Part shown: positions 1-64,000 of the stretch, one piece after another
How the letters are laid out: each line of letters starts with the position of its first letter
Position numbering within the stretch: the stretch's first letter is position 1
NCBI RefSeq assembly: GCF_030704535.1
Contig: NC_081818.1
Coordinates: 24,963,001 to 25,027,000 of the forward strand
Direction of reading: 5' to 3'
DNA length: 64,000 nucleotides
DNA from: Vitis vinifera
Taxonomy: Eukaryota > Streptophyta > Magnoliopsida > Vitales > Vitaceae
Notes under the pieces: model-generated
What the model was told of the DNA's origin: nothing
Database searches by the model: none
Seen by the model: only the letters and a program-made list of their open reading frames with translations
Program-made: the position numbers and the translations under genes

Positions 1-575
1 GATTGCCAAGAGCTCCTTCTCTTTCGCAGTATCATTATACGATTTCGATTTAGTTCAGTTTTTTTTTTTTTATCATTTATGGAAATTTTAGATTCTCAGA
101 TCTATAAATTTGATATTTTCTTGATGTTTTTCATTGCGGTAATCATCACTTTTTGATCAGGAGATGATCACTGAGAAAATATTTTCCTGTAGTTTCTCGT
201 CCTAGAAGTTTTTTTTTTTTCCTCGAGAAAGTTTGTGGTTTTTTCTTCTTCTTCTCTTCTTCTCTTGTTTCAGATCTAAGCTGAGAGGGAAGAGATGTAA
301 GATATTCGTTTCTAGGGTTACCATTTTCTTTGAGTCCGAGGTAGTTATGGATCTGTAGATCTGAATGAGTGGTTTCAAAGGATCTTTTCGGAGATCGAGT
401 GAGATATCCAGAATTTTGCCCGAGATCTTGGTTTTATAAGGAAAAAAAGCTTTGTTTAATCGAGTGTGAGAATTCAAAACCAGATCTTGGCTGTTTGTCT
501 GGAAGGTTGTGGACTTTTGGATTGGCTTAGAGCTAGATTTACTGTATCTGTAGTTTTATTGCGTGCTTTTGAAGA
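1..575 (+). promoter_or_regulatory. 5' leader and promoter-proximal region of the auxin receptor gene
   Basis: No coding sequence is visible. The stretch is T-rich and C/T-rich with poly-T runs and a pyrimidine-rich patch near 240-270, typical of the long 5' UTR of TIR1/AFB genes. Translation starts at 576. The transcription start cannot be placed, and part of the promoter probably lies left of the window. Confidence 0.5.
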
Positions 576-3500
576 ATGAATTATTTTCCTGATGAGGTTT
601 TGGAGCACGTGTTCGACTTCCTGACGTCCCACCGAGACCGCAATACGGTGTCTCTGGTGTGCAAGTCATGGTTTAAGGTGGAGAAATGGAGCAGGCGTAG
701 GGTCTTCGTAGGGAATTGTTATGCGATTAGTCCTGAAAGATTAATCGCTAGGTTTCCTAGGGTTAGAGCTCTTACTTTGAAAGGAAAGCCTCACTTTGCT
801 GATTTTAATTTGGTTCCTCCTGATTGGGGAGGTTTTGTTTATCCCTGGATTGAAGCCATGGCCAAGAGTAATATTGGGTTAGAGGAGCTCAGGTTGAAGA
901 GAATGGTGGTTTCGAATGAAGGCCTGGAGCTGCTTGCTCGATCGTTCGTGAATTTCAAGTCTCTGGTTTTAGTCAGCTGTGAAGGGTTTACCACCGATGG
1001 ACTTGCAGCCGTTGCTGCAAATTGCAGGTAGGAGCTGGCTGTTCATTTTTTAGTTTACTTTAGCTAGTATTTTTGCATATTTTTATAAGTTGTTGCCTCT
1101 TCTGTCCCTTTCATTTATTTGTTTTTATGGATTTAAGTAGTTGATGAACAACTCTCCGAGAGTCTCATGTGTCTTTCGCTTAGATTTCTGTATATGCGCC
1201 TTTTCAACCAAGTTATACTGCTATAATGATACTGATAGCTGAATAAAATTTATTTCGATATCAAAGTTTGTTTGGTTACTAGTAATTGTCCTCGGACGGG
1301 AAATTGATCGAGCTGAACCATCAGGATTATTGGTATGATTTAGGTTTTATTTCTCTCATTTATTTAGTTCAATCTTTGGGATGTTCTCAAGTGAAGCTAA
1401 AATATCCAGTAATTTGTTGTACAATCTATCAAAATGTTGAAACTCTTTATTATTGTATTCACGATTTCTTGTTGTAATTTGTCCATCAATATTTCCTGCC
1501 TTGTCTTGGTGTTTGTGCGGCTCTTTGGTTAGTTTCCTTATTCTTTCCAATCGGGAAATTGAGCGAGCTGAACCATCAGGATTATTGGTATGATTTAGGT
1601 TTTATTTCTCTCATTTATTTAGTTCAATCTTTGGGATGTTCTCAAGTGAAGCTAAAATATCCAGCAATTTGTTGTACAATCTATCAAAATGTTGAAACTC
1701 TTTATTATTGTGTTCACAATTTCTTGTTGTAATTTGTCCATCAATATTTCCTGCCTTGTCTTGGTGTTTGTGCGGCTCTGTGGTTAGTTTCCTTATTCTT
1801 TCCAATCGATGGCTTACTAATTATAGCTGCATATATCCTTTTAAGTCTCCTATTTATATGGACAACTGTCTACTGCCCTCGGTTTCGTAATTATTACTGT
1901 ATTCGTGCTTGTGAAATTCTCGTTTTAAACTTTTTTCACAGAAACATGATCTAGGATTCTGATGACTAAGAGAAAGTTAATGAATGATTAACAAGAAATC
2001 ACCACAGACAAAACAAAGAACAGATATGAGCATAGGGATGATGGCTCTGATAGTCTCAGACTCTAAACCTGGTCCAGGCAACAGATTTTCTTTCTTGTTC
2101 CCAGACCTGAAAGATCCTTATGGATCTGGAGAACAAAGAGTAAAAGACTTTTGTCTAACTCTCCATATGGTGGTAGGTGCAAACATAGTTCAAATGGACT
2201 GAATTCAAGACAATATCACACCATAAACTGTGTTTACAAAACACCCACTAATTGATCTTCAATCCGCTTGGATTGACATCCGACCCTAGTTTTTGTTTTT
2301 TCAATTTAAATTTTTAAAGCCTTTTTTTTTTTTGTCTCCTGGGTTATGAAATTTAATCAAGCTCACCAGAAAAGGGGTCTTTCCCCAATCAGGATATGTT
2401 TTTGTTCTGGATGTTACAACTTTATTCCGAAAAGATCAATACCCTTTGTTGTGGAATTTCTATGAAATAACTATTTTTGTTACTCATCTGCTGACAAAAA
2501 AATGACATGTCCTTGGAACTTCTATGGAATAACTGTTTTTGTTATTCATATGTTGGCTAAAAAGACATTTCCTTCTACTGAAAAGAGGGGTGCTTGGACA
2601 GTGGGAATATTATGGGCTAGAAATGTTGGGCTTTGGCATAGATATTAATGTATGCTTCATTTTGTTTCTCTAATCTAGGTTTCTTAGAGAGCTTGACTTG
2701 CAAGAAAATGAAGTTGAGGATCGCAAAGGCCAATGGCTTAGCTGCTTCCCTGACAGCTGCACATCACTAGTCTCCTTGAATTTTGCATGCCTCAAGGGAG
2801 AAGTTAATTTGACTGCCCTTGAAAGACTGGTGGCAAGATGTCCTAATCTCAAGAGTTTGAGGTTGAACCGTGCGGTGCCCCTTGATGCACTCCAAAGAAT
2901 TCTTATGCATGCACCTCAACTTGTGGACTTAGGCACTGGTTCTTATGTTCATGATCCAGATGCTGAGACCGTCAACAAACTTATAAGTACCTTCCAGAAG
3001 TGTAAATCAATTAGGAGCATGTCAGGGTTTCTGGAAGTTGCTCCTCTATGCCTGCCAGCTATTTACCCCATTTGCTCAAATCTGACCTCCTTGAACCTGA
3101 GTTATGCTCCAGGGATTCATGGAGATGAGCTGATAAAGCTAATCCGCTACTGCAGGAAACTTCAGCGACTGTGGGTATGAACTTTTAACCCAACTCTAGC
3201 CTCTGAAAGCAATACTCTTTTTATTGAAATGTATGACAAGTTCCCATGATTTATGCAGATATTGGATTGCATTGGAGACAAGGGACTAGGAGTTGTCGCT
3301 TGTACTTGTAAAGAATTGCAGGAATTGAGGGTTTTTCCTTCTGATCCGTTTGGGGTTGGGAATGCTGCTGTAACCGAAGAAGGTCTTGTTGCTATATCCT
3401 TTGGCTGCCCCAAGCTTCATTCATTGCTATACTTCTGCCAGCAGATGACCAATGCAGCACTCATAACTATAGCCAAGAATTGCCCCAATTTTACACGCTT

Positions 3501-4029
3501 CAGGTTGTGCATTCTGGACGCTACAAAAGCTGACCCTGTGACCATGCAGCCACTAGATGAAGGTTTTGGGGCAATTGTTCAGTCATGCAAGGGTCTCAGA
3601 CGGTTGTCCCTCTCTGGCCTTCTAACTGACCAGGTTTTCCTTTATATTGGAATGTATGCTGAGCAGCTTGAAATGCTTTCAATTGCATTTGCCGGTGATA
3701 GTGACAAGGGAATGCTATATGTACTGAATGGCTGCAAGAAGCTTCGCAAGCTAGAGATTAGGGATTGCCCCTTTGGGAACGTGGCACTTCTGACGGACGT
3801 GGGAAAGTATGAGACAATGCGATCCCTTTGGATGTCGTCCTGTGAAGTTACCCTTGGAGGCTGCAAGGTACTTGCGGAGAAGATGCCAAGGATTAATGTG
3901 GAAATTATAAACGAATACGATCAGATGGAGTTTGGCTTTGATGATAGGCAAAAAGTAGATAAGATGTTCCTTTATCGGACATTGGTTGGGCCAAGGAAAG
4001 ATGCACCACATTTTGTGTGGACTTTGTAG
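576..4029 (+). CDS. AFB2: Auxin receptor F-box protein, TIR1/AFB2-3 class
   Basis: Substrate-recognition subunit of a nuclear SCF E3 ligase; auxin glues it to Aux/IAA repressors, which are then ubiquitinated. Three exons, 576-1027, 2679-3174 and 3259-4029, join in phase to 572 residues, the normal family length. The F-box is residues 1-45 (starts [16 protein letters not shown]), followed by leucine-rich repeats to the C-terminus. Auxin/IP6 pocket landmarks known from TIR1 are present: H73, F74 and F77 in KPHFADF, the Arg in FTRFRLCIL, and the Ser-Leu in LSLSGLLTD. Intron 1 is 1651 bp and holds a 255-bp tandem duplication. A near-perfect miR393 site lies in exon 3. The N-terminus and length fit AFB2/AFB3 better than TIR1; AFB2 versus AFB3 is a judgement. 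Confidence 0.96.
1297..1806 (+). repeat. Tandem duplication (2 x 255 bp) in AFB intron 1
   Basis: Copy 1 is about 1297-1551 and copy 2 about 1552-1806, head to tail with period 255. By eye they differ at only a handful of bases, so the duplication is recent. It carries no recognisable transposon ends and does not reach either splice site. Confidence 0.93.
3811..3832 (+). promoter_or_regulatory. miR393 target site in the auxin receptor mRNA
   Basis: The 22 bases read as the reverse complement of miR393 with an unbroken 18-base match from position 3815, covering the microRNA seed and cleavage region; the mismatches (three) sit opposite the microRNA 3' end. Known biology: miR393 cleaves TIR1, AFB2 and AFB3 transcripts and starts secondary siRNA production. 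The site overlaps codons for TMRSLWM, so it is kept by protein constraint as well. Confidence 0.93.
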
Positions 4030-5858
4030 ATGCAGCCTGGCTCTTCCAGATATTTTTTATTATCTAGTAGTTGTACTTTGTTTAGGTGAACTGATTACTG
4101 GATTTTTAGTTAATGCAGAATTAGGGGTATGTTCTTGTTTAATTTACTAGAGATCTCTTGTTTGTAATTCTCATTATCATATATAGATCTTTGTTAGTAT
4201 TTTTGGCAAGTACCTCAGGAGGGGCAATATCGGTTATCAGTGGAATGAATCTTCTTGTGTAGCCTGTAGCATCATTTTTGGTTTTGAATTAGCTGCTCTG
4301 GTTGGAAGGATGAATTAGATATATGAGCTTGATTGCTAATTGTTGAGTTCGTGTAGGTCTCGGGTAGGGTGTATTTGATTTTCTGGGAGGACATAGATTT
4401 TGGGTACAAAGGGCTGAGGTCTGCCGCCATTTATGGTGAAAGAAACAGCTTCAGGGCTAAGATCTTCAAACGGAAGAACCACCATACCAGCAGCTAAAAG
4501 GCCAAGATTTGGATTTATCCTGCTGGGAGAACAACCCTTAACCAGTTCCTACAACTAACTCGCGGCAGAAAATTGATGTCCTTTTCTCAGCACCGTGATG
4601 AAAATACTACAACATTTTTATGTTAGGCTCTCGGTCAATCCCATCCCATGTCTACTACCTGCAACAACAGTGATCCTTTGCCAAATATAACTGTTGCACA
4701 TAATTTCCCATTGTTTATAGTGGCTAAGCTTCCATCCAAAAAAATGGGGTTTATACCATGATATTCCCATCCCCTTATTCTACTTTTAGTAGTTGGTCTA
4801 TTCCTGAGGAAATAAAGTTGTCCAATTGAAAGTTTTAGGTTATGCCGGTTCAGAAATGTGTTTAGGAAAGAAAAAAAAAATTATTAAGAAATATAATTTT
4901 TTCCGCTAAAATATAAAAATATGAAAGAAAATTATCCATATTACAAAAAAACTAAATATCATTAAAATTCATTATAAATTTATATGTTTTCAAATTATTT
5001 AATTTTTATATCAAAAAGTTAAAACAAATAAAAATAATTTATTAACTTCAATTTTTTTTCTTCACTTTTTTTTTCCTCAAAATTTATAGCCCTGGTAAAA
5101 TTTTAGCACAGGGTTCAAAAAAATTCTATAAATTCAAAATATGAGTCAGTGATTAATTATAGCCAATGTTAGACAGCCCAGAAAACTTAAACTGAATCAG
5201 TTCATTGTCAAATAAAGGATCTAACATAAATCACAGATCATTTTTCTTTGTTAGTAGATGGTGCAATGAATTCTTTTATTTGACAGTTCTTGCAATTACA
5301 AAGAATCACAACGAAGTTGCATAAACTCACTGAAGAGAGGGAGGAGGGGAATTAAAGGAATAAGGAGGGTGGGTGGTGAGGTGGGGTGCTACAACAAACG
5401 TACCGTGCTTGAGAAATGTAACTTCAAAAATAACACCACTCATAGAGAAATGGCCTTCTTTAGGAATCATTTCAATGGCAGAATTGCTTTCAATTCCACA
5501 TGAGCGTATCCTTTGGAAATTCATATTGTAAGAAAAACATTCAATCGGTTAAATTTCAAAATCATATTGAGGGCAAAAACATCCTTGGAAACAAAGCTTA
5601 AATGGAGTTAAAAGGGAAAAGCTCACACAAAGAAATGAGAAACTGAAACCACATTAAGGACATTGAAGTACTGCTAATTTCAAACCACCAAAGTGCACAG
5701 TAGATATAATCCATACCATGTCATAGAACCCCTTTACAACCAGACAAAAGGCATACACAGCACGAACTAGCAAACCCTCGAGCTTTATTTTTGGATTTTG
5801 CAATTTTTAAAAGTTAACCCCCATATTTCGTGCAAGACAACCCATTGAAGCTGCTTTT
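4030..5858. other. 3' UTRs and intergenic sequence between convergent genes
   Basis: No gene is supported. The first few hundred bases are the AFB 3' UTR and the last several hundred the 3' UTR of the minus-strand CYSTM gene. Between them an AT-rich patch at about 4866-5100 resembles patches at 9903-10160 and 46745-47058 and may be a decayed MITE. Confidence 0.5.
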
Positions 5859-8017
5859 TCATAAGAAGCAGCATTCCTCCAACAAGCAGCAGCAACAAAG
5901 GGCAGCCAAACTGCACATGCAAAAGAAAATACTCATTCCTTGCAGCATCAACATAGAAAAGATATAGGTTGTAAAATAGAGAGAACTTATTTCTAAAATA
6001 TTAATACATACTTTTAAGGACAACAAGCAAAATTAAAATTATTTGTGATGGAACCCGTTGTATCAACAGAAACTTTTAAAGAGGGATCTCAGAAGGAACA
6101 AGCCGACCAACAAATCTGAAGATATTAGAGGCACAGCTATATGAATGACATTATGGGTTCGAGTCTTTCAAGATATGTTTGTCATACAACCCAACATTCA
6201 GTTGAAAAAACCAAAATCCAACAAAGATCTAATGTCCAAGGAAATTATGCGAGCCCTATCACAAACCTAATATCACTACTGGGAAGATTCCACAATCCAC
6301 AATGCCGAAAGGCATAGTTACACAAAGCGTCCATGACCTGTTTTGATTCTTGCTTCTTTTGGGTTACAGTAGAATAAATATCTGATATTCATTATGTCAA
6401 TACAAGGAAGCATGCACACACAAGTCCATCTATGACAAATAGGAAACGTTATGGTTAAGTATGAAAATAAGAGGAACAAATCCTTCACACAATTGCTATA
6501 TATGAAGTCATAGAAAACCCAAGAATAAGAACCAAAAAAAAGGCATATGAAACCCAAAAATAAAAAATGAAATCTTTCAAGAAAGAAAACCTTAACAACA
6601 AAAGCCTTAGCATAATTTACTTCAGCAGGAGTGGGGGGAAAGCTCTGAAAGAGACTTCCTGTTATGCGATTTTGAAATTCAGCAAAAAAGTACAAGAGCT
6701 ACCTATGCAGGGAGACTTCAGGTAAGCACTTCTCACATCAATGATTTAACTCCTTTTAGATATATGGTTCAATCACAAAAAGTTTCTTTAGTTCAATGCT
6801 TCTTTTCTAGTGGGGGAAAGATCTCAGTGTCATAATGTATATGAGCCCTTCTTGAATACTCTCCTAAGTCCTAATTACGGAATTGTTTCTTCCTACTTAT
6901 AATTGCTAGGTTTTGAATACTCTCCTAATTATGGAATTGTTTCTTCGTAGTTATAATAGCTCAGTTTCAAAACACTCACCTTAAGGCACTTCCCAGCAAG
7001 CAATCTTAAAATCATCATCTACATACTTCAAAGACTTTACAATTTGCTTGCATAATTGGAACAAAGAAAGTGAGGAGAAATGGAGTTGAATCAAATGGAC
7101 AGGTATGAATATCACAAAATTATAAGAGAAACTGTTCATGATTATGAAAGTCAAACAAAATAATCATCAAGCCAAAGGAAGCCTCCCATAAACAATGGCA
7201 TATAGGATTTTAAACTCAAACAAATCCCTAGATTATTATCTTGGACTTTAGTGATTGATGGTAATAGATAAACAAACAAACATCCCAATGGACAATGGAG
7301 TTCAGTACCACGAAACTGCACAAGTCCTTATCTAAGAACTTTGATAGTACTAAGATAGTTCACTGGCATCCAACTCATGCCATATACTAACAATCTCCGA
7401 GTACGAGCAAAGAAAACTTGAAACTTTGATTTCTAGAAAAAAGTAAAAAGAGAGAGAAACGATTCATGATCTGTGTCTAATTCAAATTAGACCTCATTGA
7501 GACGGGACTATATCGCCCGCAAAAATGATCCATAGCCACACATGATCCCCAAATGAAACAAACATTACAGAAACCCGAGATAGAGATAGAGAACACATAC
7601 CATCCTGGTAGAAAGGAGGAAGGACCAGATTGATCTTGGTACTGGTATTGCTGGTATTGCTGGTATTGCTGTGGTGGTGGGGGTGGTGGAGGGTACCCTT
7701 CATTGAAATACCCCTGGTACCCTTGATACGGTGGCCCTGGTGGTGGTGGTGGAGGAGGGTATCCTGGATATCCCGGTGGTGGAGGGCACCCTGGTGGTGG
7801 CGGCGGCGGTGCTGAGGGGTATCCTGATGGCGGAGGATAAGGGACTGAGTACCCTGTCAGATTCAAATTCAGCGCACACAGATTTAAACTAAAATGAAAC
7901 CCAATTTAAAAAAAAAAATGGAAATGAAATCATTGATCATAGTCCTGATCAGATAGTCAATGGAGGGGTTTTACCTGGTGGGGGATAGGGTTCTTGGGGA
8001 ACTTTCTGGTAACTCAT
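5859..8017 (-). CDS. Proline/tyrosine-rich CYSTM protein (cysteine-rich transmembrane module)
   Basis: Three minus-strand exons, 7975-8017, 7601-7853 and 5859-5910, join in phase to 115 residues. The start MSYQKVPQEPYPPP is typical of the CYSTM/WIH family. The middle is Pro/Gly/Tyr-rich with long proline runs and a Gln/Tyr patch (QQYQQYQQYQYQ). The last exon of only 52 bp encodes the diagnostic tail, CLAALCCCCLLEECCFL. Family members are small tail-anchored plasma-membrane proteins linked to stress tolerance and, for WIH1/2, megasporogenesis. Intron 2 is 1690 bp, so the cysteine module sits far from the rest of the gene and is easily missed; reading through the exon 2 donor gives a false C-terminus. 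Which CYSTM paralogue this is cannot be told here. Confidence 0.9.
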
Positions 8018-11000
8018 TTGCCTGCTCCGGGTGGCTCCAAAACTGGCGTGTGTGAAGAGAATCAGAGATAGACCACACAATATATACGGCAAGAAATTAG
8101 GTAGAGCCGATGTCTATCGACTATATATTAAGTTATTAACGGCGGAGAAAAAAAGGGGCTTTCTGGTAATTTAATTCTACAAGATCTCCGTTACAGTAAC
8201 GTGGCGTTATATGAGAGGACAGGCTGTTCAAACAATATAGATATAGATTGGAAAATGGCACGAAGCCTTCCGGCAGTTGGACTTACAGGTCTTAGCGAGA
8301 AAGTTTGGCAAGAATCAAAACGGTGCCGTTTCATTAATATTAATACGAGGTATCCTATTTAATATTTATAGTTTTGGGAGTTTTTTTTTTTTGGTTTAAA
8401 ATTTAAATTGATTGATTTTTTTTTTTTTAAAGTTGAATCTCATTAAGACCATGTTTGGAACCACCCAAGTATCAATTTAAAAAAAAAGTAATTATATAAT
8501 TAATTATTATAAAAAATTTAATATTAAAAAATATCTTAAATTAATTTTTTAAAATTATTAATTTTCGAATATCTTGTATTAAATTTTAATATTTTAGCAT
8601 ATTTCAAACATGCTTTTTTTTTATAAATAGTTTTTTATTTTTTTCAAATACCTTATCTTAAAATAAAAATGAGGAAATTTTGATATTTATGTTAAATTAT
8701 TATTTTTTTAATTATTAGTTTTTAAATGTCTTTTTTTTAATTATGGAAAATAAAAAAATATATTGTAAGTAATTATATTACTAATTTTGAGATGTTTTCA
8801 ACGTGCAAAAACAAATTGTAACAATACTATATATCAATAAAACCAAAATATTGAATATTTAACATTATTCAAATGTCAATAAAAAATGATTAAATACCTA
8901 ATAGTTTTATCGTGCCCAAAATGATATTTTTGAGCTTGATTCACAGGTTGGGAAATTATTTTTAAAAATTTTCACTCTCATATTCTTTTGGTTAGGGGAA
9001 AAAAGACACATGGAAAACTAATTTGAGCACGATAGGCATGATGATGCCCAATCCTCTTACACAATGGGCTGAATTGGCATGGCATTCGGCTGGATTGGGC
9101 CAGTTGAAATGGGCTGGGCTGAAATTTTTAGGCTAAAGAATTTTGGAGTTAGATATTGCAAAAGGCATGTTACCGGCTTAACAAACTTTTGTGACAACTT
9201 GCTTCTTTCTGTCTAGATATTAATCACTTTGGATCCAATAAGCTCTCGTGTCTTTAAAATTCATTTATACAATTGAAAGGAAGATTTGATGTTAATTATG
9301 ACAATTACCCTTTATACGTCCAGCAGTCATGGTTTTATCTTATGAGATTGCAAAACCAAATAAACAATCGTTACTATGGGACTAGACAAACAAAGTCTCA
9401 TGTTGAGTTGAAGATCAATTCTAACACCATTTGTAACTATTTGCTCTCTCTCTCTCTCTCTTATTTACTCTATGTCCAATGGAGTTTCACAACTTTAAAA
9501 CTCGTTTATATGTTTTAAGAAGAATTGATTACATCATGACAAATTCTGCAATGTATTGGAATATATAACACAAGCTTGGGTGGAAAATGCACCCACTACG
9601 TATATAACATCAAAATCCTTTTTCCCTATTTGATATGAGATATCACAATAGATGCATTTTAAAGTCTAAAGTCTATTAGGTCAAAACAAACAATATTTAT
9701 ATAGAAATGAACATGTCACTACAAATGTTATTAGGACCAATATTTGGGCCAAGTGTAGGACTCTATTTGTTATGTCCCAAGAAATGTTTGTTTATCTGGT
9801 CTAGTAATCTTGTAGGACATGACAAAGACATCGTGTCAACATGGGAGGATGATTGTGATATCTTACTTTAATTGATGACATGGTATATAATGGAATTTTC
9901 TTAGGCTATGTTTGATTCTCGGAATAAGAAAAAAAAATAGAAAGGAAAAATGAAAAAAAAAGTGAAGAAAAATTAAAAATAAATTTAAAGTTGATAAATT
10001 ATTTTTATTTATTACTTTAGACTCATTTCATTTATTTTAACTCATTAATGTAAAGATTAAATAATTTAAAAATATATAAATTTTTAACTAGTTTAAATTA
10101 TATTTGATTTTTTAAATATTTTTTATAAGACAATTAAATATAAAAAATTATTTTATTTTTGTGATATTTCGAATAGGTAAAAGGTAATATATCCATATGA
10201 GTTTAGCAACAACGGAGAAGGGTTTGCAACCTGCCATTTGAGCTCATTCCTATAAGGGATTCACATACTTAGATTGATATAGAAATAGTACTTCTCCATC
10301 AATCTTCTAAACAACACAGCCTAAGAAATAATGAAGGGACTCAATATATCTTCTATGGCGAATCCTCTTTAATGACACTTCGTAATGCGTTGAAGGGAGA
10401 TTGCTTTGCTGCATGTTAAAATAATATTATGATCAAGGTACGTAAAGTAAAAGAATGATAATGCCTTCATCATGGTAATGAACAAACAAGATCAAACCAA
10501 GTTCATCGGTCTTCAATTTGCAAACATAGTAGAGATGAGTAAAATTCTTAAAACCCGGAGGTTTTTCCATTCAAGTAGGTTTTGGAGAAGAACCTTGAAT
10601 CATATAGATTGTCTGATAAAAATAAGTTTTGTCGTGCCCATGTAAAAGGGTGTTTTCAGTATCATGTTGATATAAAGCCTAATCGCGGGCGACGGAAAGG
10701 AGATTGTATATGTGGGGTTCAAGTTGGTGGCCGATTAATGAGCCGACCTGCAATCATAAAAGCCTCCCACCTAAAATCGTCTTGGGAACCTGCCATGATT
10801 CATCAAAGAGTCTAAGACCAAGCTCTAATATGTGGGCGATCGATGCTTTCTTGCTAATTCTAGCCCATTCTTCTTTGGTGTATGCACACATGACATATAA
10901 TGGATAATTTTATTTTTGGTTAAATATTAATTAGTAAATGATTTCCCAACAAATTAGCCACCTCCATCCAGTTGAAAATACAAATCCCTCCGTTAAATTG

Positions 11001-11732
11001 TATGTGGATCCTCATGTGAAAGTTAATAAGCTAGTGAGTGAAGTAAAATTTCAATTTTAGAAGAAAAATCCATCGAAATTGAGAGTATTCATCAATAAAT
11101 ATCTCCTAATATTGGAACCATTAAAAGATGATATAAGAGCAAATCCTTATATCATTTAAGCTTTAAAATGGAACCTAAGAGTTTTGCCCGTTGACAACTT
11201 TGACAAAAGCTTCAATTCATAATAATACTAGAAATTACTTTAGGTTTGTTTGGTAATTGTTTTTTTTTTTAAAACATTTTTTAGAATAGTTTTTTTAAAT
11301 TACTTTTTTTTTTATATTTTATGGAACAAAAGTCCATTTAAGAACTTAAAATATTTGTAACTTATTTTTAAAAATAATTCTTATGTCCGATGATTTATTT
11401 TTTATCATTTTATATGTTTGAATAATTATTATTTTTTAAATAATTATAAAAAAATAAGTAAAAATAACTGAAAATAATTAAAAAAATGTTATCTTAAAAA
11501 ATAATATTTTTTTATTTTTAAAAACAAAAAATATAAAACAATTTGATTATTTTCTTTTAAATAATTATCAAAAAAATAAGTAAAAATAACTAAAAAATGT
11601 TATCTTAAAAAATAATATTTTTTATTTTAAAAAACAAAAAATATAAAACAATTTGAAATCTAAACATATTTTCCTATTTTTTTATTTTAAAAAATAGAAA
11701 ACTATTTTAAAAATTATTTTTGAAAATAGTTG
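8018..11732. other. Promoter of the CYSTM gene, then AT-rich intergenic sequence with decayed repeats
   Basis: A motif of the AAACGGTGCCGTTT type lies at about 8317-8331, upstream of the CYSTM start. Beyond about 8350 the DNA is very AT-rich. About 9060-9130 has several GGGCT/GGCC motifs. About 9903-10160 resembles the decayed MITE patches at 4866 and 46745. About 11243-11732 starts with a GTTTGTTTGGTAA-like end and contains a tandem duplication of period about 121 (near 11441 and 11562), probably a MITE. I see no supportable gene. Confidence 0.45.
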
Positions 11733-12665
11733 TGTGAACCCCGCATTTCTACTCAATGCGCTTCCACTCGATGACGAACTCGATTTTTGTTTGAAAAAAA
11801 TGATTTACTGTTATTAAGAAAATGACTTAGAGTCGTCACTTATTTTTGTTAATATTTTTTTAAAGAGTAAAACAAAATAAGAAAGAAAACCCTAAGTATG
11901 ACTCTTTATTTGGAAAAGGTGGTCTGTGAAAACCGGATCACACTCGAGGGTTAAGTTACTTATTGGGAAGGTACGATAAAGACCGTAGCACCCCTCTAAG
12001 TCCCTAAAGTTGGGTTTCTACTAATAAAATGAAACTGACGTGGTCATCGATAAGAGAATCAATGAATATTGACATGATCACGTATTGAAAGTCAAAGCAT
12101 ATATGAATGATGGTCAGAGTGAGAAAAGATGCGTACCTGATCAGCAAAAGGTAACACGCTATCATAAAATGGGGTTAGTGCATAGTAATAAACATAAAAT
12201 ATGTCACTCATATCACCAAACAAGAGAAAGAACCACTAATAGCACACATGGTTTTTCATTCGAATTCATTTTTATTTTAAAGAAAATTTATTTGATGTTG
12301 GGCACCACCAAAACCCAATTTTATTTTTGCATGAATTAATTTCGTAATTTTTATTAATTAGAATCACAAAATTAAATTCATACTTATTTTTAAAATATTT
12401 TAAAAATCATGGAAGTTATTGAAAATTGCATGCCGAAGAAAATAACAGAAAAACTTTATTAAAAATGTGATTTTTGGGGACCTAAAGACTCAAAGGATGA
12501 AAAATGGGAGAGTTGGGATCATTTAAGAAACTAAAGTCCTGAAAATTATATGAGGAAAAGAGATTTGGAAAATTATTTTCGAGAGCAAAGGCAGTGAGAT
12601 AGAGGATGGTATATGGCCCAAAGATGGCCATGCAAACTAAAGTCATGAAAGTGGGTCCGGAATGT
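11733..12665 (+). repeat. LTR-like fragment, same family as the right end of the 47.8-56.6 kb unit
   Basis: Begins TGTGAACCCCGC and then shares an ordered set of blocks with the reverse complement of 56330-56586: the GAGTCGTCACTTATTTT block, ACCCTAAGT.TGACTCT, and AAGTTACTTATTGGGAA. A block like GGGAAGGTA...TAGCACCCCT follows, which I recognise from plant Ty3/gypsy Tat/Ogre-type and related non-autonomous repeats (family name is inference). No second end is visible. It abuts the 3' break of the BTB retrocopy. Old and fragmentary. Confidence 0.55.
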
Positions 12666-12669
12666 AAGT

Positions 12670-13989
12670 GCTAAGGATGGAATAGATTTATGCACTCCTC
12701 CCGCTTTAGATCCAGGTAGACAACACACGGCTGTCGAGGAAATTCAAACTCCACAACCTTGACTGAACGATACTTGTAGGCCCGCTCCACGAAGCAACGG
12801 TAGATGAGGGCAGTGTCCTCTGCAGCCAGGCTTCGCTGCCGATGAGGGGCCTCGGCCTTGAAAAATGGAGCCTCCAGCACAGCCTTGGATGTAAGGCGTG
12901 ATCAAAGTCATTGCAGGTTAGAACCTTCTTAAGCTTCCTGCATGTCACATAGGAGAACTGGATGAAGCGGCCTAGGCGCGTACCAAGGATTTCATGTCGC
13001 TCCTCCAATTTTGGGTACCGAGCCCTGGCCCACTTCAACACAAAATCATACACTGCATCCTCTGACGCAACCTGGAGATCATCACTGGACAAAACTGCTT
13101 CAATCCCGACAAGGGGTAAGGCCATCGCTTCTTCTTGAAACTTGGTTGTGTCTTTGTAACGACTAGCAAGGTATTGCTTGGCTACATCTGTCAAAGGCTG
13201 AACTGCCTCAGCCATTAGGGCACTAGAAGGAAGCTCTAGACCGAGCAATGCAGATTCAGGTATCATGGGTAAGTTCCTTAAGAGCCTGCTGCAGTGCCTC
13301 ATACGTGACACAACCTCAAATTTATCAGCAGCCATCGGCACATCCAGCGAACCAGGAGCTGTACTTGTGGACAGGGTATTGCTATACATGAAATTCAAGA
13401 GCTCCATGAGAGCAGCTTCCTCAGACGCATTAATTCGTAATGTTACACGCCTCTGCTCTGACTCCCTCATCTCATTTGAGAAGAGCTTGTAGAAAAATGG
13501 ACTTTTTGCAGCTAAAATAAGGGGGCTAATGTGTAGAGTTTTAATTCTCACGACCGTAGAACAATCCATGTTCCAGGCTGAATTATTGCCAACTTCAGCT
13601 TCATTACCTGATGCAGATTCTTCAATCATCGCGACTGCTTCTTTGTCGTCATTTTCAGAGGCCACAACATCATCCACGTCAGGCTGGTTACAATTTAAAA
13701 TCTGTTCTTCAGGACAAGTAACAATATCTGCACCGTTCTCCTTCTTGATATCCTCTCTCCTCCTCTTACGGTGCCTAGCCCAATCAGCGATGCTTGTGCA
13801 TCCCTCACCTTCAGACCTCGAATCCTGCGCTCCCGCCATGATCTCGATCCGCAGAATCCGATGGGAGAAGTTAATGTCATTGAAGGCGCATCCGAAATCG
13901 CAAGACGAAACCGTGGGTGTGGATCCCGGTGAGGAATCAGAATCCATGGCTGTTCTTGGGTCGAACAGATCCGTGTTGGAATCTCTCAT
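12670..13989 (-). pseudogene. Retrocopy (processed pseudogene) of a POB1/LRB-type BTB-BACK gene
   Basis: The parent family (POB1, LRB1/2) are BTB substrate adaptors for cullin-3 E3 ligases in light and hormone signalling. The copy starts at the family start, [13 protein letters not shown], at 13989; the reading frame upstream to 14061 is former 5' UTR. In order: an Arg/Lys-rich stretch ([18 protein letters not shown]), the BTB core ([15 protein letters not shown]...), BACK ([20 protein letters not shown]), and [11 protein letters not shown] frameshift near 12880-12900 moves the rest ([17 protein letters not shown]...[15 protein letters not shown]) to another frame. About 130 C-terminal residues are missing. 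No introns interrupt some 420 codons, whereas family genes have many, so it came from mRNA. Several core residues differ from the usual family sequence. A truncated protein could still be made; not shown. Confidence 0.85.
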
Positions 13990-14253
13990 CTGGGGTGTAT
14001 TCCCTTTCTTCTCTTCTATCTTCTTCCCTCTCCTCCAAACATACAACTCTCTCCCTCCCACTCTCAGCTGGTATTGAAACTCTCAGAAAAAAAAAACTTG
14101 CTTCCCCCCAAGCTTAAACTCTCTTCCCCTCAGTCTTTTCCTTATCTCAAGCTATCTCTCCTGAAGAAATGCTCTGTTACTCCCCCACTTCCCCTAGGCT
14201 GTTCATTCTGGTTCTCTCTCTAAAAACAATGCTGTAACAAAACCAGTCATCAT
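13990..14253. other. Former 5' UTR of the retrocopy and short spacer
   Basis: C/T-rich on the plus strand. The part next to 13989 looks like the transcribed 5' UTR carried in with the retrocopy. No gene. The last five bases, ATCAT (14249-14253), are the left target duplication of the solo LTR. Confidence 0.5.
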
Positions 14254-15077
14254 TGTAGGGACCCCTCCCTCTGGGAAACACGTGGCACGCACCTCACAGT
14301 GACACGCAGCACGTGTTATCAGCCGGACCATCATCATCCGGATTCCCTTAAGGATACGCATGATGATGGTTCTCCTATCCGGACCGCCTCAAGGAAAAGC
14401 ACATGACGTTTCAGCTTCTTCTGTCCAAGGAAGAGCAAACGACGCTGACAGAGCATAGACATCCGGACAACCTTCATAATGTATCCGCTCCACTATACAA
14501 TCCGGATAGTCAGCATGTGACCATCCGGATTTAATCGTCCGGATCATCAATTAAAGTAAAGCAAGCCTTACACGCTATCACGACAACCAGCCATGGTCCA
14601 CGTCCCATCATCTGCAGAGTGAAAGGACGGGTCGAGGTGACAACAAGTCACTTCCTGCGATCATTCTACATGATCATTTCCCACGATATCTAGACAGCAG
14701 CATTACCTACCACGGTTTCTGACAGCCGCCAGTAGGGTGGCGATGACCATGCTGCCTCCGAATGTCATCATGACAAACATAAAATATCTCCTCGCCATTA
14801 ATGAGAGGAACAGTACCCCTGAAGCTGTATATATATACCTTCGCACGAAGAAGAAAGGGATCCCCCTGATAACTTCTTAATACCTGGTAAAAGGCCAACT
14901 GATTTATACCTCTCTCTCTGACCATGGCTAACAAAACCATCGGAGGGTGCGTCCGGACATCCTGTCCGGATGCCTTCTTGCAGGTATAACGACTGGATCA
15001 AGAACCTGTATAAGTTGAAATCACGCGTCCATCCATCTGGCAACTACGTGGATCCTCAAAGACGCGAGGTAACAACA
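14254..15077 (+). mobile_element. Solo LTR (LTR retrotransposon fossil)
   Basis: An 824-bp unit starting TGTAGGGACCCC and ending GGTAACAACA, flanked by a perfect 5-bp duplication ATCAT (14249-14253 and 15078-15082). No internal retroelement sequence is present, so it is a solo LTR left by recombination. A TATATATA motif sits near 14830. It contains many TCCGGA palindromes. A relative in opposite orientation begins at 63834. Superfamily cannot be decided from the LTR alone. Confidence 0.85.
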
Positions 15078-15082
15078 ATCAT

Positions 15083-16249
15083 CCCATGTCCTGCTCTTTT
15101 GTTGGCATCTCTATGAGCTTCCTTTAACACGAACTTACTCGTCTTTGCCCTTCCATAAATCTCAACCCATACAAGGCATTGATGAAGCAGTTACTAAGGA
15201 ACTGGAGCATCTCTTTGAGCAACAACAAACAGTGAAAGAGAAGAAAGAAAAAGAAAAAAAAGAAAATAATAATCACGAAAGATAGAGATCCCATGTAGTC
15301 TCATCTCAAGATCAATCTATGGGCTCAAAACAGGTGGGATGAAAAAGGAAATTAAATCAATTCATATGAATCCATGTACGTGATAACTTCAAATGAAACC
15401 CAAGAGAATGATATATTAGCAAGGCAAGCATATCTAAACAGCGAATGAGAGTTAAACAAACAGAAAAAAGCATTAAAAACAATGTGATGGGAAAATATGA
15501 ACTGAAAATCAACCATGCCCGCACCTGGAAGAACTCCTCTCTAGCAGAAATGAACAAGAAAACTCACAAGCTCCTCTTCTTCCTGGCTTCTTTGCTCTCC
15601 TTTCCTTTTTCCCCTACTTTTTCTCTCTAGCTAGTTACTCTCTTCTCTTTGCTCTGTTACCTTGCTTCCTCCTTTCTTTGGCCTCCTTCCCCAGCTCAAA
15701 GAATACCCTCCAAAAATATCCCCAAAAACACCAACGAAAAACAACCCCCAACCCCCTGCAGCTTGCTGCCCCTAGCTAAACAAATACTCCCTCAGAAGCT
15801 CCCGGACCTTTCCTCCTCCGTCTGGCTCCTTTTTTTTTCAAGAAAGAATCCCCCTCCAAAATATCTCCAGCCAGCACGTCTCAGTAGGTAGCAGGATACC
15901 TCTCCCTCTCAAGCAACTCAGAAAATCTCCGGTCTCCTCTCCCTCAAGCCAAAACTTGCCCCTCTAACTTGCTGCCTCAAGCTCCAGTAAAACCCCCCAA
16001 AAATATCTCACCCAAAACGGCAGCCAAAAGCACCACCCTCCCTGGCAGCTGGCTACGCTCCCCTCTAACAGAAGAACACTTCTCGGATTTCTCCTTTACA
16101 GGTGTCTCACTCTCATTGCAGCCTGGAACCACTAATGTGATTCTCTAGCCCATTAGGATGCAGCATCTGGCTCTTTGAGAGCCCTCCACCTGGCAAAAGT
16201 GAGCTGCATGAAAAATGAAAAAAACCAAGCCCCAAGATGGGGGTCTACA
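15083..16249 (-). repeat. Probable LTR fragment with a TGTAGACCCCC end
   Basis: Read on the minus strand the unit starts at 16249 with TGTAGACCCCCATCTTGGGG, the look of a plant LTR start. The body is C-rich on the plus strand with imperfect internal repeats (CCCCCAAAAATAT-like blocks). The other end is not visible and may lie beyond the solo LTR inserted at 14254. No coding region is supported. Confidence 0.4.
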
Positions 16250-17079
16250 AGTTGTCAAAACCCCTTGTTATTCGTCGACCAATAAACTACATTAGAAACT
16301 TAGAATGCACAACTTTGATGTCATATATCACCACTTTCTGCTCTTAGCCAGTTTGAAAAGAATGCTACTTTCTTTGTGCTGAGCCAACTTTCTACGCTTC
16401 CGTATTCTTTATAAGAAAACCATTTGAAAGAGAATTGAGACACGTATGGATGGGCAGTTGACAATTTGGCTAATTGAGATCAGATTTTTCTTGATTTAAT
16501 AATCTAACCGTCCTAAACCAAAGCAAATCAGAGATGAAATTTCAAATCTTTAACAAAAACTCCCAAAATGAAATTGTCCAACCAAAAATTGTTTAGCCAC
16601 TCATAAATTTCAAGATGGAACTCCTTCCTCATAATTGGTTTTATAGGCATGAAAATGTAATTTTTAACTGATTTTCATACTCAGGTATGAAAATGACTGT
16701 AAGCCCACTGCCATCGCACATCCCAGAAGCCATGACAACTATCAATAATTTACGTTGGGAGACATTGAAATAAAGAAACAAGATTAAAGAAAAGGGCAGC
16801 TGTTCAATTTAAGAAGACGCGGCTAAGCAACCGACTGGCTGATTTAGTCAAGGCATTGGGCTTCACAGTCACCCTTCTCTGCCCTTGATTGCTTTTTTCT
16901 GCTTCTAGAAACGCTAAAGGAAAACTATCTCTATGCCTAATACCAACCCCTTGTGACCGCTGGTAGTCTTCGACCTCCTATAAATAATGGCCTCAGATCT
17001 CCTCAAAATTCCAAATTAATCTAGCTTCCAGAACCAGCAACGATCTCGTCCTCACAATTTTCATCTGCTCCAACCAAAG
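16250..17079 (+). promoter_or_regulatory. Promoter and 5' leader of the GEM-like gene
   Basis: No gene. A TATA-like CTATAAATAATGG at about 16978-16990 is followed by a short C/A-rich leader to the ATG at 17080. Nothing else is clear. Confidence 0.5.
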
Positions 17080-18278
17080 ATGGACAGCACCACCCAAGGA
17101 TCGCAGCCTCTTTACCCCTCCTTGTCCCCAACCACGCCTGAGGAAACTGCCCAAGGATCGCAGCCTCTTTACCCCTCCTTGTCCCCAACCACGCTTGAGG
17201 AAACTGCCCATCAACCATTAACATCCCTGCCTTCATCTTCTCCACAGCAGGTCAACCCTGAAGAAGCTCAGCCTCATCATCAAGCCGGTCCATCGTCATC
17301 AGCGCCGCCTGTTCCACCGTGTAAAGAGAACGCTGAGAAGTGGGGGACACAAATCATGGGGCCTCCCGCAGTCCCAACATGCCACCCAGACAACAAGAAG
17401 GCAGCGTTGTGGGGTGCTGCTCATGATCAGCAAAACAACCACCATCATCACCCTTATCTCCAGTACAACCCCATTGAAAAGCCGAGCAGCAGCCCTATGG
17501 AATCTGTTCTCCATATGTTCAACTCCTGGAGCAACAAGGCTGAGAGCACCGCCAACAATATCTGGCATAACTGTATGTTTCTTTTTTCTTCTGCTTTCGA
17601 TTTCCATGAAAAACGCCTTGGTTTATTTACCATTTGTTGCCAAGTCATTGACATTTTTGCTTTCGATTACCAGTGAAAACGGGGCCATCTGTATCCAAAG
17701 CGGCTTGGGGGAAGGTGAATTTGACCGCCAAAGCAATAACAGGAGGTGGGTTTGAGTCCTTGTACAAGCAGACTTTCGCAACTCATCCCAGCGAGAAGCT
17801 GAAGAAGTCTTTTGCCTGTTATCTTTCCACATCAACTGGACCAGTAGCTGGAACTCTTTATCTCTCAAATATTCATGTAGCTTTCTGCAGCGACCGCCCC
17901 TTGTCCTTCACTGCACCATCTGGCCAGGAAACTTGGAGCTACTACAAGGTGAGATAAACTGTTACAACACTAGTATTAAAATGATCAGCCACACACGGAC
18001 ACTACAAACAAATTCTTAGTTTTACGAATTGACATATTTACTTGGAACAGGTCATGGTACCTTTGAGCAAAATCGGTACAATCAACCCTGTAATCATGAG
18101 GGAAAATCCATCTGAAAATGAAAATCCATCTGAAAGATATATCCAGACTGTCACAGTGGATGGGCATGATTTCTGGTTCATGGGTTTTGTTAATTATGAC
18201 AAAGCATCTCAGCATCTCACCGAAAGCATGACAAATTTTATAGCAACTGGCATAGCAGTACAGCCGCCCGTTGCATAA
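17080..18278 (+). CDS. GRAM-domain GEM-like (ABA-responsive) protein
   Basis: Exons 17080-17572, 17674-17948 and 18051-18278 join in phase to 331 residues. The N-terminal 110 residues are Pro/Ser/Gln-rich and low in structure; the start holds a 19-residue direct repeat (GSQPLYPSLSPTT) from a 57-bp DNA duplication. Then come NHHHHPYLQYNPI, the helix-forming segment VLHMFNSWSNKAESTANNIW, and the GRAM domain (FESLYKQTFATHPSEKLKKS, ACYLSTSTGPVAGTLYLS, VAFCSDRPL), ending with the family C-terminal block (YIQTVTVDGHDFWFMGFVNY). GRAM domains bind lipids or partner proteins; GEM represses GL2 and links division to root hair fate, and GEM-like proteins respond to ABA. Slightly longer than most members because of the N-terminal repeat. 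Confidence 0.92.
17095..17208 (+). repeat. 57-bp in-frame tandem duplication in GEM-like exon 1
   Basis: Two copies, 17095-17151 and 17152-17208, nearly identical (a C/T change is visible). In frame, adding 19 residues to the disordered N-terminus. Confidence 0.95.
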
Positions 18279-19330
18279 CATAAGAGTGGATTATTGTCTT
18301 CCTTTTTAAGTTTTCTTGGGCTCCAGCCTTTTTCTGATATGAGAGATCGTCTTCTCTTCCATATTTTCCCCTTTCTTTTCAAATTTTTGTTATATATACG
18401 TGTGTAATAATGACATAGCTATGTTTCACGGTTTTTTTTTTTTTAATATATATAACATTTTATTCTCATTGAATATGTTTTGATGCTGATACATTTAAAT
18501 TATACTTTCGGTGAGAAAAATCAGAGGTGGATCTCCAATATCACTAATCTCATCACAAGTAGGTTGCAAATGCCCACAAAATAAAATATGCATCCTTTCT
18601 TCGGGTACATCATTCAGACCATGATAAAGAACAAGACTCAATCGGTTACTCTTAAACTGTCTCTGTACATCCACGTTCAACTTATGTGCAACTTACAGCA
18701 TCATTACCTTCCAATAATTCCTGGCTCTACAGAGTACAACAAACAATTCCTTGATTAATTTCCAGTTCCTGCTGTATTCCAAATGCTCTACTTGTCAATG
18801 GATACCGTTATTTTTTACCACATACAGTGTTGGTTTCCTATTTTACCGTGGGATTTCTCTTTATTATTCCTGATATATATTTTAAAAAAAGAAGGCAATC
18901 CGAATTGTTCAGCATGCCAAATAATTCTTAATCTCCAAAACTAGTGTCCCCAACCACTATAAACCCTCCATCAAATGGAAGGCAAACCAGAGGAGTCCTC
19001 ACTATATCAATCAGGGACCATATCAGAGTCCTAGTCAGGGCATTAGATAATAACGAAGGGCAAAGGTATCCAATGCAAAATTTGTAGTCACCAGATATGA
19101 AAAATATACAAAGTCAAATAAAACATAAAGATTAAATCCCTTCTGGCGGGCGCTGACCAACCAATCTGCTCATCTTGAACTTTCTAATTAGAAGCTACCT
19201 ATTCTGAAGTTCTCAAAAACAGTCATGAATTCAGGGCAAGAAAACTGTGACAGGTCATAATAGGGGATGCTCTTTGCCCAACCCAATCACATATATGCTA
19301 CCCAATTGTTTTGTTTTTCAGCTTGAATGG
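18279..19330. other. 3' UTRs and spacer between convergent GEM-like and TRAPB genes
   Basis: Holds the GEM-like 3' UTR and the TRAPB 3' UTR. Reading 18495-18680 on the minus strand gives an open stretch with protein-like composition (LSLVLYHGLNDVPEERMHI) that I do not recognise; it could be a gene fragment or chance. Confidence 0.4.
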
Positions 19331-22300
19331 TTAACGCTTCTTCTTGCTTCCTTTCCCAGCACCGGATTTTGATGGACTGGCGACCAGATACACAAAGACA
19401 GACACAATGGAGATCACAGAGATCTGGGACCCATATTTTGCCAACAACCTCTGCAAATAGAAAAAGTTGAAAGCAATGAAAAAGAAGGATTTTATGTCAC
19501 ATTGTCCTAATTTCATAAAAGAAATACTTGAGGCATGATAATATACCATTAAAGAATGGTGCCAATTTTCAAAAGAACTTATTTGAAGGGAAAAAGAATT
19601 AAGGCACTAGCTTCTACATCACCAACATACATGTGGTCATTTTGCTATCATTTAACAGTACCACTTTCAGATGTCGTCAGGCCAAGATTAACCTTTAAAG
19701 ATGATTGTAATGCTACAAGTGAAACACATTTATCCTTGCCTTTGTTGAGGGACAAGATGACCCAGGAAATTGAGAGCATGCAACTATTTTTGTGGTCATT
19801 TTTACTATCATTAATGGCACCTAGTACCAATGCCTAACCATTCCCATGCAAGTTTTAACAACCTCTTACATACTCTAGGTATTTAACCATTGGGAGAATA
19901 ACAGGAATGAGTCATACCTTAGCCTGCAATTTGACCACCATCGAAGATAATTCCATGGAAAAACAAAGAAAAGGCTTAAGTCAACACAGAAAAAGGTGCA
20001 TAAAAAGATAATGATTAATATAACTGCTACTTTTATGGGAAACTTACCCACTCAAACTTCTTCTCTGGAGGTCTCACTGCAAGGATATCTAAAGGTAATA
20101 TTGGAGTTGAATATGCCTCCTAAAAACAGGCAAAAGTCAAGAGATTAGAAATTCTTCACATGAAACGAGAAACAAATCATAAATAAAAAATGTCAAACCT
20201 GCAGAGCAGCCGTGGTAGGGATGCGGAATGTAATGACTGCTGGTGCACCATAAAACATTCCTTCCACTTTGGACTCCAATTCAAAAGCATGTGATAGAAG
20301 ACCACCACTGCATGTTATACATGTTTATACTTACAAAAAAATAAACAACTAAAAAATTGGAACACATGGTTATGTTAAGTGATTGCTATTACAAAGAGGA
20401 ACTCACGCATCAAGCCTTTCCCATGATGTTGAAGTGTTGCCACTGACAATATTAAATACATCTTGAGACCAGCTATCATCAGTGAGACTTACATCATACG
20501 CAGTCCTACAAATTTTAACAAGAGAAAACCAAGAATGCATGAAAATTCTATATAAGCAAACATGAGAAAATTTTAAAATTACCCAAGTAGATGAAATTGA
20601 TTGTATATAAATTGAATTATTGAACATGAAAAATTAAATAAAAATCTACCTAAAGATGAAAATAGAGATATACAAAGAGATGGTAGTTTTTCGATTCCTT
20701 TACATACATACACACAGTAGGTGGGAGGCAAAAATAAGTAAGAGCATTCATCAGAAACAAGCATTTATTGCAAAACATCAGTAAAGGCAAAATGTTCCTT
20801 CCAAGTTCCACAAAGTAAAAGGGCTAAAAGGAGCAAATACCATTCATTGTTAAACACCTCATCCATAGAATCAATATAAACAAAATGATGCAATGAAGAT
20901 CATGGTCCCAATATTTTATTTTATTTTTTTGATAGGTAAGAACAAAAAGCGTATATAAATAAAGGGGAGACCCCAAAACAGCGCCCCCAAGTATATAGGA
21001 TGTATATAGCAGAAGCCTAAAGGCTCACCCAAGAGGGAAAGGAGAAGAAACAAAAAACATCACCTGCCCTTACTTAGAGCTTAACCAATCAATGAAACTA
21101 ACAAGAGAATTTGGGCACATATCTACAACACCATCCCTATATTAAAATGCAGGTTGGTAGAAGATACAACTAGATTCCTTGGGTTCACTCAATGTCTTGC
21201 CATATGTTACTTCAATAGATACTAGCTAAAATAATTTCAAGATTCCTAGGGAAGTGTCTGCAAGATATATGCATGACGAGATCAAGGTGACCGCAAGAAA
21301 AGGGAAGTTGCCGAGAATAAATTAGCATAGCCTCAACCCTCAAACTGAAGAGTTTGATGACAAAACCTAACCAGTATTATGTTGCATACCTCAATTCAAA
21401 CACCTGCTAATATGAATATTCACTGAACAAATCTAACAGGTTTCTCTTTTCACTCATCTAATTCTACCCATTACAAAGTTCCCCCACATAAATCCTTACA
21501 TATTTAAGATGTAGTTTTCAGTCAATCCAATATTCAAATCTTAGATTCCATTTTTTCAAAAACTAAATTCTATATCAGAACCAGAAAATCTCTACAATTT
21601 CAGCTGTTCCTAAACACCCTTTTCAGGCTATTCCCTCAAGATTACTCTCCAAAAACCAAATCCATCCTTATACAAAATCACAGACATTAAGAAAACCTCT
21701 TCTTTTCTCACCATCAAACTCTTCCTTCAGGAATTCCTACTTCTTCATGAAAAGACAATACCAAAAGGGTTATCAATTGCATCACACAAAAGAGGACAAA
21801 GAAGAATCTTCTAAAGCATACCTAAGAAGTGCTTCCCCCGTATTAGAGCCAGACTTAGATGACTCCACACCATAAAAGATCTTTCTTCAAACAAAATACA
21901 AATCAATTATGAAATTAGAGAATCCCATCAATAACTTGGCAATTCTTTTTCTCTCAACTATGTCAGATAAAACCCAATACACTGAAGGGCATTTTCTAAA
22001 CAAGTGAAGGATCCATACAAAGCAATTTAAGTAACCGAATAAATGAACATTTACATTCCGTATCAACTCCAAAATCAGGAAAAATAAATTGATCCCAACA
22101 ATTAAATAAAGCAAAATCATAGATATATACACAACAAGTGTTTCACATCACATTACATATTCGATAGCACAATTGACCTAAATCAAGGCAATAATCATGA
22201 AAATAAGTGTCAAAAAATTGCATCTATATTTACTTATATGACCAGGAACAGTATAACATGAAAATAATCCCATTATCTTTTATTCTTTCCTCACATGTCT

Positions 22301-22820
22301 TTAAATAGGGAAAGAAAGGTTTAAAAATGCTTAAATTTTTAGATAATCTTTACTATATGAAGTTTTCCTTCGCAGTTTCCATCCCAAGCAAACGTGGGAA
22401 ATGAAGATTCCTTCAAGAAAAAAAAGAATACACATCTTAGTAATTTCCAAGATCCAATCGAAGCTTACAATCAAACACCAAAATCTGATCTCAGATCACA
22501 AGCATCCATTCGCAGATCCATCCGATAACTTTACGAAGTAGAATCACGAACAGAAATTTTAAAGAAAGCTAATTCAAATATAAAATATTTGGATCAGAGA
22601 GGGCAGATCCACATAGTTAACATATCAGATCTAACAGAATGAAAACGTACGTGGATCCTTGATTGTAGATGTCGATGGACACGGAGACTCGCTCGGCGCC
22701 GGACTTAAGCCTGGTGAGAGAGGCCTTCTTGTGGGCCACAATGAACGGAACATCTGAGCTCCCGAGCGTCGACGAAACGAGTATCAGAGCCACGACTACA
22801 GAGATCAGAGTCTTCGCCAT
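19331..22820 (-). CDS. TRAPB: Translocon-associated protein subunit beta (TRAP-beta, SSR2)
   Basis: ER membrane protein of the TRAP complex next to the Sec61 channel. Six minus-strand exons: 22651-22820, 20407-20505, 20199-20307, 20048-20119, 19918-19923 and 19331-19450, all in phase, giving 191 residues, the usual plant length. Residues 1-20 are a signal peptide (MAKTLISVVVALILVSSTLG); the lumenal domain follows (VPFIVAHKKASLTRLKSG, NQGSTTAYDVSLTDDSW, AFELESKVEGMFYGAPAVI), then a single membrane helix (SQISVISIVSVFVYLVA) and a basic tail ending KKKR. Exon 5 is only 6 nt and codes Ala-Lys, which restores the conserved AKRLLAKYGS. Intron 1 is 2145 bp and contains a LINE tail. Confidence 0.94.
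19918..19923 (-). other. 6-nt micro-exon of TRAPB
   Basis: On the minus strand, GCTAAG is bounded by ATTGCAG on its left and GTATGA on its right, both good splice signals. It codes Ala-Lys between ...KKFEW and RLLAKYGS, matching the family (plant TRAPB proteins have AKRLLAKYGS here). Both neighbouring exons end on codon boundaries, so skipping would remove two residues without a frameshift. Confidence 0.85.
20912..21140 (-). mobile_element. 5'-truncated LINE (L1-type) 3' end in TRAPB intron 1
   Basis: On the minus strand the piece ends with ...CTTACCTATCAAAAAAATAAAAT, preceded by GGGGGCGCTGTTTTGGGG and repeated TATATAC/TATATAC-like words. I recognise this as the usual 3' UTR of grape L1-type LINEs ending in TATC-A tails. 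It lies in the same direction as the gene. The inner boundary is approximate and I did not find a clear target duplication. Confidence 0.6.
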
Positions 22821-23080
22821 CGCTTATTGCTTCGGCTCAGCGCACTAGATGGCTCGAACAAGGTGAACGACTAGGGTTCGTCCCTTACCAAACCCAGAAT
22901 ACATATAGGGTTTGGTTGAATTTTCTTTGTCAACGACGACGAGGGCCCCAATGTGAGAAAGTAAAACGCTGTCGTTTTAACTTCACCCTTACGTAGAATC
23001 AAAACGACAGCGTTTTATTCGCTCTTTCCCACTCTCTCAATTCTTTTTTTCTTTTTTTTTTTAACGTTAACATTATTTTA
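22821..23080. promoter_or_regulatory. TRAPB promoter with a 16-bp inverted repeat
   Basis: AAAACGCTGTCGTTTT at 22963-22978 and its exact reverse complement at 23001-23016, separated by 22 bp, about 145-195 bp upstream of the TRAPB start codon. Words of this AAACG..CGTTT type are common near plant promoters. There is no gene on the right for several kb, so this is most likely a TRAPB element. Confidence 0.7.
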
Positions 23081-23114
23081 TAAAATGTTATTACCGCGAC
23101 TTTAACAATAAATT

Positions 23115-23517
23115 TAATAATTTAAAATAACTTAATAACTTAATTTAAGTTATTAAATATATTTGATAAAATAATTTAATGATATAATTTAAAGTAAAAA
23201 ATAATTTTTAAATAATAAATAAAAATAATTAATTTATTTTTAAATTCACATTTTTATTTAATCTTTTTATTTTTGTTTATCTTAATTATCTCTAAAATCT
23301 CTTTTATTACTCTACAACCTCCATTGTTACTCAACATTATTTATTATAATTTTAATTTATAAGAATAAATATACTATTTAATGATTTATAATAAATTTTA
23401 AGTTAATTTTACCAAATAACCCTGTTACTTAAAATAAGAATTAAATACTAAGTTTAAAATTATAATTTAAATTAAATCATTAATTAATAAGTATTAAATT
23501 TTACCAAACGCTATCAG
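23115..23517 (+). mobile_element. MITE-like repeat, family B copy 1
   Basis: About 400 bp, very AT-rich. It aligns in order with the reverse complement of 58614-59055 (shared blocks AACTTAATAACTTAATTTAAGT, ATTTAAAGTAAAAAATAA, CTCTTTTA.TA.TC.ACAACCTC). The right end TTTTACCAAACGC fits the GTTTGGTAAA-type termini of hAT-like MITEs. The left end is blurred. Confidence 0.65.
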
Positions 23518-24114
23518 ACTTATATATTGGTTATAAGATAAACATGTAAAATCAAAACCAAATTCGAGTTTGATAAACTTTAATAATATTAAAACAAATA
23601 ATTCATTTTGATAAAATTTAACAATGTCAAAATAATATTTTTTTTATAGTGTTTTCAGTAATATATTATATAATAAATGTTTTTTTTTTTATAAAAAGAA
23701 TCTACTATGAGTTATTGTACAATAATCACTTTAAATTATTTTTTCTATTTTAAAAAATTTATCACATATTTAATTTTTTATAAAATAGCTTCCAAGCATT
23801 AGTCATTTTTATCTCAAAGATAGATCGAATTAGCTCAATTTTATGTATGTTTAGATGAGAAATAAATTTATTATAAATTAATAAAATTAACATAAAAAAT
23901 AATAGAAGATAACTAAAATATATTATATTTATTTTTATCTTTTCTCTCTTTTTTTTTAAATTACATTTAAATTTTTCTCATGAATTATTACATAAGAACA
24001 ATACCAATAATATAAAAATTATTTGTAGAAAGTTTCAAAATGGGAGCCAAAATTTAGCATCTAAAACCATAATGTTGCATCATAACTCATCTATTCTCAA
24101 CAAAATTAAATCAT
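23518..24114. other. AT-rich intergenic sequence
   Basis: I see no gene or clear repeat end here. Confidence 0.4.
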
Positions 24115-24652
24115 GGAGTGTTCGTGGGAATAAAAAGTGATAATAGACATCTCATTTCTTCCTTTTACTATTCCCATGTTTGGATAAATTTTATTAAAAT
24201 AGGAATAAAATAAAAAATAATTTTGGTAAAAATCAAATCTCACTTATATAAATAAGATTTCAATTCATTGCAAGTAGGTAATATTATGATTCATTTATTT
24301 TATAAGAAAATATAAAATAATCTAAAATTACTATTTTATCATTTGATTTCATTCATCAAAATGCCTCTTTATCTGATAATAAGACTTTTTTTTTTAGTCT
24401 TATTATTTAGTAAAAAAAAAACACTCTCAAATTTTATTTTTTTAAATGAAAAAAAATATTTTAAATTATGTGTAAGGGTATTATTGTAAGTTTAAATTAT
24501 TACTAAATATTAGGACGAAAATAAATAATTATTCCAATATTAAATTCCTAGATTTATCCAAACATTAAAAATAAAATTATCAAATTCATTTCCATTTACC
24601 AAAAAATAGGAATGAAAAAAATATTTATTTCTATTCCTTACCAAACACCCCC
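24115..24652 (+). mobile_element. MITE-like repeat, family A copy 1
   Basis: About 538 bp, starting GGAGTGTTCGTGGGAATA and ending TTACCAAACACCCCC, so its ends are rough inverted repeats. It matches 45676-46180 in the same direction through many blocks (TTCCCATGTTTG.ATAAATT, the GACTTTTTTTTTTAGTC hairpin, AAGGGTATTATT). The central hairpin AATAAGACT..AGTCTTATT is shared. Non-autonomous DNA transposon, probably hAT type (inference from termini). Confidence 0.75.
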
Positions 24653-26394
24653 TAAAATTCTATAGTTTCCTCATTAAAAATGACAATAATATCACTAAAA
24701 TCATAATTTTTGGATTAGAAATAAATTTATAGAAAATTCTCAAAATTGAACCTCTTACCATACAATAAAACAAAAATAAATTACCATCTTTTCGGACAAA
24801 ATACTTTTAATCAAACTCCAAAATATAATTTATACTTGTCTAAATATCCAAATAATCAATAATTTTCAATTAACTAAAAAAATAAAAAATTAGGATTTGA
24901 TGTCTTTTACTAATTAAAAATTTAAAAATTAATGGATTAATCTCAATAATGTAATTTCAATAACAAATTCATAAATCCAAAAAATATACTAATCAATAAA
25001 ACTTAGAAAATCTCTAACATTTTCTTATCAACAAGCATAACTAGAAAACAATAATTACCATCTAATTATCATTTTATTACATAAGTACATAATTTTTTTT
25101 TATTATAAAATTTTTATTATTGAAATAAATTTTGGTATTTTGGGATATTTGGAAATATATTAATTTATTATTTTTTAATTATTAATTTTTTATAACTCAA
25201 TTTAAAAAACATTTTTTAGTTTTTATTTCCTATTTGAAAAAGAAAACATTTTATTTCTTATTTTGTTTCTGTTTTTTAAAATGCATTCCGATTATGAAAA
25301 GTGAAAACTATTTTGAAAAAATAAAATTTGTAAAATCTTGTTTGGGGTTGAATTTTCCACTAACAAAAAAAAAGTGAAAAAAAATATGATTAAAAATTTA
25401 TATAATATACATATCATGATATAAGATATATCATTAAAAAGGATAATATATTTGCTATATATATATATGGCTTTATTATTATATTGTATCTGTTCATTAT
25501 TTTTTATAATTTTTATTTTAGAATAATTTGATAAATATTTTAATATAAAAATATATTAGTTTATGATAATACATAGTCTAATAAATAAATAAAATATTTA
25601 TATCATAATTCTAAGATAATATTTGATTTCAAATATATATATATAAAAGGTCTTTTATTTTATTATTATTTTTTTTTTGTTTTTAATAGTTTAAAAAACA
25701 TTTGTTACTTCTTGTTAAAGAAAAACATTGAAAACATCAAATTGGTATTTTCATTTTTTTCAGCTCAATTTTCTAGAAAATAGAAAAATACCATCCAAAT
25801 ATGTTTTCCATCTTAATTTATAATTTTTTTTTTAAATGAAAATAGAAAACAACCTAAATAAATAGAATCTAAATATTCCTAAAACATGAAATGTGAATCA
25901 AATTCATATTTGAATTGAAATTGAGATTCTGAAGTTATTTTCTTCCTTTGTGATGTAATATTCTTTCCCTTTTCGATAAAAGGATTCATATTTTAAAAAG
26001 GTTGAAAACAAGGTCTTTCAAAATCGACTATTTATCCTTCAAATAGATCTATACATGGAAAAGCATGGATGCATTCGTTATCAGCATATTTTGAGTACCA
26101 AACTTAGAATTCAGATAGTCTTTTTCAAGTTAATCTTTGTTTTTTCCACCTTTGTAGCATAGAATACAAATAATTTCAAGACGTAGTTAGGATTTTTAGA
26201 TAGGATGCAGAGAATTTGGATGCAATCTATGTGTATTTCAATGTCTTGTGGAAAAAATATGAAGGAGAAAAGAAGTTTGTAGTGGTGCACATTCCTGATG
26301 TGAGCAGTAGATCGATGGTTTACCAATATTGGTGAGATAGTGCAGAGCAGTGTTATAAGGAAGACATGGAATGAAGGAACAATGGAATATTGGT
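24653..26394. other. AT-rich intergenic sequence
   Basis: No supportable gene. It contains poly-A/T tracts and short TA repeats (for example near 25460 and 25640). The last part, about 26110-26390, may be the 3' end of the MIR169 primary transcript on the minus strand. Confidence 0.4.
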
Positions 26395-26572
26395 GAAGAA
26401 GAGAAGGCCTAGCATGAAAGAGAAGTGCCTGTCAAGTTAGCCAAGGTGACTGCCTGAGGACCACACAGGGGTCTATAATCTATATCCCCACGAACCACTC
26501 GGGAGGAGCAGGCAAGTCATCCTTGGCTACCACACAAGGCGCTTATCTTCATGTTATACCTCTCTTCCTCTC
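26395..26572 (-). ncRNA. MIR169: MIR169 precursor, distal copy
   Basis: On the minus strand 26529-26509 spells the 21-nt miR169 of the h-n type (starts TAGCCAAGGATG, ends ACTTGCCTG) exactly. The opposite arm (26438-26456) is its near-complement TAGCCAAGGTGACTGCCTG on the plus strand, lacking two bases so the star strand bulges. The stem extends outward: the GAGAAGGCCTAGCATGAA side faces the CATGTTATACCTCTCTTC side. The loop is about 52 nt. Known role: miR169 cuts NF-YA (CCAAT-binding factor) mRNAs in drought, nitrogen and phosphate responses and flowering. The strand is fixed because only the minus strand gives the exact mature sequence on the 5' arm. Confidence 0.92.
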
Positions 26573-26613
26573 AAATTCACTCTGCAATGTCCTGCTAATG
26601 AGGGGCTCGGGCC

Positions 26614-26823
26614 GAAGAAGAGAAGGCCTACCATGAGAGAGAAGAGCCTGTAAAATTAGCCAAGGTGACTGCCTGGAACCCAAACAACCGGATTCATGAT
26701 ATATCAAATATCAAACACTACTTGGAAAAAAGAAAGAAATTGACCCACTTGGGATAGGGCAGGCAAGTCATCCTTGGCTATCAGACAAGACTCTTATCTT
26801 CATGTAAGACCTCTCTTCCTCTC
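26614..26823 (-). ncRNA. MIR169: MIR169 precursor, promoter-proximal copy
   Basis: The same 21-nt mature sequence lies on the minus strand at 26780-26760, and the same 19-nt star-side arm at 26657-26675. The outer stem words are shared with the distal copy (GAAGAAGAGAAGGCCTA and CTTCATGTAAGACCTCTCTTCCTCTC), so the two are tandem duplicates about 219-251 bp apart with diverged loops. This one has a longer loop (about 84 nt). Both are probably cut from one transcript, as known for clustered MIR169 genes. Confidence 0.92.
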
Positions 26824-26856
26824 ATTACTCATGCTCCAACACGACGCTCCGAATGT

Positions 26857-26880
26857 CTCCATATATAGGCCAATGAGAGA
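26857..26880 (-). promoter_or_regulatory. TATA box (and CCAAT motif) of the MIR169 cluster
   Basis: On the minus strand CTCATTGGCCTATATATGG: a TATATA box at about 26859-26867, roughly 40 bp upstream of the first hairpin stem. The plus-strand CCAAT (26870-26874) lies directly beside it. Since miR169 targets NF-YA subunits that bind CCAAT, feedback is conceivable, but this is inference. Confidence 0.6.
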
Positions 26881-28852
26881 ATAGAGACCAGATTCGTATC
26901 GCCACATGAATTTTCGGCACCCTCTTCTCTCGTCTTTTTGCCTTGTCCATAACCTTTTTTTTTTCCTTTTTTTTCTTCCACCTCTCATCTGCGTTATAGC
27001 TAGGTGCCCATAAAGGAATATATTCTTCTACAGTTGCAGGGACCCCATTGTATTTAAGTTCATGACCTACCAGCTCTACGGTGGGGATGCAATTTCCAGG
27101 ACAAAGATGAAAAAACCCCTCATTAAGAATTCAATTGTGGCACTGCTCTCCCTGCCACATTGCCCAAGCAACTTGCGCTGAGCCCATTTTTTGGCCCCAC
27201 CTTTTCCTCCATCAAGAGTTGCTCGATTTAATATGAGCTACCAAAGTTTTGTCCACTCCCCCATCGATTCATTAAATATTGAGATGCCAATTTTGGGGGC
27301 TCGGTTACGGCCCTGTGAGCTCAAGCTCAGCTTGGCTCACCTAAAGTGGATTTTTCCACTGAAAGATTCCGATAACTCCGGGTCCAAATTGCTGGATTTT
27401 GAGGCTAATTCGACACTGTTTTTTGAGTAAATAGTGATTTAACAAGATTAAATAGGATCGTGGAGCTAAAATTTAGCTAAATAAATATGAATGACAACTT
27501 GCAGACGGCTAAAAAGCAGCAACACCGAACCATGGCTAGCTACTCTTATCTGTTTATGTGGAACCAAGCTCTGAGTTTCTTGATCCTATCCTCATGTATG
27601 GTCCTGTCTGACGACCTGCGTGCTCTTTCCAGTATTTTCTGACCTTCTCAGTGGCTTGATATCAGATATGGCTTTGACCTCATCCCAAAGGCCGGCAAGA
27701 AAAAAGGGAAAGAAAAAGGGAAAAAAAGGAAGAAAAAAGCACAAAATCTATATAAAGAATAAAGACGTGTAATTGATTGTTGATGAGGCCCTGACAAGAA
27801 GAGATTGCGGGGTCATGCAATCCCTTCATGTCCTCTACTTTATAAGCTCAGGATTCCATTGGCGACATCAGCCCATTTGACACGCCCCACCCATAAAGTA
27901 AAGTCAATCCCTTTATTTGTTCTCATTGGATCTAATTTCTGACTCTCGTCATGCATGATGCATCCTATTGAACCCTTTTCTTTTCTTTCCTGCATAGTCT
28001 CTGCAAGCAGGCTAAGAATATAAGTATATAATGGAGTTTCATGCTCCCAAGACACCCAAGTTTTTAGGTAATTTTTCCATTAGCATCGTTAAAAAAATCA
28101 GCCTCTTAATGGGCAATTAGAAAAAGTAATTCTGCTGTATGGGAATCTTTAATGATCGTAAAACTTTATGGATCGGTCAAACAATAAGGGAATTTCTAAA
28201 ATCATGCCCCACGATAAAGGAGAAAGTATGGGAACCTTCCCTATTTATATCAGCATACAACCACCTATTTATATTCGGTCATTTAATTAAAAAATAATTA
28301 TTTTCTAATTTCATTTATTTTTAAATTTGATTTTCATAATAATAAATTTTTTATTTCAATTTTTAATTTAAAAACATTTCGAATATGGAAATGGAAATGG
28401 AAATGAAATTGATTTCGCGGGCATATTTTAAGCATATTCCAAAGGAAATCACAAATAATGACCCAGAGCCCATCACCTGATCCAGGGAGATAAATCTTAG
28501 CCTACACCCATGTATGCAAAGTCCAACCCATGGCCCAATTTCTTCCTTGTTCATCGAGTCCAATAATTTGGGCCTTGAAACGGCCCAAGGGAGGGTGTCA
28601 GCGCCAGCTTGGCCAAAAAGCGAGGATATTTTCACACGTGGGCCCCACCTATCATTATTCCCTGGCCCATTACGTGTACGGACTTTTTCAAGCTTATCAT
28701 GAGCTCATATACATCTTCTCTCGCTTTCGGGTATTAGGATTCTGATTTAAATTTCTGTATCAACTTCTCTGATATTTTTAGTAAGGTTTGATGTGATTTT
28801 TTTATCAGGTTCCACAAAAAGTGAAGAAAAAAAAACGTATCTTCTTCTAAAA
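26881..28852. other. Upstream region of MIR169 and promoter of the CONSTANS-like gene
   Basis: No protein gene is supported. About 27040-27480 and 27490-28060 look like ordinary single-copy sequence. The promoter of the gene at 28853 has a G-box CACGTG at 28635-28640, a TACGTGTA word near 28673, and several GGCCCA/TGGGCC motifs between about 28525 and 28670. G-box and TGGGCC motifs are common in light-regulated and growth-related promoters. Confidence 0.5.
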
Positions 28853-31800
28853 ATGGAAACCACGTCTAAATCCAGACCCTCTGCGGCGGTTCCCTGCGAT
28901 TTCTGCGACTCAAAAACGGCGGTTGTACACTGCAGAGCCGACTCTGCAAAGCTCTGTCTGTTGTGCGATCGACATGTGCACTCGGCCAATGCCCTGTCTC
29001 GCAAGCACCTCCGCTCACAGATCTGTGACAACTGCAGGACCGAACCGGTGTCCTTTCGATGCTTCACCGACAATCTTGCTCTCTGCCAGAGCTGCGACTG
29101 GGACTCTCATGGTAATTGCTCAGTCCCGTCTCTCCACGAGAGGACTCCCGTGGAAAGCTTCTCAGGGTGTCCCTCTCCACTCGAGCTCGCTTCTGTGTTT
29201 CGAGTGGATTTGAAGGATGGGAATTGGAGTAGTTGGAATTTCGGGTCGGTGAATGTTCAGGATTTTGTGGTTCCGGGCGAGAATTGCTATGCTGGGTGTG
29301 GTACGAAAGTAGAGAAGAACGGGATAAGCGTGGTGTATGAGCAATTGGTGGACTTAATACGGAGCGATGTGGATGTGGTGCGGGGGGATGTGGACGGAGA
29401 TGGAGATGAGGGTGAGGATGGTGCTGAACTGGGTCCAGGGACGCCGGGTAGGTGTGCTAATATGGGGAATTTTCAAGGTGTTGATTTAGATAATGGTGAT
29501 GATGAAGAGTTGTTGCGGCAGCAAACGCCGTTTACGTCTTTGCTTATGTTGCCGACGCCTGTTGATGCCAGAGACACTGGCTGTGGTTATGGTTGCGCAG
29601 TGGAAGGAGACGCTATGTGGGATCGTGGCCACCTTTCATATCAGGCACCCCAGGTTTTGTATTCGACATTGTGATGAATTGCTTCTTGTCTCTTCGGTTT
29701 CTCTAATTGTAGTGCTATGAGATTATACTTAAAAGTTAAACCCCACAATCAAACAAAAATCATAATTCAAGTGTGTGCACAGTTGCAGTAGCCTTGGAAT
29801 GAACTTCCAAGCCCTTTATTGCTTCTCTATAAATTTTCCAGTCATGTGGCATTTAAGGAGAATGCTAGTTTTGGGGATTTTTTTTTTTTTACTTTCGAGC
29901 AAGATATCCTCTAATCAATTCCAATTTTTCATCTAGCTGTCTAGTTTCATGTTTGTTGTGCTGATAACATACTGTGATATGGGTATTCGGTATGTGGAGG
30001 CCTCTTTTCCATATTTATAGTGTATGTTCTGTGAAATGTCATTTCCTAGTGGCATAAAGGTGGATGGATGATCTTCCCTCTCTTCCTTTGGCATCTGCTA
30101 GTAATAGAGCAAGCATGAACCAACATGGGAACACACCATGAACTTGTGGAATTGTAGGTTGTTGCATAGAGTTGTGAAAATCATGGTTGGGTTTTGGGTG
30201 ATTGGAAGAGTTGGTGTAAGTTTAGTTTTCAGTAGATTTGTTGGGCTCTGCAAAAAAATTTCAGCCAGCAAAGGTTTTTTTTTCATTACCCACTCCCAAC
30301 TCTATTGCCAGCAAATCTGGCAGTTTGGGATAATGCCTGTACAAACTCAGTTGTTTGCTATCGTGGTACCTATCTTAAGTGTATGCGTAAATATACTAAA
30401 GTAGTATTTGCAATGTATGTTTCTGTATTTGGTTGAAAATTTAGCAGTTGCATTTCTGTTTGTGTAATCTTGTCCAATGTAAGGGCACCTTATATGCTTT
30501 ATATTGGACTCAAATTAGAAACATGTGCTGCTGGTAATCTTCATTTGTACCCTCACAGATATGGGATTTTCATTTGGGAAGATCAAGGATTTGCAAAGAA
30601 ACTAGTCCAGAAGCAGGATACGATGTGGACAATTCTGGTTTTGTGATCAAGAATTACAGTGAAATTACCAAGGGATCTTCCTTGACAAGAACAAAAGCGT
30701 TACAAGGCATGTATGAGATGAATTGCACAACAACCCATGAGGATATCCTGTCAAAAAATGTAAGCCATTCTGACTTCTGTGAGATATATGATTAGAAATA
30801 TCATCATTCAAATCATTGCCAAAGAACATTCATACACTAATGAGTTTAGTATGTGACAATTAACAATGGTCAACTTGCTACTTGATCTGTCATGCAGGCT
30901 GTTCTGGTTGTGACTCATGATTGGAGAAATAGGATGAAGTTACTCTTATGTACTTGTTCCATTCAATTAGAGTACATGGACACATAATGGTTAAGTTCAA
31001 ATTATCAACTTATGCAAGATATGTTTTAAATTTAGTTGCAATGTTTATGGTGAAAATCAGAAATTTTATTCAGTCAAGAGTTATCCCTGTTAGGCTTCTC
31101 TTTAAAGTATGCCAATGTTTCTCTAGCTCACCATTTATGTGACAACACTTGGTTTGTAAACCTACATTTCTTAGTATCCTTTAGGTGATATGTAGCAGTA
31201 TTTGGTTACTCTGTAATTTGGTTTCTCCAGGGTTCTTTAAATTAAGGAAGAAAAAAAAAGAAGAATCGTTTATTTTGTTTGACTATTTCTTGAAATTTAA
31301 GTGCCCTCTGGGACATGGCTCTATGATTTACTCCAAGACTGGTGGTTTAGGCACTCCTTTGAACCATGTGGCAATCTGTAAGGGGTTAGAATTTTGTTCA
31401 TGCTGCCCTTTTGAGAAGCACACATCGCACTATTGCTGTGAGTTCAGTGAAGATACAGGAACTCCTGATGGAGGAAATGGGATTGGGGTTATAGTGGCCC
31501 CATTTCTCAAAAATGTGAACAAACAAAGGCTCTATGTATAATATCAGCCTAAGGAACTCCTGATGGAGGAAATGGTATTGGGGTCATGGTGATGGTGAGC
31601 CTACTTCTCAAAAATGCAAGCAACAGAGGCTGTAAACGGGTTTGCAGATCTCAGTCTCTTATCTATAATATTAGTCTTACTATTGACATAACATCATAGT
31701 TTATGAATTTATTTGTTCTTTCATGGATTGTTTTTATCACAGCTGGTATTTATAAGCCTGATTAAAAAAAATGCAGAGTCATTCAAATAAAGCATTGTCA

Positions 31801-32248
31801 AGCCAGGGACCAACGACAGCAGAGAGCAACAACATACCTATAGTAGGGCCATCATCAGAGTCCTGGACAGCTGAACCCAATACAAACAGCATTAAAAGTA
31901 TGCAGTTCAAGGATCTCCTTATTGGGAGTGGAACTGCAAGAACAGAGACAACCAATGTTGATATGGAGCTGCTGGCACAGAACAGAGGCCATGCCATGTT
32001 ACGCTACAAGGAGAAGAAGAAAACTCGAAGGCACGTTTCCCATGTCATTTTCTTTTATTGCTATATGTTTATCCTTCTTTTTTGCATTTTAAGAAGTACA
32101 ATAAGTTAAATGTATTCTTGTGACTGGTGTGATAAAATGATGAACATTGAACAGATACGAGAAGCACATCCGCTATGAGTCAAGGAAGGCCAGAGCCGAC
32201 ACTAGAAAGCGAGTGAAAGGTAGGTTTGTGAAGGCAAGTGACTCCTGA
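28853..32248 (+). CDS. CONSTANS-like protein with two B-boxes and a CCT domain (COL13/14/15-type BBX)
   Basis: Exons 28853-29653, 30559-30759, 31777-32030 and 32155-32248 give 449 residues. The start METTSKSRP was chosen over an upstream in-frame ATG because the B-box begins 14 residues later. B-box 1 ([20 protein letters not shown]) is residues 14-56; B-box 2 ([14 protein letters not shown]...[10 protein letters not shown]) is about 57-100. The middle is acidic, ending LLMLPTP. Exon 2 starts [10 protein letters not shown]. The C-terminal CCT domain ([20 protein letters not shown], then [16 protein letters not shown]) is about 405-445, split by the last intron. That intron would start GC (AAG|GCACGT) and end ACAG. 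Role by family: nuclear transcription regulator in light/flowering or circadian control. Confidence 0.93.
31458..31650 (+). repeat. Tandem duplication, period about 95 bp, in intron 2 of the CONSTANS-like gene
   Basis: GGAACTCCTGATGGAGGAAA occurs at 31458 and again at 31553, followed in both by similar GGTATTGGGGT.AT and ACTTCTCAAAAATG.. stretches. It is intronic and has no transposon ends. Confidence 0.8.
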
Positions 32249-34490
32249 TGTCAAAATTTAGTAGCTGAGTGGTTGTATCAGTTCCCTGCATTAGGCCTTG
32301 TGTTACATCAGAAGAACCTCTCTTTTTCTTCCTTTCTTTTTTGTAATAAAATAGGTTTAGTTTCAGCATTATATGTGTCTATGTTTGTATGCAAAGCTAT
32401 GGAATCCCATCTCAATTATCTACAAGAGTTTTCTCAGGGGGCTTCTACATGGGTTTTGTTTTATTTTATTTTATTTTTTAAAATAAGGTGCAACATTATC
32501 ATCTTGATTCTGCTTCATACATTTACAAATTACTACTCCATTAATATAGTGTCAATTGGTACAACCACTACTCTGATGTGATGTTTGTTAATCAAACAAT
32601 CCTTACACATGAAAGGAAAAAAAAAATTTTAAGGTAGTTTGACAATTAATATAATTTATATGTTCATTGAGTGCACCGACATTCAAAAATCCATTAATCA
32701 AATGAAAGCAAAAGAGTACAATGGTAAAAACTTTTACTATTCTTTCAATTCCAACCACAAACTTTAAAAATAAATACCTTAAGTCATAAAAGGTTTAAAT
32801 TTATAACGGGTTAAACTTGTTATTTATCAAATAAATTTTAAAACTTTTCGAAAAGGTGTTGTCCCTTCTTTAACCCTGCAAGTTGATTGGATAGCTCAAT
32901 CCCCGCTAACTCAATGGGGCACTCGATTCTTGATATCCCTACAAATTGTAATAAAATTGATTTATTTTTTACAATTTAACAATATCATAAAAAATTTAAG
33001 TTTGAGCAAATAAAAAACAATCCAACAATATTAGAATAAACTTAAGTTTGAATTCCCTTTAACCTTGCGTGCTGATTAGATAGCTCAATCCCCAGTAGCT
33101 CAATGGGGTGATCGTAACAAAATTGATTTAAGTTTCACAATCCAGAACAAACTTAAATTTGAGCAAATAAAAAAAAAAGCCAATAATATTATAACAAACT
33201 TAAGTTTGAGCAAGTAAAAAGAAAAAGATAATTTCTTTGTAGATATTTATTCTAAAATTCACATTGTATTACTAATATCACTTTAAAAACATTGGTTTGC
33301 TTTATACTTAAATAGCAAATGATTCTCTATAAAAGTATTTTAGATAAAAAAAAAAAAAAAGGTTATTAACAAAAGCATTATACACTTAACATATGTAGTT
33401 TTACGAGAATAACTCTCAAACGGATTCTAAGTTTGAGGGAATTGGAATGGAGTTATTCCTAAGGTTGGACAAGAACTTCGAGCAAGTCAAACCAAGGGAG
33501 ACACTGTGATTGAATGTTGAAAGCGACAAAGGCAAGCAAGCATTTTGTGATCTAAAATTCAGGCAAGGGGTTGAGGGTGTTTAGTGGGAATTACAAGCAT
33601 ATAAACAGAGCGAAACCCATGAAATTGAAAGCCCGAGGGGTTTAGCCTCAGATCAAAAGATATTCAAAAACCTGAAAACAGCTGTTCTCTTGGTAAACAT
33701 AAGGCATCTTTGAGACTAGGAAACTGGAAGATCTGTTTCAAAGATACGTGGGTCGGTCGACAGAGGATCCATCAACAACCGTGAATTTTTTCTGTCTGTG
33801 TTTCCTAGATATTTTTATTGGATTTCGCTTTACCCGAAGGGCTCCTTGTGACATGGCAGAGCCTGTTCTTTGGAATGAAAGGGAGCATGCATACTACTTA
33901 CCTTCGACAATTGCACAGAAAATTATTATGTATTTGGTAACCAGTTTGAAAATATATACATGTCATGTCACTTTTACTTGTCATAATATATCAAGACTTT
34001 TTGGTGGAAGAAGATACGGCCTACCCATTTAGTGCCGGATCGCAAGGCCACATGTCCACATCGAATAGGGACAAGAATGGATCAGATGTAGGGCTGGGAT
34101 TTTATAGGATTTACCCTTGGTGGGCCCAACCTAAGACACTGAACCATCTCACGACCAGCTGGGATTAAATAAATAATTAAATTGATGGCAACGTCAATGC
34201 CAACTCCTTCATCGACGCTGAGATGCAGCTTCTCTTCCTACTCCTCCGCCATGTGAGTGATTTCTCGGTCCCAGAGCTCCTTTTCCCCAGATTCCTCTTT
34301 CTCTCTCTTTCCCATGAATCCTCCATTCACTACAAACCTCCTCCTCTCTCCCTCTGGAGACCAGTAAGCCTCTTTTATTTTCCTCCTTTCGCCTCATGCT
34401 CTGAATTTTTGTTTTGATTTTTTGTTCTTCCAAATTTTGTTGGATTCTGTAGGATGTTATGTTTGGTAGTGATCGGAGGAGGCCAGAAGA
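32249..34490. other. Intergenic sequence and 5' leader of the BRO1 gene
   Basis: No gene. About 32868-33110 holds a degenerate tandem repeat of period about 187: the words GATAGCTCAATCCCC and CTCAATGGGG occur in both copies. From about 34200 the DNA is C/T-rich, matching the 5' UTR of the gene starting at 34491. Confidence 0.45.
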
Positions 34491-37117
34491 ATGGGGTGCA
34501 CAACTTCAATCTCGAAGATATACACAGTTGGGAGGAGGAAGAAGACGATAAGTATTCCCGAAACTGTGGTTTTCGTCCCCTCAATGCGTGTTCCGGTTCG
34601 GTCTGACCTTCAGAGAACTCTTAGAGGCCTGATTCCGCGGGATGTTGCTGATAAGTTATCTTCACTTCGGAATCAGATTGTTTTAGTGGCGGAGGAGACT
34701 GGTCTGGTCTTACAACGCCTGTTATTTCTTTATATTTTCTGTTTGGTTGCTGAGAAAATGTAGGAAAAATTGGAATTCAGAAGTTTAGCCTAGATAGTGG
34801 TGAACGTCGACTCAAGCGATCCTACTAGAAAAATTGCTTGATTTCTAACTTATGCCTCTTTCCTCAGTTTCCCGAGCAACCAAATGGATCTTTGTTGAAT
34901 TTTCCCTTCTAAAGAGAAGTTAATAGTTTTTGCAGGTGGATCTGCTGTTACAGAACTAATGCGGATTCTAGAGGAGTACTTGTCTGTTCTTCTTGGATTG
35001 ACTAAAAATGGTTTTAGAACTAATCCTCTCTGTAATTCTGTCTTTCTATCTTGAAAAGTGAATGATGTGCATATATCTATATCAAACAGAATATGGGCTT
35101 GAAGAGTTGGTGGAATTCAAGTGGAAAAATCTTGAAGGTGGACTGCAAGTGAGAAAATAGTAAAGTTATAAGTTGCCTTTCTTTAGTAGCATTTGTGATC
35201 GTATACAGTCTGCTAATTGGATCTGAAATTTGATGACTAGGAAACAAATGTAGCAAACTCCTGGTTTGAATTACTGTCCATTGTCCACATGATGGCTGTT
35301 CTGACACTTTCTGAGGCTAACTCTTTGCTGATTCCTAAGGATCACTCTGGTTCTGGTGAAAGAACGGTGTCTGCAGGTGTATCTCTTTGTCTATACGGCC
35401 TTTTATATATTTGTAGCCTGAAATTTTTCTTGGGTGATATCCCAATTTGGTGCTCTAAACCTTAACTAATTGCTAATCGTAAGAAATGTGGGCCACCAGA
35501 TTTCAAGAGGGATGCTGTGGAATTATTGCTCAAGGCTTCAGGTTACTTGGAATTCTGTGTTCGGGATGTACTGGCTCACTTACGACCAGATATTAAGTAT
35601 ATAAATACACTCATGTAGAATAATACTATTCTTAGACTATTCCCTATCAAACTTTGTCATTGATAATCGATATACATATATCCAGAAGGAGGTTTCCAAA
35701 AGATCTGCAGGAGGGTGTATTGGAGGCTATGTCAATTCAAGCACTAGGCCAGGTATTTGTTGATCATGGTCTGTCTAATTTTGTGAAACTAATTTGGGTT
35801 TATGGTTCAATACATTAACACCGGTTTGCGAGTATCGGTAAGGTACTAGAGACTGATCCTGGTGAGAATTTCAGGGAACCGAATTGCAGCTCAGTTTAGC
35901 TGTTGAAAGCCAAAAGGCCACTTTATCTGTGAAGAGGAGGCTGGCATGTGAACAAATGAGCTATTTCAGTCAGGTCTGTAGTTGTTGTCTAAACTTTCAC
36001 AAGTGAATATTTTACTTTCATGTATTGCTCTAACTAGTGGAGTTCCTTCTGCTTATTTTTTTATTGATGACTCTGATTAACATGGTATTCCCTTATTAAG
36101 GTGATGCAACTGATGGATTTTAAGTAACTTTCAAGTGAATTTGATTGAAAAAATTGTATGTTTACCTGAACCTCAGAAACTGTTTTACTCTCAAGATTTA
36201 ATCCCCTTGCTTTTTTGTTTGATCAGGCTCATTACTGTTTGTCAGGATGTGACATGAGTCATGGATATGGAAAGAAGCATCTCCTGTTCATAAAATGGAA
36301 GTACCTTGAAGCAAAGGTACCTCTGAATTTTTATAACATTCCTCTTCCTAGATTTGACTGATTAGATTCTACTTTTCTAATTGACCATCCTCTGATAATA
36401 TTAGGCTGCAGCATACTACTACCACGGCCTGATCCTTGACAAGGGTAATGAGCCATCCTGTCATGTTAGTGCTGTATGTTGTTTTCTTGCTGCGGAAGAA
36501 CTTCTCGCAGATAGCAAGAAGGTCTTTTTGAGCTTTTGCCTTGCAGTTCCTGTGACCAGGTTGGCACTGAAGCTGTTGTTTCGTGTAGTGCAGGAGAACC
36601 TGTTCCCTTATAGTATTCTTATTCTTTGGAAAATTAATTGTTTGGTTCTTTTTCCTTCTTTCCTTGATTTCTTTTGTTAAGGGCTCCTCCTTTGTGTGAC
36701 GCCATGAAGCATTTACATCAGAAAATTCCCGATATTGCATTGAAAAAGTCTCAGATGTATGGCTATCTCTTAGAACAAGAGAAGTATGTGCAGGGTTTCC
36801 TTTCCTACCTTTCTATGTGATTGGATTCATTTCACCTTTCTATATATGTGATTGTATTAATTTGATTTTAGGTCATTGATACATTATTGCCTGCCAGATT
36901 AATACAGAGGTTTTTGTAGCTTTATTTAATTGGTGATTGTTTATGCAGGTCTCTCCAAGTACTGCCTGATCTTCCAGAGTTTCAGCTGTCCTTAAGACCC
37001 GATGACTACCAGTTGCCTGAAATCCATCCAGCATGGAACAATGAAAAATGGGAAAACCAGGGCCAGACCCTCAAAGAGCACCTCAGAGATGGAGAAGATG
37101 AGACTGAAACTGAATGA
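34491..37117 (+). CDS. BRO1-domain protein (BROX-like)
   Basis: Eleven exons join in phase to 419 residues: 34491-34701, 34936-35010, 35090-35148, 35241-35376, 35500-35596, 35686-35752, 35875-35973, 36227-36316, 36405-36559, 36682-36783 and 36949-37117. All introns are GT-AG. The start MGCTTS has Gly2 and Cys3, a likely myristoylation/palmitoylation site that would anchor it to membranes (inference). Recognisable blocks: LRGLIPRDVADKLSSLRNQI, EYLSVLLGLTK, LKASGYLEFCVRDVL, LEAMSIQALGQ, KKHLLFIKWKYLEAKAAAYY, CLAVPVTRAPPLCDAMKHL; the tail is acidic (GEDETETE). BRO1 domains bind ESCRT-III; plant BROX-like proteins are assigned to endosomal sorting, but their exact role is little known. Length matches the Arabidopsis homologues as I recall them. 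Confidence 0.92.
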
Positions 37118-38112
37118 TAGGGCATTGTCTTCTCTCCTTGCCTAAAGATGTACCATTTTTCCCTTCTGAACTTTATCCCCAGTTGTGAGGACTTGACATT
37201 CTCAAACAAGCTTAAATATTTACTACAAGATTACAGTTACGATGGTTTCATGTTTCATTCTTCGTTAGGTTGGGAAGTATTGGAAGTTCTGTTGATCATC
37301 TTTGCATCTCCCTGTCAATTGTAAAACCTTGTCATGACTCATGATTTACTAAAAACCAGGTGGGGAAAGTAGGAATGGATTCATGCTATCAGTACATGTA
37401 CCTTGATTTTGTCTTGCAGCTACCCTTTGTCTAGCTCTTCACTTCAGATAAAAACTACATTGATGATGGATCTCCAGATATGGGGCTCCAAATTAACATT
37501 CTTGGGGAGAGGGTAGACTTGCAAGATTTGATGGTTGCCATAAACACTTGGTTTTGCAGGAAATCACATCTTAGCTAGCTTGGGAACTTCTGAGTCTGTC
37601 TGTAATTACAGTTTGAAGTTCTTATTGTAGGCCATCTTAGTGTGCTGGTGCATGGTTGGAATGAATGATGAGACTTTTTTAGCATATTTAGAGGAAGATC
37701 GAATCGTAAATTTATTCAAATCTAAGCTCAGGCCAGTGCGAAAATTTTTTTCAAACAAAAATTCATTTATATCTTGGTGGCTTACGAATATAAATTCATA
37801 TAGGTTGATCGAGCAAGTCCAGCAACTCGTCCGAATGCTGCTTGATGACCACACTAAACTCCTGCAAGTAAAGATAGTTGGGCGTCCCCAACTATGCCTC
37901 TCGGACGTTCAAGTTAGTGAGAGAACTACAGGAAAGAGGAAATCAATACGAATTGTTTGGCTTAAGATGGGGGCTTGAACCGGTGTGGGACGAACAGGCC
38001 AAAGAGTTGACATTAGAGGATACAGCAAGCACCAAGCACCAAGCACCAAGAAAGTTCAACAACATAGGATATGAAATTCAAGATGGTGTGATGGACAAAA
38101 AGTAAAAACCAA
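37118..38112. other. 3' UTR of the BRO1 gene and an LTR-like scrap
   Basis: To about 37600 this is 3' UTR and spacer. About 37840-38020 has words (GGGCGTCCCCAACTATGCCTC, GACGTTCAAGTTAGTGAG) that I recognise from the ends of common plant LTRs. It is probably an old LTR scrap. The reading frames here look like chance. Confidence 0.4.
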
Positions 38113-38817
38113 GGGCTTGTTTGGTCTTTGTTTTTTAAAACTGTTCTGGAAAACAGTTTTTTAGAATAGTTTTTTATGTTTTTAGAAAAAAAAAATAGTG
38201 TTTGGGAATTGAATTTTGAAAAAACAGCTTTTGTTCTCAAAAAAAAAAAAAAAAAACATGTTTGTTTGAGTTAATAAAAAAGTTTTTTAGAATAAGTAAA
38301 ACAAAAAACATGTTTAAAAATTATTATTTTTTAATTAATAAAGTGTTTTCTTCTATTAACTTGATATTAAAAATATATAAATAATTTTCATATGCACAAT
38401 TTATTTAAATTAAAAAAAGTTATTCAATTTTGAAAATTTTGCACTAATTATAATTTTTTTAAACAAATGATGACTTTATCATCATATGTAAGTAAGTATA
38501 TTAATTTCAATAATTTAAGGAAGAAGAAAGGGTTTGTGGGTGGGGATGTGGTGGTTGGATGAAACTGACATTTGTGGAAACACAAAAAATAGTTAAGAAA
38601 ACACAAAAAGAGGGAAAAGAAAACACAAAAAAATAATTTATTCTTTGAACATCAAAAAACAATGAAAACATCTTTTTATTGTTCTAAAAAAAATGGTTTT
38701 TGAGAACACAGAAAATACAAAAAACAAAAACACGCCCTCTTCCCCAAACAAGCTTTATGTGTTTTTTGTTTTCAAGAACAGAAAACAGTTCTTGAAAATA
38801 GGAACCAAATAAGCCCC
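38113..38817. mobile_element. MITE with GGGCTTGTTTGG terminal inverted repeats
   Basis: About 705 bp. The left end GGGCTTGTTTGGTCTTTG and the right end (reverse complement GGGGCTTATTTGGTTCCTA) are inverted repeats, and both continue into ACTGTT..AACAG-like words. The centre is AT-rich without coding. A hAT-type non-autonomous element by its ends (inference); no clean target duplication was found. Confidence 0.7.
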
Positions 38818-39374
38818 AACATTTTCATAGTCGGAAAGATTATTGAACCAAAAAAGTTATCGATTAAAGGTTGATGGTTCATTTGTTGAATTGGTGGTCG
38901 TACCACCGTCATAAATATATAATTTAATAAATTATATAAAATTAAAATTAATTATAATAATTTAGGGATATAAATATAATTCAAACTTTTAAGAATATTT
39001 TATCTTTTATACTTGATATTATCAAATTAAATAATGATAAGTTTAAATATAAATATATTAATATTTTTAATTTTATTTAATAAAATATATATAATATTTA
39101 AATGTGAAGGTATATTTAAAAATTGAAGGAAAAATATAATATTTAATTCTATTATGAAAATATTATTTATATATAAAAAAATTACAGATTTTATTGTTTT
39201 AATACTTATCATTATAAAAATAAATATTCACATAAATATTTATTTTTATTTAAGGATTTAAATTAATGAAACTTTAAAAGAAAACAAAAACAAAAGCCCT
39301 TACATTATTGTTTTTTGTAAAAATTTAAATAACGCTTACAAATAACCTAGTGATAGCTATTTCCTTATTTGTGT
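38818..39374. other. AT-rich intergenic sequence
   Basis: Nothing recognisable. Confidence 0.4.
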
Positions 39375-39689
39375 GCTACAACTGAGGGTCTCCAAAAAGC
39401 CCGCGGCCCGCTTTAGGCCCGGCCCGGCCCGACGGGCTAAAGCCCGACCCAAGCCCGAGCCCGAGCCGGCCCGTAGGCCCGCCTTTAGGCCCATCCCTTT
39501 AAAAAAAAAACTACAAAAATAAAAAGTATTAAAAAAAATATTCATTTCAAAATTTTATTCATTTAATGTATAATTACATTTGAAAATGTGGGAAAAGTTT
39601 ACATCACTACAAAATAAATACATCCCAACTAGGTTGGCACCTATTTATTTTTCAACCACAAAAAATAAAAATAAAAATATAATATACAT

Positions 39690-41700
39690 TTAGTCATTAT
39701 TTTCTGGCGGTGATGGCGAACTATCATGCATCCATGAAGATCTTAATAATTTTAAAGATTCCATATCGGCAAGCATCTTTGTTTCTCGAATGGAATCGTA
39801 CATCATTTTATTTGCTATTTCCCAATCTTTCACACATATCCCTGCTTCAATAACATCTGGCGCTAAGTTGCATCGTTTTTTACTAACTACTCTTCCACTT
39901 GCACTAAAAGCAGCTTCTAATGCAATTGTACTCACAGGAACTGTTAGTACATCACGAGCAATTATAGAAAGTACAAGATATTTGTGTTGATGTGATTTTC
40001 ACCATATTAAAATATCAAAATCTTCTTGATCTTCAAATGAAATTATATCAGTATTAAGATATTTATCTAAATCAGATGTATTATTTGGAGAATTATTTGT
40101 TGTCTTTTTTCGACTTTTCAACATTTCTAGAGCTCCTTTATAAAAAGATGAGGAGTTTGTAGATGTAGGTGGTAATTTAATAGTATTAATATCATTACCA
40201 TATTTTTCTTTATAATAGTTATATAAATTATATAATAATGAATTTATTTCATTTTTAATTTCTTCAATTTTTATTTGGTCATTAAAATAAATAATTGTTA
40301 ACCATTCATTCAAAGCTTCAAATTTCAATCTAGGGTCCACAATTAAAGCAATATAAAAAATTAAAGGTATTTCTCCCCAATATTTTCTAAATTTTTCTAT
40401 CATTGCAAATATTGTATCATTAAATATTTCAAAACTTAAATATTTTTGAAGTACAATAAAAATATTAGTTATTTGCATAATAATTCGATTTGAAGTTGGA
40501 TAATATACACCACAAAAAATGTTTGTTGAAGTATCAAAAATTTCAAAAAGATCTCTTAAAAGATCCGCAATATGCCAATCATAATCATTTAATGCATAAA
40601 TATCTGCTTCATAATCATTGTTAATTAATTGTATTTCATATAATTCGACTACTTTTCTATATTTTGTAATATTTTGTAAAAGTTTATATGTGGAATTCCA
40701 TCTAATGGTCATGTCCAAATTTATATTTTTTCTTTTCATATTTAACATTTTGCAACAATAAAAAAATAATTCATGTTTTTCTTGAGAACTATTAATACTA
40801 TATGCAATGCCTCTAATTTTTTCCAATGTACTATCAATATTTTTTAATTCATCCTTTACAATTAAATTTAAAATATGTGCACAACAACGCACATGAAATA
40901 TTTTAGCATGATCTTCTTTTACTTGTCAATATCGTTTTAGTCTATGTATTGTTGCATCATTATTAGCAGCATTATCTAATGTTATTGTCAATATTTTATC
41001 ACGAATGTCTAAATCTATAATTTCATCATTTATTAAAGATGCTATATTTTTACCACTATGTGGAGCATTTATTAATTTAAATGAAATTATTTTTTTATTT
41101 AATTTCCATTCATTATCAATGTATTGAGCAGTTATACATAAAAAACCAGTGTGAGTTAAAGATGTCCAAATATCAGATGTTAAACAAATATTTCCTTCAA
41201 AATTTGCAAAAAAAAATTTTAAATTTCTTTTTGTGTATAAATTTTTTTCATAATATCTCTTTTAACTATATTTCCAAACCAACCTTTAAATTGAGGATTA
41301 ATACCTCGTTAAATTGTTCCTGCAAAATCATGAGTTTCCATCATGTTGAAAGGTTGTTCTGCTCTTATTATATAATCAATCATTTCTTCACGACAGTTAG
41401 ATTCATCATAAGAAAATGTTTTTAAATTTCCACTTTCATTTTTACCTAATTGCATATAATTTCTAATATCTACATTATTTTTAGTTTTACAATTTTCATG
41501 ATGTCTTTTTAAATGACTTATGTCTGCATTTGAGCCACCAGTAAGAAATTTATTACAAATTTTACATTTTGCTTTTATTTCTTTTTTATTATTTTCTAAA
41601 ATTATTTCTATTCTATCAAAAAAATTTCATATATTTGAAGTAAATTTTTTGTTTGATAATATTTCATCATATGGACTATATGAAAAAGCACTTGTCATAT
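39690..41700 (-). pseudogene. hAT transposase remnant
   Basis: Reads right to left. The N-terminal part with the BED finger (about 41440-41700) and the middle are broken by several stops. The longest open stretch, 39999-40892, codes 297 residues of the RNase-H-like/hAT catalytic region; a frameshift or stop separates it from the dimerisation domain ending at 39690 (ends SPSPPENND). AT-rich codon use differs from neighbouring host genes. Could be bound or mobilised in trans only through its ends. Confidence 0.88.
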
Positions 41701-42193
41701 TATAATTATTGATAAAATATTATGCCAAAAATAATAAAATAATAAATATAAAAAAAATGTAAGAAAAAAATAAAGTAGTAGGGGTGAAGTATATTACTCA
41801 ATTAGAAAACCGATGTAGAAATTCCTAGCAAATTTGAACTCTTGGAGCTACCAATGCTTGTTTTGCACCACCAACAATATTGTATAATTTGAGCGAAAAA
41901 TAAAAGAATTTGAAATATTGTAGAATGTGAGAGAAATAGAGAGAATTTGATGAAAAAATGAAAAGGAAGAAAATGTATTTATAGGAAGGTTAAAAAAACA
42001 ATTCAAAATTCAAAATTCAAAATTCAAAATTCAAAATAATTGGTCATGTGACCGTTGAAGGCTTAGCTCCAACGGTCACATGGGCTGGAGCTAGGCTCCA
42101 ACGGTCACATGATCGTTGGAGCTTTTAATTTTTTTTTTTTAAATAATATATTTTATATATATATATATAACTAACTCAATTAATAAACATAAA

Positions 42194-42265
42194 AAGAATG
42201 TAGTTTAGTTGGTTAGAAACTTAGAGTTTAAACATGAGAGGAGGGGTTCGAATCCTCTCCTTCCC
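42194..42265 (+). other. tRNA-like block with pol III A and B boxes inside the hAT element
   Basis: TAGTTTAGTTGG at 42201-42212 fits the A box and GGTTCGAATCC at 42245-42255 is a perfect B box. Their starts are 44 bases apart, exactly the spacing of tRNA positions 8 and 52. A T-arm stem of five pairs (one G-U) and a D-arm of four pairs can form. The acceptor ends pair poorly (about four of seven) and the anticodon arm is weak. It is thus a tRNA pseudogene or tRNA-derived (SINE-like) head rather than a working tRNA. Confidence 0.55.
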
Positions 42266-42425
42266 TTCGCTTTTTTGAAAGCATTTTGGCTTAATTCAAA
42301 AAGCCCGCCGGCCCGACCCGTCCGCCAGCCCGCGAGCCTAGCATTTTAGCATGGTCCGAGCTGGGCCGTGGGCCTCCTATTTACAGCCCGGCCTGGCCCA
42401 CCCGTTGGAGACCCCTGGCTACAAC

Positions 42426-44155
42426 CCAAGTTTGATTCCCCACCTTACCCACCTGCCGCTTTTATTTTCTACCCATCCAGATACAAAAATTTCCTCCCAT
42501 AAATTTTGATGAGCTTCAATGCAAATTAGCAAATTGGCCCATTAGGCCTGTGCATGGTATGGCCCATAGTTTCTGGCCCGCTCGGTTCACATTGACCCGC
42601 CCGGTTCAATTCGGTTCATGGTTGGACCGCTGGTTTAGGCAGTTCACATCCGATTGGACCTGCAACAGGGTTGATAATGTGAACCAAACCGGAAACTGGA
42701 CCGTTCGATTTTAGAAAAACTGGTAAAACGTCAATCCACATGTCAGTAAGAACCCATAAGACGAAATTGCCTAAATAGTTGTAAACTTTCCCTTTTGCTA
42801 GGGCATAAATGCCTTTTATAGATGACCCTAACCCTAGTTGTCTAACCTTGATTTGGCTAGTGCGAACTTTTCATGGAGAGTGCGCACATGAACACGTTTA
42901 GGTCTTGTACCCAAAATGGACGGGCTAGGCCATGTTCTCAGTGATTCTATTCAACTGAACAACCCCATCCAGATTCATCATCATGTACCCAACTTGGATC
43001 AGGGCCTTCAACCCGACCAATCAAGGTATGGCACCACCATATCTCATGTTTGAAACCCTATCATTTAAAAATAAAAAAAAAGTTCATTTGTATCGGATTT
43101 TGGAAACACTTCGTCTTCTCCAACATCGTTTGTTTCATTAAATAGAGACTAAGGTCGTTCATCCCGACGGGCAGTATGCTTATGCGTTGACCTTCTCCAA
43201 GAGCACCATCTATATATGCATATGATTTCCAGAAGCCATAGCATCAAGAAAACTTGGAAAAGTTACTTGATTCTGCCTCTGATTGTGCTAGCTTTGGACT
43301 CCACACATTCCAAAACTTTTTTTTTTCTTTTTTCTTTTGATTACTCTAGACTTTGCAACCACATCGTTTTTAGATAAAAGAAAATTTTATTCCCGAAAAT
43401 AAAAAGTAAAAAATAAATTGATGCCTTAGTTTATGAAACTATCTTTTATTCACAAAAGTAATAAATAAATATTAATGATAACATAATAAATTTGCATATT
43501 TAACTAGACAACTAGTGTTGAAAGTAGTCGCTATCCGTTATGGTCACATTGAGCAATCTCTAATAACGGCCAAAAAAATGAACTAAATATTATTTTTGAG
43601 TAAACGAATCAATTGCCATGTTCTCAAGAACATGGACTAGACATCATGTTCTCGAGAACACAGACTAGACGTCGTGTTCTCAAGAACACGAATTAGATGT
43701 CACGTTCTTAAGAACATGACTATATAAAATTAAAAAAGGATCATTTCTGTTATAAAAAGTTATTATTCACTTTAATGGAAAATGACTCGTGGACTCCTAA
43801 CAAATATAAATATGGAAGAACATTTAAGGAAAATACAATAAAAAATTAGTGTGCTTATAAGTGGAAGTGATAATCTCTTATTACATTTTAAAGCACATTT
43901 TAGCTGTTGACTTAATTAACATGACCCAGAAAATCCTAAAATGAAACTGAAAAAATTTAATTACCGTGGAAAAAGGATTAAACCATTTGGCTAGTCATTG
44001 ATTACCCACATCCATAAATTATTTGATTTTTATTATGTTTTACTAAAAGAGGATAAATGACATAATGGAACTTACTGTTATTTCCAATCAACCAAACAGC
44101 TTTTCATTTCTCATCCTCTTTTTCCCTAGAAAAAAAAAGCTTCTCTATTCCACTC
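42426..44155. other. Intergenic sequence with a palindrome array
   Basis: No gene. About 42540-42740 is rich in CCGGTT/GGTTCA words. An array of four palindromes lies at 43617-43716 (separate entry). The rest is AT-rich. Confidence 0.45.
43617..43716. repeat. Array of four palindromes with a 28-bp period
   Basis: TTCTCAAGAA, TTCTCGAGAA, TTCTCAAGAA and TTCTTAAGAA are centred near 43625, 43653, 43681 and 43709, each within a wider GTTCT...AGAAC palindrome. The linkers are similar (GGACTAGACATCA-like), so it is a tandem repeat of a 28-bp unit. No homologous array was seen elsewhere in the window. Confidence 0.9.
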
Positions 44156-44595
44156 TCAGATCAAATGACCAGAGACTCTAAGATTTCTGGCAGCCATGAT
44201 TGTAAGAAGGAAGAGACAGATGAAACCAATAAGAGACAATAATATAGAGGCTAAGGCCTTGTCGCAAAACATCTTCACATTTCCGCAAACAGCCATCCAA
44301 GCCGCCTTGTCTTGTCCATAGCGACCCACATACCCAACCGCGGTTGCGGCAGCGCAAGCCGACATGGACAGCACCATCAGTATCTGAAGACAGATCGATA
44401 TAAGAAAGAAGCATTAATTCATAAATAATTTCCTTTTTCAATTAAAAAAAAAAGGCACAAGACTGGCTTACCAGATCATGGAAATACAAGAAGAAATAAT
44501 GATTTGATTTTCCTTTGTTGAAAATCGAAACGAAGATCAATGACAGCATAGAGAAGCCGCATACAACTGCGTCTGCACCCACTAGAAACCTGCAA

Positions 44596-44635
<40 letters not shown>

Positions 44636-44908
44636 TAAAGTAAAAATATAGCACTGTTTCTCTTTTTGGGATAGGATCATTTACTTGAACGCTGACAAGT
44701 AGCTATAACGGACAGTGAAGGAGATGGAGAAGACCTCGACAGTTTCCTTGGCGGTAACCATAACAGCAATGGCCGCCCCTGTAAACGCAAGAGTAAAAAA
44801 CCTAAGCACCACTTGGGCTATGAAGAAACCCATCTGGGGCGGGCTTGAGGCTTCTCGGCTTACGCCCAGGGCGGAACTCTTCCCATTTGCCACCTCCAGT
44901 GACTCCAT
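44156..44908 (-). CDS. CASP-like four-helix membrane protein
   Basis: Minus-strand exons 44685-44908, 44472-44589 and 44156-44383 join in phase to 189 residues, the usual CASPL length. The start MESLEVANGKSSALG was chosen because upstream residues are not family-like. Four hydrophobic helices: about 31-53 (FIAQVVLRFFTLAFTGAAIA), 72-95 (LSAFKFLVGADAVVCGFSML), 113-132 (LILMVLSMSACAAATAVGYV), and 157-180 (ALASILLSLIGFICLFLLTI). CASP proteins scaffold the Casparian strip; CASP-like relatives sit at the plasma membrane in many tissues, mostly with unknown roles. The short cytoplasmic N-terminus resembles the CASPL1 group; the subgroup is uncertain. Intron 1 holds an (AAT)n microsatellite. Confidence 0.9.
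44596..44632. repeat. (AAT)n microsatellite in CASP-like intron 1
   Basis: About twelve AAT/TAA units in a row, close to the exon 2 acceptor; likely length-variable. Confidence 0.9.
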
Positions 44909-45675
44909 TGAAAGACCTTGGCAACAAGAGACGAAGCAAACAATTTCAGAGGTGGCTGGTGGCCTCACGGGTTTTGCCACTATACGTATATATATATAAA
45001 AAAAAAGCAAGTACGGTGGAGACTGATAAAATGTCCAACTCAAAATCTTAGTAGGCAAAATCTGTAGGGCTAGTAACCTACACATAAATGGAAAATGTGT
45101 ACTAAAGATGGAAAAGGATTTCGTTTCTCACAGCCTTTTGGCCACCTGACATGGACGTGGTGCCGTGGAGTAATCAACGTGGTTTTCCATTTTGTTTGGT
45201 ACTATCTGATGGGCCCGGTAATGGACCATGTGGGCCCATCATTAAGCCCACCTAACTCAGTTGACCAGGATCCACTGGATCGGCCCACGAAACTTCCTTT
45301 CCACTATGATGGTGGGTAGAACATATTTTTGTTTCGTTCCAAAAATTTCCATGTGTTTGCCAAATCCTTTACGGAGAGAGTACACGGTTTTTGAAAAAAA
45401 AAAAAAAAAAAAGAAGAAAAAGACTAGCAAGGGAATTGTGTTTTTACTTTTTATCTCCCTTCAACTAGGACCCACACATTTGAGTTTTAATTTTTTTATT
45501 CCAAAAAATAAAAATAAAATAAAACTATTTACTAAAAACGATTTACTTTTACATTTTAGGTTATTTATTTATTTTACTTTTTCATGATTTATTATAATTT
45601 TTTTTAAATAAAAAAATCAAAATATTTAACTTTTTCTAAATAGAAAAAGTAATAAATTGATTTTTATTACCTTTA
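44909..45675. other. CASP-like promoter and spacer
   Basis: No gene. A TATATATATA tract lies at about 44989-44998, some 80 bp upstream of the start codon on the minus strand and is a plausible TATA box. A poly-A run lies near 45396. Confidence 0.4.
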
Positions 45676-46180
45676 GGAGTTGTTTGGCATGTAAGAATGA
45701 TGAGTAAGAATAGACACCTCATTTGTACTCTCTCTTATTCCCATGTTTGAATAAATTCTACGAAGATAGGAATGAAATAAAAAATGATACTTATAAGTGA
45801 AATTTTAATTTATCACAAGCAGATGGTATTCTAATTCATTCATCGCATAAAAAAAATGTAAAATAGTATAAAATTATTATTTTACCCTCGAATTTCATTC
45901 ATCAAACCCTAATGCTTCTTTATCCAATAATAAGACTTTTTTTTAGTCTTATTATTTAGTAACAAAAAAACTCTCAAATTTTATTTTTTAAAAATTAAAA
46001 TTAAAAAAATTTATTTTAAACTATGTAAGGGTATTATTATCAATTTTTTTTTCATTCCCATTCATATTATTACCAAATAGTATAATGAAAACAAATAGTC
46101 ATTCTAATCTTGAATTCTTGAATTCATCCAAATACTATAAATGGAATCACGAAATTTATTTTCATTTACCAAACACCTCC
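45676..46180 (+). mobile_element. MITE-like repeat, family A copy 2
   Basis: About 505 bp, starting GGAGTTGTTTGGCATG and ending TTACCAAACACCTCC (inverted ends). Same family and direction as 24115-24652, including the central GACTTTTTTTTAGTC hairpin. Confidence 0.78.
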
Positions 46181-47577
46181 TTGATATTTAATAAAAATAA
46201 AATATTACAAAAACAAAATCAATACTTAATATTATTATACACTATTTAATTTTAGGTAATATTTAAAATTAAAGAAAAAACAAACAAACAAACATCACCT
46301 AATTCGGTGACTAATGTTGGTCTTAAATTCAAAGGGAGGAAAATAGAATACCATGAGCGGCGCCGACATTGAATTTAATCAGGGCATCACAAGTAATAAA
46401 GATAGCAATATAAAGTAGTAAACCAAATTAAATGACTGAAATTGATTAAGTAAAATTATTTGTTTCCCATTTTGACACTATTTATGGAATACAGCCTCAT
46501 CTCCTTCTGCTCATCAGCTTGGTCTTTGGTGATAATAATGAGGATTTATCGGAGGGGCATATTTGTAATAAATTTTAATGGCTAACCATTTTGGTTATAG
46601 TAAAGAGGATTTGTTGCTGGTGCGCATTGCGCATTGCGCATTTATGATGAGAGCTGAATAAATATTTGGTTGCTTGATGAGGTTCGTATGGTCTTTTGAA
46701 CGCCTTAAATATCTTGTATATAGCCGGGAAAAGAAATGTTATTAAGGTTATGTTTGGTTCTCCAAAACAAAGAAAAAAAAATACTTAAAAAATGAGTTTC
46801 TTTTTGTTCGGTTTTATTATAAAAATATATATAAAAAATTAAATATAATTAAAATTAATTAAAAATTTATGTATTTTAAAATCATTTAATTTTTACATAA
46901 TCAAGAAAAATAAGTAATACGGGTTTGAAGAAACATATAAAAATAATTTATTAGTTTTGAATCTAATTTTTATTTTATTTTATTTTATTTTTACTTTTCA
47001 TTCTTATTTTCTTTTCAATCCATTTTCTCTCAAATTTTTTGAAACCAAATATAGTTTAAGTATTTAAGTAGTTAATTTGTTTTTATTAATTTTAATGTCT
47101 ACAAAATTAATTATTATTATTTTTTCTTATTTTAATTTAAAAGAATGTAATTAAAAATATTTTCAAATATTACAAAGTATCAAAATTTATTATTATAATA
47201 AGATTTTTATAATGATTAATTATGTAATTAGTTGGACAATCATATTGGGATAATTAGAATTTCTATAGAAAAAATTTAAATCAAACTTTTAATTTAATTA
47301 TTTCCTTTTTGACTATTAAGAAAGGAATTGATTTTATTATTAATCGAATAAACATATACTTTCTATAAGAAACAACATAAACATAGTGGTTGTTTAGTGA
47401 ATTGTATAATGTTTATTCTAAGGATTTTTTATAAGAGTACAATAATTTTAAAAAATAATTCTTAAATTTGATAGAGATTATAGGGAAAGTTTCTAACCGT
47501 AGTTTGTATATTACATTTCTAGCTATAGAAAATGTTCATTTTATAGTAATTTTAAAAAGCATTTCTATTAAGTGAGT
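46181..47577. other. AT-rich intergenic sequence
   Basis: No gene. About 46745-47058 begins with GTTATGTTTGGTTCTC and ends GAAACCAAATATAG, a rough inverted repeat, and resembles patches at 4866 and 9903: probably an old MITE (family C). Confidence 0.45.
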
Positions 47578-47696
47578 TAGTGTGTTTGATAGTGATTTTA
47601 GAAAGTGTTTCTAATCTTTTTTATACTTGAAAGATAAAAAATTTTAAGTGTTAAAAAGACTAAAAATACTTCTTAAAATCATTATCAAACACACTA
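47578..47696. mobile_element. Short MITE (119 bp) with long terminal inverted repeats
   Basis: Left end TAGTGTGTTTGATAGTGATT, right end (reverse complement) TAGTGTGTTTGATAATGATT; the inverted repeat continues to about 30 bp. It is a compact foldback element. A second copy starts directly after it and is interrupted by the nested LTR complex. Confidence 0.88.
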
Positions 47697-48082
47697 GAAA
47701 ATGTGTTTGAGAATGATTATAAAAAATATTTCTAATATTTTTAATACTTAAATAATAAAAAAATTTAAGTATTAGTGTAAACCCCAAAATTTGTCCAAAA
47801 TTAATTTTTACATTAATTTTGAGTCCAATTTTGTCCTTAAATTTTAAATCCCAAATACATATGATTTTTTTTAGCCCACTCCCCATTTAATTATTAGTTT
47901 TTATTATTTTATATATTATTTATTACTATTACTTTTATTTTATTATTATTATATTATATTATATCATATTTTTATTTCTTTTTCTTTTTCTTTTCTCTCT
48001 TCTCTCTCATTTCTCTTCTTACATTCTCCACCCATTTTCTCTCTACCCTCACCAACCCCTCATTCCCCCCACGTGAGTTCTT

Positions 48083-48127
<45 letters not shown>

Positions 48128-48367
48128 TATTATTATTATTTTGTCCAACTCACTCTCCTTTCTTCCATTTGGCCGTCCTCCTCGCCCCCTTTTTTTTCCT
48201 TCCCATTATCTCATTTCCCAAGAACAGTCGACCCCTATTTTTTTTTTTTTGTTTTCCCCTCTTCTCTCTCCATTCTTCCTCTAGATCCTCCCACACATAG
48301 CCACCTATTCCAAAAAAAACCGCCCGGGCCCCTCATTCTTCACTTCATTTTTTTTATTTTTCTGCTT

Positions 48368-48625
48368 GATTAAAGCATATTGACATTTCTGTAATAAAGG
48401 CTGGTGGTACCCCTGATTATTACCCTTTGGTTGTTATTACCCTTTGTTTGTTTTTTTTTTTTTTTTTTTATCTGAGCTGAGAGTCGGTTACGGTTTGTTA
48501 CTTTAGCTCCCATATAAAAACTAGCCTCTTTGGCTTTATTCTAAAGTAATGCAGAGAATAAAAAGAATCAGAGCATTCACTCTGTTTTCTCTCTCTTTCC
48601 TTTCTTTTTGTTTAAACTAGTAATA
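48368..48625 (+). repeat. 5' LTR of the Copia element
   Basis: 258 bp, from ATTAAAGCATATTG to ACTAGTAATA. It has a TATAAAA-like word near 48515 and ends just before the primer-binding site. It carries a short duplication of TTATTACCCTTTG absent from the right LTR. Confidence 0.92.
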
Positions 48626-51600
48626 TGGTATCAGAGCAATTCCTTCTGTTCATTCTCTGATATTTTTTTTGATGACTTGGGGTAATCAACCAAATCAACG
48701 CGCTGTGATTGGATCATCTAAAGTGTCAACAATGGAGGATGTGAGTAGCCCTTTTTTTCTTCACAATGGTGATCATCCTGGACTCATCTTTGTCTCACAC
48801 AACTTAACTGGGAGCAATTACAACACATGGAGTAGAGTTATGGCCATGGCATTAACAATGAAAAACAAGATCGGTTTCATTGATGGAACCATTTCTCGTG
48901 CAGCTCAAACCAATCTCCTCTTTAACGCTTGGAATCGCTGCAATAGCATGGTGACCTCGTGGATTATCAACTCTGTTTCAAAGGATATTGTAGATAGCTT
49001 GATGTATATTGCTATAGCAGCCAAGATCTGGATCGATCTGCTGGATCGTTTTCGACACAGCAATGCTCCTCGGGGTTTTCAGCTCAAGAAACATCTTACA
49101 ATGCTTTAGCAAGGATCTCTTGACATTAACACTTATTACACCAGATTCAAGGTTCTTTGGGAAAAACTCAAGAATTTTCAGCCATTACCGGCTTGTCATT
49201 GTGGAGGTTTACAAGCGTGGTTAGAATATCAGCAGTAAGAGAATGTGGTTCAGCTTTTAATCGTCTTAAATGATTCTTATGCCCAGACAAGGGGTCAAAT
49301 TTTAATGATGGAGCCTCTTCCACATCTGTCAAAGGTTTTTGCATTGGTTATCCAATAAGAACGACAACGATCTATCAACAATGGAATTTCATCTTTGTCG
49401 GAGCCTCTTCATCTGGGTAATACAGGTTCTGCTTCGGTTAATGCTCATATTGGGAATTCAGCTTCTAAGGGAAAACGTGAGCGACCTCAGTGTAGCCATT
49501 GTGGATTGTAGGGTCATACCATTGATCGCTATTACAAATTGCATGGATACCCACCTGGGTACAAGCCCATATTCAGGACTCAATTGGGCCAGGCCCAAGC
49601 TAATCAGGCCATTTTTGTTGTGTCTGAGGATTTAGGAACCACAAATATGATGCTCAACAGTCTCTCCCCTAGCCAGTGCCAGCAACTAATTACCTTTTTG
49701 AGTTCACAACTACAACATAGCTCACCTACAATTGTGGAATCGCAACAACATGATGGTCCCTCAGTTTCTAGTTTCAGTGGTAAATTGACTTTCTCTTCTT
49801 CTTATAATTCATTCCCTCATAATTCATGGATTTTGGATACTGGGGCAACACACCATGTATGTTGCTCCCTTAATTTGTTCAATAATTTTTTCCTGTCCTT
49901 CAATTCAAGCGTTACTCTTCCCACTAGTGAATATATTACTATTACTCGTATAGGATTAGTCGAGTTATTTAACCATTTCACTCTTGAAAATGTCCTGTAT
50001 GTTCCACAATTTCGATTCAACCTCATTTTGATTAGTGCTCTCACTCAATCTCATTGTTGCTTTGTCAAATTTGAGTTTGAATCTTGTTTCATTCAAGACC
50101 GTATGCAGAGGCAAATGATTGGGATAGGTAGGCGCGATGGGAATCTCTATGTTTTGGATCCAGCCAATCTTTTTCCCACACTTGCTCACACCTCAGGTCT
50201 TTGTAATAATGTTTCTAAGACTAATCATGAAATTTGGCATACTCATTTAAGCCACCCTTCCTATGTAAGACTTAATATGTTGAAAAATATATTGAATTTC
50301 AAGCATATTGTTGATCATTCACCTCATTGTTCTATTTGTCATTTGGCTAAACAAAAATGGTTGCCTATTCCCATTTCCAATTTTGTTTCACAATGTCCCT
50401 TTGATTTGTTGCATATGTCTACATATAGGGTGCTTTTCATTTACCAACACATGATGGTTTTCAATATATCCTGACAATTGTGGATGATTATTCTCGCTTT
50501 ACTTGGGTGTACTTGTTAAAATCAAAATCTGATGTCAATAGTATTTTTCCTGCCCTTTGTACTCTCATTCACACACAATTTGGGCCCAACATTAAATCAG
50601 TTCGTAGTAATAACGCACCCGAACTTGCTTTTTCAGATTACTTTTGTAAAAAGGGGATTTTGCCATTCCACTCATGTGTTGACACTCCTTAACAAAATTC
50701 TGTGGTAGAGCATAAGCATCAACACCTTTTGAATGTGGCCCGAGCATTACTGTTTCAATCCAATATTCCTCTAGTTTACTAGGGTGATTGCATTTTAACA
50801 TCTACTTATCTCATAAATAGAATTCCATCTCCCATTCTTTCTAATAAAACCCCATTTGAAATTTTGTACAATAGAGTCCCCTCATATAGTCATCTCCATG
50901 TCTTTGGATGTCTATGTTATGGTTCTACACTAGCACGTCATCGTACCAAACTCTCACCTAGAGCCATTCATTCAGTATTTCTTGGGTACCCATCGGGTTA
51001 CAAAGGTTATAAATTGTTGAATCTTCCCATTAATGTCATATATATTACTCGGGATGTTATCTTTCATGAAACATCATTTTCTTTTCAATCCAACGGTTTG
51101 TCTTCCATTTTTTTTTTTTTCTGACAGTGTCCTTCCATCATCCCATTCCAGTACATTTCGTTCACATTTTCCTTCTTTTATTGATTCTAATCCAACCACT
51201 TCCACTAAGTCCCATGTTTCTTCTACTTCTCGGCCAACTCGTGTAACTAGACCACCAACTTATCTTCAAGACTACCACTATTATTCCGCCACACTTGCTT
51301 CCACAGCTACCTTATATCCACTCTCTAGTGTTCTTGGTTATGACAAACTTCCCCCTTCACATCAGGCTCTTGTCCATGCCATTTCTTCTCATGTTGAGCC
51401 AACTTCTTACACTCAAGCTGCTATGATTCCAGAATGGTAGGAGGCTATGAGAGCTGAACTCCATGCTCTTTAGGAGAATGGTACTTGGTCCTTAACAACT
51501 TTGCCTCATGGAAAATGGGCTGTGGGATGTAAATGGGTGTACAAGCTCAAGCTTCGAGCTGATGGGTCTCTTGAGTGGCATAAAGCTCGACTAGTTGCCA

Positions 51601-52950
51601 AAGGGTACACTCAACAAGAAGGTGTGGATTACATTGATACTTTCTCACCTGTTGTAAAATTGGTAATTGTTAAGCTTTTATTGGCTTTAGCTGCTATCCA
51701 CAGCTGGTTTCTCGTTCAATTAGAAGTCAATAATGCTTTCTTTCACGGTGATTTAACTGAAGAAGTTTATATGAGCTTGCCTCAAGGGTATTCACATGAG
51801 GATGAGACACTACCATCTAACAATGTTTGCAAATTACACAAATCAATTTATGGCTTAAAGAAAGCTTCAAGGCAATGGTTTGTTAAATTTTCTGGTGTTT
51901 TATTGGACAAAGGATTTACTCAACCAACCTCAGATCATTCATTGTTTACCAAGCATAGTGGTTAGTCATTCCTTGCATTGCTAGTGTATGTTGATGACAT
52001 TGTCATTGCCGGCAATGATTATAGAACTATTGAAAAGCTAAAAACCTTCCTTGACAATCAATTTAAGCCGAAGGATCTCGAAAAACTCAAATACTTTCTC
52101 GGTCTTGAAGTTGCCAGGTCACGAAAGGGTATCTCTGTTAGCCAAAGACACAATGCACTTCAATTATTATCAGATTCTGGTTTTTTAGGTTGCAAACCTG
52201 CAAGCACGCCCATGGAGGCTAACATTAATATATCACAAGATGATAGAAAGTTATTGGAGAACCCCAACTTGTATAGACGTCTAATTGGCAAGCTCTTATA
52301 TCTTACAATCACACGACCAAATTTGGCTTACTCAGTGAATCGTCTCACTCAATACTTGGCCAGCCCTATATCAACTCATCTGTAAGGAGTTCATCGAATT
52401 CTACAATATATCAAGGGTACAGTAGGGCAAGGTCTTTACCTTTATGCTACATCATCAATTCATCTTAAGGCTTCTGCTGATTCGGATTGGGGAGCTTGCA
52501 AAGATATGAGGAGATCCATTAGTGGTTTTTGTGTCTTCCTTGGGGACTCCTTAATCTCATGGAAATCTAAGAAACAGGGCATTGTTTCTCGATCTTCAGC
52601 TAAGGTAGGATATCGAGCAATGGCCAACGTGACTTGTGAGCTGATTTGATTGACTACTCTTCTTCGTGATTTTAGTATTCAAAGCAAAGAACCTATTACA
52701 CTGTTTTGTGACAATGAAGCGACTCTTCATATTGCGGCTAATCCTGTTTTCCACGAAAGGACGAAGCACATTGAAATCGATCATCATCTTATCCAAGAGA
52801 AGATACAAGTAGGTTGTCTCAAAACAATGCACGTGTCCTCACAGCATCAGCTTGTCGACCTTTTCATCAAGGCTCTATTTCCAGCACAGTTCAAATATCT
52901 CCCCAGCAAGATGGGAATTCATAATCTTCATTCTCCATCTTGAGGGGGAG

Positions 52951-53189
52951 TATTAAAGCATATTGTCATTTTTGTAATAAAGGCTGGTAGTACCCTTGAT
53001 TATTACCCTTTCTTTGTTTTTTTTTTTTTTTTTATCTGAGTTGAGAGTCAGTTACGGTTTGTTACTCTAGCTCCCTTATAAAAACTAGCATATTTGGCTT
53101 TATTCTAAAGTAATGCAAAGAATAAAAAGAATCAGAGCATTCACTCTATTTTCTCTCTCTTTCCTTTCTTTCTGGTTAAAACAATAATA
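52951..53189 (+). repeat. 3' LTR of the Copia element
   Basis: 239 bp, TATTAAAGCATATTG to ACAATAATA, followed by the target duplication TGCTT. Confidence 0.92.
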
Positions 53190-53509
53190 TGCTTCTCTTT
53201 AGGAACTCTCATCGGGGCAGCATATTTTTTTTCTCCATTTTTCTTCCTCTCCCCCCATTTTCTCCATTTTGCTCCACACAGCCGACTGGGGACCAGCTTC
53301 AATTTTTTTTTCTTCCCCATTTTTTTTCTAGGTTTTTTTTCCCTTCGAACACCCACTGTCACTTTCCTTTCTTCACTCTACATTCTCTCCCTCTTTTCTA
53401 GCCTTCCTTCACGACTCTAGCAAAGACGCCAACCTTCATATTTTTTTTTTAGCTTCCATTTTTCTTCTCCCTACAGTCCTTCCCACACACTGCCACTCAC
53501 CACTCGCAC

Positions 53510-53510
<1 letters not shown>

Positions 53511-53544
<34 letters not shown>

Positions 53545-53573
53545 GTTATTATTGTTATTGTTGTTATTATTAT
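53511..53573. repeat. (ATT)n tract
   Basis: ATT/GTT trinucleotide repeat in the host LTR-like unit, resembling the tract at about 48093-48137. The piece from about 53575 seems inserted into it. Confidence 0.85.
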
Positions 53574-53574
53574 T

Positions 53575-54852
53575 AGGAATTTGAGGGTAATCCAAACTAT
53601 GGTAATCACCCCAGAGGGGGGAGGGGGGGGGGATAAATAGGGTGATGGTCTTTTTTTCACAAATTTAAACTATGCAAAAATAAGAGATAATTATATGCAA
53701 GTATATAATAAGCAATATAAAGACAATTGCATATAAATTAAAGAGTATGGAAGAGAGAAAGCAAACACAAGGGTTTATAGTGGTTCGACACAACCCGGCC
53801 TACATCCACTCTCCTCTAGCTTCAATCCCGAGCTTGAGGTTCTACTAATCCAAGGCTTCCAAACCAAGCCTTCAAGCAATACAATTGGATTATGGTTCCA
53901 ATTCACCTTCTTGGACTTTTGGCTCCAAGCACCTTTTACATTTCTCAAGAGATATCCCTCTCTTGAACAACCCCTCAAGTGATACCTCACACTTGAGAAA
54001 CTTCTTTTCAAAGGTTTACAAATAAAATGATCTCTCAAAAAAATCCTAGCACAAGAACTATAAGCTCAAATGATACAAGAGAAATTAAGATTGAATGGTG
54101 CACTAAAGATATGCAAGTTTTGGAATAATGGTGCATTAAAAAATACTCTTCCAAGGTTCAAATATAATCAAGAAAGATTTGGGAAGGTTTAGCTTGTGAA
54201 ACAATGAAGTTTGGAGCCTTTTTATAGAAGAAAAAAGTCATACTAGCCGTTGGGGGTTCGACCGGTCGAGCTAGGAGTCGACCGATTGACTAGTCGTTAG
54301 GAAAAGTAACCGTTGGGCCTCAACCGGACCTCAACCGATTGAGGTTCAACCTTGATCGAGAAGAGAAGGCCACTAGGAGAGAGAGAAACTTTTTGGCCTC
54401 CCTCAACTGGCCCTCGACCAGACGAACACAATCGGTTGAACCGGTTGAGCCATTTTTTTGGCTCAACACTCAACCTTTTTCAACTTAAAACCTTTTAACA
54501 CAAGTTTGAAAATCATTTAACATAAGGTTTTAGTTGAAAACATGAAATCATCCAATTCTTAAGATATTTAAAACAATATTACTCTTGGATGATTTTGGTG
54601 CATAAATAAAGAATGAAATGCATGAAAGTCCTAGTGCACCAACAACCTTACAAAGAAATCTTAAGAAGCTTTGGTCTTGAAAAACTCTTCTCTTTGAGGT
54701 GGTCTTCTTCTTCATGATTTATCCTTGGCTTGATTTGTCTTTGGATTGCCACTTTGGAAGTCGTCTTGCCTAATCACACTTGAAATATGATCATTAGTTC
54801 TAAACCTTGTTTTGTTATCATCAAAATCAAGATTAACCAAACCTTGGTTTCA
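53575..54852. repeat. Second LTR-like insertion in the (ATT)n tract
   Basis: About 1.28 kb between two ATT-rich arms. It has TGGTTCGACACAACCCGGCC-like words, several TCGACCGGT/CAACCGATTGAGG words, and near its right end TTTTGTTATCATCAAAATCAAG, all familiar from plant LTRs. TG...CA ends are possible (reading TGAGGGTAATCC to GGTTTCACA) but no exact target duplication was found. No coding sequence. Confidence 0.5.
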
Positions 54853-56646
54853 CAATTATTATTGTCGTTATTATCACTATATGTTTGTTTGTGAACCTTA
54901 TGTTTAGGCTTTGTTAATTAATATGAAATTTAGTTTAATTTATTGTTGGTAAATTAATATGAAATTTGAGATAATTTATTGTTGATAAAGTAATTTAGAA
55001 TTGGCTAATTTGGGTTAGATTAATTGATAATTTATATGGCTGTACTCCTTTTAATTATTTAATTCGAATATGATATAATATTGTGGTATATTTTGGATAT
55101 GGGTTTGCATATTAAATTAAGTTGATTTCGATTGTGGATTTAGGTTTGCATATAAAATTGAGTTTGGATTATGAGATTTATTTTAATTTATCATGTTTTG
55201 GGTTTGATTAATTGAGCTTATATTTTGGCTATTAATTTGAAATTTTTATATTAGGGTTTATGACATGTGAGATATTTTTGTTGGGTTATATTTGTTAATT
55301 TGAGCCCAATTTTAGTTGCTGAAATTTATTGGACTAATTTGAAACTTGAATAATTATTTTAGACTCTATATATTTTTGGATATTTATATTTGTGCTATTT
55401 TTATTTTTGTATGAGCCCATTCTGCAATTTTGTTGGCTGAGTATGAATTTATGACACATGAAGCTTAATGTAAGTTTATTTGGATACATATTTTATTTCC
55501 CATTTGGTTTTATTTTTATTAGTTCTTGTAAATATTCGTTTGTATATATTTATTGAGTGTGTACAAAATTGAACATCGAACAAACTAGAAATTTTGTTTA
55601 AATGAGAGGAGGAATTTAGTAAATGTGTTTTGATAAACCAATAATTTTAAAATATTATTTTTACTAAAAGAAAGTTTTTTTTATTTATTTATAAAAATTC
55701 AGAAAAATGCATTTTGAAAAATTCAAAAGAATTGTTTTTAATATAATTCGAAATATAAATTTTTAATAAAATTGTCCAAAAATATTTTTTTTAAATGAAT
55801 TTTTTTCCTCAATTAAAATTTCTTTTGCAAATAAAGTTGTGTCGTTTTAAATAATTTGTAAAAATTATTTTTTTAAATGAAAATGAATCAAAATATTTTT
55901 GTAAATAAAATTGTAAAAATTCATTATTTTATAAAAAAAAAAGCAAGTAAAATAATTTTTGTTGCCAAATTAAAATTTTGCAATAAATTTTTTTGATACA
56001 ATGAGTACAAATAACTTTTTTTAAAAAAATTAAATATAAATAAAATTGAATCAAATCATTAATTGAAAATAAATTGATTTTTTTTTTGTAAATAAATAAA
56101 TTAAAATCATTAATTCAAAATCATTCTTTATAAAATCCTTTGAAATTTCTTGAAAACTATTTTTTTAATATTTTTTTTACTTCAATAAATCATTTTGCAT
56201 AATTCCTCGTGATTTATTTTGTATATTCTTGTAATTAGATTCCATCATTATTTTTATGTATATTAATTTTCACCATGTGTACATTGATTATTTTTCTTGG
56301 TATCCATAATTAATTAATTAATTACCACACTACGGCTCACCACCATACATTCCCAATAAGTAACTTGACCCGTACCCAAATTCGGTTTTTCACACACCTA
56401 TTTTTTTCTTCAAGAGTCACACTTAGGGTTTTTTTTTTTCTTTATTTTGTTTTTTCCTTAAAAAATAAAACAAAAATAAGTGGCGACTCCAAGTCTTTTC
56501 AAAAAATCAAATTTTCGCCAAATAAATAAAAAAAAATGAGTTTCGCCATCAAGTGGAAACACATTGAGCAAATGGCGGGGTCCACAATTATAAATATTAA
56601 AAATGCTTCTTATAATCACTATCAAACGGACTCTTATTTTGAAGTA

Positions 56647-56889
56647 TTAAAAAAAAACTAAGAACACTTTATAAAATAACTGTTTAACAAGCTCAAAGTT
56701 TTTCAACTCCTCAATTTCCATAAATGATGGAGGACGAAAGGGGGGACTTTCTGAAGAATCCTTCTCCCTACCCAAAGCCTTCAACCACAAACATTGGCCA
56801 AATGTCTCATATCCATCATAATCATCTAATGCATCCCAAGCTTGTGTGAACAATGCGATTGCAATTAGCAGGATGATATTCCTTTTCAT
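56647..56889 (-). CDS. Unrecognised small ORF with a signal peptide
   Basis: 80 residues. The start MKRNIILLIAIALFTQAWDA looks like a secretory signal peptide. Then an acidic/aromatic stretch (LDDYDGYETFGQCLWLKALG) and PPFRPPSFMEIEEL. I do not recognise the family. The last 20 or so residues are AT-rich coded and may not be genuine coding. It could be a small secreted peptide, a first exon, or a remnant next to the transposon nest. Confidence 0.3.
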   Translation of the reverse strand: MKRNIILLIAIALFTQAWDALDDYDGYETFGQCLWLKALGREKDSSESPPFRPPSFMEIEELKNFELVKQLFYKVFLVFF

Positions 56890-58613
56890 TTTTTTGTTAT
56901 TGAATTTTCTAAAGAAATTCAGACTTGTAGATATTTCAAGCTTGACCTATACACCTTTTCCACAAAAGTATTTTGATAATGTTTCTATTATTAGTATTTT
57001 TAGTGAAAATATTTTCTTTAGAAGTATGTTTGAAAAAACTAACCATCAAATATTTCTTAAAAAAGCATTACAATTGATGTTTTGATTTTTGTCTCACATC
57101 TTATTCTTCTTCAAAAACACCTTTTAAATTAGAAGTACTTTTTAGAAACATTGTCAAAAGAAAGATTAATTGGTTACTAGATTTGAATTCATCTCTAATC
57201 ATGAATGCTTAATTTCATGTTCATTGTTAGATGTAGTCGCTGATTATGATGACTTTACGAAGATTTCCTATTTTAGTGATCGAGTAGTAGAGATTCATAA
57301 CAAAACTATAACATGAAGGTATTAGTAGTCTCCCATGGTGGCTTTGAATCCCAAGGAATCTTCCTTATATATACCCTTATATTTGTACTTGTATTATATT
57401 TTTGAGTCAAGCTCTACTCTCTGAAAACATTAATCAAAATGAAATAACACAGACTTTATATGACTATATATATATATATTAACATGTTTATAAATTTTGT
57501 TGGATTCTATCGTAATCTTGTGATGCCAGGACTTATAGTAGTGATAAGGCTGCAAACCAAGATGTGCACCCCGTAGCTACTACTCTACCAAAACTACAAG
57601 GCCTTTTATTACTCTTTCGGGAAGCCAATTCCAATGGAGGGTATGATTATCCAGTGACCCCTATAAGAATTGCACCTTTGTCTTTAATTTTTTTCAGTTC
57701 TTGGTGCAAGACTGCAGAGTGCAGGTAGACTGATCAGTTGAATTTGTGGATTCTAAGACAGGGAGAGAGCTCGTACATCCATTGTACTTACCCGTCAATT
57801 AATTATATTTGAATTTTTATTTTTTAAATCAAATGTAAGAAAATAATTTTTTAAATATTTTTTTATTCAATACATTTCTATAATCAAACATAATATTTGA
57901 AACTTCATTCGTTTTTAATAAATCTAAAAATTAAGAGTTTGTTTATGAACTATTTTTTAGAATAATTTTGTATTCTCTAGAATAAAAAACATATTTGATA
58001 ATTAAAAATTGTTTTTTGTTTTTTATTTTTTTCTAAGGATTATTTTAAAAAATAATTTTATATATATATATATATATATTTTAAACGGATTTTTTATTTA
58101 TAAAAATTAAAAAATATTTTTTAAAAACCGTTTTTAAAAATAATTATTAAAGAAGTAATTATTTAAACTTTGCAAGCCTACTATAACCACTACTAGCTAG
58201 TTGCCTCACGGTAGACTACGTGGTTAAGGCCTGATGGGTGATATTTTTTAGAAGCCACCTTTCTCTAGCCACTAGATGGCAAGTGGTTATCCAATAAAAG
58301 AAAAATATTATAATATTTTATCTAAAATTGCAATAGTTATCTCATTAAAAACCTTATCCTAAAATTTAATAGGACAAAATTTGGACAAAAAAAAAGGTAT
58401 AAGGCATTGGCATTTTCATCATCTTTGTTGCGAGGTATTTATTTCAACGCATTCGAATATTGTATATTAAGTGTCACAATTTAGTAATTAGTTGTGTGTA
58501 CTTTTATGAACAGATGATCAATTAAGTTATCACTTCATCACATCTGTTAAATATTGATATTATTGCTCTTTTATATCTCATGAGTATAAAAGAAGTTAAA
58601 AAGAGATATATTT
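56890..58613. other. Intergenic sequence
   Basis: No supportable gene. About 57930-58150 is AT-rich with a TATATATA run near 58060-58078 and an imperfect fold (AAACGG...CCGTTTTT), perhaps a MITE. Confidence 0.4.
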
Positions 58614-59055
58614 AGGAAGTATTTGATAAAATTTAATACTTAATTATTTAAGTTGATTTTAATTTAAATCATACTTAACTTGTTGATTTAAAATATATTA
58701 CTTAATTCTTACTTTTAAGTATTAAGGTTGTTTAATAAAATTAATTTAAAATTTATTTTGAATTATTAAATTGACATATTTATTCTCATAAATCATAATT
58801 AGGGAAAAGGAAGTTAAGTAATATTAGAGGTTGTGGAATAGTAAAAGAGATCACGAAGGTAACTAAAATAAATGAGGATAAAAAAATAAAATGAAAATAT
58901 AGATTTAATAATAAGTTAATTCTTTTTATTTATTACTTAAAGTTATTTTTTACTTTAAATCATACAATTAAGTTATTTTACAAAAAAATACTTAATTTAC
59001 TTAACGACTTAAATTAAGTTATTAAGTCACGAAGTTGGTTTACCAAATGCTCACT
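58614..59055 (-). mobile_element. MITE-like repeat, family B copy 2 (inverted relative to 23.1 kb)
   Basis: About 440 bp. The left end GAAGTATTTGATAAAATTT and right end GGTTTACCAAATGC are rough inverted repeats. The reverse complement aligns along most of its length with 23115-23517. Confidence 0.68.
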
Positions 59056-60387
59056 TAGTTTTATCACTATTATTGGTTTTGAAAAAACTAGTTCATTTTT
59101 TACATTAACCTTATCTTTTCAAAAGACGAGATTTACATCAAATCCAAATATTTGTAATTTTAGAATTATTTTTAGTAATTTTTTTTAAAAATATTATAAA
59201 AATTTACACTACTCTTGAAAAAAAACCTTACATCGGTGGATCAAATTGTTTCTTATATAAGACAAGCTCTTATCATCCATCATAATCATAATTTATTGAG
59301 AGAGTATTTTAAACTACACAAGCTCTTATCATCCAAAATTGAACTGAAATGATCGATTTATGTATGTGGCTATAGTTTTATTATTATTAAATCAGGTTAA
59401 ATTTGAGTATTACCTTGTTATATTCCTTTATATAATTAAAATAAAAGAAATACTTTTATTTCTTAAAAGAACTTCTTAACTATTTTTTGAAATGAAAATA
59501 AATATAAAGTCATTTTCTTAAAGCATTTTTTTTTTTTAAAAACCAAAAATAGTTTTTTTATTTTAAATTATCTTCATTGCTAAATTTTGCACTTTTTTTT
59601 TCCACAATAAATGGATAGCTGACTACCAAATATCACAAATCTACAATATGGAGGCTTAAACCGTTGATATCTAACGATGCGACATTAGACTAGTTAATAA
59701 TTTTGTTATCATAATTATTTAGATAATAATAAATTTGAAAATAATAGAAGTAAAATAAACTAATACTTTTAAAATTATAAAATAACATGTATTAAATATA
59801 AAAATAAAATAAAATGATGTAATTTTCTTTTCATTTTTAATATATATCTTCATATTTATATTTATTCCTTCTTTAATTTCAAGAAAATATTAAACATAAA
59901 AAATAATATTATTGATTTTAAATTTTCTTATACATATTTTAGATTTTTTATAATTATTTTTAATATTAACAACATATAAATTATATACTTATAATATTTC
60001 AATTATCCATTCAATTATTAAATCATGAATTAATAATTTTTTTATTTAATAATCGAAATTTTAAGTCTACCCTAGACTTTGTAGTTACATGCCATAATAT
60101 TTTTAATATTTTCATAGTATTTTAATAATATCTAATTAAAATAATATTAGTTTTAAAAATTCGGGCCAATTGACTCGCACTTTGCCCAAGACGTCCACAT
60201 GCTAGTTAGTACAGCTAAAGGGTTGCCATATTTCCATAATAATAATAATAATAATAATATAATTTTCAAGTTACCTATCTCCTTAATGAAGCTTCTTTGG
60301 AGTCCTCTCTTTCTCCCTATGCTATAATGAGAGGCTCATTTTTGCTTCTCCACGTAGTCTTTGACTCTTTGTCACCCATTTGGTAGC
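59056..60387. other. AT-rich intergenic sequence
   Basis: No gene. An (AAT)n run lies at about 60238-60258. The last five bases, GTAGC, may be the left target duplication of the next element. Confidence 0.4.
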
Positions 60388-61781
60388 TGGCCTCTTGACT
60401 CAAAGACAGAGAAATACGCCTTATGGGTAGGCCTTGCACCATGTGCGCACCACGGGCAAGCCAAATAGGCATCGCATGTGCACCAGACAGGCACCGCGAG
60501 CGCACCAGACAAACACCATGTGCACACCAGGCAGACATCGCGCTCGCACTAGGCATATGTTGGCTATGGAGCTGGTGCAAATGGAGGCCGAGGTTCATTT
60601 GGGAATTTAATTTATGATTATTTAAATATTCTATTATGTCTCCTCAAGCATATATGATGTTTCCTCCAGACATTATGAAAATGACCCGTATTGCTCTTTA
60701 AGGGGGTAGGTGACTCGAAGGGGCACCATGAGAAGGCCTTGACCGCACCAAGGGGGCACCATGGCACGACCTTGGGCGTGCCTAGGATACACAGATGACA
60801 CTTAAGCACGCACACATGGGCTCCACGACATGTGTGGCGTGCACCTTGTGGTTGTAACGGCACAGGGCTTGGTGCGGCCTATTTTCTGCCCATGCAGGCA
60901 CAAGGGCATCTAAGCCTTATGCAAGGGAGCCAACTGAAGAAGCCATGGGCGCAATGCCATGGCCTAATGGGGCATTAGACAAGCAGTTGACTCGTGCCTG
61001 ATGCCTACACACAGCACATGGGCGCAATGCCCTGTGCACCAAGAGGGAAAAGTCATGGGCACAATGTCATGACTCATTGCTATGGAGCTTGACCTGATAA
61101 TGGGAACACTAGCAACATGCTCAGGCCATGGGCACCTTGACATGGCATGGGCTGACACGTCAGTATGGGGAAGATACACTGATGCACTAGGCACCTAATC
61201 GGCTAGGTGGTGCATGCAGTTGATCAAGAGGGTAGCTAGTAAGTGCAGTTGGCTAGTGATAGCTAGCTAGGGCAGCAATTGATTGAGTCAGCAGTTAACT
61301 ACAATGGACAGGCAGATGACTAAGGACTGATGACTGATGCAAGGAGACGCCTTGGGCTGAAGGAGTGTCACCAGCTAGGTAGTTCCATGAGCAGCTCACT
61401 AGTTGGGTGGTTATGCAAGCAGTTGTGGGTGGTTGTGGCCAGTTGCATAACCACCAAATTGACTCCATGTTTTGAATTTTGAAATTCAAATGTAAACTAC
61501 AGGTTGGGTCTTTTAAAAGGGCCTCCTGCATCCTTGAGACAGGCATGAGAGATGGGGATGGTTCTCTGAATGCTTAAGGGTGTGAGCATTGTACTCTGAT
61601 TCAGGGAAACAATTTTGTACCTTGTAGTGAGTGAAATAATACAAGTTGGGAAGGATTCCCGTAATTGTGATTGTTGTCTATTACTCTGTTTCTCTAAAGA
61701 TTGGGAAAGAAGGTTAGCTAAGGAAGGGTCCTTAGCACCGCACACTTTAAAAAAATTGACTAAGATTCAAGGGGTGTGACA
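60388..61781 (+). mobile_element. Probable solo LTR (retroelement fossil)
   Basis: Starts TGGCCTCTTG, ends GGGGTGTGACA and is bordered by GTAGC on both sides (60383-60387, 61782-61786). GC content is far above the surroundings. A TATA-like TTTTAAAAGGG near 61509 and a downstream part ending in ...CA look like the promoter and 3' part of an LTR. No coding is supported. The left end is less certain than the right. It includes imperfect short tandem repeats of GCACCAGACAGGCACCGCG-type units at about 60440-60560. Confidence 0.5.
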
Positions 61782-61786
61782 GTAGC

Positions 61787-62273
61787 CATACTTCCGATAG
61801 GGATTAATAACAAAGATGATTGGAGTCTCTCTTCTTAATTTCTTGAATAATAAAATGAGTAACAAATACGCTTCCATACGAGCGCCATGGCATACCATCC
61901 CCATCCTCGTCCTCGGATGAGCTATGGGATGGGGATGCTGTCAGACAACTTCTCATCCATATCATCCATTCCGAGTTTTTTACCATTTTAATTTCTAAAA
62001 CCCTGTCTCGGCATTGAAGTCTGCTTAGCGTCAACAACAACTCTTTCATCTCACAGTTTCCATTCTTACAAGCAAAAAGGGTGAACGTGACTTGGCCGCG
62101 TTATAGCTTATTATAATGAGAGAAGGGAAAACACGGTGGATAGGTAACCGAGCTAGGCGGAGCGTGAACCACGTTGTGTTGTCAGATTTGTATTCACTTG
62201 CAAGAGCGAGCGTCCAACATGCATTTGCTAGGCAGCTCTTCCTTCTTCTACTACAATCAGCTCCTATTACTTC
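61787..62273. other. Spacer left of the phytyl-ester-synthase-like fragment
   Basis: Minus-strand reading 61804-62049 has protein-like composition (SPSHSSSEDEDGDGMPW) but no family I can name. No gene called. Confidence 0.35.
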
Positions 62274-63102
62274 TCATTTCTCTGCATTTGCGAACACCAT
62301 CCTCAAAGGATCACCTAAATTTATATTTAGTACAGTTGCTGGCATCAATTGGTAATATAATAAAGGTATTTAGTTCTTAAGAAATGTATGTTTTCACTAA
62401 TAATTTTTGTCGGTAAGGATTGATAGTTGGGGAGTTCTGGACTGGCAATAAGAAGACTCCATGCATTCTGAACTCCAAATGGAAACAAATAGATGTTTCA
62501 AGCAACAGCCCAGCCACTCAGCCAGTATATCAAAAGTACCAAGGAAGAAGGAAAGCAAACCTGTTATTAAGCCAAGCATATACAGAAGGCTAAAGTAGTG
62601 AAGTTTGTCAGGTATGAGACTCAATAAAGGTATTGGAGCTTGCAGCGGTAATTTGTTGACAGATGTAGCTGCCAAAAGAAACACTAGTTAGGACCTACAT
62701 ATAGTATATCAAAAAAATTTATCAATTGGGCTTAATGAACATTAACTTCCCCCTTTTACTAGTAAGAATAGAGATACATATCATGGAATGTATTGCCAAA
62801 AGTTCATCCTGCCTACGTTACTATCTCCTAATTATTGCTTCAAGTTAACAAGGAATTGCAAAGTAGCATAGGCATAAAAAGAAAATGAGCAAATCTCTAA
62901 GCTCCCATCGACATCATCCATATATAAGAAAGGAGCTTCTCACCTGGGTTGGCCAAAATTAGTGCAGGGTCAATGTCAGGATTACGAGCTGCAACAGCTA
63001 GAGCAAGGCATCCTCCAAGAGATTCTCCAACAAGGTATATGGGTTTATTGGGTGAACGGTGGTTCTCTGACCTAACAGTTGTTTCAACCAGCTTCACCAA
63101 TT
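62274..63102 (-). pseudogene. Fragment of a phytyl-ester-synthase-like (PES/esterase-acyltransferase) gene
   Basis: Three minus-strand exons with correct splice phases: 62944-63102 (LVKLVETTVRSENHRSPNKP, IYLVGESLGGCLALAVAARN), 62561-62668 (TSVNKLPLQAPIPLLSLIPD) and 62274-62314 (GDPLRMVFANAEK then stop). GESLGG holds the nucleophile elbow Ser of the alpha/beta-hydrolase part. The family (PES1/2, At1g54570, At3g26840) are plastid proteins of about 700 residues that esterify phytol and diacylglycerol. Here the third exon runs into a stop and all later exons (the acyltransferase half) are absent on the left. Upstream exons are not visible in the 730 bp between the first exon and the LTR at 63834 and could lie outside the window. 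So a 3'-truncated copy, most likely non-functional. Confidence 0.8.
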
Positions 63103-63833
63103 CTGAACCATGAAAATTTAGAAAAAATTAATTTTTAAATTAGTTCTTATTTGACCAAAAAATAATTGAACATATTTCTAAAAATTTTAAAATAATAAAA
63201 ATTATTTTAGAATTTATCGAAGTTGATTAAAGAGAAGAAGATGGTGATCAAGGAAGGTGAAATGGTAGAAGAGAAAAATGATAAGGACAGATTTATTATC
63301 ATAACAAGGGTTAGGGGTTGAGATTTTTTAATGAATTCAAAAATGTTATTTTTATTTATTTAGAAAAAACTAAATATTTTGAGTTTTTTTATTTAGTAAA
63401 AAATATTTAAAAATAAGTAATAAATTAAATTAAATAAAAAGTTAAAGACAAACATCTAAAATATAAAAACAAATTACTTTCAACATGAGTTAAAAAAACA
63501 AACACCTTCTTTTCTTAAATGATATGAGCAACATATTCGATGAGGTTCTAATTTTTACTTTAAAAAAAAAAACAAAAAACAAAAGGTAGGACTTTTGCCT
63601 ACTGTAATGATATTTTTTTGGTATGGATCGGGGAAGGAGCACTCCTATTCCAAGCAAGGAAATCATCTATAGCTAAACATTTTGCCTCCTATTTCTATTA
63701 AGCATATAAACAAAGGCTAAATAAGTGATCAACCTAGTTTAATTTAAATAGTATTGTATAATCAGAAAACTAAATCTAAACTATTTGGTAACTTTTCTAT
63801 AAGGTAGGACTTTGGCAGTTTGCAAAAGGATTT
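63103..63833. other. AT-rich sequence, probably intron of the fragment above or spacer
   Basis: No exon of the family was recognised. Confidence 0.4.
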
Positions 63834-64000
63834 TGTTGATGCCTGGTGTCACCGGGGTCTTCACGGGCACCAGATGGACGCTCCCTCTCAACTAAAGATG
63901 ATTCCTGCCTCAGTCAACCTGCAAAAGATGTCCGGACAGGATGTTCGGACACACCCTCCGATGGTTTTGTTAGCCATTGCTCAGATGATCAATCTGCTCT
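63834..64000 (-). mobile_element. Edge of an LTR of the 14.25-kb family, opposite direction
   Basis: The reverse complement contains ATGGCTAACAAAACCATCGG, then AGGGTG.GTCCG.ACATCC and TGTCCGGA, as in 14923-14970, and ends CATCAACA where the other ends GTAACAACA. The plus-strand border is TGTTGATGCC at 63834. It runs off the window, so solo or full-length cannot be told. Confidence 0.8.

Follow-up and report, generated by a model that had tools for sequence, protein, structure and literature searches.

We detected two adjacent hairpins of the miR169 family on the minus strand of contig C14 of grapevine (Vitis vinifera), in a window of 64,000 nucleotides (C14:24963001-25027000, the whole stretch of DNA analysed) from a scanned genome of 495.6 Mb in 21 contigs. 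Considered jointly, the observations are, with high confidence, best explained by a tandem MIR169 gene that yields vvi-miR169e, most likely gives rise to one RNA and would target NF-YA, and in which hairpin 2 was copied or homogenised after the split between this locus and its relatives on C17 and C1. The features of the pair are:

26614-26823, minus strand: hairpin 1, MIR169 precursor, the 5'-most in the transcript (fold and RF00645)
26395-26572, minus strand: hairpin 2, MIR169 precursor (fold and RF00645)
26760-26780, minus strand: mature miR169 (h-n type), 5' arm of hairpin 1 (exact match)
26509-26529, minus strand: mature miR169 (h-n type), 5' arm of hairpin 2 (exact match)
26657-26675, minus strand: star-arm 19-mer of hairpin 1
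26438-26456, minus strand: star-arm 19-mer of hairpin 2
26861-26867, minus strand: TATATAT, a TATA box that may be the pair's core promoter (position -87 relative to the 5' end of the mature)
26870-26874, minus strand: ATTGG (CCAAT inverted), 2 bp upstream of the TATA box

The earlier note had claimed an exact 21-nt h-n-type miR169 on both 5' arms, an identical star arm shorter by two bases, and loops of 52 and 84 nt, all of which were borne out. The mature 21-mer (TAGCCAAGGATGACTTGCCTG) is the same in both hairpins, as is the 19-mer star arm (CAGGCAGTCACCTTGGCTA), while the loop measures 84 nt in hairpin 1 and 52 nt in hairpin 2. In the local folds of each hairpin, 19 of the 21 mature bases are paired, with single-base bulges at bases 10 and 16, which is why the star is two bases shorter; the miRNA/star duplex thus has few unpaired bases in both hairpins (2/21 of the mature). 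The lower stem is also well paired in these folds, with 35 (hairpin 1) and 34 (hairpin 2) of the 43 nt 5' of the mature in pairs. A pattern scan of the genome with TAGCCAAGGATGACTTGCCTG, allowing up to two mismatches, found 15 places, only two of them exact and both corresponding to hairpins 1 and 2, and the reversed 21-mer, used as a control pattern over the whole genome at the same tolerance, found none.

Folding as minus-strand RNA, which the note had proposed as a check, placed the mature sequence in a stem each time, at energies far below those of shuffled sequences: -87.9 kcal/mol for hairpin 1 (z -8.28) and -79.7 kcal/mol for hairpin 2 (z -5.40), with none of 200 shuffles as good in either case. 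For each hairpin length, 300 segments drawn at random from the window all folded less well, the best of 210 nt reaching -85.4 kcal/mol in a control that kept segments overlapping the hairpins. Besides, the Rfam model RF00645 (MIR169_2) scored 64.9 bits for hairpin 1 and 58.5 bits for hairpin 2 on the minus strand, against a cut-off of 50. By the sequence-level tests made here, both hairpins are MIR169 precursors.

Putative targets of the expected kind are present in the same genome. A search for the NF-YA domain gave 14 exon matches, which were paired into seven genes, and six of the seven carry a complementary miR169 site with 3-5 mismatches, on the gene's own strand and beyond the domain exons. 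For the NF-YA gene on C10, no miR169 site was found within 6 mismatches in the 1.5 kb flanks. At the sites observed, miR169 would direct cleavage of the NF-YA mRNA downstream of the domain exons.

The mature sequence also connects the pair to published grapevine loci. Mica and colleagues listed 25 grapevine MIR169 loci, A to Y, of which only MIR169E has this mature sequence (PMC2822795), and a correction has since replaced table data that it calls unreliable (PMC2831844). In the corrected table, MIR169E is given as a 22-nt form, i.e., this mature plus one 3' C, with 1 leaf read, and none is given for MIR169X or MIR169Y (PMC2831844); the first version of the table gave MIR169E 8 reads (PMC2822795). 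The extra 3' C is present in both hairpins. According to the same table, MIR169E has a precursor signal in leaf and an array signal in leaf, inflorescence and berries (PMC2831844; column meanings in PMC2822795). The mature strings at C14, at C17:823582 and at C1:26802960 are those published for MIR169E, MIR169X and MIR169Y, respectively (PMC2822795, PMC2831844). The C1 locus came from the pattern scan and is not one of the 43 Rfam matches. Since the published table has one locus with this mature, whereas the genome scanned here has two, one of the hairpins appears without a name there, and the second copy may lack a published name. An earlier genome paper placed miR169 loci, often clustered, on linkage groups 1, 4, 8, 11, 14 and 17 (PMC2147077), and a later atlas adds 32 members to 13 families that were already known, listing them in its supplements (PMC4434875).

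The C14, C17 and C1 loci were read as homoeologues because they have neighbouring genes in common. Grape chromosomes 1, 14 and 17 presumably form one set of the ancient eudicot triplication. C17 and C1 share an armadillo-repeat gene (74% over 1234 columns), and C14 and C17 share a CASP-domain gene (38-47% protein identity), both in comparisons among these loci only. Two further genes lie in the window:

28751-29671, plus strand: B-box gene frame (CONSTANS-like group II), divergent from the pair (PF00643 in two stretches)
573-4026, plus strand: TIR1/AFB-type auxin F-box gene in three open frames, a linked marker (PF18791 and PF18511 in the first frame)

The B-box gene, at 24.99 Mb on C14, has its best non-self match at C1:26788609-26789391 (26.79 Mb, minus strand), with 206 bits vs 122 for the next match, on C7, and it is divergent from the miRNA on C14 and on C1. 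No CCT part was found for it in the frames scanned. It is probably BBX12b, judging from its match and position: VviBBX12b has been placed on the plus strand of chr14 at 25.08 Mb, and VviBBX12a on the minus strand of chr1 at 23.24 Mb (PMC8008696). The AFB gene lies ~22 kb from the C14 pair, and its last frame has matches of nearly the same score on C7 (366.5 bits) and at C1:26876682 (362.2 bits), the latter being ~74 kb from the C1 miRNA. The shared neighbours suggest homoeology of the three MIR169 loci, which is nonetheless not clean, given that C7 also carries an AFB-type frame (C7:2737245-2738018, plus strand) and a B-box frame (C7:2766124-2766423, minus strand) ~29 kb apart. As the C7 AFB frame scores as well as that of C1, an older duplication of the neighbourhood is likely, and the C7 region is perhaps an older duplicate without the miRNA; neither the Rfam nor the pattern search gave a MIR169 match near these frames.

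The three loci also have an upstream TATA box in common. The earlier note had pointed to a TATA box about 40 bp upstream of the first stem and a CCAAT box beside it, and both stand: TATATAT lies ~38 bp before the stem of hairpin 1, with ATTGG 2 bp away. The C17 and C1 loci have the TATA box TATAAATAG at -100 and -103, so that each of the three homoeologues has one TATA box between -87 and -103 from the mature. At C17, ATTGG lies 5 bp upstream of the TATA box, and the C1 locus has a CCAAT 27 bp upstream of its own. CCAAT boxes usually sit further from TATA than at C14. The scan took in the 300 bp 5' of the mature at 26 loci: C14, C17, C1 and all but one of the 24 other distinct hairpins over the Rfam cut-off, L011 being left out because it did not match the anchoring motif. 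Of these 23 other hairpins, 21 have a TATA box, and the 35 bp upstream of the box contain neither CCAAT nor ATTGG in any of the 21; two (L024 and L025) have CCAAT without TATA. Within 150 bp of the TATA box, CCAAT or ATTGG occurs in at least 1 of the 21 (L023), a count in which far-upstream TATA boxes are partially covered. In the background set (the window and six fetched stretches, with the C14, C17 and C1 cases included), CCAAT was found within 10 bp of 7 of 465 TATA boxes, within 35 bp of 28 and within 150 bp of 128; in the window alone, with runs unmerged, 3 of 352 TATA boxes have CCAAT within 10 bp.

A further group of MIR169 hairpins in this genome is an array on C11:

C11:16353063-16716344, plus strand: C11 array members L003-L006, L008, L009, L011-L017, L019-L023, L026 and L027 (Rfam)

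Of the 27 distinct hairpins that exceed the Rfam cut-off, 20 fall in this stretch of ~363 kb, and all 20 have their best score on the plus strand. The array resembles the C14 pair in belonging to MIR169, in its tandem expansion and in having a TATA box upstream in the 19 members scanned. It differs from the pair in that no member has the exact mature, the copies are ~2 kb or more apart, and none of those 19 has a CCAAT in the 35 bp preceding its TATA box.

These data lend slight support to the hypothesis of NF-Y feedback on the pair, which we treat as a hint only, because the CCAAT-TATA test was made after the motif had been seen, the C11 loci are not independent of one another and NF-Y binding is putative. 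A bolder proposal, which we consider unlikely, is that the e/x/y-type MIR169 loci keep an ancient core promoter, with CCAAT adjoining TATA or standing just before it, through which NF-Y would directly set the transcription of this clade and not of the C11 array, a built-in feedback since the homoeologue split. In titles and the beginnings of abstracts, we found no report of NF-Y acting on a MIR169 promoter; the relevant passages of one study discuss CCAAT boxes in NF-YA-responsive promoters, with NF-Y action on MIR169 absent from them (PMC3485258). If the CCAAT-TATA arrangement binds NF-Y, the miR169/NF-YA feedback would be directly testable via promoter mutation.

The orientation of the pair had to be considered, since the plus strand scores more Rfam bits. 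On the plus strand, RF00865 (Rfam MIR169_5) matched both 26418-26548 and 26637-26799, and its two scores, 78.3 and 77.0 bits, exceed those of RF00645 on the minus strand; antisense MIR172 pairs have been reported in grapevine (PMC4434875). The plus strand could then be the real source, or a second one, with an antisense hairpin yielding a miR169-like RNA. On the other hand, the E-values favour the minus strand (RF00645, 3.9e-16 and 6.7e-14, vs RF00865 on plus, 6.4e-14 and 1.4e-13), the complement of a good hairpin will always fold too, and the conserved TATA box faces the minus direction. The antisense origin was set aside on NF-YA pairing: in ungapped comparisons, 8-9 bases of each of the six NF-YA sites pair with the 5' product of the plus strand, vs 16-18 with the minus mature. 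We therefore regard a plus-strand source as very improbable and favour the minus strand as the source of the miRNA. The RF00865 consensus itself reads like the complement of standard MIR169.

With the minus strand as the source, a single polycistronic precursor for both hairpins is likely on the layout of the locus, given the TATA box upstream of hairpin 1, the gap of only 41 nt between the hairpin stems, in which no TATA was seen, and the tandem arrangement of the Arabidopsis pairs. RNA polymerase II would start ~30 bp after the TATA box and produce one capped RNA with both hairpins, from each of which DCL1 would cut the same 21-nt miR169, so that the pair would double the dose of one miRNA. 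We judge it unlikely that a separate promoter, within the gap or hairpin 1, drives hairpin 2, which would make the locus a cluster of two separate genes and not a polycistron. A weak ATATATC run in the loop of hairpin 1, a TATAAC in the stem of hairpin 2 and the presence of an own TATA box at 19/19 scannable loci of the C11 array speak for two genes, whereas the short TATA-less gap and the positional conservation of the TATA box upstream of hairpin 1 in all three homoeologues speak against them.

When the whole region was folded as one (26376-26835, minus strand, 460 nt), the hairpins cross-paired into one long fold-back of -187.5 kcal/mol vs -180.2 kcal/mol for the local folds, a gain of 7.3 kcal/mol, with the mature sequences in stems either way. 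A transcript is usually expected to fold locally while it is being made, and the two-hairpin model was kept for this reason. In titles and the first parts of abstracts, no report was found of a grapevine MIR169 polycistron or of its location.

The origin of the tandem pair by local duplication, as the note had suggested, is well supported by the folds, the Rfam matches, the arm identities and the aligned duplicated unit (26824-26614 vs 26573-26395, 71% identity over 211 columns, diverged loops included). The two hairpins are 89.4% identical in the 5' arm and 86.6% in the 3' arm, while hairpin 1 shares 80.6% (5') and 70.0% (3') with C17, hairpin 2 shares 76.1% and 68.6% with C17, and either hairpin shares 64.2/55.9% with C1. 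Being closer to each other than to C17, the hairpins point to a copying that postdates the homoeologue split or to homogenisation of the arms, and gene conversion of the arms would mimic a young duplication. A tandem pair predating the split is disfavoured, the hairpins being nearest each other in both arms. A second hairpin at C17 or C1 was not found by BLAST in the 30 kb fetched around each locus. Because it adjoins the TATA box, as do the C17 and C1 hairpins, hairpin 1 looks like the old position, and hairpin 2 like its local copy, which arose or was homogenised once C14, C17 and C1 had split.

Local duplicates often decay, and one of the copies, hairpin 2 more probably than hairpin 1, might be a decaying hairpin that is no longer processed; the weaker z-score of hairpin 2 and its slightly greater distance from C17 fit such a fate. 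Yet the mature and the 19-nt star are identical between the copies though the loops have diverged, which suggests selection on both copies or a recent conversion of the arms, and we hold decay to be improbable.

In layout (same strand, adjacent, identical mature), hairpins 1 and 2 match an Arabidopsis pair of the m/n type. Arabidopsis miR169i/j, k/l and m/n are in tandem, miR169h and miR169a are monocistronic, and promoter fusions were made per pair (PMC3485258). In the same study, a fragment carrying both fold-backs of the m/n pair led to more mature miR169 and to less NF-YA2, 3, 5 and 10 (PMC3485258). The likeness to i/j, k/l and m/n thus comprises two tandem fold-backs, one identical h-n mature and NF-YA targets, and it rests on arrangement, not on hairpin sequences; unlike grapevine, with one pair, Arabidopsis has three (PMC3485258). 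By this analogy, the pair is a sound but ordinary case of an arrangement already described in Arabidopsis. For a crop-type genome, it offers a clean miR169 unit of two hairpins, one of which is possibly missing from published lists, and, with the single locus on C17 and the more diverged single locus on C1, a series for comparing dosage and promoter divergence.

The neighbourhood itself may be old. AFB2, which we take to be At3g26810, adjoins the Arabidopsis MIR169i-n block. The block has the locus numbers At3g26812-26819 (PMC3485258). The AFB-MIR169 neighbourhood in grapevine and Arabidopsis suggests an old linkage. Calvino and Messing reportedly described, in 2013, a bHLH gene beside a MIR169 pair; in our Pfam search of 20 open frames, picked by length or homology (17 from the window and 3 from C17/C1), there was none. 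A tRNA scan returned no tRNA. Elsewhere in the window, a hAT-like transposase fragment lies at 40002-40925 on the minus strand and a copia-type reverse transcriptase frame at 51474-51962 on the plus strand.
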